Assembly (NCBI RefSeq): GCF_007859325.1
Contig: NZ_VOHK01000004.1
Span: 124,001 to 188,000 of the forward strand
DNA: 64,000 bases
Direction: 5' to 3'
From: Luteimonas marina
Lineage (GTDB): Bacteria; Pseudomonadota; Gammaproteobacteria; Xanthomonadales; Xanthomonadaceae
Part shown: positions 1 through 64,000 of the stretch, piece after piece
How positions within the stretch are numbered: position 1 is the stretch's first letter
Layout: each line of letters starts with the position of its first letter
Translations under genes and position numbers: made by a program
Notes under the pieces: model-generated
Databases searched by the model: none
Told to the model about the DNA's origin: nothing
What the model saw: the letters and a program-made list of their open reading frames with translations, nothing else

Positions 1-1724
<1,724 letters not shown>

Positions 1725-1725
<1 letters not shown>

Positions 1726-2069
1726 TGGCGCGGGGAGCGCGCCGCCCGCACCTGCCGCTGTCGGCGGTGCTGCTCGCCCAGGTCGCACTCTACGTGGCGT
1801 GGTTCCTCGGCGACCGGCACGTCGTCGCGGCGATGCTGGTGTTCGTGCTGCCGCTGGTGCTGCTGCTCGCCGGCACCCTCGCCGGCAGCGCGAAGGCGGC
1901 GTTCTGGGCCGGCGTGCTGGGGCTTTTCCTGTTCTGCCACGCGGTGATGATCGCGTGGTCGGAGCCCGGTGAACGGCTGTTCGCACTCGCCGCGATCGCG
2001 CTGTCGGTGCTGGCGGTGTTCGCCTCGAGCTGGGACGGGCTGCGCGCGCGGTTCGGCAGGAAGCGGTGA
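1725..2069 (+). CDS. DUF2069 small membrane protein
   Basis: This is a 114-residue protein made almost entirely of four hydrophobic segments, roughly residues 11-29, 34-53, 55-73 and 80-97. It matches the DUF2069 membrane family, which has no known function. It starts at ATG 1725, sharing one base with the wrbA stop. The arrangement with wrbA is, as I recall, common in Xanthomonadaceae, suggesting a conserved two-gene transcript. The C-terminus is basic (residues around RARFGRKR), consistent with a cytoplasmic end. The family assignment rests on layout and length rather than on a catalytic motif. Confidence 0.75.
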
Positions 2070-2148
2070 GCGGGTCGCAGCCGCCGATGCCGGCGGGGCG
2101 GAAAGGACTGCAAGCGCAGTCTCGTGCCAATCCCTTGCAGCTTGAATC

Positions 2149-2251
2149 CCGTCGTCCCGGCGAAAGCCGGGATCCATTTTGATGTTGCGGCCCTTCTGGA
2201 AGCAGACTGTAGGAAAATCAAGATGGATCCCGGCTTTCGCCGGGATGACGG
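2149..2251. repeat. REP-like inverted repeat (family A)
   Basis: Two arms of about 36 bases are near-perfect reverse complements separated by about 30 bases. The core of each arm is itself a hairpin (CCCGGCGAAAGCCGGGA). Related arms occur at 22515-22622, 28801-28885 and 49482-49511. It fills most of the gap between the DUF2069 gene and the asparaginase-like gene; I see no gene in 2070-2362. Confidence 0.9.
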
Positions 2252-2362
2252 GAAAGAATGTGCGTCCGTCGACACCGGGTGCAAGCGACCAGAGCGGAAT
2301 TTCCCGGACCGAAGCCACGAACACCACGCTCGGCGCGACCACGCGCCGGCAGGAGTACTGAA

Positions 2363-2851
2363 ATGGAAGAACTGCTGATCGTCACCACCGGCGGCACGAT
2401 CGACAAGATCTACTTCGACGACAAGTCCGACTACCAGATCGGCGACCCGCAGATCGGGCGCATGCTCGAGGAACTGGGCGTGGCGTTCCGCTTCAGCGTG
2501 ATCCCGATCCTGCGCAAGGACTCGCTGCACCTGGGCGACGCCGACCGCGAACTGGTGCGCGCGACCATCGCCGCGCAGCCGGCGCGGCACGTGCTGGTGA
2601 CCCACGGCACCGATTCGATGGTGGAGACGGCCAAGGTGCTGTCCACGATCGAGGGCAAGACCATCGTGCTGACCGGCGCGCTGAGCCCGGCGCGCTTCCG
2701 CGGCTCGGACGCCGAGTTCAACATCGGCACTGCCGTCGGCGCCGTGCAGTCGCTGCCGGCCGGCGTCTACATCGCCATGAACGGCCGCATCTGGGATCCG
2801 GCCAAGGTGCGCAAGAACGTCGACGCGAACCGGTTCGAGGCCGCGGGCTGA
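2363..2851 (+). CDS. Single-domain asparaginase-like protein
   Basis: This 162-residue protein corresponds to only the N-terminal domain of type I/II L-asparaginases, which are normally about 330 residues. It keeps the first threonine loop (TTGGTIDKIY, residues 8-17) and the second one (THGTDSM, near residue 77). The C-terminal domain is absent: a clean stop follows and no matching sequence lies downstream. The start is ATG 2363, preceded by AGGAG at a good distance. Stand-alone domains like this are annotated in xanthomonads as asparaginase-domain proteins, and I know of no proven activity. Full asparaginase activity is uncertain because part of the dimer and active-site framework is missing. 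Confidence 0.8.
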   Translation: MEELLIVTTGGTIDKIYFDDKSDYQIGDPQIGRMLEELGVAFRFSVIPILRKDSLHLGDADRELVRATIAAQPARHVLVTHGTDSMVETAKVLSTIEGKTIVLTGALSPARFRGSDAEFNIGTAVGAVQSLPAGVYIAMNGRIWDPAKVRKNVDANRFEAAG

Positions 2852-2909
2852 GGTCGCGACCGGATGGCGGCCGCGCCTGAGGGCGCAACCGCCGTCCCGC
2901 GGCACGGGA

Positions 2910-3470
2910 TCAATCCCCCAGCGCGTAGATCCCCGGCAGGTTCCTCCCCTGCTCGTGGAAGTCCATCCCGAACCCGAACACATAGCGATCCGGCACTTCC
3001 ACGCCCACGTAGTCGGCGCAGATGCCATCCACGCAGCGGTCGTGGGCCTTGGTCGCCAGCACCGCCACGCGCACGTCGACCGCGCCCTGGTCCTCGCACC
3101 AGTACTTCACCGCCTTGAGCGTGTGGCCCTCGTCGAGGATGTCGTCGGCCAGCAGCACGCGGCGGCCGCGCATCGGGGTCGCCGGGCGGTGCAGCCAGGC
3201 CAGGCCCGAACCCGTGGTGTTGCCGCGGTAGCGGGTGGCGTGCAGGTAGTCGAACTCGAGGTCGAGCCCGCGCTCGCCGAGGGCGAAGGCGAGTCCGGCG
3301 GCGAACGGCAGGCCGCCGTGCATCACGGTGATGAACAGCGGCGGCGTCTCGTCGTCGGCGTAGTCGACGGCGATCGCATCGGCCATCTCTTCGATCGCGT
3401 CGTCGAGCGCGTCGCGGTCGAAGATCAGTTCGGCCGTGTCGAGTACTTCGGACAGCCTGGGCACGTTCAT
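2910..3470 (-). CDS. hpt: Hypoxanthine-guanine phosphoribosyltransferase
   Basis: This cytoplasmic purine salvage enzyme joins hypoxanthine or guanine to PRPP, giving IMP or GMP. The 186 residues carry the PRPP-binding signature VLLADDILDEGHTL at 105-118. An N-terminal FITVMHGGLPFA region matches the flexible-loop part of the fold. The ATG at 3470 overlaps the nagZ stop (ATGA), so it is read as the second gene of a nagZ-hpt pair. This pairing is familiar from Xanthomonas, although the functional link between cell-wall recycling and purine salvage is unclear. Confidence 0.92.
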   Translation of the reverse strand: MNVPRLSEVLDTAELIFDRDALDDAIEEMADAIAVDYADDETPPLFITVMHGGLPFAAGLAFALGERGLDLEFDYLHATRYRGNTTGSGLAWLHRPATPMRGRRVLLADDILDEGHTLKAVKYWCEDQGAVDVRVAVLATKAHDRCVDGICADYVGVEVPDRYVFGFGMDFHEQGRNLPGIYALGD

Positions 3471-4474
3471 GCGGTCTGCCCCAGCTGCGCGCCGAGCTGC
3501 GCCTGCGCGCCGCCGTAGCGCGCGTCGGCGAGCAGGCCGTCCCAGCCCAGCCCGCCGCGTCCGATCAGGCCCACCAGCGCCATCGTGTTGAGCTTGCGAT
3601 GCTGCACCGCGGCCAGCGATTCCTCCGCCAGTTCGGGATGGCACACCAGCACCACGTCGCAGCCGGCGTCCAGGTGCGCGTCGACGCGCGCGCGGATGCC
3701 GCCGGCGGAGAACGCCGCGGCCATGCCGATGTCGTCGGAGAACACCACGCCGCGGAAACCCATCTCCTTACGCAGGATGTCGTTGATCCACACCGGCGAG
3801 TAGCCCGCCGGCTCCGGCGCGACCTGCGGATAGACCACGTGCGCCAGCATCACCGCGTCGGCGCCGGCGTCGATGCCGGCGACGAAGGGCACCAGGTCGT
3901 GCGCGCGGATCTCGTCGAGCGGACGGTTGTCGACCGCGTTGTCGAAGTGGGTGTCCTCGCGCACCGTGCCGTGGCCGGGGAAATGCTTGAGCGTGGCGGC
4001 CATGCCGACCGAATGCATGCCGCGCACGTAGGCGCGGGTGAACTCGGCGACGACCCGCGGGTCTTCGGAGAACGATCGGTCGCCGATGGCGAGGTTGCCG
4101 TGGCCCACGTCCACCACCGGCGCGAAGCTCAGGTCGACGCCGCTGGCGCGGATCTCGCTGGCCATCAGCCAGGCGTGTTCCTCGGCGAGCTTCAGCGCCG
4201 CCGCCGGGTCCTGGGCGTACAGCCGGTCGAAGCCTTCCAGCGCCGGCAGCTCGCTGTAGCCGTCGCGGAAGCGCTGCACGCGGCCGCCTTCCTGGTCGAC
4301 GCAGATCAGCAGCGGACGCGGCGCGGCCTCGCGGATCGCGGCGCACAGTTCGATCACCTGCGCCCTCGACGTGAAGTTGCGCTTGAACAGGATCACGCCC
4401 GCGCAGGCGTCGTGCTTGAGCCAGTCGCGCTCGCGCGCAGTGAGTTCCATGCCGGCAACGCCGATCACGAGCAT
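3467..4474 (-). CDS. nagZ: Beta-N-acetylhexosaminidase NagZ (GH3)
   Basis: This is a cytoplasmic GH3 enzyme of peptidoglycan recycling. It removes N-acetylglucosamine from anhydro-muropeptides and feeds the signal that can induce AmpC. The 335 residues show VDQEGGRVQR (59-68), the catalytic-loop motif KHFPGHGTVREDTH (163-176) and FSDD (245-248), which contains the nucleophile aspartate region. Length matches single-domain proteobacterial NagZ. ATG 4474 has a GGAG ribosome site eight to ten bases upstream. The stop overlaps the hpt start by four bases. Confidence 0.95.
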   Translation of the reverse strand: MLVIGVAGMELTARERDWLKHDACAGVILFKRNFTSRAQVIELCAAIREAAPRPLLICVDQEGGRVQRFRDGYSELPALEGFDRLYAQDPAAALKLAEEHAWLMASEIRASGVDLSFAPVVDVGHGNLAIGDRSFSEDPRVVAEFTRAYVRGMHSVGMAATLKHFPGHGTVREDTHFDNAVDNRPLDEIRAHDLVPFVAGIDAGADAVMLAHVVYPQVAPEPAGYSPVWINDILRKEMGFRGVVFSDDIGMAAAFSAGGIRARVDAHLDAGCDVVLVCHPELAEESLAAVQHRKLNTMALVGLIGRGGLGWDGLLADARYGGAQAQLGAQLGQTA

Positions 4475-4562
4475 CCGCGGGTCTCCTTCGCGTGCGCGGC
4501 TGCGCACGGGCGGCATTGTCGCAGATGGCCGCCGGGCGGGCGCGAACGGCGTGCGCCCCGGT

Positions 4563-5252
4563 TCAGACCCGGCAGCCGTCCGGGCCGCAGGCCGCGTCCG
4601 GCGACGGCGCCCCGCCGGGCGCGTCGCCTCCGGCCTGCCGCAGCGCCTGCGCGAACAGTTCCGGCGGCTGCGCGCCCTGGACCGCGAGGCGGCCGTCGAT
4701 GACGAAGGTCGGCACCGAGCGGATGCCCATGGCCTGCGCCTGCGCGACATGGGCGCGGACCTCGGCCTCGCCTTCCGTGCCGTCGAGCAGGGCGCGGACG
4801 CGCGCTTCCGGCAACCTCCCGGCGCGGCCGGCGGCGACCAGCACTTCCGGGTCGGCAAGGTTGCGGCCTTCCGCGAAATGCGCATGGAACAGCGCCTCGC
4901 CGACTGCACCGGCGTCGCCCTCGCGTGCCGCCAGCCAAAGCAGGCGGTGCGCGGGCAGCGTGGTCACGCGGACCTGGCCGCGGTCGAAGTCGAACGGCAG
5001 GCCCTCGGCGCGCGCGGTGGCCTGGGTGCTGGCGAGGATCTGCTCGGTGCGTTCGGTGCCGCCGAACTTCGCGGCGTAGGCCTCGCGCAGGGGGACCGGC
5101 TCGGGTCCGGCGTCGGGATCGAGCAGGAACGGATGCCAGTGGACCTCGACCTCGGGCGCGTCGTCGCCCAGCAGTTCGAGGCCGCGCTGCAGGCGGCGCT
5201 TGCCGATCCAGCACCAGGGGCAGACGACGTCGGACCAGATGTCGATTCTCAT
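4563..5252 (-). CDS. FrnE-like DsbA family oxidoreductase
   Basis: This 229-residue protein has a thioredoxin fold with a CPWC active site at residues 11-14, at the very N-terminus. It has no signal peptide, so it is probably cytoplasmic. That combination, the WSDVVCPWCWIG opening and a late IRSVPTFVIDG cis-proline motif place it in the FrnE/polyketide-isomerase branch of DsbA proteins. Some members are disulfide isomerases or glutathione-linked oxidoreductases; the substrate here cannot be told. The C-terminus carries two more cysteines in a short proline/glycine-rich tail (around ACGPDGC), which resembles a metal- or disulfide-forming add-on. Confidence 0.88.
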   Translation of the reverse strand: MRIDIWSDVVCPWCWIGKRRLQRGLELLGDDAPEVEVHWHPFLLDPDAGPEPVPLREAYAAKFGGTERTEQILASTQATARAEGLPFDFDRGQVRVTTLPAHRLLWLAAREGDAGAVGEALFHAHFAEGRNLADPEVLVAAGRAGRLPEARVRALLDGTEGEAEVRAHVAQAQAMGIRSVPTFVIDGRLAVQGAQPPELFAQALRQAGGDAPGGAPSPDAACGPDGCRV

Positions 5253-5290
5253 GGACCGATCATGGGCGCCGGTGCCGCAGCCGCCAAGCC

Positions 5291-5794
5291 TCAGCCGCGC
5301 TCTTCAGCGTTCCAGCCCACGTACGGCCGCGAGGCCAGCGCCAGGTTGTAGTAGCGCGCCTGGTCGGTGACTTCCCGGCCCAGCCAGCCGGGACGCTCGA
5401 AGGCCTCGTCGGCATGCGCCAGTTCGATCTCGGCCACCACCAGCCCGGTGTTGTCGCCGCCGAACTCGTCAACTTCCCACAGGTGCCCCGCATGCCGGAC
5501 AAGGTGCCGGCGCTTGTCGATCACGCCACCCATGCACAGCGCCAGCAGCGCGCGGGCGTCGTCGACCGGGATCGGATAGTCGAACTCCTGCCGCGTATGC
5601 CCGAGTTCGCGCGACTTGAGATTGAGGAACGCGGCGTCGCCCTGGATGCGCACGCGCACCGAGGCCTTCTGCTCGCCGCGGTCCATCGCGCCGAGGTCGT
5701 TGATGTAGCCCTGCGCCATCGGCAGCACGGCGTGCGCGGCGGCGCGCCAGCCATCGCCGGTGACCAGGAACTTGCGTTCGATTTCGAGGGGCAT
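5291..5794 (-). CDS. CYTH domain protein (triphosphate tunnel metalloenzyme family)
   Basis: This 167-residue protein opens with MPLEIERKFLV, the ExExK motif that defines CYTH/TTM enzymes. Charged beta strands expected in the triphosphate tunnel follow (SVRVRIQGD, FDYPI, WEVDEF, VVAEIEL). Family members hydrolyse inorganic triphosphate or bind nucleotides with divalent metal; the single-domain bacterial type is often a tripolyphosphatase. Start ATG 5794 is chosen because the motif begins there; the frame upstream runs into the heptamer repeat. No clear ribosome site is visible, since the repeat abuts the start codon. Confidence 0.9.
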   Translation of the reverse strand: MPLEIERKFLVTGDGWRAAAHAVLPMAQGYINDLGAMDRGEQKASVRVRIQGDAAFLNLKSRELGHTRQEFDYPIPVDDARALLALCMGGVIDKRRHLVRHAGHLWEVDEFGGDNTGLVVAEIELAHADEAFERPGWLGREVTDQARYYNLALASRPYVGWNAEERG

Positions 5795-5795
5795 G

Positions 5796-5917
5796 GGTGA
5801 TTCGTGATTCGTGATTCGGCGGAGCATACCGCTGTCATCCCGACCCCGGACTTGATCCGGGGTCGGGATGACAACATTGTGCTCTTACGAATCACCAATC
5901 ACGAATCACCAATCACC
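5796..5917. repeat. Heptamer-unit inverted repeat with nested REP hairpin
   Basis: The left arm reads as three GTGATTC units and the right arm, on the other strand, as alternating GTGATTG/GTGATTC units. Between them lies a second perfect hairpin (CATCCCGACCCCGGA and its complement, about 5834-5872). The element fills the whole gap between the rlmD stop and the CYTH start, and the rlmD TGA is part of its first unit. Confidence 0.85.
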
Positions 5918-7259
5918 GCTTCTCGAACACCGCAATCGACTCCACGTGCGCCGTCTGCGGGAACATGTCCATCACGCCCGCGCTGCGCAGCGTCCAGCCG
6001 CGTTCGTTGACGAGGTGGCCGGCGTCGCGCGCGAGCGAGGCCGGGTGGCAGCTGACGTAGACGATGCGGCCGAAGCGCTCCAGCGGCAGCTGGCGCAGCA
6101 CGTCGATCGCGCCCGAGCGCGGCGGGTCGAGCAGCAGCCTGTCGAAGCCCTGGCGCATCCACGCGGTGCCGCGCTGGTCCCGGGTGAGGTCGGCGGCATG
6201 GAAGGTGGCGTTGCCGAGCCCGTTCAGCGCGGCGTTCTCCCTTGCGCGCGCCACCAACCCCGCCTCGCCCTCCACCCCCACCACTTCCGCGGCGAGCCGC
6301 GCCAGCGGCAGGGTGAAGTTGCCCAGGCCGCAGAACAGGTCCAGCACGCGATCCGTCGACTGCACGTCGAGCAGCCCGAGCGCGTGCGCGATCATCGCCT
6401 CGTTGAGCGGCGCGTTGACCTGGATGAAATCGAGCGGCCGGAACGCAAGCGTGACGTCCCACGGTTCGAGGCGGAACGCCAGCGACGGCTGCGCCGGCCA
6501 CAGCGGATGCACCGAATCGATGCCACCGGGCTGCAGGAACATGGCGACGCGGTGCTGTTCGGCAAACGCGAGCAGCGCCGCGACATCCGCCTCGCCCAGC
6601 GGCTCCAGGTGGCGGAACACCAGCGCGACGCCGTCGAAGTCGGGCGTCGGATCGCCGACGATGAATTCGATCTGGGGAATCCCGCGCCGCGCCTGCAGTC
6701 CGTCGACCAGCGCCGACAGCGCCGGGATCATCGCACCGACCGCCGGCACCACGGTATGGCACTCGTGCAGGTCGGCGACGAAGCGCGGATCGCGCTCGCG
6801 GAAGCCGACCAGGGTCTTGTCCTTCTTCTCCACGCGCCGCACCGAGAACCGCCCCTTGCGCCGGTAGTGCCAGGCGCCGCCGGTCAGCGGCGTCAGCACC
6901 GCCTCCGGCGTGACGTGGCCGATCCGCTCGAAGTTCTCCAGCAGCACCCGCTGCTTGGCGAGGATCTGCTTCGATTCCTCCAGGTGCTGCAGCGCGCAGC
7001 CGCCGCACACGCCGAAATGCGCGCAGCGCGGCTCGACGCGGTCGGGCGAGGCCTGCAGCACTTCGACGGTATCGGCCTCGTCGAAATGGCGCGAGCGCGC
7101 GGTCTGCTTCGCCATCACCCGCTCGCCCGGCAGCGCACCCGCCACAAAGATGGTCTTGCCGGCGTTCGGATGTCCCGCAGCGCGACGGGCGACGCCGCGG
7201 CCGTCGTGGCTCAGGTCGAGGATGTCGGCGGGGAACGGGGTCTGATCGATGCGGGCCAC
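5913..7259 (-). CDS. rlmD: 23S rRNA (uracil-1939-C5)-methyltransferase RlmD
   Basis: This SAM-dependent enzyme makes m5U1939 in 23S rRNA. The 448 residues show an N-terminal TRAM-like part and the 4Fe-4S cysteine pattern EPRCAHFGVCGGC (C79, C85, C88), with another candidate cysteine in LHECHTVVP. The SAM site is VLDLFCGLGNFTLPLA, followed by LLLDPPRSGA. The catalytic cysteine motif is VSCHPASLARD near the C-terminus. All features fit RlmD rather than RlmC or TrmA. Its stop codon is formed by the first unit of a heptamer repeat, so the extreme C-terminus (FEKR) may have been set by that element. Confidence 0.95.
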   Translation of the reverse strand: MARIDQTPFPADILDLSHDGRGVARRAAGHPNAGKTIFVAGALPGERVMAKQTARSRHFDEADTVEVLQASPDRVEPRCAHFGVCGGCALQHLEESKQILAKQRVLLENFERIGHVTPEAVLTPLTGGAWHYRRKGRFSVRRVEKKDKTLVGFRERDPRFVADLHECHTVVPAVGAMIPALSALVDGLQARRGIPQIEFIVGDPTPDFDGVALVFRHLEPLGEADVAALLAFAEQHRVAMFLQPGGIDSVHPLWPAQPSLAFRLEPWDVTLAFRPLDFIQVNAPLNEAMIAHALGLLDVQSTDRVLDLFCGLGNFTLPLARLAAEVVGVEGEAGLVARARENAALNGLGNATFHAADLTRDQRGTAWMRQGFDRLLLDPPRSGAIDVLRQLPLERFGRIVYVSCHPASLARDAGHLVNERGWTLRSAGVMDMFPQTAHVESIAVFEKR

Positions 7260-7407
7260 GTGGCGTCAGGCTGCGTGCGGGGGCTGCATTGTCGCAGAAC
7301 TGGTTGCGGTTCCATGCGGCCGGAGTGGGAACGTTCCGTCCGGCGTCGACGGTTGCCCACTCCACAGGAACCGAAAACGCCTGCCGCGGCATGCGCCACA
7401 ACGACCG

Positions 7408-8019
7408 TCACTTCTGCTTCCAGGCCCCGCCCTGCTGATACCACCACCCACTGCGCGCACTGGCGACCCACTGCTTCGCGAACACGTCGCGGATCTGCGA
7501 CTCCCACTCCGGATGACCATTGGCCACAGCGATCTCGCGATACACCGCCTTGCGGTCGCGATTGTCGTCGGCAACCGCAGCGTTCACCGCCACCCGGTCC
7601 TTGATCGCCAGCTTCGAGGCATCGCGCACCACGATCGTGCCGTCGCCACCGAAGCCGAGCGCGCCGGAGTCGAAATGCGGCCGCAGCGTCGAATTGAAGC
7701 GCGATTCCATCCGCGACTGGATCGCCTGGATGGCCGGGGTGCGGATGCTGATGTCGGGCTGCGATTGCGCATGCGCGCTGCCGATGCCCAGCAGCACCAG
7801 CGGATCGAACCGCAGCCGCTGCAGCAGGGCCATGCCGCCATCGCCCGGTGGCGCGGCCTCCGGCGCCGGCTGCGAGGGCTGGGCCTCGTCGCCGATCACC
7901 TTCTCGACGAACTCGCGCGCGGCCTCGCGCGCCTCGGCGGCGGGGAAATAGACGTTGATGGTGACGCAGGCGCACAGCGCCAGCGCGAAGAGGATCGGCA
8001 TTCCCACGAGGCGACGCAT
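7408..8019 (-). CDS. ydbL: YdbL-like DUF1318 lipoprotein
   Basis: This 203-residue secreted protein has a hydrophobic N-terminus ending LALCACVT, where Cys18 is the likely lipidated residue. The mature part starts TINVYFPAAEA, a phrase I associate with lipoprotein-type DUF1318 proteins. The C-terminal half carries the DUF1318 core, ending in a GWWYQQGGAWKQK-type tail. In E. coli ydbL lies beside ydbH and ynbE. YdbH is one of the AsmA-like proteins needed for phospholipid transport to the outer membrane. Here the gene follows ydbH by 44 bases on the same strand. The start at ATG 8019 is fixed by the signal peptide. Its specific role is inferred from the partner. Confidence 0.8.
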   Translation of the reverse strand: MRRLVGMPILFALALCACVTINVYFPAAEAREAAREFVEKVIGDEAQPSQPAPEAAPPGDGGMALLQRLRFDPLVLLGIGSAHAQSQPDISIRTPAIQAIQSRMESRFNSTLRPHFDSGALGFGGDGTIVVRDASKLAIKDRVAVNAAVADDNRDRKAVYREIAVANGHPEWESQIRDVFAKQWVASARSGWWYQQGGAWKQK

Positions 8020-8063
8020 GTGACGGCTCCCGTTGCGTTGATGGCCGCCCCCGGGCGGTCCGG

Positions 8064-10079
8064 TCAATCCACCACCGGCGCGATATCGCCGGCGGCCACC
8101 GCGGCGAGGCGTTCGAGCAGCGTCGGCCAATCGACGTCGCGATTGAACCCGACCACCTGCAGCTTCGGCACGCCCGCGCCTTCGACGATAGTAAATCCGG
8201 CGCCCGCTGAATGCAGGCCCGACATGCGGCAGACCTCGTTCTCCAGCCGGCAGGCGATGCCGATGCGACGGTAGCCGAAGTCGTCGAACAGGCCGATCAG
8301 CCGGCCCTGCAGGCTGGTCACGAACGAGGCGTCGCCGACGCTGGAGATGTCCTGCACCGCGCGCTGGCTGATGCGCTGGCGCACGCCGGGGCGCGGCTGC
8401 GTGTGGAATTCGGCGTCGAACGCGGTCGCGGTCCAGTCGACCAGGCGCAGGCCGTCGACGCGGCCATGCAGGCGGCCGGTGATGCTGCCGAAGTCGAACA
8501 CCTCGGTGAAGCCGAGCAGGTCGAGGTCGTGCAGCGCCAGGTCCGCCGACAGGGTTGGCGCAACGCCGAACGGCCGCTCCATCGACAGCGCGCCGACGTC
8601 GACGCGGCCGTCGAACACCTGCATCGACAGCCCGCCGTCGAAGTCGAGCCGTTCATCGGCATAGCGCGCACTCGGGATGCGTCCGCTGAGCGTGCCGCGG
8701 AACGCAGGCCAGCCCAGCGCCTGCGCGAGCGCGCCGACGTCGAGCGCATCGAGCTCGAGGCCGAAGCCGATGCGCAGGCCACCCTCCGCATCGGGCGGGC
8801 GCAGGCTGAATCCGTCGAGGCGGACCGTGCCGCCGAGCATCGACAGCTCCGCCACCTCGCGCAGGCGCAGGCTGCCGGCTTCGCTGCGCATCGGCAGCCG
8901 CACCGGGCCGAAGGCAAGTTCGTACAGGGCCCCGCCCTGCCAGCGCAGTTCGCTGTCGACGGCCGCGCCGGTCGCATGGCGCAGCGTGCCGGCGAGCCGG
9001 TCGATATGGAAACGCTGGCGCGGATCGGTGATCGTCAGCGCATCGATCCTGGCGTCGACGGCGGAGAGGTTGCCGCGGTCGATACGCGCCGCGACTTCGA
9101 ATGCCCCGTCCAGGCCGAGTCCCGACAGGCCGGCCAGGCCGAGCCAGCCCGACAGGTAGCGATCGGGCAACTGTGCGGCATCGCGGCTGCGCGCGATGAC
9201 ATCGAGCGCCTGCACGCTGCCGTCGCCCGCCAGCGCCCCGGCGCCTTCGATCGAGAGGACATCGCCGTCGTCCCACGCCAGGCGCGGCACGTCCCAGCCA
9301 CCGCCGGCGCGCTGCATCGCATCGACGCGCAACCACACGGGCGCTCCCCCCAGGGCGACATAGGTGTTGCCATACAGCAGTTCGCCGCCGCGCAGGCTGC
9401 CGTCGATCGCCGCCAGCGCGCCGGCCCGGGCGGGCTGGCGGAAGTCGATGTGCACCTGCGCATCGAGATCGCCGATCGCGACGGCGCCGTCCGTCGATTC
9501 CAGCGACAGCGCGTCGATCGCCAGCCGCACATCCGCGCGCAGCGGACGGCCCGCCGGCGTTTCGACGACGACCGGACCGCTCGCGCGGCCGCCGGTGATC
9601 CGTCCGGCTTCCCATGCCCGGGCCAGCAACGCCTGCGCCCAGGCGATCGGGACCCGCGTGAGTTCGAGTTCGGTGGCATCGGGCGCAGCGGCATTGCGAT
9701 GCAGCGATGCCCTTGCGTCGCCGCTCGACAGCAGCGCGTCGGTGGTCGCGGCGGACAGGTCCAACGCCAGCCGCATCGACGGCGCGCCGTCCGCGCGCAG
9801 CGGGCCTTCGCACTGCCACGCCCCCTGCGGGCGCCGCGAAACGGGACAGCGCCAGTCGACATTCCGGAAGCGGTACCCGGCGACATCCGCATCGATGCGC
9901 GCCGCCGCGACGTGCAGTTCCCCCTGCTCCGCCCCCGCGGGCCACCGCAGCTGCACCTTCACCTCGCGCAGTTCGACCCCGGCGGCCTGGATCCGCGCGA
10001 TGCCGGCGCTCGCCGTCCGCGCCTGCGCCGGGCATGCGGCCAGCGCCAGCAGCAACAGCGTTAAGATGCGCCCAGGCAT
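8064..10079 (-). CDS. ydbH: YdbH-like AsmA-family envelope protein
   Basis: This is a 671-residue protein with an N-terminal signal or anchor (RILTLLLLALAACPAQA) and then repetitive beta-rich sequence throughout. There are many short alternating strands such as DGRVDVGALSMERPFG. The C-terminal block GFTIVEGAGVPKLQVVGFNRDVDW is the conserved end of YdbH proteins. In E. coli, YdbH, TamB and YhdP are partly redundant inner-to-outer membrane bridges for phospholipids. It is smaller than E. coli YdbH (about 880 residues). ATG 10079 is followed directly by the signal sequence. The start is 34 bases from the divergent response regulator start. YdbL is next on the same strand, supporting the assignment. 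Confidence 0.8.
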   Translation of the reverse strand: MPGRILTLLLLALAACPAQARTASAGIARIQAAGVELREVKVQLRWPAGAEQGELHVAAARIDADVAGYRFRNVDWRCPVSRRPQGAWQCEGPLRADGAPSMRLALDLSAATTDALLSSGDARASLHRNAAAPDATELELTRVPIAWAQALLARAWEAGRITGGRASGPVVVETPAGRPLRADVRLAIDALSLESTDGAVAIGDLDAQVHIDFRQPARAGALAAIDGSLRGGELLYGNTYVALGGAPVWLRVDAMQRAGGGWDVPRLAWDDGDVLSIEGAGALAGDGSVQALDVIARSRDAAQLPDRYLSGWLGLAGLSGLGLDGAFEVAARIDRGNLSAVDARIDALTITDPRQRFHIDRLAGTLRHATGAAVDSELRWQGGALYELAFGPVRLPMRSEAGSLRLREVAELSMLGGTVRLDGFSLRPPDAEGGLRIGFGLELDALDVGALAQALGWPAFRGTLSGRIPSARYADERLDFDGGLSMQVFDGRVDVGALSMERPFGVAPTLSADLALHDLDLLGFTEVFDFGSITGRLHGRVDGLRLVDWTATAFDAEFHTQPRPGVRQRISQRAVQDISSVGDASFVTSLQGRLIGLFDDFGYRRIGIACRLENEVCRMSGLHSAGAGFTIVEGAGVPKLQVVGFNRDVDWPTLLERLAAVAAGDIAPVVD

Positions 10080-10113
10080 CGAGCGAGCATATCCCCTGCG
10101 CAGGGAGGCGACG

Positions 10114-10839
10114 GTGAATCCGAGGATCCTGCTGGTCGAGGACGACCCCACGAGCCGGGCATTCCTGCAGGCCGCGACCGAGGCCCTGCCGGCCGAAGTC
10201 GATGTCGCCGGCAGCATGGCCGAGGCGACCACGCTCGCCGCCCGCCACGCGCACGCGCTGTGGCTGATCGACGCCAACCTGCCCGACGGCACCGGCGCCG
10301 CGCTGCTGGCCCGCCTGCGCGCACGCAGGCTGACCACGCCGGCGATCGCGCACACCGCTTCCCACGAACGCGGGGAACACGATGCGCTGATGGCCGCTGG
10401 CTTCGTCGCCACCGTCGCCAAGCCGCTGTCGGCGGAGGCGTGGATGGCTGCGATCCGGCTCGCACTGGACGGAACTCCGTGGGCTTCGCCTGCCCGCAGC
10501 GCCATCGCGGGAGAAGCGACCGTCGACCTGTACGGCATTCCGACGTGGGACGACGACCGGGCGCTCGCCGCGCTCGCCGGCAATGCCGGCAACGTCGCCG
10601 CGCTGCGCACACTGTTCCTCGCGGAACTGCCCGGCGTGCGCGATGCCGTCGCCGCGGCCGCGGGTGACGGCGACGCCGACGCCATCCGCGCCTCGCTGCA
10701 TCGACTGCGCGCGGGCTGCGGTTTCGTCGGCGCGGCGAGGCTGGAGGCCGCCGCGGCGAAGCTGCGCGATGCGCCGTCGTCCGATGCTGCGCTGCAGGCC
10801 TTCCTTGCAGTTGTCCAGGACACGCTGCCGCCGTCCTGA
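10114..10839 (+). CDS. Response regulator receiver fused to an HPt domain
   Basis: This 241-residue signalling protein has a receiver domain at 1-120 with the acidic pair VEDD (8-11), phosphoacceptor Asp53 (LWLIDANLPD) and Lys103 (VAKPL). A C-terminal histidine phosphotransfer domain spans about 150-240, with phosphoacceptor His196 in LHRLRAGCGF. There is no DNA-binding or enzymatic output domain, so it probably relays phosphate in a multi-step phosphorelay. No histidine kinase lies in the window. The start is GTG 10114, preceded by AGGGAGG at good spacing. It is divergent from ydbH. Confidence 0.88.
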   Translation: MNPRILLVEDDPTSRAFLQAATEALPAEVDVAGSMAEATTLAARHAHALWLIDANLPDGTGAALLARLRARRLTTPAIAHTASHERGEHDALMAAGFVATVAKPLSAEAWMAAIRLALDGTPWASPARSAIAGEATVDLYGIPTWDDDRALAALAGNAGNVAALRTLFLAELPGVRDAVAAAAGDGDADAIRASLHRLRAGCGFVGAARLEAAAAKLRDAPSSDAALQAFLAVVQDTLPPS

Positions 10840-10846
10840 CGCCAAT

Positions 10847-10909
10847 ACAGGAGCGGCTTCAGCCGCGACCCGTCGAACGTGGAAGGTCGCGGCTGAAGCC
10901 GCTCCTGCA
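10847..10909. repeat. REP-like inverted repeat (family B)
   Basis: Arms of the type GGAGCGGCTTCAGCCGCGA are inverted around a short spacer. Other copies are at 11713-11783, 24561-24633, 30620-30692 and 38186-38255. This one lies between the convergent response regulator gene and recO, where it may act as a bidirectional terminator or mRNA end. Confidence 0.9.
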
Positions 10910-10926
10910 TCATCCCGGTTTCCTGA

Positions 10927-11676
10927 TCACGGACCGGCATCGGCCTTGCGCGACGCCGACAGCCGGCCCAGGTCGGCCGCGAGCTGCCACGATTTCAGCC
11001 CGCGGGCGCCCAGGTGCTGGGAGAGCACCTCGCGCATCGCGTGGCGCAGGCTGTCGAGATCGCCGGCCTCCGGCTTGCGGTCCAGTCCGAGCGCGAGCAG
11101 CGCGCGGCCGGTGGCGTAGCGGCCCCGCGATTCGCCCACGCGTTCGCCGAACACGCGGCGCGGCCCGTGTTCCGCGTCCAGACGGTAGCGCGCGGCAGGA
11201 TCGATCGCCTCACCGTCGCCGTCGCAGGCGAGATCGAAGCCGACGCCGAGCACCCCGAGCAGGTCGCGTTCGAAGCGCCGCAGCGTCCACGCCAGGTCGT
11301 TCGCGTCGCGCAGGCGCGCGCGCATCTGCCCGTACAGCGCGTAGAGCTCCGGATGCGGGTCCTGCCGCGGCGCGAGGCGCAACAGCAGTTCGTTGGCGTA
11401 GAACGCGGCAAGCGATGCGTGGCCGGCGAGCAGCGGCGGCGCATCCAGCGCCTCGACTGAGGACAGGTACGCCAGCTCGCCGCGCTGCACGGCTTCGAGG
11501 CGGACATGCTGCAGCGGCTGCAGCGCCGCGAACTGCGCCTGCTTGCGCGGCCCGCGCACGCCGCGCGCGATCACGCCGAAGCAACCGTGCGCCTGGCTGA
11601 GCACGTCGACCAGCAGGCTGGTTTCGCGCCATGGGCGGGCATGCAGGACGTAGGCAGGTTCGGCGGTGTAGCGCAT
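10927..11676 (-). CDS. recO: DNA repair protein RecO
   Basis: RecO anneals single-stranded DNA and, with RecF and RecR, loads RecA on SSB-coated gaps. The 249 residues begin with the OB-fold part ([20 protein letters not shown]) and continue into the helical domain. The zinc-finger cysteines found in some RecO proteins are not present. ATG 11676 starts the OB fold; the frame upstream is a family B repeat and is rejected as coding. The gene follows era in the conserved lepB-rnc-era-recO order. RecR is also encoded in this window, at 45693-46286. Confidence 0.92.
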
Positions 11677-11712
11677 GTTCGGGAAACGTCCGTTGCTCCG
11701 GCCCGCAAACCT

Positions 11713-11783
11713 TAGGAGCGCCTTCAGGCGCGATCGCAATCGGCCACGTCGAACGCCCGGTCGCGGCTGAAGCCGCTCCTACA
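11713..11783. repeat. REP-like inverted repeat (family B), asymmetric
   Basis: One arm is the variant GGAGCGCCTTCAGGCGCGA and the other the usual GGTCGCGGCTGAAGCCGC form, so the arms match each other less well than each matches itself as a hairpin. It sits between the recO start and the era stop. Confidence 0.85.
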
Positions 11784-11818
11784 GGCGATGTGCCGGCTCG
11801 ACACGGGAAACGCCCCGC

Positions 11819-12754
11819 TCACGAATCCCCGTAGCCGAGGCTGCGCAGCGCCGACTCATCGTCGGACCAGCCTTCGCGCACGCGCACCCAGGTCTGCAGG
11901 AACACCTTGGCGTCGAACAACTGCTCCATGCGTTCGCGCGCGCGCTTGCCGATGTCGCGCAGGCGCGTGCCGCCCTTGCCGATCACGATCGCCTTCTGGC
12001 CCTCGCGCTCGACCCAGATCACCGCGCCGATGCGGTACATCACGCCCGCCTTCGGCGACGGTTCCTCGGTGAACGATTCGATCTCCACCGTCGTGGCATA
12101 CGGCAGTTCGGCGCCGAGCTGGCGCATCAGCTGCTCGCGCACCAGTTCGCCGGCGAGGAAGCGCTGGCTGCGGTCGGTGATCTCGTCCTCGCCGTACAGC
12201 GGCGGCTGTTCGGGCAACTGCGCCAGCAGCGAGGCGACCAGCGCGTCGAGGCCGGTGCGCTTCAGGGCCGACACCGGATGCAACGCGGCGAACTCGCGGC
12301 CCTCGTTGATCCGCTGCAGGTACGGCAGCAGGCTCGCCTTGTCGGCGACGCGGTCGACCTGGTTGACCACCAGCACCACCGGCAGCCCGCTGGCGCGCAG
12401 GGTGTCGTAGGCCAGCGCGTCCTCCTCGTCCCAGCGTCCGGCCTCGACCACCAGCGCGGCCGCGTCGACGCCTTCGAGCGCGCCGCGCGCCGCCCGGTTC
12501 AGCACCCGGTTGAGCGCCGACGAGGCCAGCCTGCCGCCCTCGCGGTGCAGGCCGGGCGTGTCGACCAGCACGAGTTGCCCACCGGGCACGCTGGCGATAC
12601 CGAGCAGCCGGTGGCGCGTGGTCTGCGGTCGGTTCGACACGATGCTGACGTTCGCGCCCACCAGCGCGTTGACCAGGGTGGACTTGCCGACGTTGGGCCG
12701 TCCGATGACGGCGACATGGCCGGCGTGGTGCGCGGCGGGAGGGGGTTGCGACAT
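11819..12754 (-). CDS. era: GTPase Era
   Basis: Era is an essential GTPase that binds the 3' end of 16S rRNA and assists 30S assembly. The 311 residues show G1 GRPNVGKS (18-25), G3 DTPGL and G4 NQVD, and a C-terminal KH domain with [17 protein letters not shown]. Length is normal. It follows rnc after a gap of about 105 bases that holds an inverted repeat, and precedes recO. Co-location with rnc fits a shared rRNA maturation role. Confidence 0.97.
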
Positions 12755-12770
12755 GACGCGATTCTAGGAC

Positions 12771-12853
12771 AGTTGGCGGTTGCCGGTTCGTGGCTGGTGG
12801 CAAGAAAACAGCGGCGGCGTACCCACCGCGAACCACCAACGATCAACTACCAG
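12771..12853. repeat. Degenerate heptamer inverted repeat between rnc and era
   Basis: The left arm reads in 7-base units (GTTGGCG, GTTGCCG, GTTCGTG) and the right arm is an imperfect reverse complement containing TTGGTGG and TTCGCGG. It begins a few bases after the rnc stop. It resembles in layout, not in sequence, the GTGATTC elements elsewhere in the window. Confidence 0.55.
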
Positions 12854-12860
12854 CCCGCCC

Positions 12861-13541
12861 TCACTCCGCCGCCCCCAGCAACTCCAGCACCCCCGCTGCC
12901 GCCGCCTGCTCCGCCGCGCGACGCGAGCCGCCCTCGCCCTCGGCCGCCGCCTCGGGATCGGACAGCACGCAGCGCACCACGAACACGCGGGCGTGCTCCT
13001 CGCCGGCCTCCGCCTGCAGCTCGTACTGCGGCAGCGGCTTCTGCCGGGCCTGCAGCCATTCCTGCAGGCGGGTCTTGGCGTCCTTGCCGACCTTGCTGGC
13101 CGGCACCGCGGACACCGCATCCTCGAACAGTGACAGCACGACGCGGCGGCAGGCCTCGAACCCCGCGTCGAGGTAGATCGCGCCGATGACCGCTTCCAGC
13201 GCGTCGGACAGGATCGAGTCGCGCCGGTGGCCGCCGGACTTCATCTCGCCCGGCCCCAGGACCAGCCGCTCGCCGACCTCGAGCCGGCGCGCCACCGCCG
13301 CCAGCGCCGATTCGCGCACCAGCTCGGCGCGCGCGCGCGTCAGCGAGCCTTCGTCCGCCTTCGGCCAGCGCGCGTACAGCGCTTCGGCCACGACCAGGCC
13401 GAGCACGGCGTCGCCGAGGAATTCCAGGCGTTCGTTGTGCGGCGCACCGGCGCTGCGGTGGGTCAGGGCCTGTTCGAGCAGGCCCGGGTCGGCAAAGACA
13501 TGGCCGGCGAACCCATCGCCGGTGGAATCAGTTGCCCTCAC
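12861..13541 (-). CDS. rnc: Ribonuclease III
   Basis: This double-strand-specific endoribonuclease acts in rRNA and mRNA processing. Its 226 residues contain the signature [13 protein letters not shown] (36-48), with the metal-binding acidic residues Glu40 and Asp44. A second acidic cluster ([13 protein letters not shown]) and a C-terminal dsRNA-binding domain (KTRLQEWLQ onward) follow. ATG 13541 overlaps the end of the DUF4845 gene by 14 bases, implying coupled translation. The alanine-rich C-terminus ends exactly where the intergenic repeat begins. Confidence 0.96.
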
Positions 13542-13914
13542 CGCTTCGGATCAGGTTCTGCGTCGCGTGGAACTTGCCGACCACGTCGAGGTTGGCGACC
13601 AGCGGCGTACGCACTTCGTACTGCACGTCCATCTGCCACCCGCCGTCGATGCGCGTGAGCTTGACGTGCTCCTGCTTGACGTTCTTCGAATAGCTCACGT
13701 ACAGGCGCCGGAAGAACAGGTCGTTGATCCGGCGGGGCTCGTAGTTGCCGACGCCCGGCTCGGCGGCCAGCCCCTTCAGCGCCGACTTCACGCCGTAGTA
13801 CTCGGAATACATCGGGAACAGCTTGATGGCGATGTAGATGAAGAAGCCCACCACCGCCGCGACGATGACGAACCCCAGCAGCGTGATGCCGCCCTGCTTG
13901 CGACGCGTATTCAT
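13528..13914 (-). CDS. DUF4845 single-pass membrane protein
   Basis: This 128-residue protein has a type IV pilin-like N-terminus, [22 protein letters not shown], with one membrane helix at about 8-28, followed by a soluble extracytoplasmic domain. It matches DUF4845, whose members commonly lie between lepB and rnc in gamma- and betaproteobacteria, as here. No function is established. It overlaps rnc by 14 bases and follows lepB by 61 bases, so it is part of the same transcript. Confidence 0.85.
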
Positions 13915-13975
13915 GCCTCGATCCCCCAGTGATGCAGTGGTCGCCGGTTCGCCCTGACAGCCGTCCGTCCCGGCC

Positions 13976-14773
13976 CTACGGAATGCTGCCGCCGATCCGG
14001 CCCCAGTCGACCCAGCCCGGCGCGCTGGAGTCGAGGTTCATCCAGACCAGGAACGCCTTGCCGCGCAGCTGGCTCTCGGGCAGCGTACCCCAAAACCGGC
14101 TGTCGTCGCTGCGGTCGCGGTTGTCGCCCATCACGAAATACTCGCCCGCCGGCACCCGCCATTCGCCGTCCCCGGGGTCGAAGCCGCCGTAGCGTTCGGT
14201 CTCCAGGACCTGGTGGGTGCGCCCGGGCATGCTCTCGTCAATCAGGCCGGCGCCGCTCATCTCGCGCCCGCGGCCGACGCCCTCGTAGGGCTGCGCCGGG
14301 CCGTAGGCGAACGGCTCGCCGTTCACGTAGACCGTGTTGTCGCGGTAGGCGACCACGTCGCCCGGCAGGCCGATCACGCGCTTGATCCAGTCCTGGTCGG
14401 GATGGTGCGGCGGGCGGAACACCACCACGTCGCCGCGCTGCGGCTCGCCCAGCGCGATCACCTTCTTGTTGGTGATCGGCAGGCGGATGCCGTAGCTGAA
14501 CTTGTTGACGAGGATGAAGTCGCCGATCAGCAGGGTCGGCATCATCGAACTCGACGGGATCCGGAACGGCTCGGCGATGAAGCTGCGCAGGATCAGCACC
14601 ACGAACAGCACCGGGAAGAACGCCCGCGCGTAGTCGACGAGCACCGGCTCCTTCTCTTCCAGCAGCCCGGCCCGCTGCGCGCGCCGTTTCGCGAAGAACA
14701 GCCGATCCAGCAGCCAGGTGATGCCGGTGGCGAAGGTCAGCACGACCAGCGCGACTTCGAACCATTTCATCAT
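13976..14773 (-). CDS. lepB: Signal peptidase I
   Basis: This inner-membrane serine protease cleaves signal peptides from exported proteins. The 265 residues have two N-terminal membrane segments (about 5-25 and 50-66). Catalytic Ser76 lies in RIPSSSMMPT and general base Lys131 in DWIKRVIGLPGD. The box E motif is MGDNRDRSDDSRFWG. ATG 14773 gives a normal cytoplasmic start; 14770 is an immediately adjacent alternative. It follows lepA across a 129-base gap with a repeat. A second, shorter signal peptidase lies at 59707-60339. Confidence 0.95.
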   Translation of the reverse strand: MMKWFEVALVVLTFATGITWLLDRLFFAKRRAQRAGLLEEKEPVLVDYARAFFPVLFVVLILRSFIAEPFRIPSSSMMPTLLIGDFILVNKFSYGIRLPITNKKVIALGEPQRGDVVVFRPPHHPDQDWIKRVIGLPGDVVAYRDNTVYVNGEPFAYGPAQPYEGVGRGREMSGAGLIDESMPGRTHQVLETERYGGFDPGDGEWRVPAGEYFVMGDNRDRSDDSRFWGTLPESQLRGKAFLVWMNLDSSAPGWVDWGRIGGSIP

Positions 14774-14818
14774 GTCACGCCAGTCCTCTTCAAAACGCCT
14801 TCAAGGAACCTCAACACC

Positions 14819-14890
14819 TGTCATTTCGAGCGTAGCGAGAAATCCACGCTGTTGATTTACCGGGATTCCTCGCTGCGCCGGAACGACATT
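14819..14890. repeat. REP-like inverted repeat (family C), decayed
   Basis: The arms GTCATTTCGAGCGTAGCGAG and a diverged complement (TTCCTCGCTGCGCCGGAACGAC) surround a short AT-rich loop. Better copies of the family are at 30539-30608, 34867-34976, 45577-45648, 53947-54030 and 57759-57843. It lies between lepA and lepB. Confidence 0.75.
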
Positions 14891-14902
14891 CTGTTGGGGC
14901 CC

Positions 14903-16708
14903 CTACTTGTTGTCCACCTGCAGCACGGCGAGGAACGCCTCCTGCGGGATCTCGACCCGGCCGACCTGCTTCATCCGCTTCTTGCCCTCCTTCTGCTTCT
15001 CGAGGAGCTTCTTCTTGCGGCTGATGTCGCCACCGTAGCACTTGGCCAGCACGTTCTTGCGCAGCGCCTTGACCGTGGTGCGGGCGATGACCTGGGAGCC
15101 GATCGCGGCCTGGATCGCGACGTCGAACTGCTGGCGCGGGATCAGCTCCTTCATCCGCTCGGTCAGCTCGCGGCCGCGGCGGTCGGCGTGGCTGCGGTGG
15201 ACGATGATCGACAGCGCGTCGACCTTGTCGCCGTTGATCAGCGTGTCCACGCGCACGAACGGGCCGGCGTCGAAGCGCAGGAAGTGGTAGTCGAGCGAGG
15301 CGTAGCCGCGACTCACCGACTTGAGCCGGTCGAAGAAGTCCAGCACCACCTCGGCCATCGGCAGTTCGTAGCTGATCTGCACCTGGCTGCCCAGGTACTG
15401 CAGGCCGATCTGGTTGCCGCGCTTCTCTTCGCACAGCGTGATCACGTTGCCGACGTAGTCCGGCGGGGTGAGGATGTTGGCGCGGATGATCGGCTCGCGG
15501 ATCTCCTCGACCTTGTTCACCGGCGGCAGCTTGGCCGGGTTGTCGAGCGGCACCACGGCGCCGTCGGTCAGCAGCACCTCGTAGACCACGGTCGGCGCGG
15601 TGGTGATCAGGTTGAGGTCGTACTCGCGCTCCAGGCGCTCCTGCACGATCTCCATGTGCAGCATGCCGAGGAAGCCGCAGCGGAAGCCGAAGCCCATCGC
15701 CTCGGAGCTTTCCGGCTCGAAGCGCAGCGCGGCGTCGTTGAGGCGCAGCTTGTCCAGGGCCTCGCGCAGGTCCGGATAGTCCTCGGCGTCGACCGGGAAC
15801 AGGCCGGCGAACACGCGCGGCTGCATTTCCTGGAAACCGGGCAGCGGCTTCGGCGCGGGATCGGCGGCGAGGGTCAGCGTGTCGCCGACCGGCGCGCCGT
15901 GCACGTCCTTGATGCTGGCGGTGATCCAGCCCACTTCGCCGGCCCCGAGCTTCGCGGTGACCTTGCGCTTGGGCGTGAACACGCCGACGTTGTCGATCTG
16001 GTGGGTGCGCCCGGTCGACATCACCAGCATCTTCTGGCCCGGCACGATCTCGCCCTGCATCACCCGCACCAGCGAGACCACGCCAAGGTAGTTGTCGAAC
16101 CAAGAATCGATGATCAGCGCCTGCAGCTTGTCGGTGTCGCGCGGCTGCGGCGGCGGGATGCGCTGGACGATCGCCTCCAGCACCTGTTCGACGTTGAGAC
16201 CGGTCTTGGCGCTGACCGCGACCGCGTCGGAGGCGTCGATGCCGATCACCGCCTCGATCTCGCCCTTGGCGCGGTCGATGTCCGCGGTCGGCAGGTCGAT
16301 CTTGTTGAGCACCGGCACCACTTCCAGGCCCTGCTCGACCGCGGTGTAGCAGTTGGCGACCGACTGCGCCTCCACGCCCTGCGCCGCGTCGACCACCAGC
16401 AGCGCGCCTTCGCACGCGGCCAGCGAGCGGCTGACCTCGTAGCTGAAGTCGACGTGGCCGGGCGTGTCGATGAAGTTGAGCTGGTAGGTGTTGCCGTCGG
16501 CCGCCCTGTACGGCAGCGATACCGACTGCGCCTTGATGGTGATGCCGCGCTCGCGCTCGATCGGATTCGAGTCGAGCACCTGCGCCTCCATCTCGCGGGC
16601 CTCGAGCCCGCCGCAGATCTGGATGATGCGGTCGGCCAGCGTCGACTTGCCGTGGTCGACGTGAGCGATGATGGAGAAGTTGCGGATCAGCCGCATCGGA
16701 TCGGACAT
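14903..16708 (-). CDS. lepA: Elongation factor 4 (LepA)
   Basis: LepA is a ribosome-associated translational GTPase linked to back-translocation and 30S biogenesis. The 601 residues match the family length exactly. The N-terminus has the P-loop AHVDHGKST (15-23) and switch [10 protein letters not shown], followed by the NKIDLP motif. The C-terminal LepA-specific domain ends in a lysine-rich region ([20 protein letters not shown]). It lies between degP and lepB, the conserved order. Confidence 0.97.
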
Positions 16709-16758
16709 GGAGTGGCGGCGGCCGTACCGTCGTCAGGACAGCCGGAGATTATCGCATA

Positions 16759-16778
16759 GGGCGGGCCCGGGCCCGCCC
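16759..16778. terminator. Perfect 20-base GC palindrome between degP and lepA
   Basis: The sequence GGGCGGGCCCGGGCCCGCCC reads identically on both strands and can form a strong hairpin. It is not followed by a T-run, so it is a weak candidate as a Rho-independent terminator. A second GC hairpin (GCGGGTCGGGACCCGC) lies at about 16868-16883, next to the degP stop. Confidence 0.4.
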
Positions 16779-16884
16779 CCGGCAATGCCCAAACCCGCCC
16801 TGCGGCCCGGCATCGTGCGCCGGGACCGCCCCTCCGCATCGGCGCGGCAGGCGAGGACGAGGAAGCGGCGGGTCGGGACCCGCC

Positions 16885-18438
16885 CTATTCCGGCGTGATC
16901 GCCACGAAGCGGCTGCCGCCGCCGCTGCTGCGGACCAGCAGCATCACCGTCTGCCCAGGCTTCACGCCGCGCAGTTCACGGTCGAGCGCCGCAACGCTGC
17001 CGACCGGCGTACGGCCGACGCGCAGCACCACGTCGCCCGGCGACAGTCCCGCCTCGCGTGCGGCCGCGCCTTCGACCCGCGCAATGCCCACGCCTTCCTT
17101 CGCATCGAGGCCGAGTTGCCGGCGCTGGGCGTCGGTGAGGTCCTGCGTCGCCAGACCGAGCGCGTTGGCGCCCGAGGCGGGCGCGTTCGAAGGCGCGCCC
17201 GGGCGCGGCGCGGCGCCGCCCGCCACCGCGCTGTCGTCGAGTTCGCTCAGGGTCACGTCATAGGTGCGCTCGCGGCCCTCGCGGAACACCACGATCTTCA
17301 CCTTGGTGCCCGGCACCTTGTTGCCGACGATCGGCGGCAGGTCGCCCGGCTGGCGGATCACCACGCCGTCGGCGCTGCGGATCACGTCGCCCGGTTCGAT
17401 GCCGACCTTCTCCGCCGGGCTGCCCGGCACGACTTCGGTCACCAGCGCGCCGAGCGTATCGGGCAGGCCGAAGCCCCGCGCCTCCTCCGTAGTGATGGAG
17501 TCGCGCGAGAACATCACGCCCAGCTGTCCGCGCTGCACCCGCCCGGTCTTCTTCAGCTGGTCCACCACGTTCATCGCCACGTCGATCGGGATCGCGAAGC
17601 TCACGCCCATGTAGCCGCCGGAGTTGCTGAAGATCTGCGAGTTGATGCCGATCACCTCGCCGCTGGTGTTGAGCAGCGGGCCACCGGAGTTGCCCTGGTT
17701 GATCGCGACGTCGGTCTGGATGAAGGGCACGTACTGCTGGTTCGCGTACGGATTGCTGCGCCCGACCGCGCTGACGATGCCGGCGGTCACCGACTGTTCG
17801 AGGCCGAACGGCGAACCGATCGCCACCGCCCACTGCCCCGGCTTCACCGCCGAGCCGTTGGCGGTGCGCAGCACCGGCAGGCCCTTGCCCTCGATCTTGA
17901 GCAGGGCGACGTCGGAACGCTCGTCGCTGCCGACCACCTTGGCGGTGAATTCGCGACGATCACTGAGGGTAACCTTGACCTCGTCGGCCCGGTCGATGAC
18001 GTGGTGGTTGGTCAGCACATAGCCATCGTCTGAAATCAGGAAGCCGGTGCCCATCGCGCGGCCACGCGGCACGGTACCCTGCCCGCCTGGCCCCGGCATC
18101 TGGAAGCCCGGGCCGAAGAAGCGGCGGAAGATCTCCGGGATCTGGTCCTCGCCGAGTTCCTCGTCCGGCGACTGCGTGCCGCGACGCGCGCCCGCGCGCC
18201 CGCCCACCGTGGTGTCGATCTTCACCACCGCCGGGCCGACCTGTTCGACCAGCCGCGTGAAATCGGGCAGGCCGCTGACCAGTGGCGTGGCCGGCACGGC
18301 GGTCGCCTGCCCGGCCAGCGGCACGGCCGCGGACTGCGGGTCCGACGAGGGCTGGGCGGTGGCGATCGGCAGCACCACCGCGGTGGTCGCGGCGGAGGTG
18401 AGCAGGATCAGGGCGAAGACATGCAGCGGGGTTTTCAT
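16885..18438 (-). CDS. degP: DegP/MucD-type periplasmic serine protease with two PDZ domains
   Basis: This is an envelope quality-control protease of the HtrA family. The 517 residues comprise a signal peptide (about 1-28), a trypsin-like domain and two PDZ domains (about 315-400 and 425-517). The catalytic triad is His146 (LTNHHV), Asp176 (RSDVALL) and Ser251 (QGNSGGP). The position behind rpoE and rseA matches mucD of Pseudomonas and degP of xanthomonads, where it is part of the sigma-E regulon. The start is ATG 18438, directly before the signal sequence. The linker before PDZ2 is alanine/proline-rich. Confidence 0.94.
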   Translation of the reverse strand: MKTPLHVFALILLTSAATTAVVLPIATAQPSSDPQSAAVPLAGQATAVPATPLVSGLPDFTRLVEQVGPAVVKIDTTVGGRAGARRGTQSPDEELGEDQIPEIFRRFFGPGFQMPGPGGQGTVPRGRAMGTGFLISDDGYVLTNHHVIDRADEVKVTLSDRREFTAKVVGSDERSDVALLKIEGKGLPVLRTANGSAVKPGQWAVAIGSPFGLEQSVTAGIVSAVGRSNPYANQQYVPFIQTDVAINQGNSGGPLLNTSGEVIGINSQIFSNSGGYMGVSFAIPIDVAMNVVDQLKKTGRVQRGQLGVMFSRDSITTEEARGFGLPDTLGALVTEVVPGSPAEKVGIEPGDVIRSADGVVIRQPGDLPPIVGNKVPGTKVKIVVFREGRERTYDVTLSELDDSAVAGGAAPRPGAPSNAPASGANALGLATQDLTDAQRRQLGLDAKEGVGIARVEGAAAREAGLSPGDVVLRVGRTPVGSVAALDRELRGVKPGQTVMLLVRSSGGGSRFVAITPE

Positions 18439-18544
18439 CGGGACCGGACCCTCGACAAAGCGTGGCGTGGAAATGGGGACATCAAACTCGGAGGCGGGAC
18501 GATGGCATCGCGGCCGCCCCATCCCCCTTCGCGGGCGACGACGC

Positions 18545-19516
18545 TCAGGGCTGGGCCGCCCCGGCCTGCGCGGGTTCCGCGGCGGGCATCGCCTGCCGCC
18601 AGGGCAGGAGGCCGGCGTCGGGCCGGAACGGCGCGAACTCGGCTTCCCGCGGCTGCAGGCGGCCGTCGGCGACGGAGAAGCTGCTGCCCGCGGACAGCAG
18701 CGCGCGCGGCCAGGGGCGCGCGGTCGCCGACTGCGGCATGGCGAAGGGATCGCCGGCAGCGGCGTCTTCCGGCAGGCGGATCACCGGGACGGCGGCATCG
18801 TTGGCGGCGACGGTCACGGTCGCCGGGACCTCGCTGATCGCCTGCTGCCTGCGGTTGCTGGCCGCACGCTGCGACTGCGCGCGTGCGCGCCGCTCCGACG
18901 CGCGCCGCGGCACTTCGGCCACGGCCACCGCGGCGGCAAGCGCGGATGCGGCATCAGGCGACGGCGCGGCCGGCGCAGGCTCGCCGGCGTCGGCCATCGC
19001 ATCGGCGACGGCAGGCTGCGCCACGGCGATCTGTTCGATGGCGGGCGACACGGCGGGCGTGGAGGACGCGGCCACCAGCGGCGCCGGCGCGGCCTCGTCC
19101 GGCAGCGCGCCCGGTTCCGGCAGCGGCCGGCTTGCGAATACGGCCAGCAGTGCGACCGAGGCGGCGATCGCCGCGCCGCCGCCCCAGCGCGCGAAGCGCG
19201 GGCGGGCGACCCGCTCCGGCGCCGCGGCCTGCCCGGATGCGTCGCCGCCACCGGTCACCGCCAGCGCCACGCGCTGCGCGAAGTCGCCGGGCAGCAGGGT
19301 GTTGCGCTGGCCGCGCAGCATGTCGCCGCAGACCTGCCAGCGCTCCCAGCACGCCGCCAGTTCGCCGTCGTGCTGCAGCCGGCGCAGCATGAACTTCGCC
19401 TCGTCCGGCGACAGTTCGCCGTCGAGCATCGCCGACAGCTGCTGCCGGTGGTACACGAACAGCTTGTCCGGGTCCGGGCCGATCTGCATCGCTTCGTTGT
19501 CTTCGACGGGGGTCAT
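18545..19516 (-). CDS. rseA: Anti-sigma-E factor RseA-like
   Basis: This 323-residue protein has an N-terminal RseA domain (about 15-85; LSAMLDGELSPDEAKFMLRRL), which in the family binds and inhibits RpoE. A single membrane helix spans about 112-129, with a long alanine/proline-rich tail presumed periplasmic. It is considerably longer than E. coli RseA (216 residues). The start overlaps the rpoE stop by four bases (ATGA), giving coupled, near-stoichiometric synthesis. No rseB lies downstream; degP follows after 106 bases. The regulatory role rests on family and position. Confidence 0.88.
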   Translation of the reverse strand: MTPVEDNEAMQIGPDPDKLFVYHRQQLSAMLDGELSPDEAKFMLRRLQHDGELAACWERWQVCGDMLRGQRNTLLPGDFAQRVALAVTGGGDASGQAAAPERVARPRFARWGGGAAIAASVALLAVFASRPLPEPGALPDEAAPAPLVAASSTPAVSPAIEQIAVAQPAVADAMADAGEPAPAAPSPDAASALAAAVAVAEVPRRASERRARAQSQRAASNRRQQAISEVPATVTVAANDAAVPVIRLPEDAAAGDPFAMPQSATARPWPRALLSAGSSFSVADGRLQPREAEFAPFRPDAGLLPWRQAMPAAEPAQAGAAQP

Positions 19517-20127
19517 CGTGCCGCACGCTCCGCTCTGGTATCGCTGTCCAACAGGGGCCTCATCTCGTGGTCGATCGCCTCGCGCGCCCGGAAGATGCGC
19601 GACCGCACCGTGCCGATGGGGCAGCCCATGCGCTCGGCGATCTCCTCGTAGCTCAGGCCGTCGACCTCGCGCAGCGTGATCGCGAGTCTGAGCTCCTCGG
19701 GCAGTGCTTCGACCGCGCGCATCACCGTTTGTTCCAGCTGCTGCCGCATCAGTTCACGTTCGGGCGTGTCGCCGTCGCGCAGGCGGATGCCGGCGTCGAA
19801 CTGCTCGGCGTCCTCGACGTCGATGTCGGCGCCCGGCGGGCGGCGGTTGCCGGCGACGAGGTGGTTCTTGGCGGTGTTCACTGCGATCCGGTGCAGCCAG
19901 GTGTAGAACTGGGCGTCGCCGCGGAAGTTGCCCATCGCGCGATAGGCGCGGATGAAGGTCTCCTGGGCGACGTCCTGGACCTCGCTCCAGTCGGACACGT
20001 AGCGCCCGATCAGCGCCGCGATCCGGTGCTGGTACTTGCGCACCAGCAGGTCGAAGGCCGCGCTGTCGCCGCGCTGCACGCGCTTGACCAGCTCCAGGTC
20101 CAGTTGTTGGGTGTCGATCTCGGCCAT
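19513..20127 (-). CDS. rpoE: Extracytoplasmic-function sigma factor RpoE
   Basis: This is the sigma-E factor for envelope stress. The 204 residues comprise sigma region 2 (LVKRVQRGDSAAFDLLVRKY to QDVAQETFIRAYRAM) and region 4 (LREVDGLSYEEIAERMGCPI, then GTVRSRIFRARE). Residues are near-identical in style to AlgU/RpoE proteins. The start is ATG 20127; the frame upstream continues antisense to the divergent gene and is not coding. A sequence resembling a sigma-E promoter lies upstream (20170-20197), suggesting autoregulation. rseA and degP follow. Confidence 0.95.
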   Translation of the reverse strand: MAEIDTQQLDLELVKRVQRGDSAAFDLLVRKYQHRIAALIGRYVSDWSEVQDVAQETFIRAYRAMGNFRGDAQFYTWLHRIAVNTAKNHLVAGNRRPPGADIDVEDAEQFDAGIRLRDGDTPERELMRQQLEQTVMRAVEALPEELRLAITLREVDGLSYEEIAERMGCPIGTVRSRIFRAREAIDHEMRPLLDSDTRAERAAR

Positions 20128-20169
20128 CGGGCCTGGCGCTCCTTCTCGCCCGGCCTTGTGACCGGGACC

Positions 20170-20197
20170 TGTGACCTTCGGCAGGGGTGAAAGTTCC
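20170..20197 (-). promoter_or_regulatory. Candidate sigma-E promoter for rpoE
   Basis: Read on the reverse strand, GGAACTT (20197-20191) is followed after exactly 16 bases by TCACA (20174-20170). The first matches the sigma-E -35 consensus; the second is a partial match to the TCTGA-type -10. The expected start point would leave a leader of roughly 35 bases before the rpoE ATG. Confidence 0.6.
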
Positions 20198-20352
20198 GTC
20201 CCCGAGTCTGTTCCATCTGGGGGCGCCCGGCCCCTGCCGCAAGCCATGCCGCGCGGCGCCGGGCCGCGGTCACGTTCAGGGGGCCGATTTGACGGCGACG
20301 AAACAACCCCGGGATCATAAAGGGCTCCCCATACCCTAACGGATGGTCCCGC

Positions 20353-22428
20353 ATGATCGCTGGCCTCGATGGACTGCGCTTCAGCCACTGGCAGGTCGAG
20401 CAGCGCCCGGACGGCGTGCTGGTGCTGTCGTTCGACCGCGCCGGCGAATCGGTCAACACCTTCGCCCAGGACGTGCTGCTGGAGCTGGAGGCGCTGCTCG
20501 AGCGGCTGGCGCTGGACCCGCCCAAGGGCCTGGTGCTGCGCTCGGCGAAGGACAAGGGCTTCATCGCCGGCGCCGACATCCGCGAGTTCGCCGAGTTCGA
20601 CCGCAAGGGCACGATCGCCGATTCGATCCGCCGCGGCCAGCAGGTCTTCCAACGGCTGGCCGAGCTGCCCTGCCCCACGGTCTCGGCGATCCACGGCTTC
20701 TGCATGGGCGGCGGCACCGAGATCTCGCTGGCCTGCGACTACCGCGTCGCCAGCAGCGACCCGTCCACGCGCATCGGCCTGCCGGAAGTGAAGCTGGGCA
20801 TCTACCCCGGCTGGGGCGGCAGCGTGCGCCTGCCGCGGCTGGTCGGCGCGCCGGCGGCGATGGACGTGATGCTGACCGGGCGCACGCTGTCGGCGGCGTC
20901 GGCGAAGGCGATGGGCGTGGTCGACAAAGTGGTCGAACCGGCGCTGCTGATCGATGCCGCAGCCGACCTCGCGCTCAAGGGCGCGCAGCGCCCGTTCAGG
21001 CAGCGCTTCCTCGGCTGGTTCACCAACACCTGGCCGGCACGGCAGCTGCTGGCGCCGATGCTGGTCAAGCAGGTCGCGCGCAAGGCGCGCAAGGACCACT
21101 ACCCGGCGCCGTACGCGCTGATCGAGACCTGGCGGCGCAGCGGCGGCGGCATCCAGGCGCTGCTCAAGGCCGAGCAGAAGTCGGTGGTGAAGCTGGCCGG
21201 CACCCCGACCGCGCGCAACCTGACGCGCGTGTTCTTCCTGCAGGAGCGGCTCAAGGGCTTGGGCGGCCGGGATCCGCACGGCATCACCCGCGTGCACGTG
21301 GTCGGCGCCGGCGTGATGGGCGGCGACGTCGCCGCCTGGTCGGCCTACAAGGGCTTCGAGGTGACGCTGCAGGACCGCGAGCAGCAATACATCGACGGCG
21401 CGCTGTCGCGGGCGCAGGAGCTGTTCGCGAAGAAGGTCAAGGACGAGGCGAAGCGGCCGGCGGTCGCGGCGCGGCTCAGGTCCGATCTCGCCGGCGACGG
21501 CGTGGCTGACGCCGACCTGGTGATCGAGGCGATCATCGAGAACGCCGACGCCAAGCGCGAGCTGTACGGCAGCGTCGAGCCACGGCTCAAGCCCGACGCA
21601 CTGCTGACCACCAACACCTCGTCGATCCCGCTGACCGAACTGCGCGGGCATATCGCGCGCCCGGCGCAGTTCGCCGGCCTGCACTACTTCAATCCGGTGG
21701 CGCTGATGCCGCTGGTCGAGATCGTGCGCCACGACGCGATGGCGGAATCGACCGAGCAGCGCCTGGCCGCGTTCTGCAAGGCGATCGACAAGCTGCCGGT
21801 GCCGGTTGCCGGCACGCCGGGCTTCCTGGTCAACCGCCTGCTGTTCCCGTACATGCTCGAAGCGGCGCTGGCCTATTCGGAGGGCGTGCCCGGCCCGGTC
21901 ATCGACAGGGCCGCGGTGAAATACGGCATGCCGATGGGGCCGATCGAACTGATCGACACCGTCGGCCTCGACGTCGCCTACGGCGTCGGACAGGAACTCG
22001 CGCCCTTCCTCGGCCTGCAGATCCCGCCCGCGCTGGCGAATCCGCCGGAACCGGGCAAGCGCGGCAAGAAGGACGGCCAGGGCCTGTACGCCTGGGAGAA
22101 CGGCAAGCCGAAGAAGCCCGAGGTGGCGAAGGACTACCGGGCGCCGGACGACCTGGAGGACCGGTTGATCCTGCCGCTGCTCAACGAGGCGGTGGCCGCG
22201 CTGCACGAGGGCGTGGTCGAGGACGGCGACCTGCTCGACGCGGGCGTGATCTTCGGCACCGGCTACGCGCCGTTCCGCGGCGGCCCGATCCAGACCATCC
22301 GTGAAACCGGGGTCGATGTGCTGCTCGGCAAGCTCAAGGCGCTGCAGGCGAAATACGGTGAGCGGTTTGCGCCGCGGCCGGGTTGGGACAACCCGGCTCT
22401 GCGGCAATCGTCAAACACCGTGAACTGA
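20353..22428 (+). CDS. Fused enoyl-CoA hydratase / 3-hydroxyacyl-CoA dehydrogenase
   Basis: This is a beta-oxidation multifunctional enzyme of 691 residues. The N-terminal crotonase domain has an oxyanion-hole region (GFIAGADIREF and GFCMGGGTEISLACDYR). The NAD-binding domain begins VHVVGAGVMGG near residue 313, with catalytic-region motifs LTTNTSSIPLTEL and LHYFNPV, followed by the dehydrogenase C-terminal domain. It corresponds to the FadB/FadJ alpha subunit. The partner thiolase is not adjacent, so which of the two it is cannot be decided. ATG 20353 is used; the gene is divergent from rpoE across about 225 bases. Confidence 0.9.
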   Translation: MIAGLDGLRFSHWQVEQRPDGVLVLSFDRAGESVNTFAQDVLLELEALLERLALDPPKGLVLRSAKDKGFIAGADIREFAEFDRKGTIADSIRRGQQVFQRLAELPCPTVSAIHGFCMGGGTEISLACDYRVASSDPSTRIGLPEVKLGIYPGWGGSVRLPRLVGAPAAMDVMLTGRTLSAASAKAMGVVDKVVEPALLIDAAADLALKGAQRPFRQRFLGWFTNTWPARQLLAPMLVKQVARKARKDHYPAPYALIETWRRSGGGIQALLKAEQKSVVKLAGTPTARNLTRVFFLQERLKGLGGRDPHGITRVHVVGAGVMGGDVAAWSAYKGFEVTLQDREQQYIDGALSRAQELFAKKVKDEAKRPAVAARLRSDLAGDGVADADLVIEAIIENADAKRELYGSVEPRLKPDALLTTNTSSIPLTELRGHIARPAQFAGLHYFNPVALMPLVEIVRHDAMAESTEQRLAAFCKAIDKLPVPVAGTPGFLVNRLLFPYMLEAALAYSEGVPGPVIDRAAVKYGMPMGPIELIDTVGLDVAYGVGQELAPFLGLQIPPALANPPEPGKRGKKDGQGLYAWENGKPKKPEVAKDYRAPDDLEDRLILPLLNEAVAALHEGVVEDGDLLDAGVIFGTGYAPFRGGPIQTIRETGVDVLLGKLKALQAKYGERFAPRPGWDNPALRQSSNTVN

Positions 22429-22433
22429 TTGAT

Positions 22434-22452
22434 TTCCGTGCGGTACGGAATT
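22434..22452 (+). terminator. Short hairpin after the beta-oxidation gene
   Basis: TTCCGT and ACGGAA pair across a five-base loop within six bases of the stop codon, followed by TTGTC. The stem is short and the T-run minimal, so this is a weak terminator candidate. Confidence 0.35.
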
Positions 22453-22514
22453 GTCATTCCGAGCACCGCGAGGAATCTTGCGGCGTGCGTGCGTAAGGTC
22501 TCCGTATCCCTCAA

Positions 22515-22622
22515 TCGTCATCCCCGCGAAAGCGGGAAGCGTTTTTCAACAGCCGAAGGCTGGTCATCCATTTTGCTTTGACTTCAGAGACACTGGATCC
22601 CCGCTTTCGCGGGGATGACGAC
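22515..22622. repeat. REP-like inverted repeat (family A)
   Basis: GTCATCCCCGCGAAAGCGGG and its complement bracket about 60 bases that include TTTTTCAACAGCCGAAGG. A single family C half-arm (GTCATTCCGAGCACCGCGAG) lies just before, at about 22453-22473. Together they occupy the space between the convergent beta-oxidation and TPR genes. Confidence 0.88.
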
Positions 22623-22676
22623 CTTGAACATTCACGTGGCACGGCGAATAAAACCGGCTGCCGCCACGCTGCGGCA

Positions 22677-24374
22677 CTACAGCCGCGACGAGCCCAGCTC
22701 GACATCGCTCCCCTGCCACATCGCAGCGAACTCCCGTGACGCATCCGCCGCCTCCGGCTTGCCCTGTGCCTCCAGGCTCTTGGCCAGCCCGAACAGCGAC
22801 CAGCCGTTGCCGGGATTGCGCCGCAGTTCCTCGCGATAGACCGCTTCGGCGTCGGCGGCGCGCCCGGCCTCGAGCAGCACCGCACCCAGCGTCTGCCGCA
22901 CCGGCGCGTGCCAGCCGGGCGGTTCGTCGTAGGGAATGACGTCCTCGATCGCCACGCCCTCGCGCAGCGCCGCCACCGCGTCGTCGAACTGCCCGCGCGC
23001 CGCGGCCAGTTCCGCCGTCACCGTGCGTTCGGCGATGCGCGCGGCATGGGCCAGCGGATAGCGGTCCCAGACCATCAGCTCGTCCATCGCCGGATCCGCG
23101 GCGAGCGGGCGCAGCGCGGCCAGGTGTTGCTCGGCGGCATCCAGCCGCTGCTGGCGGACGGCCGCCATCGCCTGCGCGTAGTGCCAGATCGCGGTGACGT
23201 AGGGCAGGTCGGGCCCGGGATTCGCCACGCCGGCGATCTCGTTCCAGCGACCGAAGCGCACGCGGTCGAACCACGGCGTCAGCCAGTAGTGCTGCAGGCC
23301 GGCGAAGCCTGGTTCGCGAATCAGCTCCTGCAGGTCGGTGCGCTCGGCGGTGGCCTCGGCCGAGGCCTTCGCCAGTTCGGCGTTGCCCTCCATGCTCGCG
23401 GCGAACCACAGGAAGTGATGGTTGTGCGGCACGTAGCCCAGCGGATAGACGCCGCCCGAGTTGCCGCGGCACAGCGCGAGGTAGGCGTCGTCGGCCTCGA
23501 TCGCGCGCTGGTTGGCGACCACCGCGTCGTGCCAGCGGCCGACGCGCGCGTAGATGTGCGCGGGCATGTGCACGAGGTGACCTGAGCCGGGCACCAGCGT
23601 GCGCAGGCGGTCGGCGGCGGCGACGCCGCGCTGCGGATCGGCAGAGGCTTCGACCGCGTGCACGTACAGGTGCAGCGCGCCGGCGTGGTCGGGATCGCGC
23701 GCGATCACCGATTCCAGCGTCCGCACCACTTCCGCGGTGTGGCCCTTCGGGCGCAGCTGCTCGTCGTAGTAGTCCCAAGGCTGCAGGTCCATCAGGGCCT
23801 CGGCGAGGAAGACCGCGGCGTCGGGGTCGTCGGGCCGCGCGCGCGCCAACTCGCGGGCGGCCTCGGCGTAGGCGGCGTCGAGGGCGCTGCGGTCTTCCGG
23901 CGGATCCTCGGCGTAGCGCGCCGACAGCGCCGTGATGAAGGCCTGCTCGCGCTCGCTGGCGTTCGGCGCGAGTTCGCGCGCGCGCTGCAGCCGCTGCCAG
24001 GCGTCGGCGTTGTCGGCCGGATCCATCGCCGCATTCACGTGCGGTCCCAGCACCAGCGACGCGCCCCACCAGCACATCGCGCATTCCGGATCGAGTTCGG
24101 CGGCCTTGAGGAACGAACGTTCCGCGGCGTCGTGGTTGAAGCCGTAGGTCAGCATCAGCCCCTGGTCGAACCAGCGTTGCACCTCGGGATGCTGCGTCGT
24201 CACCTCGAAGCGGTAGTCGCCGAGGCCTTCGAGCAGGTGCGCGCCGACCATCGCCATTTCCGGCGGCGAAACCTCCGGGGCCGCAGCGCCGGCGGCAGGT
24301 GCAGCGGAACGATCGCATGCGCTCAGCGCCAGCGACGCGACCAGGCTTGCCAGCATCAGGGAGCGGGTCTTCAT
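22677..24374 (-). CDS. Tetratricopeptide-repeat lipoprotein
   Basis: This is a 565-residue secreted protein. A signal peptide ends LVASLALSAC, with Cys20 the lipidation site, followed by an alanine-rich linker. Helical TPR-like units occupy the rest (for example DAAERSFLKAAELDPECAMCWW and DAEAVYREELRRNPGNGWS). The family is annotated as TPR protein in many proteobacteria; the biochemical role is unknown. Two ATGs lie six bases apart (24380 and 24374). The GGAGG site is about eight bases from 24374 but only three from 24380, so 24374 is chosen. It has no operon partner. Confidence 0.85.
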   Translation of the reverse strand: MKTRSLMLASLVASLALSACDRSAAPAAGAAAPEVSPPEMAMVGAHLLEGLGDYRFEVTTQHPEVQRWFDQGLMLTYGFNHDAAERSFLKAAELDPECAMCWWGASLVLGPHVNAAMDPADNADAWQRLQRARELAPNASEREQAFITALSARYAEDPPEDRSALDAAYAEAARELARARPDDPDAAVFLAEALMDLQPWDYYDEQLRPKGHTAEVVRTLESVIARDPDHAGALHLYVHAVEASADPQRGVAAADRLRTLVPGSGHLVHMPAHIYARVGRWHDAVVANQRAIEADDAYLALCRGNSGGVYPLGYVPHNHHFLWFAASMEGNAELAKASAEATAERTDLQELIREPGFAGLQHYWLTPWFDRVRFGRWNEIAGVANPGPDLPYVTAIWHYAQAMAAVRQQRLDAAEQHLAALRPLAADPAMDELMVWDRYPLAHAARIAERTVTAELAAARGQFDDAVAALREGVAIEDVIPYDEPPGWHAPVRQTLGAVLLEAGRAADAEAVYREELRRNPGNGWSLFGLAKSLEAQGKPEAADASREFAAMWQGSDVELGSSRL

Positions 24375-24560
24375 GGGCATGACCTCCGTTGGATTCGCTG
24401 GAGGGGGTTGCGGCGGCGGGCGAGCCGGCACGCCCGCGACGACTCCCGGCCGTCGGACCCCGTACACACTGCAAGACGCCGAATCGGGCGCTCGTGGGCC
24501 ATCGGCCGAGTATGCGCCCGGCTGGCCGGGCCATGACGCCCGTTGACCCGTCCCGTGCCG

Positions 24561-24633
24561 TGTAGGAGCGGCTTCAGCCGCGACCTGCGGAGTCACCGGA
24601 TCGTCGGGTGGCGCGCCTGAAGGCGCTCCTACA
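24561..24633. repeat. REP-like inverted repeat (family B), supplies a stop codon
   Basis: GTAGGAGCGGCTTCAGCCGC and the complement of the GCGCCTTCAGGCGC variant form the arms. The TAG at the start of the right arm (24631-24629 on the reverse strand) is the stop codon of the DUF4380-like gene, so that gene ends inside the element. Confidence 0.85.
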
Positions 24634-25711
24634 GTGGGCGGGCCGGATCCTGCGATTGGCCGGAATCGCGCAGCGCGGACTCCAGCGCGGCGCGCTGCGC
24701 CTCCAGCTCGTCCGGCCCGTCGTAGGGCAGCACGGTCCAGGTCTCGCGCGCCTGCATCGCCTCGCCCGGCGCCAGCGTGCGCATCGGCGCGTGCACTTCC
24801 AGCTCCAGCACGCCGGCCGCGGGATCGGCGTGGTGCCAGTCGAGGTAGAGCTCGACCTGGCCGTGTTCGGGGTCGATGGTCTCGTCGGCCTGCCGCTCGA
24901 AGCGGATCAGCAGCAGCTGTCCGGCGCTGAATCCGGCGATCCAGCCCGCGGACGGCGCGATGAAGATCTTGCCGCGCCGCCCCGTCTTCCCGGCCGGCGG
25001 CGGATCGAGCTGGAGCGAATACAGGCCGTCCCGCCACCATGCAATGGGGCCGGCGTAAGTGTGGTCGACATCGGCGCGCAGGCGCGCCTGCCCCGGTTCG
25101 GCGACCGGAACGAACACCCGGCTACCGGCCGGCAGGCGCGTGTTGAACCAGAGGTCACGGCGCACCTCGCGATCGCGCATGTTCACCGCTTCTGCCGTCA
25201 GCTCCAGCGTGCCCGGCGCATCGGGCCGCAGGCGGAACGACTGCCGCACCTGCAGTCCGCTGACCGGACTCGTCACGCCTTCCAGCGCCAGGAGGTCCGG
25301 CGCCTGTTCGAGCACGCGGTTGCGCGCATGCGCCAGCCAGGGGTCCGGCGGCCACTGCGCGGCGGCGGCGCGGCGCGCCGGGTTCACGCCCTGGTCGAGC
25401 CACCAGCGCGACTGCGGGCCGGTCCACAGCTCATGGCCGAAGTACGGAATGTTGTCGCCGTCCGCCTCGGGCACCGGATCGGGCTGGGTGGCCACGGCCT
25501 CGCCCACCTTGAGCAGGTTGGCGCGGCCCGGCAGCGAGACGTGGACGATGCGCCCGCCCAGCGCGGGCGCGACCTCGACCTGCAGGTGGCCGTCGTCCAG
25601 CCGCAGGCGCTCGGTGGAAGGTGCCGCGGACGCCGCCAGCGACAGCCCCGCGGCAAGCGACCAGGCGATGGCCGGCAGGGAACGCGTCCGCTTGCGCCGG
25701 CCCGTCGCCAT
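24629..25711 (-). CDS. DUF4380-like secreted protein
   Basis: This 360-residue protein has a signal peptide (about 11-31, AWSLAAGLSLAASAAP). Its beta-rich sequence resembles galactose-mutarotase-type or DUF4380 folds (GGRIVHVSLPG, then ELWTGPQSRWWLD, later GQVELYLDWHHAD). No catalytic residue can be named. ATG 25711 shares one base with the pilZ TGA and lacks a clear ribosome site, so translational coupling is likely. The last residues and stop lie in a family B repeat. It is the last gene of the pabB-mltG-tmk-holB-pilZ run, though a functional link to PilZ is not evident. Confidence 0.65.
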   Translation of the reverse strand: MATGRRKRTRSLPAIAWSLAAGLSLAASAAPSTERLRLDDGHLQVEVAPALGGRIVHVSLPGRANLLKVGEAVATQPDPVPEADGDNIPYFGHELWTGPQSRWWLDQGVNPARRAAAAQWPPDPWLAHARNRVLEQAPDLLALEGVTSPVSGLQVRQSFRLRPDAPGTLELTAEAVNMRDREVRRDLWFNTRLPAGSRVFVPVAEPGQARLRADVDHTYAGPIAWWRDGLYSLQLDPPPAGKTGRRGKIFIAPSAGWIAGFSAGQLLLIRFERQADETIDPEHGQVELYLDWHHADPAAGVLELEVHAPMRTLAPGEAMQARETWTVLPYDGPDELEAQRAALESALRDSGQSQDPARPL

Positions 25712-26066
25712 CACATGGTGTTGGTGGGCTTCTCCGCGGACAGCGTGCCCGCGAGCAGGGTCTCGATCCGGTTCTTCACCGTTTCGCCTTCCGGCGTGTC
25801 GGCGAACTGCACACCGACGCCGGCGGTGCGCGCGCCCTGCGCGCCGGTGGGCGTGACCCAGACCACCTTGCCCGCGACCGGCAGGCGGTCGCCGGATTCG
25901 GGCAGGGTCAGCAGCAGGAAGACCTCGTCGCCGAGGAAATAGCGCTTGGGCGTGGGCACGAAGATGCCGCCGTGCTTGAGATACGGCATGTAGGCGCTGT
26001 AGAGCGCCGACTTGTCCTTCAGCGCCAGCGACAGGATGCCCTGTCGTGCGCCGCCCGCGGTGCTGC

Positions 26067-26070
<4 letters not shown>
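25711..26070 (-). CDS. pilZ: PilZ domain protein (type IV pilus)
   Basis: This 119-residue single-domain protein has GGIFVPTPKRYFLGDEVFLLLTLP and GKVVWVTP, typical of PilZ itself, the type IV pilus biogenesis protein. The RxxxR c-di-GMP motif of binding PilZ domains is not seen near the N-terminus, as expected for xanthomonad and pseudomonad PilZ, which do not bind c-di-GMP. The ATG overlaps the holB stop by four bases; holB-pilZ is a conserved pair in pseudomonads and xanthomonads. Confidence 0.93.
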
Positions 26071-28719
<2,649 letters not shown>

Positions 28720-28800
28720 GCCGCGGCTCCATCGAAGGGGAATGGATCGTCATCGGCTCAGGATACCTTGGGAACGCCATCGGCAAGCCCGTTTGTTGCC

Positions 28801-28885
28801 CGTCATTCCCGCGAAGGCGGGGATCCAGTGTCTTCAGGTTCTTGAAAGCCAACGACACTGGGTCCCCGCCTTCGCGGGGATGACG
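28801..28885. repeat. REP-like inverted repeat (family A) inside the pabB 3' end
   Basis: The arms CGTCATTCCCGCGAAGGCGG and its complement are separated by a spacer that also pairs (CCAGTGTC with GACACTGG). Nearly the whole element is in the pabB reading frame, and the pabB TGA is in its outer edge. Confidence 0.92.
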
Positions 28886-30269
28886 ACGCCTGTTCGGCGC
28901 CTCTTTCCCCGCTCTCGCCCGCCGGATACAACGCCTGGAGCATGCCGCGCGCCTTGGCCCGGGTCTCGTCGAGTTCGCGCTGCGGGTCGGAGTCGGCGAC
29001 GATGCCGGCGCCGGTGCGGAAGCGCGCCTGCGCGCCCTCGAGCTCGGCGCTGCGGATCAGGATGTTGAGGTCGAGATCGCCATCGCGGTTCAGCCAGCCC
29101 ATCGCGCCGGTATAGGCGCCGCGGCCGCTGCGCTCGAGCTCGGCGATGATCTGCATGCAGCGCACCTTCGGGCAGCCGGTGATGGTGCCGCCGGGGAACA
29201 CCGCCGCGATCACCTCGCCCGGCATCGCGTCCGCGCGCAGGCGTCCGCGCACGTTGCTGACGATGTGGTGCACGTGGGCGTAGCTCTCGATCGTCATCAG
29301 TTCGTCGACCTCGACGCTGCCCGGCGTGCAGACGCGGCCGAGGTCGTTGCGTTCGAGGTCGACCAGCATCACGTGTTCGGCGCGCTCCTTGGGATGGCCG
29401 ATCAGCTCGCGCATGCGCGCGGCATCGTCGTCGCCGGGGAAGCGCGGCCGGGTGCCGGCGATCGGACGCGTCTCGACCACCTCGCCGCGCACCGACACCA
29501 GCCGCTCCGGCGAGGCGCTGACCACGGCCCAGCCCTCGCCCGCGAACAGTCCCGCGAACGGCGCGGGATTGGCCTCGCGCAGGCGCGCATACAGGGCCGC
29601 GGGATCGGGCGCGCGATCGAAGCGCGCGCGCCAGCCTCGTGACAGGTTCGCCTGGAACACGTCGCCGGCGACGAGGTAGTCGAGGATGCGTGCGACGCCG
29701 TCCGTGAACGCCTGCGGCGGGTCCTCGTCCAGCGCCTGCGGCGGCTGCCAGGAGGCGAAGCCAGGCAGGCGCTGCGCCGCGGCGAGGTCGGATGCGATCG
29801 CGTCGAGCAGGGCGTCAAAGCCGGTCTCGGCGACGGCGATGCATTCACCGCTCGCATGGTCGCGCAGGACCGCGGCGGGACAGCGCCGGGCGCGCGCGAC
29901 CGGGAGGCGTCCTTCCGCCTGCGGGAGCCGCAGCACCGGTTCGACCTGCGCGGCCAGTTCGTAGCCGAGCAGCAGGGCCCAGCCGCCGCGGAACGGCCAG
30001 CGCGGTTCCTCGCGCGGCAGGCGGATGTCGCGCCATGCCGCGTCGAGTGCGTCGAGGAAGCCGCCTTCGAGGACTTCGCCGGCGGCGTTGCGCGTGGCGC
30101 CGTCACGGCCGAGTTCGAGCGCTTCGCCGTTGCTGGCGAGCAGCAGGTCCCAGCGGGCGTGCGCGGTGCCGTGGGCGACCGACTGCAGCAGGAGGGGGTA
30201 GCGGGTGGGGGCTACCCGGTGCAGTGAGAGGAGGTCGGTGTCGGGGGAGAGTTGGCGGGTGATCAGCAC
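28803..30269 (-). CDS. pabB: Aminodeoxychorismate synthase component I with repeat-encoded tail
   Basis: PabB aminates chorismate to 4-amino-4-deoxychorismate for folate synthesis, using ammonia from a PabA-type glutaminase. The 488 residues include the chorismate-binding region with FQANLSRGW, PIAGTRPRF, KERAEHVMLVDLERNDLG and FPGGTITGCPK. The start is GTG 30269 (LITRQLSPDTD). The last 27 or so codons (from about SSPRRRGPSVVG) are translated from a family A inverted repeat, which also gives the stop. The native protein probably ended soon after MLQALYPAGE. pabC and pabA are not nearby. Confidence 0.92.
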   Translation of the reverse strand: MLITRQLSPDTDLLSLHRVAPTRYPLLLQSVAHGTAHARWDLLLASNGEALELGRDGATRNAAGEVLEGGFLDALDAAWRDIRLPREEPRWPFRGGWALLLGYELAAQVEPVLRLPQAEGRLPVARARRCPAAVLRDHASGECIAVAETGFDALLDAIASDLAAAQRLPGFASWQPPQALDEDPPQAFTDGVARILDYLVAGDVFQANLSRGWRARFDRAPDPAALYARLREANPAPFAGLFAGEGWAVVSASPERLVSVRGEVVETRPIAGTRPRFPGDDDAARMRELIGHPKERAEHVMLVDLERNDLGRVCTPGSVEVDELMTIESYAHVHHIVSNVRGRLRADAMPGEVIAAVFPGGTITGCPKVRCMQIIAELERSGRGAYTGAMGWLNRDGDLDLNILIRSAELEGAQARFRTGAGIVADSDPQRELDETRAKARGMLQALYPAGESGERGAEQASSSPRRRGPSVVGFQEPEDTGSPPSRE

Positions 30270-30318
30270 TTGGCTTTCCCGCCTTTCGGTGTGGTGGGTC
30301 TGGATTCGTGCATCGGCC

Positions 30319-30520
30319 AAAAGCAAAAGCTTCCGCCTTCGGCGGGTTCATTTCTTTTGATGAGCGTCAAAAGAAACGAACCAAAGAAAAACGCTTTCCC
30401 CGACAGGGCGAATCCGCGAGCGGGGAGTGTGAGGGGATTTTCCGACACGGCATCCCTGCCGTGGCGGAAAACGCCGCACATCCATGTGCGGCGCCCTACG
30501 GGTCTGGAGACTGTGCGGCT
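30319..30520 (+). repeat. Multi-hairpin ~200-bp element, copy B
   Basis: In order it holds a GCTTCCGCCTTCGGCGGG hairpin, a TTTCTTTTGA/TCAAAAGAAA hairpin (30351-30376), a conserved single-stranded stretch (CGAACCAAAGAAAAACGC), a long hairpin around CACGGCATCCCTGCCGTG (30438-30471) and a CGCCGCACAT/ATGTGCGGCG hairpin (30472-30493). It is about 90 percent alike to copy A at 59457-59657 by eye. It forms part of the 750-base gene-free stretch 30270-31022. Confidence 0.85.
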
Positions 30521-30538
30521 TCCAAGGGAAACGCAGGC

Positions 30539-30608
30539 TGTCATTCCGAACGCAGTGAGGAATCTCGCGCGACCAAGCCTGGATTTCTCGCTACGCTCGA
30601 AATGACAG
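30539..30608. repeat. REP-like inverted repeat (family C)
   Basis: GTCATTCCGAACGCAGTGAG and the related TTTCTCGCTACGCTCGAAATGAC arm are inverted. It is the second of several repeats lined up between pabB and fabF. Confidence 0.8.
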
Positions 30609-30619
30609 TACTTGGCTGT

Positions 30620-30692
30620 TGTGGGAGCGGCTTCAGCCGCGACCGGGAGTTCCACGGCGCCGGAAACAGTCGCGCCTGAAGGCGCTTCTGCA
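30620..30692. repeat. REP-like inverted repeat (family B)
   Basis: GGAGCGGCTTCAGCCGCGAC is paired with the variant GTCGCGCCTGAAGGCGC. It is placed between the two facing ~200-bp elements. Confidence 0.85.
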
Positions 30693-30716
30693 AACGGCCG
30701 TACTGGTTCGGCAGCC

Positions 30717-30928
30717 ACGATGCATGGAGACCCTGAGGGCGGCGGGCATAGATGCCCGCCGTTTTTCGCCACGGCAGGGATGCCGTGTCGAAAAATCCCG
30801 TCGAACTTGCCGACGGCAGGTTTGCCTTGTCGAGGAAGGCCCTTTTCTTTGGTTCGTTTCTTTTGGGCCAGCAAAAGAAATGAACCCGGCCGCCGCAGGC
30901 GGACGGAACGCTTTTGCTCTTGGATCCC
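30717..30928 (-). repeat. Multi-hairpin ~200-bp element, copy C (inverted)
   Basis: This has the same hairpin order as copy B but reads on the reverse strand, so B and C face each other. The terminal hairpin here is CGGCGGGCAT/ATGCCCGCCG (30740-30761) instead of CGCCGCACAT/ATGTGCGGCG, and the long hairpin has TCG/CGA where B has CCG/CGG. Both strands of each stem have changed together. Confidence 0.85.
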
Positions 30929-30963
30929 GGAAAAAGCGACGATCAAAAGCGCCCCCACCCCAA

Positions 30964-30989
30964 CCCTCCCCCGCAAGCGGAGGAGGGAG
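30964..30989 (-). terminator. GC hairpin downstream of fabF
   Basis: CCTCCCCCGC and GCGGAGGAGG pair across a two- to four-base loop about 35 bases after the fabF stop. A similar hairpin occurs at 61178-61200. There is no T-run, so termination is only possible, not shown. Confidence 0.4.
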
Positions 30990-31022
30990 CAGACCGAAGC
31001 ACGATCGCAGGCCGGGAAGCGT

Positions 31023-32261
<1,239 letters not shown>

Positions 32262-32315
32262 GGTCGGCTTTCTCCTCGATGCATTCATGGCGCCGCGCGC
32301 ACCCGCGCGGCCACC

Positions 32316-32345
32316 GCAAAACGCGCGAGGCCGCAATGCGGCCCC
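32316..32345 (-). terminator. Intercistronic hairpin between acpP and fabF
   Basis: On the reverse strand GGCCGCATTGCGGCC forms a seven-pair stem, followed about seven bases later by a short TTTT. It could be a partial terminator that lets acpP mRNA exceed fabF mRNA. Confidence 0.4.
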
Positions 32346-32441
32346 GGGTTGTTTCAGGTCGAACCGGTCAACGGATCGACGGTCGGATCGACTGCGCGGC
32401 CACGCCCGGCCACGGTCGGCCAGGCGCACGGCCGCCGGGCG

Positions 32442-32681
32442 TCACGCCTTGACGTGGGCCTTGATGTAGTCGATCGCCTGCTGCACCGAGGTGATCTTCT
32501 CGGCTTCCTCGTCGGGGATCTCGCACTCGAACTCTTCTTCGAGCGCCATCACCAGTTCGACGGTGTCGAGCGAGTCCGCGCCGAGGTCGTCGACGAAGGA
32601 AGCGCTGGCGCTGACTTCCTCTTCCTTGACGCCCAGTTGTTCGACCACGATCTTCTTGACGCGTTCTTCGATGCTGCTCAT
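32442..32681 (-). CDS. acpP: Acyl carrier protein
   Basis: ACP carries growing acyl chains on phosphopantetheine and serves FabD, FabG, FabF and FabH, all encoded here. The 79 residues are strongly acidic. The attachment serine is Ser37 in the [14 protein letters not shown] motif. Length and charge are standard. ATG 32681 has a purine-rich site (CGGAG) upstream. The gap to fabG is 188 bases, long enough for its own promoter, although none is clear. Confidence 0.98.
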
Positions 32682-32869
32682 TGGCTATAGGCTCCGCGGA
32701 GGCTGTTACGGTGGTTAGTGTAAAGGCTCGACCGGGGCGAGGATAGCGCGTTGCCGCAGCGCCACCCCGGTGCTCGGACGCGGACCGGGGAGCCGGTCAC
32801 GCATTTCCTTAGGAATCGGCAACTTAGGGCGTGTCACGACGATGCCGCGAGCGCCCGGATCGGGGGCCC

Positions 32870-33616
32870 TCAGGGCATGTACATGCCGCCGTTGACGTGG
32901 ATGGTTTCGCCGGTGATGTAGCCGGCGCCTGGGCCGGCGAGGAAGGCGACCGCACTGGCGATGTCGGCCGCCTGGCCGAGGCGCCCGAGCGCGATCTGGC
33001 CGACCAGCGCGCTCTTCGCATCCTCCGGCAGCGCGGCGGTCATGTCGGTCTCGATGAAGCCGGGCGCGACCACGTTCACGGTCACGCCGCGCGAACCGAT
33101 CTCCTTGGCCAGCGACTTGCTGAAGGCGATGATGCCGGCCTTGGCCGCGGCGTAGTTGGTCTGGCCGGCGTTGCCGGTGACGCCGATCACCGAGGCGATG
33201 TTGATGATGCGGCCCTTGCGCGCCTTCATCATGCCGCGCATAACGGCCTTGCAGGCGCGGTAGACGCTGGTGAGGTTGGTGTCGAGGATCGCCTGCCAGT
33301 CCTCCTCGCCCATGCGCATCAGCAGGCCGTCGCGGGTGATGCCGGCGTTGTTGACGAGGATCGAGAGCGGGCCGATCTCTTTGCCGATCGCCTCGACCAG
33401 CGCCTCGACCTGGCCGGCCTTCGACACGTCGAGCACGCGGCCGTGGCCGCCGCCGTGCGCCTTGAGCCGTTCGGCGATCGCCTGCGCGCCCGCCTCCGAG
33501 GTCGCGGTGCCGATGACGGTCGCGCCCTGCGCCGCCAGCGTATCGGCGATCGCGGCGCCGATGCCGCGGCTGGCGCCGGTGACGAGGGCGATCTCGCCCT
33601 TGAGGATGTCGGTCAT
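32870..33616 (-). CDS. fabG: 3-oxoacyl-ACP reductase FabG
   Basis: This NADPH-dependent reductase performs the first reduction of each elongation cycle. The 248 residues show the Rossmann glycine motif TGASRGIG (13-20), NNAG (89-92) and the catalytic Ser142, Tyr155 and Lys159 (QTNYAAAKAG). Its C-terminus is the usual GGMYMP. ATG 33616 is 34 bases from the heptamer repeat that separates it from fabD. Confidence 0.97.
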   Translation of the reverse strand: MTDILKGEIALVTGASRGIGAAIADTLAAQGATVIGTATSEAGAQAIAERLKAHGGGHGRVLDVSKAGQVEALVEAIGKEIGPLSILVNNAGITRDGLLMRMGEEDWQAILDTNLTSVYRACKAVMRGMMKARKGRIINIASVIGVTGNAGQTNYAAAKAGIIAFSKSLAKEIGSRGVTVNVVAPGFIETDMTAALPEDAKSALVGQIALGRLGQAADIASAVAFLAGPGAGYITGETIHVNGGMYMP

Positions 33617-33650
33617 GTCTGGGGTCCCGTTGTTTCGTTTGCTGCTGATA

Positions 33651-33723
33651 CGTGATTCGTGATTGGTGATTGGAAAAAACGGGTCAACGGCGAACTTGCG
33701 TTCTTGTCGAATCACCAATCACG
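33651..33723. repeat. Heptamer-unit inverted repeat between fabD and fabG
   Basis: The left arm carries GTGATTC, GTGATTG, GTGATTG units; the right arm on the reverse strand reads GTGATTG, GTGATTC. The fabD stop codon TGA is the second to fourth base of the right arm's first unit. Confidence 0.85.
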
Positions 33724-34660
33724 TCCATTCAGCCAGCGCGCCCTCGAACTCGCCGACCTGCCCGATCGCGCGCGCCTCCAGCCCCTTGTCGATGCGCTTG
33801 ACCAGTCCGGCCAGCACCTTGCCCGGGCCGCATTCGGCGATGCGCGTCACGCCCCTGGCGGCGAGCGCCTGCACGCAGCCGGTCCACTGCACCGGCAGGT
33901 ACAGCTGGCGCACCAGCGCGTCGCGGATCGCCTGCACGCCCGCGTGCACTTCGGCGTCGACGTTCTGCACCACCGGCAGCTGCGGCTCGCGCCAGGCCAG
34001 GCCGGCCATCGTCTCGGACAGGCGGTTGGCGGCCTCGCGCATCAGCGGCGTGTGCGAGGGCACGCTGACGGCGAGCTTCACCGCCTTGCGCACGCCCTTC
34101 TCCGACAGCAGCGCGAGCGCGCGGTCGACCGCCGCGGCGTCGCCGCCGATGACGATCTGCCCCGGCGAGTTGTAGTTGGCCGGCACCACCACGTCGCTGT
34201 GCGAAGCGGCCTTGCACACGTCCTCGACCAGCGCGTCGTCGGCGCCGAGCACCGCCGCCATCGCACCGGTGCCCGCGGGCGCGGCGTCCTGCATCAGCTG
34301 GCCGCGGATGCGCACCAGGTGCGCGCCGTCCTTGAGCGACAGCGCGCCGGCCGCGACCAGCGCCGCGTATTCGCCCAGGCTGTGGCCGGCCAGCAGCGCC
34401 GGCTGCGCGCCGCCCTGCTCCTGCCACGCGCGCCACACCGCGACGCCGGCCGCGAGCAGCGCCGGCTGGGTGTATTCGGTGCGGTTGAGCTGTTCCTCGG
34501 GGCCGCCCTGCGACAGCGCCCACAGGTCGACGCCCGCGCCTTCCGACGCCTCGTCGAACGTCGCGCGCACGACGGGATGCAGTTCCGACAGTTCCGCAAG
34601 CATGCCCACCGATTGCGAGCCCTGCCCGGGAAACACGAACGCGAGTTGCGGATCGGTCAC
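33719..34660 (-). CDS. fabD: Malonyl-CoA:ACP transacylase FabD
   Basis: FabD moves malonate from CoA to ACP. The 313 residues contain the active-site serine Ser94 in LAGHSLGEYAA, the N-terminal FVFPGQGSQSVGM and a histidine in VSVPSHTPLM. The start is GTG 34660 (TDPQLAFVFPGQG); the open frame extends further upstream but shows no family similarity and includes repeat sequence. The stop codon is contributed by a heptamer repeat. Confidence 0.95.
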   Translation of the reverse strand: MTDPQLAFVFPGQGSQSVGMLAELSELHPVVRATFDEASEGAGVDLWALSQGGPEEQLNRTEYTQPALLAAGVAVWRAWQEQGGAQPALLAGHSLGEYAALVAAGALSLKDGAHLVRIRGQLMQDAAPAGTGAMAAVLGADDALVEDVCKAASHSDVVVPANYNSPGQIVIGGDAAAVDRALALLSEKGVRKAVKLAVSVPSHTPLMREAANRLSETMAGLAWREPQLPVVQNVDAEVHAGVQAIRDALVRQLYLPVQWTGCVQALAARGVTRIAECGPGKVLAGLVKRIDKGLEARAIGQVGEFEGALAEWT

Positions 34661-34866
34661 GCCAACATCCGGGGAGAAAAACAGGGCGCGATGATACGGG
34701 CAAACGCGGAGCCTCGTCTGTACCGAGGCGTATGCCGCGCGGGTGTGATCGGTGGACACCGGCGGTGCCTGGGGCCGTCGTCGAAGCCCTGGCGCTTCCC
34801 TCCGGGCGGCTCGGGGCGCAGATGCCGGCAGCGGCGCGCTTGTCTCCTCCTGCGCCGCCATCCATC

Positions 34867-34976
34867 CCGGCTGTCATTTCGACCGCAGGGAGAAATCTCC
34901 GGACAGCCATCCGGATCGCGACGGCGACGGAAGGGGAAAGGCGGATTTCTCCCTGCGGTCGAAATGACAGCCGGGA
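34867..34976. repeat. REP-like inverted repeat (family C)
   Basis: CCCGGCTGTCATTTCGACCG and its complement form arms of about 35 bases around a 40-base spacer. It lies in the 409-base gap between fabH and fabD (34661-35069), where I see no gene. Confidence 0.9.
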
Positions 34977-35069
34977 TTCCTGTCGAAACGGCAGTGGAAG
35001 TCGTATCGAAACGGCAGGTGGCGACGCCCCGGCCACGGATGCGCCCGTGGCGCATCCGCCACCGCAGGC

Positions 35070-36053
35070 TCAGTAGCGCAGCAGCGCCGAGCCCCAGGTG
35101 AAGCCGCCGCCGAAGGCTTCCAGCAGCACCAGCTGGCCGCGCTGCACCTTGCCCGAGCGCACCGCCTCGTCCAGCGCCAGCGGCACCGAGCCCGACGAGG
35201 TGTTGCCGTGCCTGTCGACGGTCACGACCACGCGCTCCATCGGCATGTCCAGCCGCTTCGCGGTGGCCTCGATGATGCGCAGGTTGGCCTGGTGCGGGAT
35301 CAGCCAGTCGATGTCGTGGCGGTCGAGGCCGTTGGCTTCGAGCGTTTCCTCGACCACCGAATCGAGCGCCTTGACCGCGTACTTGAACACGTCGCTGCCG
35401 GACATCTGGATGGCGACGCCGGCGTTCTTCTCGTTTTCCTTGAACCCGACCGACACGCCCACCGGGTTCCACAGCAGCTCCTTCTTGCCGCCGTCGGCGT
35501 GCAGGTGGGTGCTGAGGATGCCGGTCTCGCTGTCGGCCTTGAGCACCACCGCACCGGCGCCGTCGCCGAACAGCACGCAGGTGGTGCGCTCGGTCCAGTC
35601 GACCATGCGCGTGAGCGTTTCGGAACCCACGACCAGCACGGTCTTCGCGTCGCCGGACTTGATGAACTTGTCGGCCACCGACAGTGCGAACAGGAAGCCC
35701 GAGCAGGCGGCGTTGACGTCGAACGCGCCGCAGCCGCTGATGCCCAGGCGATGCTGCAGCAGGCAGGCGCTGGACGGGAAGATCAGGTCGGGCGTGGTGG
35801 TGCCGACGACGATCAGGTCGATCTCGTCGGCAGTGGTGCCCGCGGACTCCAGCGCGCGCACGGCGGCGTGGTAGGCGAGGTCCACCGTGGTCTCGCCCTC
35901 GGCGGCGATGTGGCGCTCGCGGATGCCGGTGCGCGAGGCGATCCATTCGTCGCTGGTGTCGACGATCTTCGACAGGTCGTCGTTGGTCAGCACCTTGGAA
36001 GGCAGGTAGCTGCCGGTACCGGCAATGCGGGAATAGATGCGCTCGCTGCTCAT
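35070..36053 (-). CDS. fabH: 3-oxoacyl-ACP synthase III (FabH)
   Basis: FabH starts fatty-acid synthesis by condensing an acyl-CoA primer with malonyl-ACP. The 327 residues have Cys117 (NAACSGF), the histidine in IPHQANLRI and the asparagine in GNTSSGS, the complete catalytic triad. The start is ATG 36053. In E. coli plsX lies between rpmF and fabH; here rpmF is the direct upstream neighbour and plsX is absent from the cluster. Confidence 0.96.
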
Positions 36054-36142
36054 CGCGTGGACGGCCCTCGTGTCGATGCGGGCGGCCTCCGTGCCGCAAA
36101 GACGCCGCCAGCGCGGGCGCCGTCGGCGTACCGATGATCAAC

Positions 36143-36162
36143 GGGCCCGCAGGCGCGGGCCC
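36143..36162 (-). terminator. Strong hairpin between rpmF and fabH
   Basis: GGGCCCGC and GCGGGCCC pair perfectly across a four-base loop, eight bases after the rpmF stop. There is no T-run. It may stabilise or partly end the ribosomal-protein transcript. Confidence 0.45.
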
Positions 36163-36170
36163 GCGACGGG

Positions 36171-36365
36171 TCAGTCTTCGTCGACGACCTTGACCTTGGG
36201 CTGGATCACCTGCTTGCCGCGGTAGTAGCCGTCGGCGGTGACGTGGTGGCGCAGGTGGGTCTCGCCCGAGGTCGGGTCGGTGGACAGCTGCTTGGCCGTC
36301 AGCGCGTCGTGGGAACGGCGCTGGCCGCGACGGGACGGGGTGACACGGGACTTCTGCACAGCCAT
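36171..36365 (-). CDS. rpmF: 50S ribosomal protein L32
   Basis: The 64 residues open [20 protein letters not shown], the L32 signature, and end acidic. The C-terminal zinc-binding cysteines of the C+ form are absent, so this is the zinc-free type. The yceD-rpmF-fabH order is the classic link between ribosome and lipid synthesis genes. yceD ends 71 bases upstream. Confidence 0.97.
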
Positions 36366-36436
36366 GGGATTGCTCCGGGAACGATTCGGTTGTTGCGGTT
36401 GCTCAAATACGCCATGACGGCGCGGGACACTTCACT

Positions 36437-36946
36437 TCAATGCTGCTTCTTCAGCGCCGCCAGCCCCGCGAACGGGTTGGCGCGCACTTCCTCTTCCGCC
36501 GATACCGGCCAGTCGCGCTCGACCGTTTCCGAGCCCGGCTTCACCGGCACCACCGGGATGGCGAGGATCAGTTCGTCCTCCACCAGCTCCAGCGGCCGCA
36601 GCGCGCCGTCCTCGGCGACCAGCAGCGGCTCGTACCCCTCCGGCAGCCCGGCTTCCTCCGACTCCTCGCGGACCAGCCCCAGCCGCTGCACCAGCCGCAC
36701 CGGGAACAGGAACCGCTGCAGGGTGCGCTGGCATTGCAGCGGCAGCTCCGCATCGAGCTTCAGTTCCAGGTACGGGACCCGCATGGCGTCGCGATCGAAG
36801 CCGAGCGCGAACGCCACGTCGCCCTCGGCGTCGACCAGCGCGTCGCGCAGCCTCGGTAGCGCGGACAACGCGATCCGCCCTTCGAACTCCCGCCGCGAGG
36901 CGACCATCCGCCAGGCGTCCAGGGTTTCGGGCATTTCCGCGGACAT
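36437..36946 (-). CDS. yceD: YceD/DUF177 protein (23S rRNA accumulation)
   Basis: This 169-residue protein of the DUF177 family is found next to rpmF across bacteria and is associated with 23S rRNA accumulation. It has the acidic centre (LRPLELVEDELILAIPVVP) and the C-terminal NPFAGLAALKK typical of the family. One CxxxC-like remnant (LQCQRTLQRF) is present instead of two full motifs. ATG 36946 starts the conserved part. Confidence 0.9.
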   Translation of the reverse strand: MSAEMPETLDAWRMVASRREFEGRIALSALPRLRDALVDAEGDVAFALGFDRDAMRVPYLELKLDAELPLQCQRTLQRFLFPVRLVQRLGLVREESEEAGLPEGYEPLLVAEDGALRPLELVEDELILAIPVVPVKPGSETVERDWPVSAEEEVRANPFAGLAALKKQH

Positions 36947-37081
36947 AAGCCGCTGAATTTTAAGGATCGCGGGCCCGGCTGTCAAACCCCAGATGGATCG
37001 CCAAGCCATTGCCGCTGCAGGGAAATTTGATTCCGGGCCGCCGCGCGGGTCAGACTGGCGCCCGGTTCCGGGAGCGCCATT

Positions 37082-37441
37082 GTGACCCTGCTTGCCCTTT
37101 CCCTGCTGCTGGCCGCGGTCGCGTTCGCGCTGTCGTTCTGGTTCCGCCGCCGCGGCGGACGCCGCCATCGCGCCATGGCGCAGCTGCTGGATTCGGCCGA
37201 CGCCCTCGAGGACCGGCTGCGCGTGGCCCGGTCCGAAATCGAGGCCATCGCCGGCGACGAGGAGAACCCGGTACGCGAGGCGATGCAGGAAATGCTGCGC
37301 CAGCGGCTGTGGCTGCAGCAGCACGGCCACGACGCCTCGCTGGAGCAGCTCGACACGGTCCGCGCCTCGATCGACGCCGCGCGCGACAACATCGAAACGC
37401 AGCTGCTGCAGATCGAACGCGCCCGCGCAGCGCTGCATTAG
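37082..37441 (+). CDS. Small membrane-anchored coiled-coil protein
   Basis: This unrecognised 119-residue protein has one hydrophobic N-terminal helix (about 2-20, LLALSLLLAAVAFALSFWF) and a basic stop-transfer (RRRGGRRHR). Continuous heptad-rich helix follows (LLDSADALEDRLRVARSEIEAI through IETQLLQIERARAAL). It is divergent from yceD with 135 bases between starts and precedes maf on the same strand. The start is GTG 37082. Coding is supported by amino-acid bias and the clear anchor-plus-coil design; no function is proposed. Confidence 0.7.
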   Translation: MTLLALSLLLAAVAFALSFWFRRRGGRRHRAMAQLLDSADALEDRLRVARSEIEAIAGDEENPVREAMQEMLRQRLWLQQHGHDASLEQLDTVRASIDAARDNIETQLLQIERARAALH

Positions 37442-37448
37442 ATCCCGC

Positions 37449-37515
37449 CGTAGGTCGGGGCTACGGCCCCGACGCATTCAACATCCAGCGTCGGCCGCGT
37501 AGGGCCGACCTACGG
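37449..37515. repeat. REP-like inverted repeat (family D)
   Basis: GTAGGTCGGGGCTACGGCCC and the related GCCGCGTAGGGCCGACCTAC arm face each other. A single hairpin of the same family (GTCGGGGGCGTAGCCCCGAC) is at about 55110-55129. It separates the coiled-coil gene from maf. Confidence 0.8.
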
Positions 37516-37586
37516 ATCCAGACACTATGGGGGGCGGATCAATAGGCCTCATGATCCGGCCCGAAACCTGCAGGAGCGGGACGACC

Positions 37587-38162
37587 ATGCCTCGGCTGAT
37601 CCTCGCCTCCACTTCACGCTACCGGGCCGAGCTGCTGGCACGCCTGCGCCTGCCGTTCGACACCGCGAGGCCGGAGGTGGCGGAAACACCGCTTCCCGGC
37701 GAACCACCGGCATCGCTGGCGCTGCGCCTGGCCGCGGCCAAGGCCGCCGCAGTGGCGGCGGAGCATCCCGAGGCGGTGGTGATCGGCTCCGACCAGGTCG
37801 CCAGCTGCGACGGCCGCGTGCTGGGCAAGCCCGGCGCGCGCGAGGCCGCGATCGCACAGCTGCAGGCGATGTCGGGGAGCGACGTCGTGTTCCTGACCGC
37901 GGTGGCGGTTGCCGGCCCGGGCGCGGCCATCGAACACGCACTGGACACGACGACGGTGCGGTTCCGGCCGCTGGCCGACGACACGATCGCGCGCTACGTC
38001 GACGCCGAGACGCCGCTCGACTGCGCCGGCAGCTTCAAGTGCGAAGGGCTCGGCATCGCCCTGTTCGAGGCCATCGACAGCCGCGACCCGACGGCGCTGG
38101 TCGGCCTGCCCCTGATCGCCACGGCGCGCCTGCTGCGCGCGCGCGGGTTCGCCCTGCCCTGA
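37587..38162 (+). CDS. maf: Maf-family nucleotide pyrophosphatase (YceF type)
   Basis: This is a house-cleaning nucleoside-triphosphate pyrophosphatase; the YceF branch, which sits by yceD-rpmF in E. coli, prefers 7-methyl-GTP. The 191 residues show LILASTSRYRAELL, the acidic loop GSDQVAS and the C-terminal FKCEGLGIALFE. CAGGAG lies seven to eight bases before ATG 37587. Substrate preference is inferred from position. Confidence 0.9.
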   Translation: MPRLILASTSRYRAELLARLRLPFDTARPEVAETPLPGEPPASLALRLAAAKAAAVAAEHPEAVVIGSDQVASCDGRVLGKPGAREAAIAQLQAMSGSDVVFLTAVAVAGPGAAIEHALDTTTVRFRPLADDTIARYVDAETPLDCAGSFKCEGLGIALFEAIDSRDPTALVGLPLIATARLLRARGFALP

Positions 38163-38185
38163 CGCCCCCACTCGCGCTCAAGTTG

Positions 38186-38255
38186 CAGGAGCGGCTTCAG
38201 CCGCGACCGCCGTCAGGCGACACCGGTGGCCGGTCGCGGCTGAAGCCGCTCCTAC
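38186..38255. repeat. REP-like inverted repeat (family B)
   Basis: GCAGGAGCGGCTTCAGCCGC and its complement are separated by about 26 bases. It lies between convergent maf and the glycosyltransferase gene. Confidence 0.9.
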
Positions 38256-38265
38256 GGGCGAACGG

Positions 38266-40125
38266 TCATTTCGCGGCGCGGATCTCGATGGGGAATTCGC
38301 GCCAGTCCTCGACACTGCCGTCGGCGCCGTGCAGGCGCAGCCCCAGCCAGTGCCGGCCGGGCGGCACCATGCCGGCCTCGACCTTCGCGCGGAAGCCGAC
38401 CCGTGGATGCCGTGGATCGTTGGAAATCTTCCAGAAGTTCGCCAGGCCCGGGAGCGGCTGGCCGTATTCCGCAGTGGCGGCCGGACGGCCATCGACCAGC
38501 ACCTCGACCTTGTCCAGGCCGACGCCATCCTTGAACGCCCATCCCGACACCTCGAACGCCCCGGCGACGGTCGCCTCCACCGTCGGCTGGTCAACCCATG
38601 CCATCGCCGGCGTCGTGCAGTCCTCGTCGTCCTTCGTTTCCGGCAGACCTTGCGGCCACGCCAGCAGCACGAAACGCTGCGCGCCGTGGTCGACGTTGAG
38701 CACGCGCGGCGCCGGCAGCGGGCCGAACAGCGCGCACAGGTCATGGTAGCGCTGCAGCAGGTCGCGGTACTGGACGTCGCTGGCGCCGACCACGAGCAGC
38801 AGCGGCGATCCGCCGAGCTCGCTGCGTTGCGCGACCTCCAGCCCCCACAGCCGCAGCTGCGGCGCGCGCCCGTGCGCGCGGTTGAGCGGATGGTCGAGCA
38901 CCGCGATGCCGGTTTCGCCGAGCGCGAAGCCCAGCTCGGCGCCGATCTTGAAGTTGTCCGCGACCAGCCGCGTGCCGGCGGGCATCTGCGCGCGGGCGCT
39001 GCGCACGGCGTCGGCCAGCTCGTCCCAGCCGGCGAAGTTCGACGGATACCACTTCAGCGCGGCCGTGCGGGCGCGGACGTCGGGCGTCGACACCGCCACG
39101 TAGTAGCCCAGCACGGCCAGCAGCCCGGCCGCGGCCAGCGCCCAGGTCGCGATGCGCAGCGCCCGCGGCCATCCGGCGATCGCGGCCGGCAGCAGCGGCA
39201 GCAGCGCGACGTAACCGGGCAGCGGCCAGTGGAAGCTGACGCGCTCGGTGTCGGCGAAGAAGCCGAGCGCGAAGAAGCCCAGGATCACGATCGCGCCCGA
39301 CCAGGCCAGCAGGCGTACCGCGGGATCGTCCGCGCGGCGGAACCTCCACGCCGCCCAAAGCAGCCCGGCGAACAGCAGCGGCGTCACCAGCGCGGCCTGG
39401 ATGCCGAGGAAGGTGATGCCGTCCAGGTGCAGGGCCCAGGGATGGCGGTCGACGAGCTGGAAGCGCAGGCCGGCTTCGGCGTTCTCGATGTTCCAGGCCA
39501 GCAGCGGGATCCACGCCGCCGCGCCGAACGCGATCGCGACGATGACCCGCGGGTCGCGCAGCAGGGCGCGCCCCTGCGCGATCAGCAGCAGGGCGAGGAA
39601 ACCGGCGCCGATCGCGGCGATGAATCGGTAGTGGCTCAGCGCGCCGATCGCGAGCCCGAGCGCGAGTTGCACGGCATCGCCGTGGTCGACGCCGCGGAGC
39701 ATCCTGGTCAGCGCGTCCAGGCACAGCAGGGTGGCGAGCGCCATCAGCACGTCCGGCAGCGCCATCACCCCGAGCGAGCCGAACAGCGGTAGCAGCAGCG
39801 CCGCGCAGCCGGCGGTCCACGCCTGCCGAGGATCGAACTCGCGCCGGGCGATGCGCACCACCAGCCACGGCAGCAGCGCCGAGACCGCGAGAAACAACGC
39901 GCGCGCTGCCAGCACACCGTCGCCGAACAGTTCGCCCCCGAGGCGAATCGTCCACGCGGTGAGCCCGGGCAGGTCGGAATAGGCCCAGGCCATGTGCTGC
40001 CCTTCCTGCCAGTAGAACGCCTCGTCGACGAACAGCGGCAGGCGCGCGGCCACGACCAGCTTGGCCAGCACGATCGCCGACCAGAGCGTGAGGTAGGCCG
40101 CGCGCATTCCGTTCCGTTCCCGCAT
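38266..40125 (-). CDS. GT39-type membrane glycosyltransferase with C-terminal Ig-like domain
   Basis: This 619-residue polytopic membrane protein of the ArnT/PMT (GT39) type uses a polyprenyl-linked sugar donor. The catalytic-loop acidic residue follows the first helix (LPLFVDEAFYWQEGQHMAW). About eleven hydrophobic segments follow to about residue 370. A soluble part comes next, and the last hundred residues (about 520-619) look like a beta-sandwich (FEVSGWAFKDGVGLDKVEVLVDG). That last domain is not part of standard ArnT. ATG 40125 is used, with ATG 40107 a close alternative. The acceptor could be lipid A or a protein; nothing nearby decides this. Confidence 0.8.
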   Translation of the reverse strand: MRERNGMRAAYLTLWSAIVLAKLVVAARLPLFVDEAFYWQEGQHMAWAYSDLPGLTAWTIRLGGELFGDGVLAARALFLAVSALLPWLVVRIARREFDPRQAWTAGCAALLLPLFGSLGVMALPDVLMALATLLCLDALTRMLRGVDHGDAVQLALGLAIGALSHYRFIAAIGAGFLALLLIAQGRALLRDPRVIVAIAFGAAAWIPLLAWNIENAEAGLRFQLVDRHPWALHLDGITFLGIQAALVTPLLFAGLLWAAWRFRRADDPAVRLLAWSGAIVILGFFALGFFADTERVSFHWPLPGYVALLPLLPAAIAGWPRALRIATWALAAAGLLAVLGYYVAVSTPDVRARTAALKWYPSNFAGWDELADAVRSARAQMPAGTRLVADNFKIGAELGFALGETGIAVLDHPLNRAHGRAPQLRLWGLEVAQRSELGGSPLLLVVGASDVQYRDLLQRYHDLCALFGPLPAPRVLNVDHGAQRFVLLAWPQGLPETKDDEDCTTPAMAWVDQPTVEATVAGAFEVSGWAFKDGVGLDKVEVLVDGRPAATAEYGQPLPGLANFWKISNDPRHPRVGFRAKVEAGMVPPGRHWLGLRLHGADGSVEDWREFPIEIRAAK

Positions 40126-40173
40126 CCGCCGCAACCCCGCTACACTCGAAATCGTCCACCAAGGAGTAGCGCC

Positions 40174-41127
40174 GTGTCCGCCGCCACCCACGAACCGGTC
40201 ATGCTAACTGACCGAGATCAAGATGCGCTGAAGGCGGCGCAGGCGCAGGTCAACCGTTTCGTGCTGGGCAAGGCGCACGAGGTGCGGCTCGCCTTCGTCG
40301 CGCTGCTATCCGACGGCCACCTGCTGATCGAGGACCTGCCCGGGCTGGGCAAGACCACGCTGGCGCATGCGCTGGCGGCGACGCTCGGACTCGGGTTCCA
40401 GCGCGTGCAGTTCACCTCCGACCTGCTGCCCTCGGACATCGTCGGCGTGTCGATCTTCGACGCGCAGGCGCGGCGCTTCGAGTTCCACCCCGGGCCGGTG
40501 TTCGCCAACGTGCTGCTCGCCGACGAGATCAACCGCGCGCCGCCGCGCACGCAGAGCGCGCTGCTGGAGGCGATGGCCGAGCACCAGGTCACGGTGGACG
40601 GCACCACCCACCGGCTGCCGGAGCCGTTTTTCGTGATCGCCACGCAGAACCCGGTCGACCTGTCGGGTACCTATCCCCTGCCCGATTCGCAGCTCGACCG
40701 CTTCCTGCTGCGGCTCACGCTCGGCTATCCGAACGAGGACGCCGAGCGCGCGTTGCTGGCCGGCGACGACCGCCGCGGCATGATCGCGCAGGCGACGCCG
40801 GTGCTCGGCGGCGACGACGTGCTGCGACTGCGCGGGGCCGTCGCCGGCGTGCACGCAAGCCAAGCGCTGGTCGGCTACGTGCAGGCGCTGCTGGCGCGCA
40901 GCCGGCATGCGGCCGGGGTGCGCGTGGGCCTGTCGCCGCGCGCGGGCATCGCCCTGCTGCGCGCGGCGCGCGCCTACGCGATGCTGCTCGGCCGCAACCA
41001 TGTCGTGCCGGAGGACGTGCAGGCGCTGTTTGGCGCGGTCGCGGCTCATCGGCTGGTGCCGGAGAGCGAAGCCGGGGATGGGGCCACGCTGGCGAAGTCG
41101 ATCCTGCATGGCGTGCCGGTGGACTGA
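40174..41127 (+). CDS. MoxR-family AAA+ ATPase
   Basis: This 317-residue chaperone-like ATPase has Walker A in DLPGLGKTT (54-62) and Walker B in VLLADEINRAPPRTQ, with the sensor region IATQNPVDLSGTYPLPDSQLDRF. MoxR proteins assist metal or cofactor insertion or complex assembly. This one heads a set with DUF58 and a transglutaminase-like protein, a widespread but poorly understood trio. GTG 40174 has AAGGAG eight bases upstream. Confidence 0.94.
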   Translation: MSAATHEPVMLTDRDQDALKAAQAQVNRFVLGKAHEVRLAFVALLSDGHLLIEDLPGLGKTTLAHALAATLGLGFQRVQFTSDLLPSDIVGVSIFDAQARRFEFHPGPVFANVLLADEINRAPPRTQSALLEAMAEHQVTVDGTTHRLPEPFFVIATQNPVDLSGTYPLPDSQLDRFLLRLTLGYPNEDAERALLAGDDRRGMIAQATPVLGGDDVLRLRGAVAGVHASQALVGYVQALLARSRHAAGVRVGLSPRAGIALLRAARAYAMLLGRNHVVPEDVQALFGAVAAHRLVPESEAGDGATLAKSILHGVPVD

Positions 41128-41157
41128 GGCTGTTTTTTCGCCCGCATGCCGCCGATC

Positions 41158-41352
41158 TGTCCAGACCCGAAGGGCGCCGCACACGGATGTGCGGCGTTTT
41201 CCGCCACGGCAGGATGCCGTGTCGGAAAATCCGCAGGAATGTTCCAGCGGAAGGCTTGTGACCTTGCGGGGAAGGCCGTTTCTTTTGGTGACTTTTCTTT
41301 GGGCCAGCAAAGAAAAGTTACCCGCTCGCTCGTGGCGAGCGGAAGCTCTTGT
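41158..41352 (-). repeat. Multi-hairpin ~200-bp element, copy D (inverted)
   Basis: This is the most diverged copy. The terminal hairpin is of the copy A type (GCCGCACACGGATGTGCGGC), while the T-rich stem is shifted but still paired (TTTTCTTTG/CAAAGAAAA). It lies directly after moxR; the non-coding stretch 41128-41627 contains only copies D and E. Confidence 0.75.
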
Positions 41353-41373
41353 CCTTCGTTTTGCATTTCAAAG

Positions 41374-41566
41374 TCAAGAGCTTCCGTCCGCTGTCGCGGC
41401 CGGGTTCATTTCTTTTGCTGGCCCAAAAGAAACGAACCAAAGAAAAGGGCCTTCCTCGACACTACAAACCTGCCATCGGCAAGTTCGACGGGATTTTTCG
41501 ACACGGCATCCATGCCGTGGCGAAAAACGGCGGGCATCCATGCCCGCCGCCCTCCGGGTCTGGACA
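41374..41566 (+). repeat. Multi-hairpin ~200-bp element, copy E
   Basis: This copy has the same variant as copy C (CGGCGGGCAT/ATGCCCGCCG terminal hairpin, TTTCTTTTG/CAAAAGAAA stem with CTGGCC loop). It points away from copy D, so the two 5' ends meet in the middle. The DUF58 start codon is 62 bases downstream. Confidence 0.85.
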
Positions 41567-41627
41567 GGATGTCGGCACTCCGTCGAAAAGCAGAACTGCG
41601 AATGCGCAAACCCGCATCGGAGCTGGC

Positions 41628-42626
41628 ATGGCCAGTCTCATAAGTCCGAGGCGGTCGCCACTGCTGCAACGCGCGCATGCGCGCTTCGATGCGTGGGCGC
41701 GCAGGCGGACGCCGGCTGCGCTGCCGGTGCGCTTCGACCGTCATCGCATCTACATCCTGCCGACCCGGTTCGGGGCGTTCTTCACCGTCCTGCTGCTGGT
41801 GATGGGCGTCGGTGCACTGAACTACAACAACAACCCGGCGCTGCTGTTGTGCCTGCTGCTGGCCGGGGCTGGGATCGCCAGCCTGCTGCAGGCGCAGCTG
41901 CAGTTGGGCGGACTGGAAATCCACGCCATCGGCGCCGAGCCGGTGCCCGCGGGCACGGCCCTGCTGATGCGCGTCCATGCGCGCGCGCCGGTCGGGCGCG
42001 CGCGGCGTGGCCTGCGTGTCGAATGCGGCGGGCAGGCCGCCGTCCTCTCGCTGGACGATGGCGCCGGCGAGGCCGTGCTGTCGCTGCCCACCGCCACCCG
42101 CGGCTGGCTGGATCCGGGCCGGCTGCGGATCTCCACGACGCGCCCGCTCGGCCTCGCCCGCGCCTGGGCCTATGCCTGGAGCGATGCGCCGCTGCTGGTC
42201 TACCCCGCGCCCGAGGCCGGCGGCCCGCCGCTGCCGTCGGGCGCCGGCGACTCCCTGCACTCGCGCCTGCAGCCGGCCGGCGACGACGTCCATCACCTGC
42301 GCGACTGGCGGCGCGGGGACAGTCGCCGGGCCGTGGCGTGGAAGGCCTCGGCCCGGCGCGACGCCCTGCTCGTGCGCGAGTTCGAACAGCCGCTCGGCGC
42401 CGACATCGTGCTCGACTGGCGCGCGCTGGCCGCGCTGCGCCACGAGGACCGCATCCGCCGTCTGGCGCGCTGGGTCGACGAGGCCGAGCGCGAATCGCGC
42501 CGCTACCGCCTGCTGCTGCCGGGCCAGCCGCCGCTCGGTCCCGGCAGCGGCGCCGCGCATCGCCACGCCTGCCTGCGCGCGCTGGCCTTGCTGCCGAAGG
42601 ACATCGCCGATGGCGCGCCGCGCTGA
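41628..42626 (+). CDS. DUF58 domain membrane protein
   Basis: This 332-residue protein has two adjacent membrane helices (about 47-63 and 70-88). The DUF58 core follows, with the signature region RLQPAGDDVHHLRDWRRGDSR, and continues LVREFEQP. DUF58 proteins accompany MoxR ATPases and transglutaminase-like proteins; their role is unknown, perhaps cell-envelope assembly. ATG 41628 has GGAG at correct spacing. It overlaps the next gene by 17 bases. Confidence 0.9.
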   Translation: MASLISPRRSPLLQRAHARFDAWARRRTPAALPVRFDRHRIYILPTRFGAFFTVLLLVMGVGALNYNNNPALLLCLLLAGAGIASLLQAQLQLGGLEIHAIGAEPVPAGTALLMRVHARAPVGRARRGLRVECGGQAAVLSLDDGAGEAVLSLPTATRGWLDPGRLRISTTRPLGLARAWAYAWSDAPLLVYPAPEAGGPPLPSGAGDSLHSRLQPAGDDVHHLRDWRRGDSRRAVAWKASARRDALLVREFEQPLGADIVLDWRALAALRHEDRIRRLARWVDEAERESRRYRLLLPGQPPLGPGSGAAHRHACLRALALLPKDIADGAPR

Positions 42627-44565
42627 GTCGCCCGCGCTGTCGACGGCCGGGCGCGCCTGGTCGCTCGCGGCGGCGGCGGCCTGCCTGCTGCCGCTGCTGC
42701 CGCAGCTGCCGCCGACGATCGCGGTCGGCAGCGTCGCGATCGGCCTGGCGATCGCCGCGCTGTCGTGGCGGCGCCCGCTGCCGGGCTGGCTGCGCATGCT
42801 GCTGGCGCTGGCGCTGGTCGGCACGGTGCTGGCGATGTCGCGCTTCGCGCTGGGGCGCGACACCGCCTGCGCGCTGCTCGCGGCGATGCTCGCGATCAAG
42901 CCCGGCGAACTGGTCACGCTGCGCGATGCGCGCAGCCTGGTCGGCTTCGCGCTGTTCGCGCCGTTCTCGACCTTCCTGCTCGACCAGGGACCGCTGTCGC
43001 TGCTGCTCGGGCTGGCGGGCACGACGCTGGCGCTGGTGGCGCTGCTGCAGCTGTCGGAAGAGGAATCGGGCGATGCCGCATCCGTGCCGCCGTGGCGACG
43101 CCTCGCCAGCGTCGGCCGCCTGATCGCGATCGGCCTGCCGCTGGCGCTGGCCGCGTTCTGGTTGTTCCCGCGCATCGGCTCGCCGCTGTGGGGCGTGCCC
43201 GAACGCGTCCTCGCCCGCCCCGGCCTGTCCGACGAGATGACGCCGGGCGAATGGATCGAGTTCATGACCGACGATCGCCCGGCCCTGCGGGTGACCTTCT
43301 CCGGCGCAGCGCCGCAGGCCTCGCAGATGTACTGGCGCGGCCCGGTGCTGATGGACTACGACGGACGCAGTTGGACCCGTTCGCGCTGGCTGCGCAACAT
43401 CCCCGCACCCGACATCACGCGCAGCGATGCGGTCTGGGACTACGAGATGGCGGTCGAGCCCACCGACCGCCGCACCCTGGTCGCGCTGGAGCTGCCCGAC
43501 GCCGCGCCCGCCGGCGCGCGCCTGTCCTGGGACTACGGACTGGAAACGCCCGCGCCGATGAGCGCGGTGAGCCGCTGGCGCATGCGCGCCTCGCCGCCGC
43601 GCGCGTTCGAGGCGACGCTGCCGCTGATGCTGCGCCAGAACGCGCTGCGCCTGCCCGACGGCTACAACCCGCGCACCGTCGCGCTGGCGCGGCAATGGCG
43701 CCAGGACAACGGCCCGGGCAACGACGACGCCATCGTCGAACGCGCGCTGGCGATGGTCCGCGCCGACTTCGGCTACACGCTCGACACGCCCCTGCCCGGC
43801 CGCCACGCCGCCGACGAATTCCTGTTCGACTGGAAGCAGGGTTTCTGCGAACACTTCAGCTCGGCCTTCGTGATCCTGATGCGCGCGGCGGGCATCCCGG
43901 CGCGGGTGGTGACCGGCTACGTCGGCGGCTACCGCAACCCGATCGGCGGCTACTGGATCGTGCGCCGGCAGGATGCGCACGCCTGGGCGGAAGTCTGGCT
44001 GGAGGACCGCGGCTGGGTGCGCGTCGACCCGACCGCGGCGGTCGCGCCGGAGCGCATCTACGACACCCTCGACGACCGCGCCGGCGGCGGCGGTTTCGGC
44101 GCCCTACCGGGCGTGGCGCCGATGCTCGATCTGGGCGACTGGCTGCGGCGCGGCTGGAACGACCTCGTGCTCGGCTTCGACGCCGCGCGCCAGACCGCGA
44201 TGCTGCGCCCGCTGGGCCTGGAATCGACCGGTTCGCGCGGACTGGTCGGCCTGTTCGCCGCCTGCGCCGGGCTGGCGCTGGCCTGGATGCTGTGGCTGAC
44301 CGCGCGCAGCGAACGCGACGGCGATCCGGTACTGCGCGCCTGGCACCGGCTGGGCGCCCGCTATGCGCGAATCGGCCTGGCGCGCGAATCGCACGAACCG
44401 GCAGCCGAGTGGGCGGCCCGTGTCGCGATCGCCCATCCACGCGGCGCCGACGAACTGATCGCGCTCAGCGCACGTTTCGTGGAATGGCGCTACGCTTCGC
44501 GTACGGACGCCGACAACGATCCCCGGCCATTGATCCGCAACCTGCGAAGACACCGCCCCGCATGA
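42610..44565 (+). CDS. tgpA: TgpA-like transglutaminase-family membrane protein
   Basis: This 651-residue protein has about six N-terminal membrane helices, a periplasmic transglutaminase-like domain, a further helix (about 545-563) and a cytoplasmic tail. The papain-like triad is complete: Cys413 (KQGFCEHFSSAF), His457 (DAHAWAEVW) and Asp473 (VRVDPTA). It resembles Pseudomonas TgpA, an essential protein of unclear substrate. It overlaps DUF58 by 17 bases and shares four bases with a possible upstream start of the Slp gene. Confidence 0.9.
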   Translation: MARRAESPALSTAGRAWSLAAAAACLLPLLPQLPPTIAVGSVAIGLAIAALSWRRPLPGWLRMLLALALVGTVLAMSRFALGRDTACALLAAMLAIKPGELVTLRDARSLVGFALFAPFSTFLLDQGPLSLLLGLAGTTLALVALLQLSEEESGDAASVPPWRRLASVGRLIAIGLPLALAAFWLFPRIGSPLWGVPERVLARPGLSDEMTPGEWIEFMTDDRPALRVTFSGAAPQASQMYWRGPVLMDYDGRSWTRSRWLRNIPAPDITRSDAVWDYEMAVEPTDRRTLVALELPDAAPAGARLSWDYGLETPAPMSAVSRWRMRASPPRAFEATLPLMLRQNALRLPDGYNPRTVALARQWRQDNGPGNDDAIVERALAMVRADFGYTLDTPLPGRHAADEFLFDWKQGFCEHFSSAFVILMRAAGIPARVVTGYVGGYRNPIGGYWIVRRQDAHAWAEVWLEDRGWVRVDPTAAVAPERIYDTLDDRAGGGGFGALPGVAPMLDLGDWLRRGWNDLVLGFDAARQTAMLRPLGLESTGSRGLVGLFAACAGLALAWMLWLTARSERDGDPVLRAWHRLGARYARIGLARESHEPAAEWAARVAIAHPRGADELIALSARFVEWRYASRTDADNDPRPLIRNLRRHRPA

Positions 44566-44588
44566 CCCAATTGCCCGGAGCCGCCACC

Positions 44589-45074
44589 ATGACCTCCCGC
44601 CTCCTCGTTCCCGCTGCGGCGCTGTTGCTGGCCGCATGCGCCTCGCACCACCCCAGGCCGCTGCAGGGCACGTTCGCCGAAACGACGCCCCACGCGACCA
44701 TGGAAACCGACATGACGGGCGCGCAGGTGCGCTGGGGCGGGATCATCGTGCAGGTCGAGCCCAAGGCCAACGCCACCTGCTTCGAAATGATGTCGACGCG
44801 GCTGACCGAGACCGGCCGTCCGTACTGGGCGACCGACGACAGCAACGGCCGCTTCATCGCCTGCCGTACCGGCTTCTACGACCCGGCCATCTTCGAACGT
44901 GGCCGCGAGGTGACCTTCATCGGTCGCATCGAGGGTTACGAGAACCGTCGCATCGGCGAATACGACTACCGCTTCCCGAAGGTCGCTGCCGACGTGGTCT
45001 ACCTGTGGTCCAGGCGCGACACGGCCAGGGTCGTCACCCGGCCGGAGCCGTGGCCGTGGTGGGGCTGGTGGTGA
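44589..45074 (+). CDS. Slp-family outer-membrane lipoprotein
   Basis: This 161-residue lipoprotein has signal peptide TSRLLVPAAALLLAAC, Cys17 being lipidated. The body matches Slp proteins (GAQVRWGGIIVQVEP, then RIEGYENRRIGEYDYRFPKV). Slp is a starvation-induced outer-membrane lipoprotein in E. coli. CGGAG lies eight bases before ATG 44589; ATG 44562 is the weaker option. The C-terminus is tryptophan-rich (WPWWGWW). It is the last gene of the moxR set. Confidence 0.88.
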   Translation: MTSRLLVPAAALLLAACASHHPRPLQGTFAETTPHATMETDMTGAQVRWGGIIVQVEPKANATCFEMMSTRLTETGRPYWATDDSNGRFIACRTGFYDPAIFERGREVTFIGRIEGYENRRIGEYDYRFPKVAADVVYLWSRRDTARVVTRPEPWPWWGWW

Positions 45075-45080
45075 TCGGGG

Positions 45081-45175
45081 CGGTGATTCGTGATTGGCGA
45101 TTCGTGATTGGTAAAAGCAGGTGGCACCGCAGACCTCGCTTTTCCTAATCACGAATCGCCAATCACGAATCACGG
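45081..45175. repeat. Heptamer-unit inverted repeat between Slp and HIT genes
   Basis: The left arm is GTGATTC, GTGATTG, GCGATTC, GTGATTG; the right arm read on the other strand gives the same order, including the odd GCGATTC unit. The exact order shows it is one inverted duplication, not independent repeats. Confidence 0.9.
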
Positions 45176-45183
45176 CCCTACGC

Positions 45184-45525
45184 TCAAGTCCCGAAGCGCC
45201 CCAACGGCGCACCCGCGAGCAGATGCAGGTGGATCTGGAACACGGTCTGCCCGCCGTCGCCGTTGCAGTTCATGACGATGCGGTAGCCGTCCTCGTCGAA
45301 GCCCTGCGCCTTCGCATAGTGCGCCGCCGCGACCGCAAGCCGGCCGATGACCTCGGGGCACTCGACCGGCACGTCGTTCAAGGTCGCGAAGGTTTCCTTC
45401 GGCACGAACAGCACGTGCACCGGCGCCTGTGGCGCGATGTCGCGGAACGCGATCACGTGCTCGTCCTCGAACACGATGTCGGCGGGGATCTCGCGGCGGA
45501 TGATCTTGTGGAAGATGGTGGACAT
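45184..45525 (-). CDS. HIT-family nucleotide-binding protein, altered triad
   Basis: This 113-residue protein of the HinT type hydrolyses purine nucleoside phosphoramidates in the family. It has the N-terminal IFHKIIRREIPADIVFEDE and a C-terminal triad region reading FQIHLHLLAG. Known HinT proteins have His-X-His-X-His there; the first histidine is glutamine in this sequence. The nucleophilic second histidine is kept, so activity may remain. ATG 45525 opens the conserved domain. It is convergent with the Slp gene. Confidence 0.9.
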   Translation of the reverse strand: MSTIFHKIIRREIPADIVFEDEHVIAFRDIAPQAPVHVLFVPKETFATLNDVPVECPEVIGRLAVAAAHYAKAQGFDEDGYRIVMNCNGDGGQTVFQIHLHLLAGAPLGRFGT

Positions 45526-45576
45526 GGGCCGGGGTTCGGAATCGGGGATTCGGGGTTGGACAAAGCCTAGCGGATT

Positions 45577-45648
45577 GTCATCCCGAGCGGAGCGAGGGAT
45601 CTTCTTTCCGGAACGAAAGGCAGATCCCTCGCTCCGCTCGGGATGACA
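45577..45648. repeat. REP-like inverted repeat (family C)
   Basis: GTCATCCCGAGCGGAGCGAG and an exact complement form arms of 26-27 bases around about 18 bases. It lies between recR and the HIT gene. Confidence 0.92.
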
Positions 45649-45692
45649 GCCTGGCAACGACGCTTCATTCTCCGACTCCCGCCCACCGGCCC

Positions 45693-46286
45693 CTATGCCA
45701 TCTCGCTGCGCGACCCGAACGCATGCGACAGCGTGCCGCGGTCGACGTACTCCAGTTCGCCGCCCAGCGGCACGCCGTGCGCGAGGCGGCTCGGCTTCAC
45801 GCCGTGCTGGCGCGCGAGCTGGGCGAGGTAGTGCGCGGTGGCCTCGCCTTCGACCGTGGGATTGGTGGCGATGATTAGCTCCTGCACCTCGCCTTCCTGC
45901 AGTCGTTCTGCCAGGCGATCGAGGCCGATCTCGCGCGGGCCGATGCCGTCCAGCGGGCTCAGGCGCCCCTGCAGCACGAAATACAGGCCGCGGTAGCCGG
46001 TGGCCTGCTCGATCGCCAACCGGTCTGCGGGCGATTCGACCGCGCACAGCTGGTGCGCATCGCGCGCGGCGCTGGCGCAGGTGGCGCAGACCTCGGTCTC
46101 GCTGAAGTCGCGGCAGCGCGTGCAGTGCCCGACGCGCTCCACCGCCTCGGACAGCGCCGAGGCCAGCCGCCGCCCGCCGTCGCGCTCGCGTTCGAGCACG
46201 TGGTAGGCCATCCGCTGCGCGGTCTTCTGGCCCACGCCGGGCAGCACACGGAAGGCTTCGATCAGTTGTTCGAGGAGGGAGGACAT
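45693..46286 (-). CDS. recR: Recombination protein RecR
   Basis: RecR forms a clamp and works with RecO and RecF in gap repair. The 197 residues have the HhH motif ([15 protein letters not shown]), the zinc finger CTRC-CATC (Cys55, 58, 67, 70) and a Toprim domain with [12 protein letters not shown] 46286 begins the family sequence; the upstream frame is repeat. ybaB-recR is the conserved order downstream of dnaX. Confidence 0.96.
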
Positions 46287-46288
46287 CG

Positions 46289-46385
46289 GTTGGTGATTCG
46301 TGATGGGTGATTGGTGATTCGAAAAAGCAAAGGCCGGCGACGAATCCGCTCCTGCCAATCACCCATCACGAATCACCAATCACGG
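46289..46385. repeat. Heptamer-unit inverted repeat between ybaB and recR
   Basis: The arms share the ordered units GTGATTC, GTGATGG, GTGATTG on opposite strands. It begins about five bases after the ybaB stop and runs to within three bases of the recR start codon. Confidence 0.88.
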
Positions 46386-46389
46386 CCCC

Positions 46390-46710
46390 TCAGAACGGCA
46401 GCTTCATCCCCGGCGGCAGCGGCATGCCGGCGGTGGCGCCGGCCATCTTCTCCTTCGAGGCGGCGTCGATCTTGTTCGAGGCGTCGTTGAACGCGGCGGC
46501 GACCAGGTCCTCGGCCATCTCCGGATCGGACAGCACGCTCGGGTCGATGCGCACCTTGCGGCACTCCTTGGTGCCCGACAGGGTCACGCTGACCATGCCG
46601 CCGCCGGCGCTGCCGGTGACTTCCAGCGCGGCGATTTCCTGCTGCACGCGCTGCATGTTCTCCTGCATCTTCTGCGCCTGCTGCATCAGCTGGGCGATGT
46701 TTCCACGCAT
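46390..46710 (-). CDS. ybaB: YbaB/EbfC nucleoid-associated protein
   Basis: This 106-residue DNA-binding dimer is of the YbaB/EbfC type. The N-terminal helix is [20 protein letters not shown], followed by the glycine turn [14 protein letters not shown] and the [10 protein letters not shown] region. The C-terminus ends in [12 protein letters not shown], a common tail. It sits between dnaX and recR, the near-universal arrangement. Confidence 0.95.
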
Positions 46711-46719
46711 TGGTTGTTC

Positions 46720-46780
46720 TCCAGGGCTGGGGGCTGAGGGCTGGGCGGAGCTTCTGCTTCTTCAGCCCTCAACCCTCGTC
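46720..46780. repeat. Heptamer-type inverted repeat between dnaX and ybaB
   Basis: The left arm reads GGGCTGG, GGGCTGA, GGGCTGG; the right arm on the reverse strand reads GGGTTGA, GGGCTGA. The TGA of the first right-arm unit is the dnaX stop codon. The unit sequence differs from the GTGATTC family but has the same seven-base period and position. Confidence 0.7.
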
Positions 46781-48508
46781 ATACGGTCTTATGGAATCGG
46801 GGACGAGCTTCGCACCCTGCTGCTGCATCAGCCGCTGCACCTGCGGGTCGGACAGGAACGCGCTCTCGGCGGCGGCCTGGCGCTGGTCGCGCTGGCGCTC
46901 GTTGCGCGCGTGCAGGGTTTCGCCCGAGGCCTGCGCGCCAGCCTCGAATCGGATCTGCGGCTCGGCCCCGAGCGCCGGCGCCAGGGCGTTGCCCAACTGC
47001 GAGACGAGGAACGGCGCCTTGAGGTGGTCGTCGCTCTCGGGCAGCGACAGCCGCAGCACGCCGTCGCGCCAGTCGACGAACGACGCATGCGCGGCGAGCT
47101 CGCGCACCGGCCCACGCAGCGCGAGGTTGGCGATGAGGTCGAGCCATCCGTCGGCATCGAGCGCCGCGGCCGCAGTAGCCGGTGCACGCGGCGCGGCGGG
47201 TGCAGCGGCAGGCGGCGCCGGCGAACGCGGTTCTTCGACGCTGGGCCGCGGCGCGGGAGGTGCGGGTGGCTCGAGCGGCGGCGCCTGGACCGCGGGCGCT
47301 GCCGCCCTCGGCGCAGGTTTCGGCGCCGGCGTCGCGGCATCTGCCTCCAGCGCGGCGCGCGCGGCCGCCGCGCCACCACCGGCCCGCACCGCCGGCGCAG
47401 TCGACGCCGCGACGCCCTGCGTCCCGCCCTCGGCCGGCCGGAACGCCAGCATCCGCAGCAGGCTCATCTCGAAGCCGGCGCGCGGACCCGGGGCCAGCGG
47501 CAGGTCGCGGCGACCGTTGAGCGCCATCTGGTACCACAGCTGCACCAGTTCGGGCCGCAGCGCGGCGGCCAGCGCGTCGACGTCGATGCCGTCGGCCTCG
47601 ATCCCGACGTCGGGCACCAGCTGCTTCACCTGGATGCGGTGCAGCGCCGCGGACAGCGCGTCGAGCACGCCGGCCCAGTCGGGCGAGAAATCCGCCAGCG
47701 TCGCCACTTCCGCCATCAGCCGCGCGCCGTCGCCGGACGACAGCGCCTCGAGCAGCGCGCCGACGCGGGTGCGGTCGACCGTGCCCAGCATCTTCGCCAC
47801 GTCCGCATCCGACAGCGTGCCGCCGGTGTAGGCGATCGCCTGGTCGAGCAGCGACAGGCCGTCGCGCAGGCTGCCGTCGGCGGCCTTCGCCAGCTGGCGG
47901 ATGGCGCCGGCGTCCGCGCCGATGCCCTCGGCCTCGAGGATCTTCGCGATCTGCCCGCGGATCTGCTCCTCGTCCAGCCGCTTGAGGTTGAACTGCAGGC
48001 AGCGCGACAGCACCGTGACCAGCAACTTCTCCGGGTCGGTGGTCGCGAACAGGAACTTCACGTGCTCCGGCGGCTCCTCCAGCGTCTTGAGCAGCGCGTT
48101 GAACGCCGGCTTGGACAGCATGTGGACTTCGTCGATCAGGTAGACCTTGTAGCGGCCGCGCGAGGGCATGTACTGCGCGTTGTCGATCAGGTCGCGGACG
48201 TTGTCGACGCCGGTGTTGGAGGCGGCGTCGATCTCCAGCAGGTCGATGTAGCGGCCGGCGTCGATCGCCAGGCAGGTCTCGCACTCGCCGCAGGGATCGG
48301 CGCCGGCGCCCTTCTCGCAGTTCAGGCTCTTGGCGAAGATGCGCGCGATCGTGGTCTTGCCGACGCCGCGGGTGCCGGTGAACAGGTAGGCATGGTGCAC
48401 CCGGCCCGAATCCAGCGCGTTGCTGAGCGCGCGGACCACGTGTTCCTGGCCCACCAGCTCGGCGAACCGCTTGGGACGCCACTTGCGGGCGAGGACGAGG
48501 TAGGACAT
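46769..48508 (-). CDS. dnaX: DNA polymerase III tau/gamma subunit
   Basis: DnaX is the clamp-loader motor. The 579 residues begin with the P-loop GTRGVGKTT (45-53), four zinc-binding cysteines (around GADPCGECETC) and SRC-type motif VLSRCLQFNLKRL. An alanine/proline-rich linker (about 375-455) leads to a C-terminal tau-like domain. I saw no clear A-rich slippery site for gamma formation. The stop codon falls in a heptamer repeat. Confidence 0.96.
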   Translation of the reverse strand: MSYLVLARKWRPKRFAELVGQEHVVRALSNALDSGRVHHAYLFTGTRGVGKTTIARIFAKSLNCEKGAGADPCGECETCLAIDAGRYIDLLEIDAASNTGVDNVRDLIDNAQYMPSRGRYKVYLIDEVHMLSKPAFNALLKTLEEPPEHVKFLFATTDPEKLLVTVLSRCLQFNLKRLDEEQIRGQIAKILEAEGIGADAGAIRQLAKAADGSLRDGLSLLDQAIAYTGGTLSDADVAKMLGTVDRTRVGALLEALSSGDGARLMAEVATLADFSPDWAGVLDALSAALHRIQVKQLVPDVGIEADGIDVDALAAALRPELVQLWYQMALNGRRDLPLAPGPRAGFEMSLLRMLAFRPAEGGTQGVAASTAPAVRAGGGAAAARAALEADAATPAPKPAPRAAAPAVQAPPLEPPAPPAPRPSVEEPRSPAPPAAAPAAPRAPATAAAALDADGWLDLIANLALRGPVRELAAHASFVDWRDGVLRLSLPESDDHLKAPFLVSQLGNALAPALGAEPQIRFEAGAQASGETLHARNERQRDQRQAAAESAFLSDPQVQRLMQQQGAKLVPDSIRPYDEG

Positions 48509-48600
48509 GCGCCCATTGTGCCGCGCCGCGGCGAAGATTGCCCGCCCAGGCGGGCGCTGCGCCGCCGGCGCGCCCGGATCGGGCCCGTACCGGCGTTCGG

Positions 48601-48629
48601 TTGTGGTAAAGCCCGGCCACCGCTAGAAT
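48601..48629 (+). promoter_or_regulatory. Sigma-70-type promoter for tRNA-Ser(GGA)
   Basis: TTGTGG is followed after 17 bases by TAGAAT, a good -10 match. The expected start point is about 38 bases before the tRNA. The SRP RNA downstream may share this transcript. Confidence 0.6.
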
Positions 48630-48673
48630 TTGCGCCCCTGAGCGTGGCGGGAAGCCGCACTCCGGGGACTCCC

Positions 48674-48766
48674 GGAGAGGTGTCCGAGTGGTTGAAGGAG
48701 CACGCCTGGAAAGTGTGTAAGCGTCTAAACCGCGCTTCGGGGGTTCGAATCCCCCTCTCTCCGCCA
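48674..48766 (+). tRNA. tRNA-Ser (anticodon GGA)
   Basis: This is a class II tRNA of 93 bases including encoded CCA. The acceptor GGAGAGG pairs with TCTCTCC (one G-T pair), followed by discriminator G. The anticodon stem CACGC/GTGTG encloses CTGGAAA with GGA in the centre. The variable arm is long, and the T-arm GGGGG-TTCGAAT-CCCCC is perfect. It reads UCC and UCU codons. Confidence 0.97.
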
Positions 48767-48811
48767 GATTCAAGATTCCAGGGCCGTGCGACGCGGCCCC
48801 GTTCCTATGGT

Positions 48812-48913
48812 GGCTCTGTCGGCCCCTCGCGACGCTAGATCGAAAACCCCGCCAGGGCCGGAAGGCAGCAACGGTATCGATCGATGCGGGTGCCGAGGAT
48901 CGTCGGCAGGGCC
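48812..48913 (+). ncRNA. ffs: 4.5S signal recognition particle RNA
   Basis: The conserved SRP domain GCCAGGGCCGGAAGGCAGCA contains the GGAA tetraloop and the asymmetric loop bound by Ffh. The ends GGCTCTGTCGGC and GTCGGCAGGGCC pair with G-U wobbles, giving a single long hairpin of about 102 bases, the usual small bacterial form. It is located beside dnaX, as in many gammaproteobacteria. The exact ends are estimated from pairing. Confidence 0.92.
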
Positions 48914-49005
48914 GCCACCTTTGTTTGCCTTGGCCCTGCCGGCGCTTCAGTGCCTTGCCGTGAACAGCCGGCGGTGCATTGCCCGGACCCGTGGCGACGG
49001 TGCCG

Positions 49006-49446
49006 CTATCCCGCGTCGGAGGGAGTCGTCTGGCGCGGATGCAGCCAGCCCGCGTGCCCGTCGGCATAGCGCTCGTGCTTCCAGATCGGCACCCGCGCCT
49101 TCACCTCGTCGATGATCCAGCGGCAGGCATCGAAGGCCGCGTCGCGGTGTGCGGCGCTGGCGCCCACCCAGACCGCGAGGTCGCCGATGGCGAGGTCGCC
49201 GACGCGGTGCACGGCGCAGGCGTCGAGGATCCCGAACTTCTCCAGCGCTTCGCCGAGGATGCGCTCGCCCTCGGCCTCGGCCAGTTCGACATAGGCCTCG
49301 TAGCGCAGCCCGTGCACCGGGCGACCCTCGTTGTGGTCGCGGACCCAGCCTTCGAAGGCGGCGAAGGCGCCGGCGCGTTCGTGCAGAAGTCGCGCGCGCA
49401 GGGGCGCGATGTCGAAGGGCTGGTCGGCGATGCGGAAGCGGCTCAT
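49006..49446 (-). CDS. moaE: Molybdopterin synthase catalytic subunit MoaE
   Basis: MoaE converts cyclic pyranopterin monophosphate to molybdopterin using sulfur from MoaD. The 146 residues include GAFAAFEGWVRDHNEGR and HRVGDLAIGDLAVWVG, and the catalytic-lysine region VPIWKHERYADG. ATG 49446 begins the family sequence. It is separated from moaD by 85 bases that hold half of a family A repeat, unlike the tight overlaps elsewhere in this operon. Confidence 0.95.
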   Translation of the reverse strand: MSRFRIADQPFDIAPLRARLLHERAGAFAAFEGWVRDHNEGRPVHGLRYEAYVELAEAEGERILGEALEKFGILDACAVHRVGDLAIGDLAVWVGASAAHRDAAFDACRWIIDEVKARVPIWKHERYADGHAGWLHPRQTTPSDAG

Positions 49447-49481
49447 GCCGGTCGCTCCGGCTCGCGTGGCGGAACGGCGAC

Positions 49482-49511
49482 ATGAATCCGGGCTTTCGCC
49501 GGGATGACGGC
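49482..49511. repeat. Single family A repeat arm between moaD and moaE
   Basis: AATCCGGGCTTTCGCCGGGATGACGG is one arm of the family A element, able to fold as a short hairpin alone. No partner arm is present, so it may be a remnant. Confidence 0.7.
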
Positions 49512-49531
49512 GGAAGGAATGCCGGACACGC

Positions 49532-49774
49532 TCAACCTCCTGACACCGGCGGAATGAAGGCGATCTCCGCGCCATCGCGCACCGCATCCTCCCACCGGGC
49601 GAAGGCACCGTCGACGGCGACGCGCAGGCGTTCGACCGGCAGGGCGAAGCCGTGGCGCGAGCGCGCTTCCCCGTACAGCGCGGACAGGTCCGGCGCGGCG
49701 GTCTCCAGGGTTTCCGACGACGCGCCTGCGGCGTCGCGCAGGCTGGCGAAGTACAGCAGGGTCACCTTCGCCAT
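49532..49774 (-). CDS. moaD: Molybdopterin synthase sulfur carrier MoaD
   Basis: This 80-residue ubiquitin-like protein ends in PPVSGG, the double glycine that is thiocarboxylated. The N-terminus VTLLYFASLRDAAG is typical. The start shares one base with the moaC stop. It works as a heterotetramer with MoaE, encoded next. Confidence 0.93.
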   Translation of the reverse strand: MAKVTLLYFASLRDAAGASSETLETAAPDLSALYGEARSRHGFALPVERLRVAVDGAFARWEDAVRDGAEIAFIPPVSGG

Positions 49775-50262
49775 CAGCCCGCGCTCCCGAAATCGCGCTT
49801 GCCGCCGCGCTTGCCGGCCAGCTTCGCCGGGCCCAGCACGATCGCGTGCGACAGCGCCTTGCACATGTCGTAGACGGTGAGCGCGGCGACCGTGGCGCCG
49901 GTCAGCGCCTCCATCTCCACGCCGGTGCGGTGGCTGGTCTTGACCGCGCATTCGATCCGCAGCTCGCGCTCGCCGCGCCAGTCGATGGCGATGCGCACGC
50001 CGTCGATCAGCAGCGGATGGCAGAACGGGATCAGCTCGTGCGTGCGCTTGACCGCCAGGGTGCCGGCGATGATCGCGGTGTCGACGATGCCGCCCTTGGC
50101 GCTGCGCAGGCCGGACTTGCGCAGCTGCGCGGCCACGTCCGCGGGGAAGCGCACGCGGCATTCGGCCAGCGCCTGGCGCGCGGTGACCGCCTTGCCGGAG
50201 ACGTCGACCATGGCGGGATGGCCGGCGGCGTCGAGGTGCGTCAGGGTCTGCTTCCGCTTCAT
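49774..50262 (-). CDS. moaC: Cyclic pyranopterin monophosphate synthase MoaC
   Basis: MoaC, with MoaA, forms cPMP from GTP. The 162 residues contain [33 protein letters not shown] and the active-site region [16 protein letters not shown], then MCKALSHAI. Length is normal. It follows moaA by 43 bases and shares a base with moaD. Confidence 0.96.
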
Positions 50263-50305
50263 GCGGCCATGGTAGCGGGGCCGGTCTCCGGCGTCGCGTG
50301 CGGCC

Positions 50306-51328
50306 TCAGCCGCCCACCAGGAACATCTCGACGTGCTTGCCCGGCGCGCGCGGGTCGCCGCGCAGTTCGCTGTAGCGGTCCGCGCGGGCCGTCCACAGTC
50401 CGGCAAGCCGCGAGGCCAGGGCGAGGTCGCCCTGCGCCAGCACCGGCCGCAGGTCGGTGCCTTCCGCCGAGAACAGGCAGGTGTAGAGGCGGCCGTCCGC
50501 CGAGACGCGGGCGCGGTGGCAGTCGCCGCAGAACGGCGCGGTGACCGAGCTGACGAAGCCGATCTCGCCGCCGCCGTCGTCGAAGGCGTGGCGCTGCGCC
50601 ACTTCGCCGCGGTAGTTGGCGTCGAGCGCGTGCAGCGGCCAGCGCGCGTGGATGCGGTCGCGCAGTTCCGCCGACGGCACCACGCGCCCGCGCTGCCAGC
50701 CGTTGCAGGTGCCCACGTCCATGTACTCGATGAAGCGCACGACGTGGCCGCTGCCGCGGAAATGACCGGCCAGCGCCAGCGCCTCGTGGTCGTTGACGCC
50801 ACGCTGGACGACGCAGTTGATCTTCAGCTTGCGGAAGCCCACCGCTTCCGCCGCCGCGATGCCGGCCAACACGTCGGACACGTCGCCGCGCCCGCCGGAG
50901 AGTGCGCGGAACAGACCCGGGTCGAGCGCATCCAGGCTCACCGTGATCCGGCGCAGCCCCGCCTCGCGCAGCGCGCGCGCATGGCGCGCCAGCAAGGCGC
51001 CGTTGGTGGTCATCGCCAGGTCGTCGATGCCGTCGACGCGCGCCAGCCGCGACACCAGGTCCGGCAGCCCCTTGCGCAGCAGCGGCTCGCCGCCGGTGAT
51101 GCGCAGCTTCGACACGCCCAGGCGCGCGGCGCCGCGCACGAGGATCTCGATCTCGTCGAACGACAGTCGCCCGGCGGCGTCGAAGCCGTAGTCATCCGGC
51201 ACCTTGTCGGCCGGCATGCAGTAGCCGCAGCGGAAGTTGCAGGCCTCGATCACCGACAGCCGCAGGTCGCGCAGCGGCCGGCCCAGGCGGTCCAGCGGTG
51301 CGGTCGCGGGTTGCGGCTGCGCGCTCAT
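50306..51328 (-). CDS. moaA: GTP 3',8-cyclase MoaA (radical SAM)
   Basis: MoaA is the radical-SAM enzyme that starts molybdenum cofactor synthesis from GTP. The 340 residues have the N-terminal cluster CNFRCGYC (Cys30, 34, 37) and the C-terminal cluster FCGDCHRAR followed by YTCLF. The family-typical C-terminal GG (FLVGG) is also present. ATG 51328 overlaps the upstream MBL gene stop by four bases. Confidence 0.96.
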
Positions 51329-52083
51329 GCCGCTTCGACCCGCGGCGCGGACGGCTCGTTCAATGCGAACACCTCGCCGGGTTGCGCCACGCGGTAGCCG
51401 CGCGCGGCCAGCGCCTCGCCGTCGGCCGCGGAGGCGTAGTGGTAGAGCACGCAGCGCGACAGCACGTCCCGGTCGTACTCGCGCTCGAGATCGTCGATGC
51501 CGCTGTGCGAGGGATTGCCGTGCAGCCCGCAGTCGTGCGCGATCAGTTCGCCGGCGTCGGCGTGCCGCCGCAGCATCTCCGGGATCGGCCGCGTGTCCCC
51601 GGTCCACACCACGCTGCCGCGCAGGCGCAGGCCGAAGGCGGTGTCCGGCCAGTGATGGCGCACCGGGAACGCCTCCAGCCGCAACCCGTCGTGCCAGAAC
51701 GCATCGCCCACCGGGATCACGCGGAACGCGTCCCAGAGGTTCGCGCCGCCCTCGGCCAGCACGTTCGGATGGGCGCCGACGCGCTGGTGCAGCAGCGGCA
51801 CCACGGCGGCCGGCACGTACAGCGGCATGCGGCCGCGGCGGGCGGCGTCGAAGTATTCGGAGACGAACAGCCGCTCGAAGCCGCCGACGTGATCCAGGTG
51901 CGTATGCGTCACGAACAGCGCGCGCGGCGGCTCGCCGTAGTGCGCGAGGTAGGCAGTCAATCCTTCGCCGCCGCAGTCGATGGTCAGCCAGGGCGCGCCA
52001 TCGCGCTCGATCGTCGCCATCGGCGAACCGAGTTCCGTCGCCGAAGCGTTGCCGACGCCGTGGAAGCGCAGCGACCACGCCAT
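51325..52083 (-). CDS. MBL-fold metallohydrolase
   Basis: This 252-residue metallo-beta-lactamase-fold hydrolase has the zinc-binding motif HTHLDH (60-65), VRHHWPD and later WTGDTR and AHDCGLH. It resembles ribonuclease-Z-like or phosphodiesterase-type members; the substrate is unknown. It lies one base after kdkA and overlaps moaA by four bases, so it is co-translated with both, though neither pathway clearly needs it. Confidence 0.85.
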   Translation of the reverse strand: MAWSLRFHGVGNASATELGSPMATIERDGAPWLTIDCGGEGLTAYLAHYGEPPRALFVTHTHLDHVGGFERLFVSEYFDAARRGRMPLYVPAAVVPLLHQRVGAHPNVLAEGGANLWDAFRVIPVGDAFWHDGLRLEAFPVRHHWPDTAFGLRLRGSVVWTGDTRPIPEMLRRHADAGELIAHDCGLHGNPSHSGIDDLEREYDRDVLSRCVLYHYASAADGEALAARGYRVAQPGEVFALNEPSAPRVEAA

Positions 52084-52084
52084 G

Positions 52085-52840
52085 TCAATTCCCCTTGGCC
52101 CAGCGCGCATCGTAGGCCTCGCGCAGGCGCGCGAAGCCGGCGTCGACCGCCTCGCGGCGCGACTCGCCGCCGACCTTGTGCAGCGAACGCAGCAGGCGGG
52201 CCAGGTTGCGCTCGCGCCAGGCGGTCGCGGGGATGTGCATCCGGCTGCGGTCGAAATCGATCATCCAGCCCTTGCCGGCGGCGTCGTAGAGCAGGTTGTG
52301 GGCGTTGAGGTCGGCATGCTCCAGGCCCTCGCGATGGAAGCGCGCGACCAGCCGGCCGGTCGCCTCCCAGGGCGCGTCCGCGGGAGATTCGAGCACGAGG
52401 TCGGCCAGCGAGCGCACGCCGACCAGCCGCTCGACGATGATCCAGGCGCGGTAGGACAACCGGTCGCGCAGGTAGCACGCCGCGACCGGCTGCGGCACCG
52501 GGCACTTGCGCCGCACCAGTTCGCGCAGCAGCCGGAACTCGGCGAAGCTGCGCGTCCGGTTGGCGCCGCGCCACAGGTAGCGGTCGCGGCTGAACTTCGC
52601 CGCGAAGCCGCCGCGCAGGTACTGGCGCAGCACGCAGGGGCCATGGCTGGCGTCGATGAACCAGGCGCCGCCACGGCCGCTGCCGTCGACCTGCTGCGCG
52701 CGCGCCCCCCACTGCTGCGGATCGAACCAGCGCGGGTCGACTTGCCGCAGCTGCGTCGCGTCGAACAGAATCGCGCCATACTCCCCGCTGCGATCGTCGT
52801 GGAAGGGCGTCAGGCTCTCAGTGGCGTCGAACGCGACCAT
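52085..52840 (-). CDS. kdkA: Kdo kinase KdkA
   Basis: KdkA phosphorylates Kdo of the lipopolysaccharide inner core, replacing the second Kdo used elsewhere. The 251 residues show a protein-kinase-like core: [21 protein letters not shown] as catalytic loop and MIDFDRSRM as metal site. ATG 52840 lies only 19 bases from the divergent heptosyltransferase start. The gene heads the kdkA-MBL-moa operon. Confidence 0.92.
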
Positions 52841-52859
52841 CCAGCGAGTCTACCAAGCC

Positions 52860-53936
52860 GTGGCGAAACCCCCCGTTGCCCCCCGCTCGATCTGCCTGCT
52901 GCGCCTGTCGGCGCTCGGCGACGTGACCCACGTGCTGCCGCTGGTGAACACCCTGCGCGCGGCATGGCCGGAGGCGGCGCTCGCCTGGGTGATCGGCAAG
53001 GGCGAACACCGGCTGCTCGACGGCCTGCCCGGCGTCGAATTCCTGGTCTACGACAAGAAGACCGGCCTCGGCGGCATGCGCGCGCTGCGGCGCGAACTGC
53101 GGGGGCGCCGGTTCGACGCGCTGCTGCAGATGCAGGTCGCGGCGCGGGCGAACCTGCTGTCGGCGTTCATTCCCGCGACGCGCCGGATCGGCTACGACCG
53201 CTCCCGCTCGAAGGACCTGCACGGCCTGTTCATCAACGAGCGCATCCCCGACCGCCCCGGCATCCACGTCCTCGACGCCATCGGCAGCTTCTGCGAACCG
53301 CTGGGCCTGCGCCAGGACGACGTGCGCTGGAACCTGCCCGTTCCCGACGACGCCCGCGCCTGGGCCCGCGCGCAATGGCCCGGCGACGACGCGCCCGTGC
53401 TGATGATCTCGCCCTGCTCCAGCCACGCCCGCCGCAACTGGTTCCCCGATCGCTACGCCGCCGTTGCCGACCACGCCGCCGCGCAGGGCTGGCGCATCGT
53501 GCTGTGCGGCGGCCGCAGCCGGCTCGAACGCGACACCACCGACACGATCCTCGCCGCGATGCGCGCGCCCGCGCTCGACCTGGTCGGCAAGGACACCCTG
53601 AAGCAGCTGCCCGCCCTGCTCGAACGCGCCGACCTGGTGATGACGCCCGACTCCGGCCCGATGCACATCGCCAACGCCATGGGCACGAAGGTGCTGGGCC
53701 TGCACGCCGCCAGCAATCCCGCGCGCAGCGGGCCGTATTCGGATCGCCGCTACTGCGTCGACCGCTACGACAACGCGGCGCGCAGGTACCTGCGCAAGCC
53801 GGCCGCCGAACTCAGGTGGGGCACCAAGATCGAGTTCGACGGGGTGATGGAGCTGGTGACGGTGGAGGATGCGGTCGCGGCGTTCGAACGCTATCGCGCG
53901 GACGCCGGTGGAGCCGGCGTCACTCCGGCGACCTGA
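52860..53936 (+). CDS. LPS heptosyltransferase (GT9)
   Basis: This 358-residue GT9 enzyme adds heptose to the LPS inner core. The N-terminal CLLRLSALGDVTHVLPLV and the C-terminal donor-binding region VMTPDSGPMHIANAMGTKVLGLH are clear. Heptosyltransferase I or II cannot be decided. The start GTG 52860 is in the 19-base gap region with kdkA, so the two LPS genes must have promoters inside each other's coding sequence. Confidence 0.9.
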   Translation: MAKPPVAPRSICLLRLSALGDVTHVLPLVNTLRAAWPEAALAWVIGKGEHRLLDGLPGVEFLVYDKKTGLGGMRALRRELRGRRFDALLQMQVAARANLLSAFIPATRRIGYDRSRSKDLHGLFINERIPDRPGIHVLDAIGSFCEPLGLRQDDVRWNLPVPDDARAWARAQWPGDDAPVLMISPCSSHARRNWFPDRYAAVADHAAAQGWRIVLCGGRSRLERDTTDTILAAMRAPALDLVGKDTLKQLPALLERADLVMTPDSGPMHIANAMGTKVLGLHAASNPARSGPYSDRRYCVDRYDNAARRYLRKPAAELRWGTKIEFDGVMELVTVEDAVAAFERYRADAGGAGVTPAT

Positions 53937-53946
53937 CGCTCGGACT

Positions 53947-54030
53947 TGTCATCCCGAGCGTAGCGAGGGATCTGCTCGTCGCCGCACGCGCGCGTTGGAA
54001 GCAGATCCCTCGCTACGCTCGGGATGACAA
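53947..54030. repeat. REP-like inverted repeat (family C)
   Basis: TGTCATCCCGAGCGTAGCGA and an exact complement form 32-base arms around about 20 bases. It lies between the convergent heptosyltransferase and DUF6165-like genes. Confidence 0.93.
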
Positions 54031-54077
54031 GTGTGGGCGTCAGAGTCGTGGACGAACAACAGGTCCGGACGACAACC

Positions 54078-54488
54078 TCAGACCGGCTTGCCCTGGCTCC
54101 CGTAATCCTCGTACGACTTCTCCTCGACATAGGCCGAGCCCAGCGCGAGGTTGATGTCCTTCTTGATCCTCGCGCGGACGTCGTTCTCGAAGTAGACGCT
54201 GCGCGCCAGCCGGATGAATTCCTCGTCGAAGGCCTGTGCCTTCTCCTTCAGGCGGATGTCGTCCTCGATCACCCACAGCCGCTCGTTGACCGCCTTGAGG
54301 TCGGCCCGCAGCCGGGCGATGTCGTGGCCCGCCGCCGGATGCGCCATCCAGGTCTGCTCCAGCGCGCCCAGTTCGTTGCGGACGTTGGCCAGCTTGGCCG
54401 GGTCGGACATGCGCTCGGACTTGATCTGCAGGATCGCGATCTTGTCCAGCAGTTCGCCGAACGACACGGGCACGGAAATCTCGGACAT
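54078..54488 (-). CDS. DUF6165-like small helical protein
   Basis: This 136-residue, mostly helical, soluble protein has a charged pattern (GELLDKIAILQIKSERMSDP, then WVIEDDIRLKEKAQAFDEEF). It matches small proteins annotated DUF6165, often near LPS genes, as here beside the heptosyltransferase. The function is unknown. ATG 54488 is supported by the conserved opening. Confidence 0.8.
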   Translation of the reverse strand: MSEISVPVSFGELLDKIAILQIKSERMSDPAKLANVRNELGALEQTWMAHPAAGHDIARLRADLKAVNERLWVIEDDIRLKEKAQAFDEEFIRLARSVYFENDVRARIKKDINLALGSAYVEEKSYEDYGSQGKPV

Positions 54489-54536
54489 GGGCGCTGTTCC
54501 AGCGGCAAACGGGCCGGTTAGTCTACCCGCCGCGCC

Positions 54537-54565
54537 TTGTCCCCCGGCACCCCGCCCCGTATCAT
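54537..54565 (+). promoter_or_regulatory. Sigma-70-type promoter for tRNA-Ser(CGA)
   Basis: TTGTCC and TATCAT are separated by exactly 17 bases. The start point would be about 39 bases before the tRNA. Confidence 0.65.
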
Positions 54566-54610
54566 TGCGCCCCCGGCGTTCAGCGCCGGGCCGCGCGACA
54601 CCCGCATTCC

Positions 54611-54701
54611 GGGGAGGTGGCAGAGCGGTTGAATGTACCTGACTCGAAATCAGGCAGGCGTTTATAGCGCCTCGGGGGTTCGAATCCCCCCCTCCCCGCC
54701 A
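54611..54701 (+). tRNA. tRNA-Ser (anticodon CGA)
   Basis: This is a class II tRNA of 91 bases with encoded CCA. GGGGAGG pairs perfectly with CCTCCCC. The anticodon arm CTGA-CTCGAAA-TCAG gives CGA. It has a long variable arm and a T-arm of five G-C pairs. It decodes UCG. Confidence 0.97.
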
Positions 54702-54710
54702 GATATCGCG

Positions 54711-54730
54711 AAGCCCCCGGAAGGGGGCTT
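54711..54730 (+). terminator. Terminator hairpin after tRNA-Ser(CGA)
   Basis: AAGCCCCC and GGGGGCTT pair across a four-base loop ten bases after the CCA end, followed by CTGCGT. The stem is strong; the T tract is poor. The rest of 54731-54985 shows nothing identifiable. Confidence 0.6.
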
Positions 54731-54985
54731 CTGCGTATCCGGCGGACGAAGGCGGAAGCGGCGGAACCGAAGCCGCGGACGCCGTCGTCTCCCGACCCGC
54801 CCACGCCATGCGCCGCAGGGACAGGGTCCACACCTGACGCGCCAGCCGCGACGAAACCGCCGGGAATTGTCACTTTTCCGCCGGAAAACCGCGCACCTGG
54901 TCCCGATTCTCGCAGGCATGGTTCCTGCTTCATCTCTTCAGACGACCCCGTGGGGACCCGGCGGGGCGGTTCCGGCGACACGACC

Positions 54986-55102
54986 ATGCGCGTACCCGAT
55001 TTCCATTTCCGCAAGCTCGGCGAGCAGGCCGGCATCGTGCTGCTACGCGCGGCGCTGGTGCTGGCGGTGATCTTCGCGCTGGCGAATTCGATGCCGGGCT
55101 GA
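54986..55102 (+). CDS. Possible 38-residue single-pass membrane peptide
   Basis: ATG 54986 opens a short frame: MRVPDFHFRKLGEQAG, then a hydrophobic stretch of about 18 residues (IVLLRAALVLAVIFALA), and NSMPG before TGA. The layout, amphipathic basic head plus one helix, fits small bacterial membrane proteins. There is no strong ribosome site and no recognised homologue, so coding is uncertain. It stands alone between the tRNA and the GH9 gene. Confidence 0.35.
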   Translation: MRVPDFHFRKLGEQAGIVLLRAALVLAVIFALANSMPG

Positions 55103-55106
55103 GCCA

Positions 55107-55136
55107 TGCGTCGGGGGCGTAGCCCCGACCTACGGA
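55107..55136. repeat. Family D hairpin
   Basis: GTCGGGGGCGTAGCCCCGAC is a self-complementary arm like those at 37449-37515. It lies downstream of the GH9 gene, where it may end the transcript. Confidence 0.6.
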
Positions 55137-55171
55137 CTGCCGGATAGGGGCACTGTCTCCACGGCACCTCA

Positions 55172-57655
55172 TTACCGCCCGCGCAACAGGTCCTGCGCCG
55201 CGTGCACCAGGTAGATGTAGCTGGCGCCCATGTTGATCACGTACTCGTTCTGGCCCCACAGGAACGGCCAGTCCTCCTTGTTCTCGGGGAAGTCCGGCTT
55301 GAGCACCAGCACGCCGGGGACGATGCCGCCGGCGATGAAGGAGAAGTCGGCACGGTTCATGCCGTAGGCGACCTGCTTGGACTTCGCGCCGACCGCGGAG
55401 ACGAACGAGAGGTTCGAGTCCGGGTGGGTGCCGTAGAGGTAGTTCAGGCCCTGCAGGGTCGGCTCGATGTCGAACAGGTCCGGGAAGGCCTTGTGCAGGC
55501 GGTAGTTGGTGCTGGCCATGCCGATCACGGCGCCGTTGCCGGCCCAGCCGCCGCGGGTGATCAGGACGCCGTAGGGGTTCTCGGCCACCATCGCCTCGCG
55601 CTCGGCCCTGAACGCCTCGGCGCGCGTGCGCAGCTTCGCGCGGAAGGCCTCGTCCATCTTCGGCAGCGCCGCGAGCGCATGGGCGGCGTTGGTCGGGAAG
55701 CGCGTGTCGATCGCCGGCCACAGTTCGGCAATGCGCGCGGCGTACTTCGCCTCGCCCGTGGTCAGCAGCAGCTGCACCGCCGCGCGCAGCTCCTCGTCCT
55801 CGGGATCGCCGCCGGTGGTGTTGCCGACCCGGAACAGGTTCGGCTCGCGCGCATGCTCGAACGCCCACACCTTCTGCGCCGTGGCCAGGCACTCCTCGGC
55901 CAGCGCGTCGTCATGGCCGCGCAGCGCACGGCTGGCGGCGGCGAGCGCGGCGGCCGAGCCGTAGTTGAGCGCGGTGGTGTTGGTGGTGAAGGCCAGCCGG
56001 TCGTCGTTGGGCGAATCCGGATCGTTGGGGTCGTCGACCTTGCCGTCGGTCTTGGTCACCGCGTCGCCGAGGTGGGTGTACTGGCCGAGGTCGGGTTCGA
56101 CGATGCCGGGAATGGCGTGGCCGAACACCCGGTGCTGCGCGATCAGCGCCAGGGTGCCGTGCTCGATCTGCTGCAGCAGGTCCGGCACGCCGTCGGGCCG
56201 GTGGATCTCGACGTGCTGTTTTTTCTGGTCGATGCTGGTTTCGTCGCGCTCGGGGCGAAACTGCTCCCAGGTGTCGACCAGGGACATCACCGTGGCGTAG
56301 TGCGTCTGCGTGCGGATGTCGAAATCGCCGGCGTCGTACCAGCCGCCGTAGTTCAGCCCGGGGATGTGTTCGCCCGGCTGGAACGGGGAATCGAGATCCG
56401 GCCCCTGCCCGAACAGGTCGAAGTGCGCCTTGTTCGGCGGCACCTGGCGCGCGTCGTCCATGTGCGAACGGCCGTGCCAGATGCGGTAGGCCTCGTTGAC
56501 GAACATGTGGTCCATCTGCACCGGGAAGAACACGTCGAGCGTGGGGTGCCAGGCGCCGGCATAGGCATCGGCGGCGATGCGGAAGGCGCTGGTGCGCTGG
56601 CCCGCGGCCTCGATCACGTAGATGCCCGGCTCGCGGACGTCGGAGAAATCGTAGGTGTAGTACTCGTAGCGCAGGTACGGGCCCCAGTGCCGCGCGTCCC
56701 CGGCATGCGCCTCGTGCTCGCGGCCGTCGGCGTCGATGCGCAGCAGGCGCGCGCGGCCGGGCGCGGCGGCGTTGCGGTCGTTCTCCAGCACCGCGACCTT
56801 GCGCTGCGCCGGGTGGTAGCCGACCTGCGAATGGCCGATGACGGTCTCGCGCGTCCAGCCCGGCACGGTGCTGCCCTCGACGGTCCACTCCAGCACGGTG
56901 CCGGTCTTGTTCGCCGGCAGCAGGCCGCGCACCACGTACCAGCCGTTCTGCGCCTGGTTGCGGCCGTCGTACACGCCCAGTTCGCCGCCGCTGGAGGCGA
57001 TGGTGACGCGGCGCTGCGGATCCTCGGGCGCCAGCGTCAGGGTGCGGCCGGTCGCCATCGGCAGGCGGACCGTCGCGCCGGCGGCATCACGCCCGCTGGG
57101 CCCAGCCGGATACAGCGGCAGCTGGCCGCTGCCCCGCTCCGTCAGCCAGGTCTTGCCCCAGTACGCCGACGGCAGGAATTCGAGGTTGAAGCCGGCGCGC
57201 CCTTCCAGCGCCTTCGGCAGCGGCCTGTCGAACACCACCTGCACCCGCACGCCCTCGCCCGCCGGCGACACCCGGATGTCGTACTCGAACTTCTCGTCGG
57301 GATAGCCCAGCCGGGTGGTGATGGTGCCGGTGCGCGCATCGACCTTGCGGTCGACCATCAGCGCCACCGGATCCCACTGTTCCGGCGTGGCGCTCAGGCG
57401 CACGTCGCCGTTGGTGGCGGTGCGCACGCCGTGGTGGATCAGTTCCACGCCCGCGATCTTTGAGTCGCTGAACAGGCCGTCGTAGTAGTTGTTGAACACC
57501 AGCACGTCGAGGCCGCGCTTGCTGAAGTACTCCAGTTCGTTGAGCACCGGCGCCTCGGCCGCCGCAGCGGCAGGCCAGGCAATGGCGAGGGCGAGTACGG
57601 AAGCGAGCAGGCGGCGCTGGCCGCAGGCAGGACGGCGACGGGACGGATGCGTCAT
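55172..57655 (-). CDS. Secreted glycoside hydrolase family 9 (endoglucanase-like)
   Basis: This 827-residue secreted enzyme has a signal peptide (about 1-33), an N-terminal beta-rich region, a CelD-type Ig-like domain (about 285-370) and the GH9 catalytic domain. The catalytic base region is GGWYDAGD (437-444) and the acid is Glu804 (GQNEYVINMG). GH9 enzymes cleave beta-1,4-glucans and mixed-linkage glucans. It stands alone, without a TonB transporter or sugar genes. A LacI-type operator sits just upstream of the ATG. Confidence 0.9.
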   Translation of the reverse strand: MTHPSRRRPACGQRRLLASVLALAIAWPAAAAAEAPVLNELEYFSKRGLDVLVFNNYYDGLFSDSKIAGVELIHHGVRTATNGDVRLSATPEQWDPVALMVDRKVDARTGTITTRLGYPDEKFEYDIRVSPAGEGVRVQVVFDRPLPKALEGRAGFNLEFLPSAYWGKTWLTERGSGQLPLYPAGPSGRDAAGATVRLPMATGRTLTLAPEDPQRRVTIASSGGELGVYDGRNQAQNGWYVVRGLLPANKTGTVLEWTVEGSTVPGWTRETVIGHSQVGYHPAQRKVAVLENDRNAAAPGRARLLRIDADGREHEAHAGDARHWGPYLRYEYYTYDFSDVREPGIYVIEAAGQRTSAFRIAADAYAGAWHPTLDVFFPVQMDHMFVNEAYRIWHGRSHMDDARQVPPNKAHFDLFGQGPDLDSPFQPGEHIPGLNYGGWYDAGDFDIRTQTHYATVMSLVDTWEQFRPERDETSIDQKKQHVEIHRPDGVPDLLQQIEHGTLALIAQHRVFGHAIPGIVEPDLGQYTHLGDAVTKTDGKVDDPNDPDSPNDDRLAFTTNTTALNYGSAAALAAASRALRGHDDALAEECLATAQKVWAFEHAREPNLFRVGNTTGGDPEDEELRAAVQLLLTTGEAKYAARIAELWPAIDTRFPTNAAHALAALPKMDEAFRAKLRTRAEAFRAEREAMVAENPYGVLITRGGWAGNGAVIGMASTNYRLHKAFPDLFDIEPTLQGLNYLYGTHPDSNLSFVSAVGAKSKQVAYGMNRADFSFIAGGIVPGVLVLKPDFPENKEDWPFLWGQNEYVINMGASYIYLVHAAQDLLRGR

Positions 57656-57676
57656 GGCGTGGCGTTCCCCGGGGAT

Positions 57677-57698
57677 GGAATGTTAACGCTAACATTCC
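57677..57698. promoter_or_regulatory. LacI-family type operator upstream of the GH9 gene
   Basis: GGAATGTTAACGCTAACATTCC is a 22-base near-perfect palindrome with a central CG, 22 bases before the GH9 start. It resembles operators of LacI-family repressors, including, from memory, the xyl-box TGGTAGCGCTAACA of Xanthomonas. No LacI-family gene is in the window. Confidence 0.75.
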
Positions 57699-57758
57699 TG
57701 TCGCTGCGATACCTGCCGCAATGCAGCAACCGTATTTCATGAGGCGGCATGCCGGGGG

Positions 57759-57843
57759 TGTCATCCCGAGCGCCGCGAGGGATCTCGCTCCTGACGGTGC
57801 GGCAATCGGATGCGGGATCCCTCGCGACGCTCGGGATGACAAT
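57759..57843. repeat. REP-like inverted repeat (family C)
   Basis: TGTCATCCCGAGCGCCGCGA and the complement of the GCGACGCTCGGGATGACA arm differ at a single internal position. Together with the operator it accounts for the gap between the GH9 and xerD genes. Confidence 0.92.
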
Positions 57844-57912
57844 TTGAAGTGACGGCTGCGCCGTGCCTGTCGGGCGTGGGTCGCCGGGACCACGGTGCTT
57901 GCAGCCAACGCC

Positions 57913-58890
57913 TCAGCCGCGCGGATGGTGCTTCGCGTGCAGTTGCTTGAGCTTCTCGCGTGCGACGAGGGTGTAGATCTGCGTGGTCGACAGCGAACTG
58001 TGGCCGAGCAGCATCTGCAGCGCGCGCAGGTCGGCGCCGTGGTTGAGCAGGTGGGTGGCGAAGCTGTGGCGCAGGCCGTGGGGGCTGATCTTCTCCGGGT
58101 CGATGCCGGCGGCGGCGGCGGACTTCTTCACCGTCGCCCAGAACTGCTGCCGGCTGGGCCTGGTGCGCCCGGGCGTGATGAACAGCGGCGCGTCGTCGAT
58201 CGCTTCGTCGCGCGGCACCGGCTTGCCGCCGGACAGCACGGGGCGCGCCTCGCGCAGATAGCGCTCGAGCCAGTGCTGCGCTTCCTCGCCCAGCGGCACC
58301 AGCCGCTCCTTGCTGCCCTTGCCCATCACCCGCAGCACGCCCTGGCGCAGGTTGACGCCGTTGACCGGCAGGCCGACCAGCTCACTCACGCGCAGGCCGC
58401 AGGCGTACATCAGCTCCAGCATGGCGCGGTCGCGCAGGCCCGCGGGCGTGGAGACGTCCGGGGCGGCCAGTAGCGCGTCGACCTGCATCTCCGCGATCGC
58501 CTTGGGGAGCGAGCGCGGCATCCGCGGCGGATCGATCAGCGCGACCGGATCGTCCTCGCGCACGCCGCGCCGGCGCAGGTGGGCGAAGAACGCGCGCAGC
58601 GCGGTGAGCAGGCGCGCGTTGCTGCGCGCCGAATAGCCGTCCTGCGTGCGCCGCGCGAGATAGTCGAACAGGGCCGCGCGATCGACCGCCGCGAGTCCGC
58701 CGGCGTGGCCGTCGCGCCAGCGCGCAAGGCCTTCCAGGTCGCGGCGATAGCCGTCCAGGGTCTGCCGCGCGGCACCGGTTTCCGCCCACAGCGCGTCGAG
58801 GAAGCCGTTGATCGCGTCGGCATCGGCCTCGCGCAGCGGCGGCAGCTGCTGCGCGCGCTGGCGGCGTTGGGCGGGCGTGGTGCTCGGCAT
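57913..58890 (-). CDS. xerD: Tyrosine recombinase XerD
   Basis: XerD resolves chromosome dimers at dif with XerC and FtsK. The 325 residues contain all catalytic positions: Arg167 (CGLRVSEL), Lys191 (GKGSKER), His271 and Arg274 (HGLRHSF), His297 (LLGHSSL) and Tyr306 (QIYT). The N-terminus is about 20 residues longer than E. coli XerD. ATG 58890 is preferred over the GTG two codons upstream. Housekeeping context argues against a phage or integron integrase. Confidence 0.93.
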
Positions 58891-58932
58891 CGGCACAGCT
58901 TAGCCGACGGCCCGAGCCGCTATCCTGTGCGG

Positions 58933-59406
58933 ATGGACGCCACCGCCGACGCCAGCACGCGCAAGCCCGCCGCCTTCATCGGTCGTCGCCTGCTGTCGCT
59001 GCTGTACGACCTGCTGCCGGTGGTGGCGCTGTGGTTCCTGGCCGCGGTGCCCTTCGTCCTGCTCGACGTCGCCGTCAGCGGCGACGTGCGCCACAACATC
59101 GGCCCCTTCAGCCTGCTGCAGTGGCTGCTGTGGCTGGCGTGCTGGATCGTCACCGGGCTGTACGCGACGGTCAGCTGGCGGCGCGGCGGGCAGACACTGG
59201 GGATGCGGCCGTGGCGGCTCCGCGTAGTTGCGGACGATGGCGGCGCGCCGACGCACGGGGCGCTGTGGCGGCGGTATGCGGTCGGGATGGTCTCCCTGCT
59301 GGTTGCAGGGGTTGGATTCTGGTGGGCCTGGATCGACCGCGAGCGGTTGACCTGGCATGACCGGGCCAGCGGGACGCGGATTGTTCGGATGTCGAAACGG
59401 AATTGA
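58933..59406 (+). CDS. RDD family membrane protein
   Basis: This 157-residue protein of the RDD family has helices at about 24-48, 60-82 and 112-130. The first helix region AFIGRRLLSLLYDLLPV holds the conserved Arg and Asp, and GQTLGMRPWRLRVV is the family motif after helix two. The function is not known. It is divergent from xerD with 42 bases between starts. From memory, a similar pairing occurs in other xanthomonads. Confidence 0.88.
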   Translation: MDATADASTRKPAAFIGRRLLSLLYDLLPVVALWFLAAVPFVLLDVAVSGDVRHNIGPFSLLQWLLWLACWIVTGLYATVSWRRGGQTLGMRPWRLRVVADDGGAPTHGALWRRYAVGMVSLLVAGVGFWWAWIDRERLTWHDRASGTRIVRMSKRN

Positions 59407-59456
59407 AGCGCGCCCGGCTTTCGAGGTTTCGTCTTGAGGTCTTGATTGATTCAGGA

Positions 59457-59657
59457 GAAGCAAAAAGCTTCCGCCTTCGGCGGGTTCATTTCTTTTGATA
59501 AGCGTCAAAAGAAACGAACCAAAGAAAAACGCTTTCCCCGACAAGGCAAATTCGTGAACGGGAAATGTGAGGGGATTTTCCGACACGGCATCCATGCCGT
59601 GGCGGAAAACGCCGCACATCCATGTGCGGCGCCCTCCGGGTCTGGAGACTGTGCGGG
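59457..59657 (+). repeat. Multi-hairpin ~200-bp element, copy A
   Basis: This is the reference copy, with hairpins in the order GCTTCCGCC/GGCGGG, CTTTTGA/TCAAAAG, CACGGCAT/ATGCCGTG inside TTTTCCG/CGGAAAA, and CGCCGCACAT/ATGTGCGGCG. Short open frames across it (for example one containing KRNEPKK-like words) are shadows of the repeat. It fills the 300-base gap between the RDD and signal peptidase genes. Confidence 0.88.
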
Positions 59658-59706
59658 CTTTCCACAGACTTCTTAAGCGCGAAGTCCGCCAACGGCGCCG
59701 GCCGCG

Positions 59707-60339
59707 CTACAGCTTCTTCCAGACCGGACCTTCGCCGCTGCGCCAGTACACGCCCAGCGCCCTGCCGTAGAACGCCCGCTGCGGCACCAGCCCGAACCAG
59801 CGGCCGTCGGCGCTGCGGCCGCGGTGGTCGCCGAGCACCAGCACCATACCTTCGGGGAGCGTGAACGGTGCGATGTCCGGGCCGCCGCCGTCGGCGAGGT
59901 CGAGTTGCACGATGCGGTCGCCGAAGCGCTCGCTGGAGGCGTCGCCCGGATCCGGCTGCAGTGCGCGGCCGTCAATGCGCAGGCGGCCGTCGACCAGTTC
60001 CACCGTCTGCCCGCCGACCGCAACCACGCGCTTGATCAGGCGGGTGCCGTCCGCCGGCGACTTGAACACGACCACGTCGCCCGGCGCCGGCCGGTCGCGC
60101 GCCAGCAGTTCGAGCTCGGTGAACGGCACGCGCAGGCCGTAGGCGCTCATGTCGACGGCGACGCGGTCGCCCGGCACCAGGGTCGGCTCCATCGAGCCGC
60201 TCGGCACGACGTAGTGGTTGGCGAACGAGGAGCGCGCGACCACCAGCAGCGCGATGGTCAACAGCAGCGGCGGCAGTTCGCGCCGCAGCCAGCCGCGTGC
60301 CCTGGTGCCGTCCCCGCCCGGTTTCGCCTGCGTCGCCAT
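59707..60339 (-). CDS. lepB2: Second signal peptidase I-like protease
   Basis: This 210-residue S26 protease has a single membrane helix (about 22-36), catalytic Ser49 (VPSGSMEPTL) and Lys103 (TRLIKRVVAVGG). A shortened box E (LGDHRGRSADGRWFG) follows. It is smaller than LepB at 13976-14773 and has one membrane helix instead of two. A specialised substrate is possible. It lies between the RDD gene and tsaB. Confidence 0.9.
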   Translation of the reverse strand: MATQAKPGGDGTRARGWLRRELPPLLLTIALLVVARSSFANHYVVPSGSMEPTLVPGDRVAVDMSAYGLRVPFTELELLARDRPAPGDVVVFKSPADGTRLIKRVVAVGGQTVELVDGRLRIDGRALQPDPGDASSERFGDRIVQLDLADGGGPDIAPFTLPEGMVLVLGDHRGRSADGRWFGLVPQRAFYGRALGVYWRSGEGPVWKKL

Positions 60340-60397
60340 GTCCGTCTCCCCGCGTTGGTCTCCGCTTGACCCGGGGATGCGGCCGTTGGTTCCCGCT

Positions 60398-61093
60398 TCA
60401 GCCGCGGGAGGCGCGCAGGGCCTGCTGCTGTTCGAGCGTCAGCGCGACGTTGTCGCGCAGGTAGGCCGGCTCCAGCCGCTCGGGCGCGGTCGCCTCGCCG
60501 CGCGCGAAGGCCAGCGCGCCGAGGCGGGCGACGTCGGCCGCGTGCGGCAGCGCGGTCGCGTCCACGGCCGACAGTGCGCCCTCGAACCGCGCGACCAGCG
60601 CGCCTTCGGCGGCCGCGAAACCGGTGCCGACGCCGTGCCAGCCATCTCCCGGCGGGGCTTGCGCGAGGTCAGGCCGCACCACGGTTTCCGCGTCGAGCGC
60701 CTGCACGTCGCCGTCCGCCTGCCGGAACCTGCCCAGGTAGACCTCGCCCATGCGCGCGTCGATCGCGGCAACGACATTCCCGCCTGCCGCGCGCGCGGCC
60801 AGCGCCGCCAGGGTCGACACCGGAAGCACCGGCCGGTCCAGCGCCAGCGCGATGCCCTGGGCCAGCGCCACCGCGAGGCGCACACCGGTGAAGGCGCCGG
60901 GTCCGCGGCCGACCGCGATCGCGTCAAGCTGCGACTTCGCCACCCCGGCCTCGGCCAGCAGCGCGTCGGCCCACGGCAGCGCCAGTTCGGCGTGGCGGCG
61001 CGGCGCGAGCTCGAAGCGTTCGCGGACCTCGCCGTCGACGAAGACGGCGACGGAGCAGGCTTCGGTGGCGGTTTCGAAGGCGAGGAGTTTCAT
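60398..61093 (-). CDS. tsaB: tRNA threonylcarbamoyladenosine protein TsaB
   Basis: TsaB is the partner of TsaD in making t6A at position 37 of ANN-decoding tRNAs. The 231 residues begin KLLAFETATEACSVAVF and contain VGRGPGAFTGVRLAVALAQG, the interface region of the family. No metal-binding histidines are present, as expected for TsaB. ATG 61093 is clear. In E. coli it is next to yoaA; here two extra genes intervene. Confidence 0.95.
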   Translation of the reverse strand: MKLLAFETATEACSVAVFVDGEVRERFELAPRRHAELALPWADALLAEAGVAKSQLDAIAVGRGPGAFTGVRLAVALAQGIALALDRPVLPVSTLAALAARAAGGNVVAAIDARMGEVYLGRFRQADGDVQALDAETVVRPDLAQAPPGDGWHGVGTGFAAAEGALVARFEGALSAVDATALPHAADVARLGALAFARGEATAPERLEPAYLRDNVALTLEQQQALRASRG

Positions 61094-61177
61094 CCCGCCA
61101 TGGTAGCGGGCGCGGCGAGCCTGCGATCGCCTCTCGCCACAGGAAGCCGGGCCCCCACCCTCGCGCTGCGCGCTCGA

Positions 61178-61200
61178 CCTCCCCCGCGACGCGGGGGAGG
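61178..61200 (-). terminator. Strong GC hairpin between lipoprotein gene and tsaB
   Basis: CCTCCCCCGC and GCGGGGGAGG pair over ten bases around a GAC loop, 15 bases after the lipoprotein stop. There is no T-run. A relative is at 30964-30989. Confidence 0.5.
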
Positions 61201-61215
61201 TGACGGCCACGGGCG

Positions 61216-61773
61216 TCAGGCCGCCGGCAAATGCAGTTCCCCGAACGCCACCTTGCCCTCGGGCGAGCGGAAGCACGGGGTGTTGAAGAACGCGGCGAGG
61301 TAGGCATCGGGCGCCGGCTTGAAGCCGGAATCCAGGGTGTAGGTGTTGCCGGTCGCGGGATCGGTGGCGGTGAGGTTGATGCCGCCGTTGTCGAGCGTGC
61401 GGAAGCGGCCGATGTCCCAGCCCTGCTGCTGCCAGCGCGCGTGCGCGGCCTCGATCTGCTGCGCGATGTCGTTGCCCGGCGCGCGCCCGCGCAGGCCCAC
61501 CCAGACGTAGAACAGGTCGTCGCGGGTCTCGCCCTGCGCGCCCTCGCAGCGGTTGGCGCGCACCTCGATCGATTCGCGCTCGATCGACAGGCCGGCCACG
61601 ACCGCCTCCACCTGCGGCAGGAACTCGGCGGCGGCCTGTTGCGGCGTCTTGTGGTCCATGGTGTCGGTGTCCTCGGCGCCGGCGCATCCGGCGAAGAGCA
61701 GGCACGCCAGGGCGCCCGCGATGGGGAGACGTCGTGCCACGCGATGCAGACCGGTCTCCATGCGCGCCAGCAT
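61216..61773 (-). CDS. Small lipoprotein paired with DUF1023 hydrolase
   Basis: This 185-residue predicted lipoprotein has a signal region ending LLFAGCAG (Cys30). The mature domain has two further cysteines (RCEGAQGETRDD and FNTPCFRSPEG), probably disulfide-linked. The layout, a strand-rich domain ending in a Cys-Phe motif, resembles small lipoproteins beside DUF1023 hydrolases in actinobacteria, as I recall. It starts 15 bases after the hydrolase stop, so the two are one operon. ATG 61761 is an alternative start. An inhibitor or immunity role is inference. Confidence 0.7.
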   Translation of the reverse strand: MLARMETGLHRVARRLPIAGALACLLFAGCAGAEDTDTMDHKTPQQAAAEFLPQVEAVVAGLSIERESIEVRANRCEGAQGETRDDLFYVWVGLRGRAPGNDIAQQIEAAHARWQQQGWDIGRFRTLDNGGINLTATDPATGNTYTLDSGFKPAPDAYLAAFFNTPCFRSPEGKVAFGELHLPAA

Positions 61774-61788
61774 AGCGCCGACCGCCGC

Positions 61789-62880
61789 TCAGCCGAACCG
61801 GCGGCCCACGGTGTCGACCTGGTCGTAGTTGCCGGTCACGATGTAGGCCTGGTTGCGCAGCGCCTCGGTGCCCGGATCCCAGTATTCGCTGTGCCCGGAG
61901 GCGCCGTCGGTGGTGATGCGCTGGCCGCCGAAGCTCCAGTCGACCGGGCTGTTGCCGTGCACCTCGGTGTAGCTGACCGGATCGTTGCTCGCCGCGCCGG
62001 CCCAGAAGTGGTCGGCGCCGATGTGCATGTCGCTGATGTCGTCGACCAGCGGGCTGTCGATGCGGAACGGTCCCCAGCCGGGACGGCGCTCGTCGGCCTC
62101 GTAGCCCATGCCCGGGCTGCCCATGGCGATGATGTCGTCGACGGCCAGGCCCTCGCCCGCCATCGCGTCGGCGGTGCCGACCACGGTCGAACCGTAGGAG
62201 TGGCCGATCACGGTCACGCGCGCGTCGGGACCCTGGTGCGCCTCGCGCAGGCCGAAGGTGAAATCGCGCAGCGCCGGCGCGCCGTCCTTCGCGTAGCCGG
62301 CGCCGAGGGCATCGGGGAAGATGTCGTCGGGCGCGTCGTAGCCCAGCCAGACGATGGTGGAGGTCTCGCCCGAACCGGGCACGGTTTCGGCCTGCGCCTG
62401 CAGGTCGGCCATGCGGTCGATGTTGCCGCCGAGGCTGCCGACGTCGGTGCCGGTGCCGGGCACGAAGATCGCGACGTTGTCGGCGGTGTCGGGATTGCTG
62501 ATGGCGACGATGGCCTGCGCATCGCTGCCGCCGGCCTTGGGCTGGAAGCCGAGCAGCAGGAGGCGGTCGCTGGCGGGACCGGACTGCGAGGACTCGATAC
62601 GATCCAGCAAGGCCTGCGAGGCCTGGCGATCCTCGCCGTGTTCGGCATCGTGGCGCAACATGGCCAGGTTGGCCTCGTGCCGCACTTCCGCCGGCAGGCC
62701 GTCCATGCCGCCGATCTGCGGGCCGTAGCTGGCGAGGTAGTTGGACTGTTCCTGCGCCGACAGGCCGTTCCACCACTGCGCCTGCTCCTGCGCGCTGCCC
62801 GACGGCGGTGCGCCCGCGGGACAGGCGTTGGGCTGGGGCAGGTCGAGCTGCGTGGATACCGGTCCGATGGTCGGGCTCAT
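61789..62880 (-). CDS. DUF1023-type alpha/beta hydrolase with WW-motif N-terminus
   Basis: This 363-residue protein has no signal peptide. The N-terminal part has QWWNGLSAQEQ (35-45) followed by GGMDGLPAEVRHEANL (57-72), a motif common in actinobacterial polymorphic toxins and hydrolases. The C-terminal domain is an alpha/beta hydrolase with nucleophile Ser228 (VIGHSYGST), probable His330 (GHSEYWD) and ALRNQAYIVTGNYD near the end. Esterase or lipase activity is likely; the substrate is unknown. There is no XVIPCD-like tail. It lies between yoaA and tsaB, which are otherwise neighbours. Confidence 0.8.
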   Translation of the reverse strand: MSPTIGPVSTQLDLPQPNACPAGAPPSGSAQEQAQWWNGLSAQEQSNYLASYGPQIGGMDGLPAEVRHEANLAMLRHDAEHGEDRQASQALLDRIESSQSGPASDRLLLLGFQPKAGGSDAQAIVAISNPDTADNVAIFVPGTGTDVGSLGGNIDRMADLQAQAETVPGSGETSTIVWLGYDAPDDIFPDALGAGYAKDGAPALRDFTFGLREAHQGPDARVTVIGHSYGSTVVGTADAMAGEGLAVDDIIAMGSPGMGYEADERRPGWGPFRIDSPLVDDISDMHIGADHFWAGAASNDPVSYTEVHGNSPVDWSFGGQRITTDGASGHSEYWDPGTEALRNQAYIVTGNYDQVDTVGRRFG

Positions 62881-62944
62881 GCGGCGCTCCGGCGGGCATG
62901 CTGGCGATGCCGGAAGCCTGCGCGAGGCGCGAGGCCGTGGAAAG

Positions 62945-64000
62945 CTAGGGCAGACCCTTGGCCGGCGCCGCATCCGCGGCGAAGAAGGCTTCCACGTCGC
63001 CCACGTCGCGCGTGGTCGCGAACGGCGGCAGCGAGTCGAGGAACACGCCGCCGTAGGACTTCTGCGTGAGCCGCGGATCGCACAGCACCAGCACGCCGCG
63101 GTCGGTCTCGGTCCGGATCAGGCGGCCGACGCCCTGCTTGAGCGCGATCACGGCCTGCGGCAGCTGTTCGTCGCGGAAGGGATTGCCGCCGGCGCGGCGG
63201 ATCGCCTGCAGCCGCGCCTCGAACACCGGATCGTCCGGCGCGGCGAACGGCAGCTTGTCGATCACCACCACGCTCAGCGCCTCGCCGGCGACGTCGACGC
63301 CTTCGCGGAAACTCGCCGCGCCGAGCAGCACGCCGTTGCCCGACTCGCGGAAGCGCTGCAGCAGCACGTGGCGCGGCGCCTCGCCCTGCACGAACAGCGG
63401 CCAGTCGCCGGCCTCGCGCAGCAGTTCGGCGGCCTCGCGCAGCGCGCGGTGCGAGGCGAACAGCACGAAGGCGCGGCCGCCGGAAGCCTGCAGCACCGGG
63501 CGGACGGCTTCGACCACGGCCCAGGTGTAGTCGCGGTCCGAGGGCTGCGGCAGCCGCGGCGGCAGGTAGCAAAGCGCCTGCCGAGGCCAGTCGAACGGGC
63601 TGGGCACGAGCAGCGTTTCGGGCGCGTCCAGGCCCAGGCGCGTGGCGATGTGGCCGAAGGCCTCGTCGACCGCAAGCGTGGCCGAGGTGAACACCCAGGC
63701 CGCGCGCGAGTGCTCGCGGTGCGCGCGCAGCGGACCGGACACGTCCAGCGGCGTGCGCTGCAGGCGGAAGCCGCGCGGGGAGAGTTCGTACCAGCGCACG
63801 TCGTCGTCCGGGCCGCCGCCGTGCGCATCGTCGAGGCCGGCGTCGAGGCCGCGCTCGACGTGCCAGCGCGCCAGCCGCGACATCATGTCCTGCGCGCGCG
63901 CATGGCAGGCGTCGAAGCCGGGGGACGCTTCGCGCAGCGGCGCCAGCGCGTCGCGCAAGGCCGCGACGGACTCGGCGAGCGCACGCAAGGCGGCGTCGAA
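62945..64000 (-). CDS. yoaA: YoaA/DinG-family DNA helicase, 5' end cut by window
   Basis: The last 351 residues of an XPD-like superfamily 2 helicase are visible; the Walker A and iron-sulfur cysteines lie beyond the window edge. Present are the motifs FTSATLAVDEAFGH, FVLFASHRALREAAELL, GAASFREGVDVAGEAL and QGVGRLIRTETDRGVLVLCDPR (motif VI). YoaA acts with HolC in replication-gap repair in E. coli. Neighbourhood to tsaB supports YoaA over DinG. Confidence 0.9.
   Translation of the reverse strand, partial: FDAALRALAESVAALRDALAPLREASPGFDACHARAQDMMSRLARWHVERGLDAGLDDAHGGGPDDDVRWYELSPRGFRLQRTPLDVSGPLRAHREHSRAAWVFTSATLAVDEAFGHIATRLGLDAPETLLVPSPFDWPRQALCYLPPRLPQPSDRDYTWAVVEAVRPVLQASGGRAFVLFASHRALREAAELLREAGDWPLFVQGEAPRHVLLQRFRESGNGVLLGAASFREGVDVAGEALSVVVIDKLPFAAPDDPVFEARLQAIRRAGGNPFRDEQLPQAVIALKQGVGRLIRTETDRGVLVLCDPRLTQKSYGGVFLDSLPPFATTRDVGDVEAFFAADAAPAKGLP

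Follow-up and report, generated by a model that had tools for sequence, protein, structure and literature searches.

A repeat of ~200 nt, present five times in a 64,000-nt stretch of the Luteimonas marina genome (G000:C16:124001-188000, hereafter the window; Luteimonas is used in the GTDB sense), folds on one strand into two GGA-loop hairpins and a pseudoknot with a covarying third strand. This structure, namely, its pairing, its strand, and the covariation of three strands, is strongly supported. We propose, with a probability of about 0.55, that two such ~200-nt units in inverted orientation make up a mobile and apparently non-autonomous element found between genes in Pseudomonadota, and that the structured strand of each unit would act as a CsrA-docking RNA with a triple-helix clamp.

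Repeat units in the window and their structured strand

The original prediction placed five copies of a multi-hairpin element in the window, and all five were confirmed, together with their coordinates, orientations, and common hairpin order, as units of ~190 to 200 nt with a mean column identity of 76% (Table 1). On the RNA-sense strand, a unit reads, from 5' to 3', two GGA-loop hairpins, a linker, the pseudoknot module, and a terminal hairpin. The genome itself (G000; 3.9 Mb in 21 contigs) contains 16 full units and additional partial ones when three unit queries are taken together. The copies at 30319/30717 and 41158/41374 are inverted pairs, and the former belongs to a ~610-bp composite found in four pairs (the window pair, L002, L003, and L004) with sharp limits and unrelated flanks. 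Protein frames across the copies had been set aside as differing from copy to copy, and the two long frames across the window copies matched no Pfam family. The composite spacer (window 30530-30716) also contains a further two palindromic repeats, CATTCCGAACGCAGTGAGGAATC... and GTGGGAGCGGCTTCAGCCGCGA..., and both can be recognised in each of the four composites. Elsewhere in the window, another inverted repeat (GTCATTCCCGCGAAGGCGGGGATCCAGTGTC ... GGGTCCCCGCCTTCGCGGGGATGAC) lies at 28802-28886 near a gene end, and at 54601-54732, a match to Rfam sX4, listed as a proteobacterial sRNA, overlaps a predicted tRNA, so the sX4 family may represent a tRNA precursor.

Table 1. Repeat units in the window and their parts; positions count from the first nucleotide of the window, and the strand is that of the RNA sense
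Feature	Positions	Strand	Remarks
Unit 1, subtype A	30319..30520	(-)	Left arm of composite pair with unit 2
Unit 1, pseudoknot/triple-helix module and terminal hairpin	30324..30402	(-)	
Unit 1, two GGA-loop hairpins (TwoAYGGAY-like) and CCC-GNA-GGG mini-hairpin	30434..30506	(-)	
Composite spacer, units 1/2	30521..30716	No strand	Recognisable in all 4 composites of G000
Unit 2, subtype B	30717..30928	(+)	Right arm of ~610-bp composite
Unit 2, GGA-hairpin module	30727..30799	(+)	One of two loops is CATAGATG
Unit 2, third strand TTTTCTTT	30843..30850	(+)	Parallel to purine strand AAAAGAAA, 30873-30880
Unit 2, long stem S1 including loop	30851..30886	(+)	
Unit 3, subtype C	41158..41352	(+)	Left half of pair with converging RNA-sense strands
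Unit 3, GGA-hairpin module	41162..41233	(+)	
Unit 3, pseudoknot/triple-helix module	41267..41351	(+)	Third strand TTTCTTTT, stem TTTTCTTT/AAAGAAAA
Unit 4, subtype B	41374..41566	(-)	Right half of pair with unit 3
Unit 4, pseudoknot/triple-helix module	41375..41458	(-)	
Unit 4, GGA-hairpin module	41490..41562	(-)	RF01731 match, 36.4 bits (G000:C16:165487-165554)
Unit 5, subtype A, single unit	59457..59657	(-)	
Unit 5, pseudoknot/triple-helix module	59462..59540	(-)	G000:C16:183462-183540
Unit 5, GGA-hairpin module	59572..59644	(-)	

The compensated stem changes from which selection on base pairing had been deduced are genuine: the last stem is GCACAT/ATGTGC or GGGCAT/ATGCCC, with a third variant, GCGCAT/ATGCGC, in L007, and the long stem contains CCG/CGG or TCG/CGA. 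Within the window, such double changes represent few independent events until other genomes are added, because they mostly separate arm subtypes. In an alignment of 38 sequences from 11 Luteimonas genomes, double changes were found at 11 of 27 pairs in the GGA module and at 13 of 22 pairs in the pseudoknot module. None of 500 shuffles reached the double-change counts or the covariation scores in either module, which indicates that the pairing is under constraint. The number of further pair types in the GGA module (17) was unremarkable and was reached by 320 of the 500 shuffles.

The structured strand is the complement of the one drawn in the original prediction. The fold of unit 5 had a z of −5.35 on the complement strand and −4.90 on the strand drawn, and the long stem, S1, read in the RNA sense, contained 45 G.U cells and no A.C cell across the 38 sequences. 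One hairpin carries a tandem G.A: of the 38 rows, 21 have a G.A pair at the first of two adjacent positions, 21 have one at the second, and 20 have both; the rows without it are Watson-Crick there, except for two with one G.A only. These G.A pairs would read C.T on the opposite strand. On the RNA-sense strand of the GGA module, A.C cells (12) outnumbered G.T cells (1), and 9 of the 12 were at loop-closing pairs.

A pseudoknot with a covarying third strand

The long hairpin of the original prediction has a real stem, but this stem belongs to a pseudoknot in which a third strand covaries as well. In the RNA sense, the module consists of a segment a, a pyrimidine tract (Y'), a six-base lower stem, a second pyrimidine tract (Y), a loop with the complement of a, a purine tract (R) with which Y pairs, the lower stem again, and the terminal hairpin. 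Y' lacks the usual antiparallel complementarity to R; it has the same direction as R, and its T faces A and its C faces G in a Hoogsteen-like manner, as in the Y'/R combinations TTTCTTTT/AAAGAAAA, TTTTCTTT/AAAAGAAA, TTCTCTTT/AAGAGAAA, TTTCCTTT/AAAGGAAA, and TCTTCTTT/AGAAGAAA. Where R has a T, that is, at an inverted pair, Y' has a G (TTTGCTTT/AAATGAAA, TTGTCTTT/AATAGAAA, and TTTTGTTT/AAAATAAA), the third base that parallel triplexes prefer opposite an inverted T-A pair.

The triplex code was tested on 219 rows, of which 206 were distinct and free of N, 199 could be parsed, and 180 remained after a register filter that uses the base preceding the stem and not the purine strand, with the lower stem set at 6 bp. 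These rows include the 38 model-building sequences, and the search model contains no Y'-R pairing, yet its sequence profile favours pyrimidines in Y'. At the 180 sites, the third base was T opposite A in 995 of 1021 cases, C opposite G in 192 of 208, and G opposite T in 4 of 4, and it was mixed opposite C (T 7, C 5, G 5, and A 1). Where R was not A, the code was obeyed at 208 of 230 positions, with C or T allowed opposite C. The match of Y' to its own R was 0.960, compared with a permuted mean of 0.782 and a maximum of 0.821 in 2000 permutations (z 17); with each of the 38 Y'/R types counted once, it was 0.841, compared with 0.695 for permuted types (highest 0.772; z 7.4). Perfect matches were found for 21 types, which are not 21 independent events because some are closely related to each other. 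The pseudoknot stem had a mean of 3.87 bp between its own segments and 2.71 bp between permuted ones (highest of 300, 2.87), and helices of at least 4 bp occurred in 40 different forms.

Two crossing helices thus covary, and the third strand is parallel with a U.A-U and C+.G-C code. What covariation shows is an H-type pseudoknot whose U-rich loop follows the purine strand in parallel, as a U·A-U/C+·G-C Hoogsteen third strand would. A six-pair lower stem without a linker suits the short reach over the deep groove of RNA. The strand polarity and the T.A-T triplets fit a folded single-stranded DNA equally. An insert of ~58 to 72 nt interrupts the long-stem loop, leaving the two halves of the stem in place, in L048, L057, L058, L060, L061, L063, L069, L072, L074, and L086; further inserts in this loop were observed in L096:1346-1457 and in L129:2398-2549, the latter hairpin-rich in appearance.

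Telomerase RNA, SAM-II, and preQ1-II contain major-groove triple-helix H-type pseudoknots. The module resembles these and SAM-V in that a U-rich loop 1 is the third strand on stem 2, which here is predicted from covariation. It differs in having approximately eight triples with C+.G-C and G.U-A substitutions, in its six-pair lower stem without a linker, and in its location in a mobile repeat. ENE triple helices, known from MALAT1 and from plant and fungal transposon RNAs, consist of U.A-U triples and are thought to protect 3' ends. The likeness to ENE would be a U.A-U triple helix in the RNA of a mobile element, if the repeat acts as RNA; the ENE is a U-rich internal loop clamping an A tract, whereas here the U tract is the third strand of a pseudoknot.

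GGA hairpins, TwoAYGGAY, and csrA

Both loops of the GGA module keep the sequence CA(N)GGA, where N may be T, G, C, or absent, despite heavily compensated stems: GGA was in the loop in 38 of 38 rows for one hairpin and in 37 of 38 for the other, with the loop consensus CA(N)GGAYG. The copy at 30717 has lost GGA in one loop, since this loop reads CATAGATG, and ACGA occurs in a few loci of other taxa. Among 68 distinct wider rows, A(N)GGA was present exactly twice in 51, once in 10, three times in 4, and not at all in 3.

The original prediction did not recognise a described RNA family. This stands for the pseudoknot module, which had no Rfam match at the gathering cut-off in the window or in permissive searches (6 + 10 loci), but not for the last two hairpins of the strand as drawn there, which fall just under the cut-off of TwoAYGGAY (RF01731, clan CL00106). 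The GGA module scored 34.9 to 42.6 bits against RF01731 in the permissive searches. The score was 36.4 bits for the 41374 unit, 37.1 bits for G000:C16:521753-521817, and 42.6 bits for the best match, in L205, and no match on the units examined reached the gathering cut-off of 43 bits. RF01731 was above the cut-off in 6 of 41 genomes, and matches below it fell on units of G000 and other Luteimonas. The units share with TwoAYGGAY two adjacent hairpins with AYGGAY-like loops, a tandem G.A in one stem, and a computational link to CsrA. The GGA module is a sub-threshold relative of TwoAYGGAY. In unit 5, the predicted fold includes a short external stem around both hairpins. Part of the text of PMC4333381 describes TwoAYGGAY as a predicted CsrA binder that contains tandem GAs and has a poorly conserved external stem, and that part mentions no pseudoknot, third strand, or inverted-pair repeats. 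In the portion of PMC2864571 dealing with the motif, it is described as probably an RNA, found in the human gut, gamma-Proteobacteria, and Clostridiales.

TwoAYGGAY is already known. For the pseudoknot, its third strand, and the organisation as paired repeats, we found no earlier account in Rfam, in the full-text literature searched with terms including core sequence words, or in the TwoAYGGAY papers, a coverage outside which subscription papers and most preprints lie. Four loci (L231, L232, L233, and L234, from the Luteimonas genomes G003, G013, and G019 and from G052) carry TwoAYGGAY above the Rfam cut-off and no pseudoknot; some have an inverted partner, and L231 to L233 have a long outer stem enclosing the hairpins. 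Six-base tandem repeats (e.g. CCAAAG and CAACGG) begin just beyond the GGA end of several elements, with such flanks at L062:2234-2423, L064:2004-2192, L076:2003-2190, L080, and L083.

CsrB/CsrC and RsmX/Y/Z are sRNA genes with many sites; the repeats of CsrB have the sequence CAGGA(U/A/C)G, and CsrA recognises the consensus RUACARGGAUGU. The units are like these RNAs in carrying loop-GGA hairpins in pairs and unlike them in that they are repeated at dispersed places, have two sites each, and include a pseudoknot as well. In the part of PMC4333381 concerned with these sponge RNAs, their GGA-in-loop hairpins are likewise generally paired.

The gene for CsrA (PF02599) had one match in G000, and of the 76 other genomes in which the pseudoknot module occurs, 56 contain it. 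In the 175 nt on the 5' side of the pseudoknot, one or more A(N)GGA hairpins were found in 37 of the 56 csrA genomes and in 4 of the 20 csrA-less ones (Fisher p 5e-4), and at least two were found in 29 of 56 and 2 of 20, respectively (p 1e-3). These p values overstate independence because several csrA-less genomes are related (six belong to family f118), and the test omitted 50 of 181 matches, in loci without a csrA result, and skipped sites with less than 120 nt of 5' sequence. Without three MAGs (G413, G995, and G539) in which csrA may simply have been missed, an exclusion chosen after the result was seen, the csrA-less counts were 1 of 17 for at least one hairpin and 0 of 17 for at least two. 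As controls in csrA genomes, the 3' side gave 4 of 57 and the opposite strand gave 1 of 56; A(N)GGA yielded 107 sites, whereas each of eight alternative loop motifs yielded 0 to 19. No GGA hairpin lay beside the pseudoknot in 19 of the 56 csrA genomes, and the Pseudodesulfovibrio genome G990 has csrA and lacks the paired hairpins.

Distribution, dispersal, and competing explanations

A search with the unit as a query found copies in 13 of 61 genomes, namely, 12 of 37 Luteimonas and G056 of another family (pseudoknot end only); this BLAST list of carriers is incomplete because a covariance model adds G001, in which it found the pseudoknot module. Covariance model R1 of the pseudoknot module (E <= 0.001) matched 115 of 198 family genomes, in 37 of 54 genera. 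In samples taken from the larger groups, it matched 96 of 369 genomes for the class and 83 of 398 for the phylum, the phylum sample also containing members of the class and family; many of the matches outside the class were weak (E ~1e-4). Copy numbers from R1 are lower bounds because limited candidates were scored per genome under strict filters. A pattern scan of named genomes gave 37 stretches, in Dyella, Lysobacter, Luteimonas, Dokdonella, Rudaea, and Vulcaniibacterium, among others, and also in Betaproteobacteria, Acidiferrobacterales, and Pseudodesulfovibrio; the occurrence in Pseudodesulfovibrio may reflect transfer or great age. The GGA module lies ~30 to 50 nt 5' of the pseudoknot in many Lysobacterales loci, and at E <= 0.01 it was found in none of four Betaproteobacteria loci (L136, L143, L147, and L155) and none of four Pseudodesulfovibrio loci (L134, L154, L156, and L161).

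Dispersal was studied in 77 regions fetched from genomes with unit-query matches. Of 74 elements with both flanking genes called, 54 were inverted pairs (one with two extra tandem units) and 20 were single at the score used. Depending on the genome, the pseudoknot ends of a pair face each other ~35 to 60 nt apart or point outward ~100 to 240 nt apart. Units cluster by genome (mean identity 0.80 within and 0.70 between genomes; 92 of 117 have their nearest neighbour in their own genome), and in 32 of 38 inverted pairs the arms belong to the two different subtypes of that genome, so the pair is what spreads; the ~200-bp unit of the original prediction is real, but it is not by itself the unit of dispersal. 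In this count, the two-cluster split of G000 sets unit 41162 against the rest, and the four A/B pairs of G000 are thus scored as homotypic despite their differing arm subtypes. At L038:1999-2948, three units lie head to tail with a ~220-bp period beside one inverted unit, as if a pair could expand in tandem.

The site of the 41158/41374 pair was located in 30 of 31 genomes searched (G000 and 29 others, with G032 outside those read), and a profile search found no unit at the orthologous site in any of the 29 relatives. Upstream of the site lies a MoxR-type AAA_3 gene, and downstream lies a gene without a Pfam family (E 0.001); the distance between the two is 602 bp here and about 73 to 251 bp in the 29 other Luteimonas genomes; the intergenic DNA at the empty sites is too diverged in the alignment to display a target duplication. 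Spread by plasmids was rejected as an explanation: the 41158-41566 query matched 3 of 72,556 plasmid records and the L205 query 1, on replicons of 0.76 to 4.9 Mb, and the one match with annotation lay between two co-directional genes. Spread by phages was rejected as well, with 0 matches to either query in 50,697 phage records. The L205 query had no match in E. coli.

These observations bear on an alternative, possible but in our view doubtful, in which the fold is used as single-stranded DNA and the units are the ends of a REPIN- or MITE-like element read by a transposase (HUH/Y1 or unknown), the likeness to RNA being incidental. Dispersal as an inverted pair and the absence of 41158/41374 from 29 of 29 orthologous sites would be expected of such an element, strand-specific folding and T.A-T triplets are possible in DNA, and the paired inverted units with unrelated flanks provide the terminal inverted repeats typical of MITEs. 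PF01797 (Y1/RAYT) is encoded in 23 of 37 Luteimonas genomes, in 8 of 12 carriers (by BLAST-detected copies) versus 15 of 25 non-carriers, and it is absent from G022 and G026, which have 10 and 15 BLAST matches; we therefore rejected a RAYT transposase as the mover, and it is not required for carriage. A parent element encoding a transposase, which would have made the copies ordinary MITEs, did not appear in six pair interiors either: Pfam scanning of 12 of their 19 frames of at least 90 aa found no transposase, only a CobO/BtuR gene (L224) and otherwise chance-level matches (best E 0.044). At L224:1501-2684, two same-direction pseudoknot modules flank this corrinoid adenosyltransferase gene, possibly as a composite around a host gene. 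Moreover, a transposase leaves unexplained why A(N)GGA loops track csrA. The elements resemble REPIN/BIME sequences with RAYT in being intergenic, in their inverted pairs, and in lying at gene 3' ends. REPs measure 20 to 40 bp (PMC3733652), and the units here are ~190 to 200 nt, carry a pseudoknot, and do not require RAYT; in agreement with the original prediction, the repeat does not behave as a classical REP.

Placement raises a further alternative, that the repeat is a 3'-end element, either a bidirectional terminator or a BIME-like mRNA stabiliser, selected at convergent gene ends, which we regard as unlikely. With a rough codon-usage gene caller, the 74 elements lay between co-directional genes in 42 cases, convergent genes in 32, and divergent genes in 0, whereas these loci contained 200, 38, and 76 further gaps of the respective kinds that measured 60 bp or more; the elements thus avoid promoter regions. 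On the RNA-sense strand, GTTTTTCG comes after a GC-rich GGA hairpin in 19 of the 38 Luteimonas rows. However, a four-T run follows that hairpin in only 35 of 68 wider rows, elements in wider taxa include 4 of 82 between divergent genes (61 co-directional and 17 convergent, versus 57, 13, and 31 divergent for other gaps), and the pseudoknot, the third strand, and the conserved GGA would be superfluous for a terminator. These placement counts leave out elements situated at the edges of loci (7 of 81 and 15 of 97, respectively) and skip 23 low-GC loci. Single units between co-directional genes, some of them perhaps paired undetected, showed no orientation bias (17 with and 14 against the genes), which weakens a role in read-through mRNA; no sigma-70-like promoter was found in two elements scanned. 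The simplest cause of the placement at gene 3' ends would be the loss of insertions that break promoters. It is very improbable that the compensated stems arose in the absence of selection, through template-switch (quasipalindrome) correction as hairpins are replicated, to which stems in multi-copy repeats are prone: the process yields mirror changes inside a hairpin and gives no reason to expect a third strand that follows the purine strand in parallel, a G where T-A pairs are inverted, or a covarying crossing helix.

We thus favour a mobile element whose structured strand would act as RNA. Its paired GGA hairpins would be a docking site for the CsrA/RsmA dimer, which would make the transcript a target or decoy of CsrA, and the triple-helix pseudoknot may be a rigid 3' clamp, resistant to nucleases, by which the RNA is protected or presented and which keeps a role in lineages without CsrA. 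Tentatively, the argument could be carried further to a selfish class of repeats throughout Pseudomonadota, an RNA with a triple-helix 3' clamp and a removable CsrA-docking cassette that is dropped where the host has lost CsrA.

Triple helices are rarely readable from sequence, and here the covariation of a very common repeat reveals a three-strand code, including G at inverted T-A pairs. TwoAYGGAY, an orphan family of Rfam, gains a genomic context, being paired, dispersed, and in many genomes adjacent to a pseudoknot, and its proposed link to CsrA gains a comparative test. If the selfish-repeat reading is true, the element would be a bacterial counterpart of the ENE-bearing transposon RNAs, exploiting host CsrA where this is present, and each new copy would add CsrA sites. 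Should CsrA indeed bind, the number of copies that a selfish repeat has reached would matter to a global regulator in Luteimonas, Lysobacter, and many further genera.
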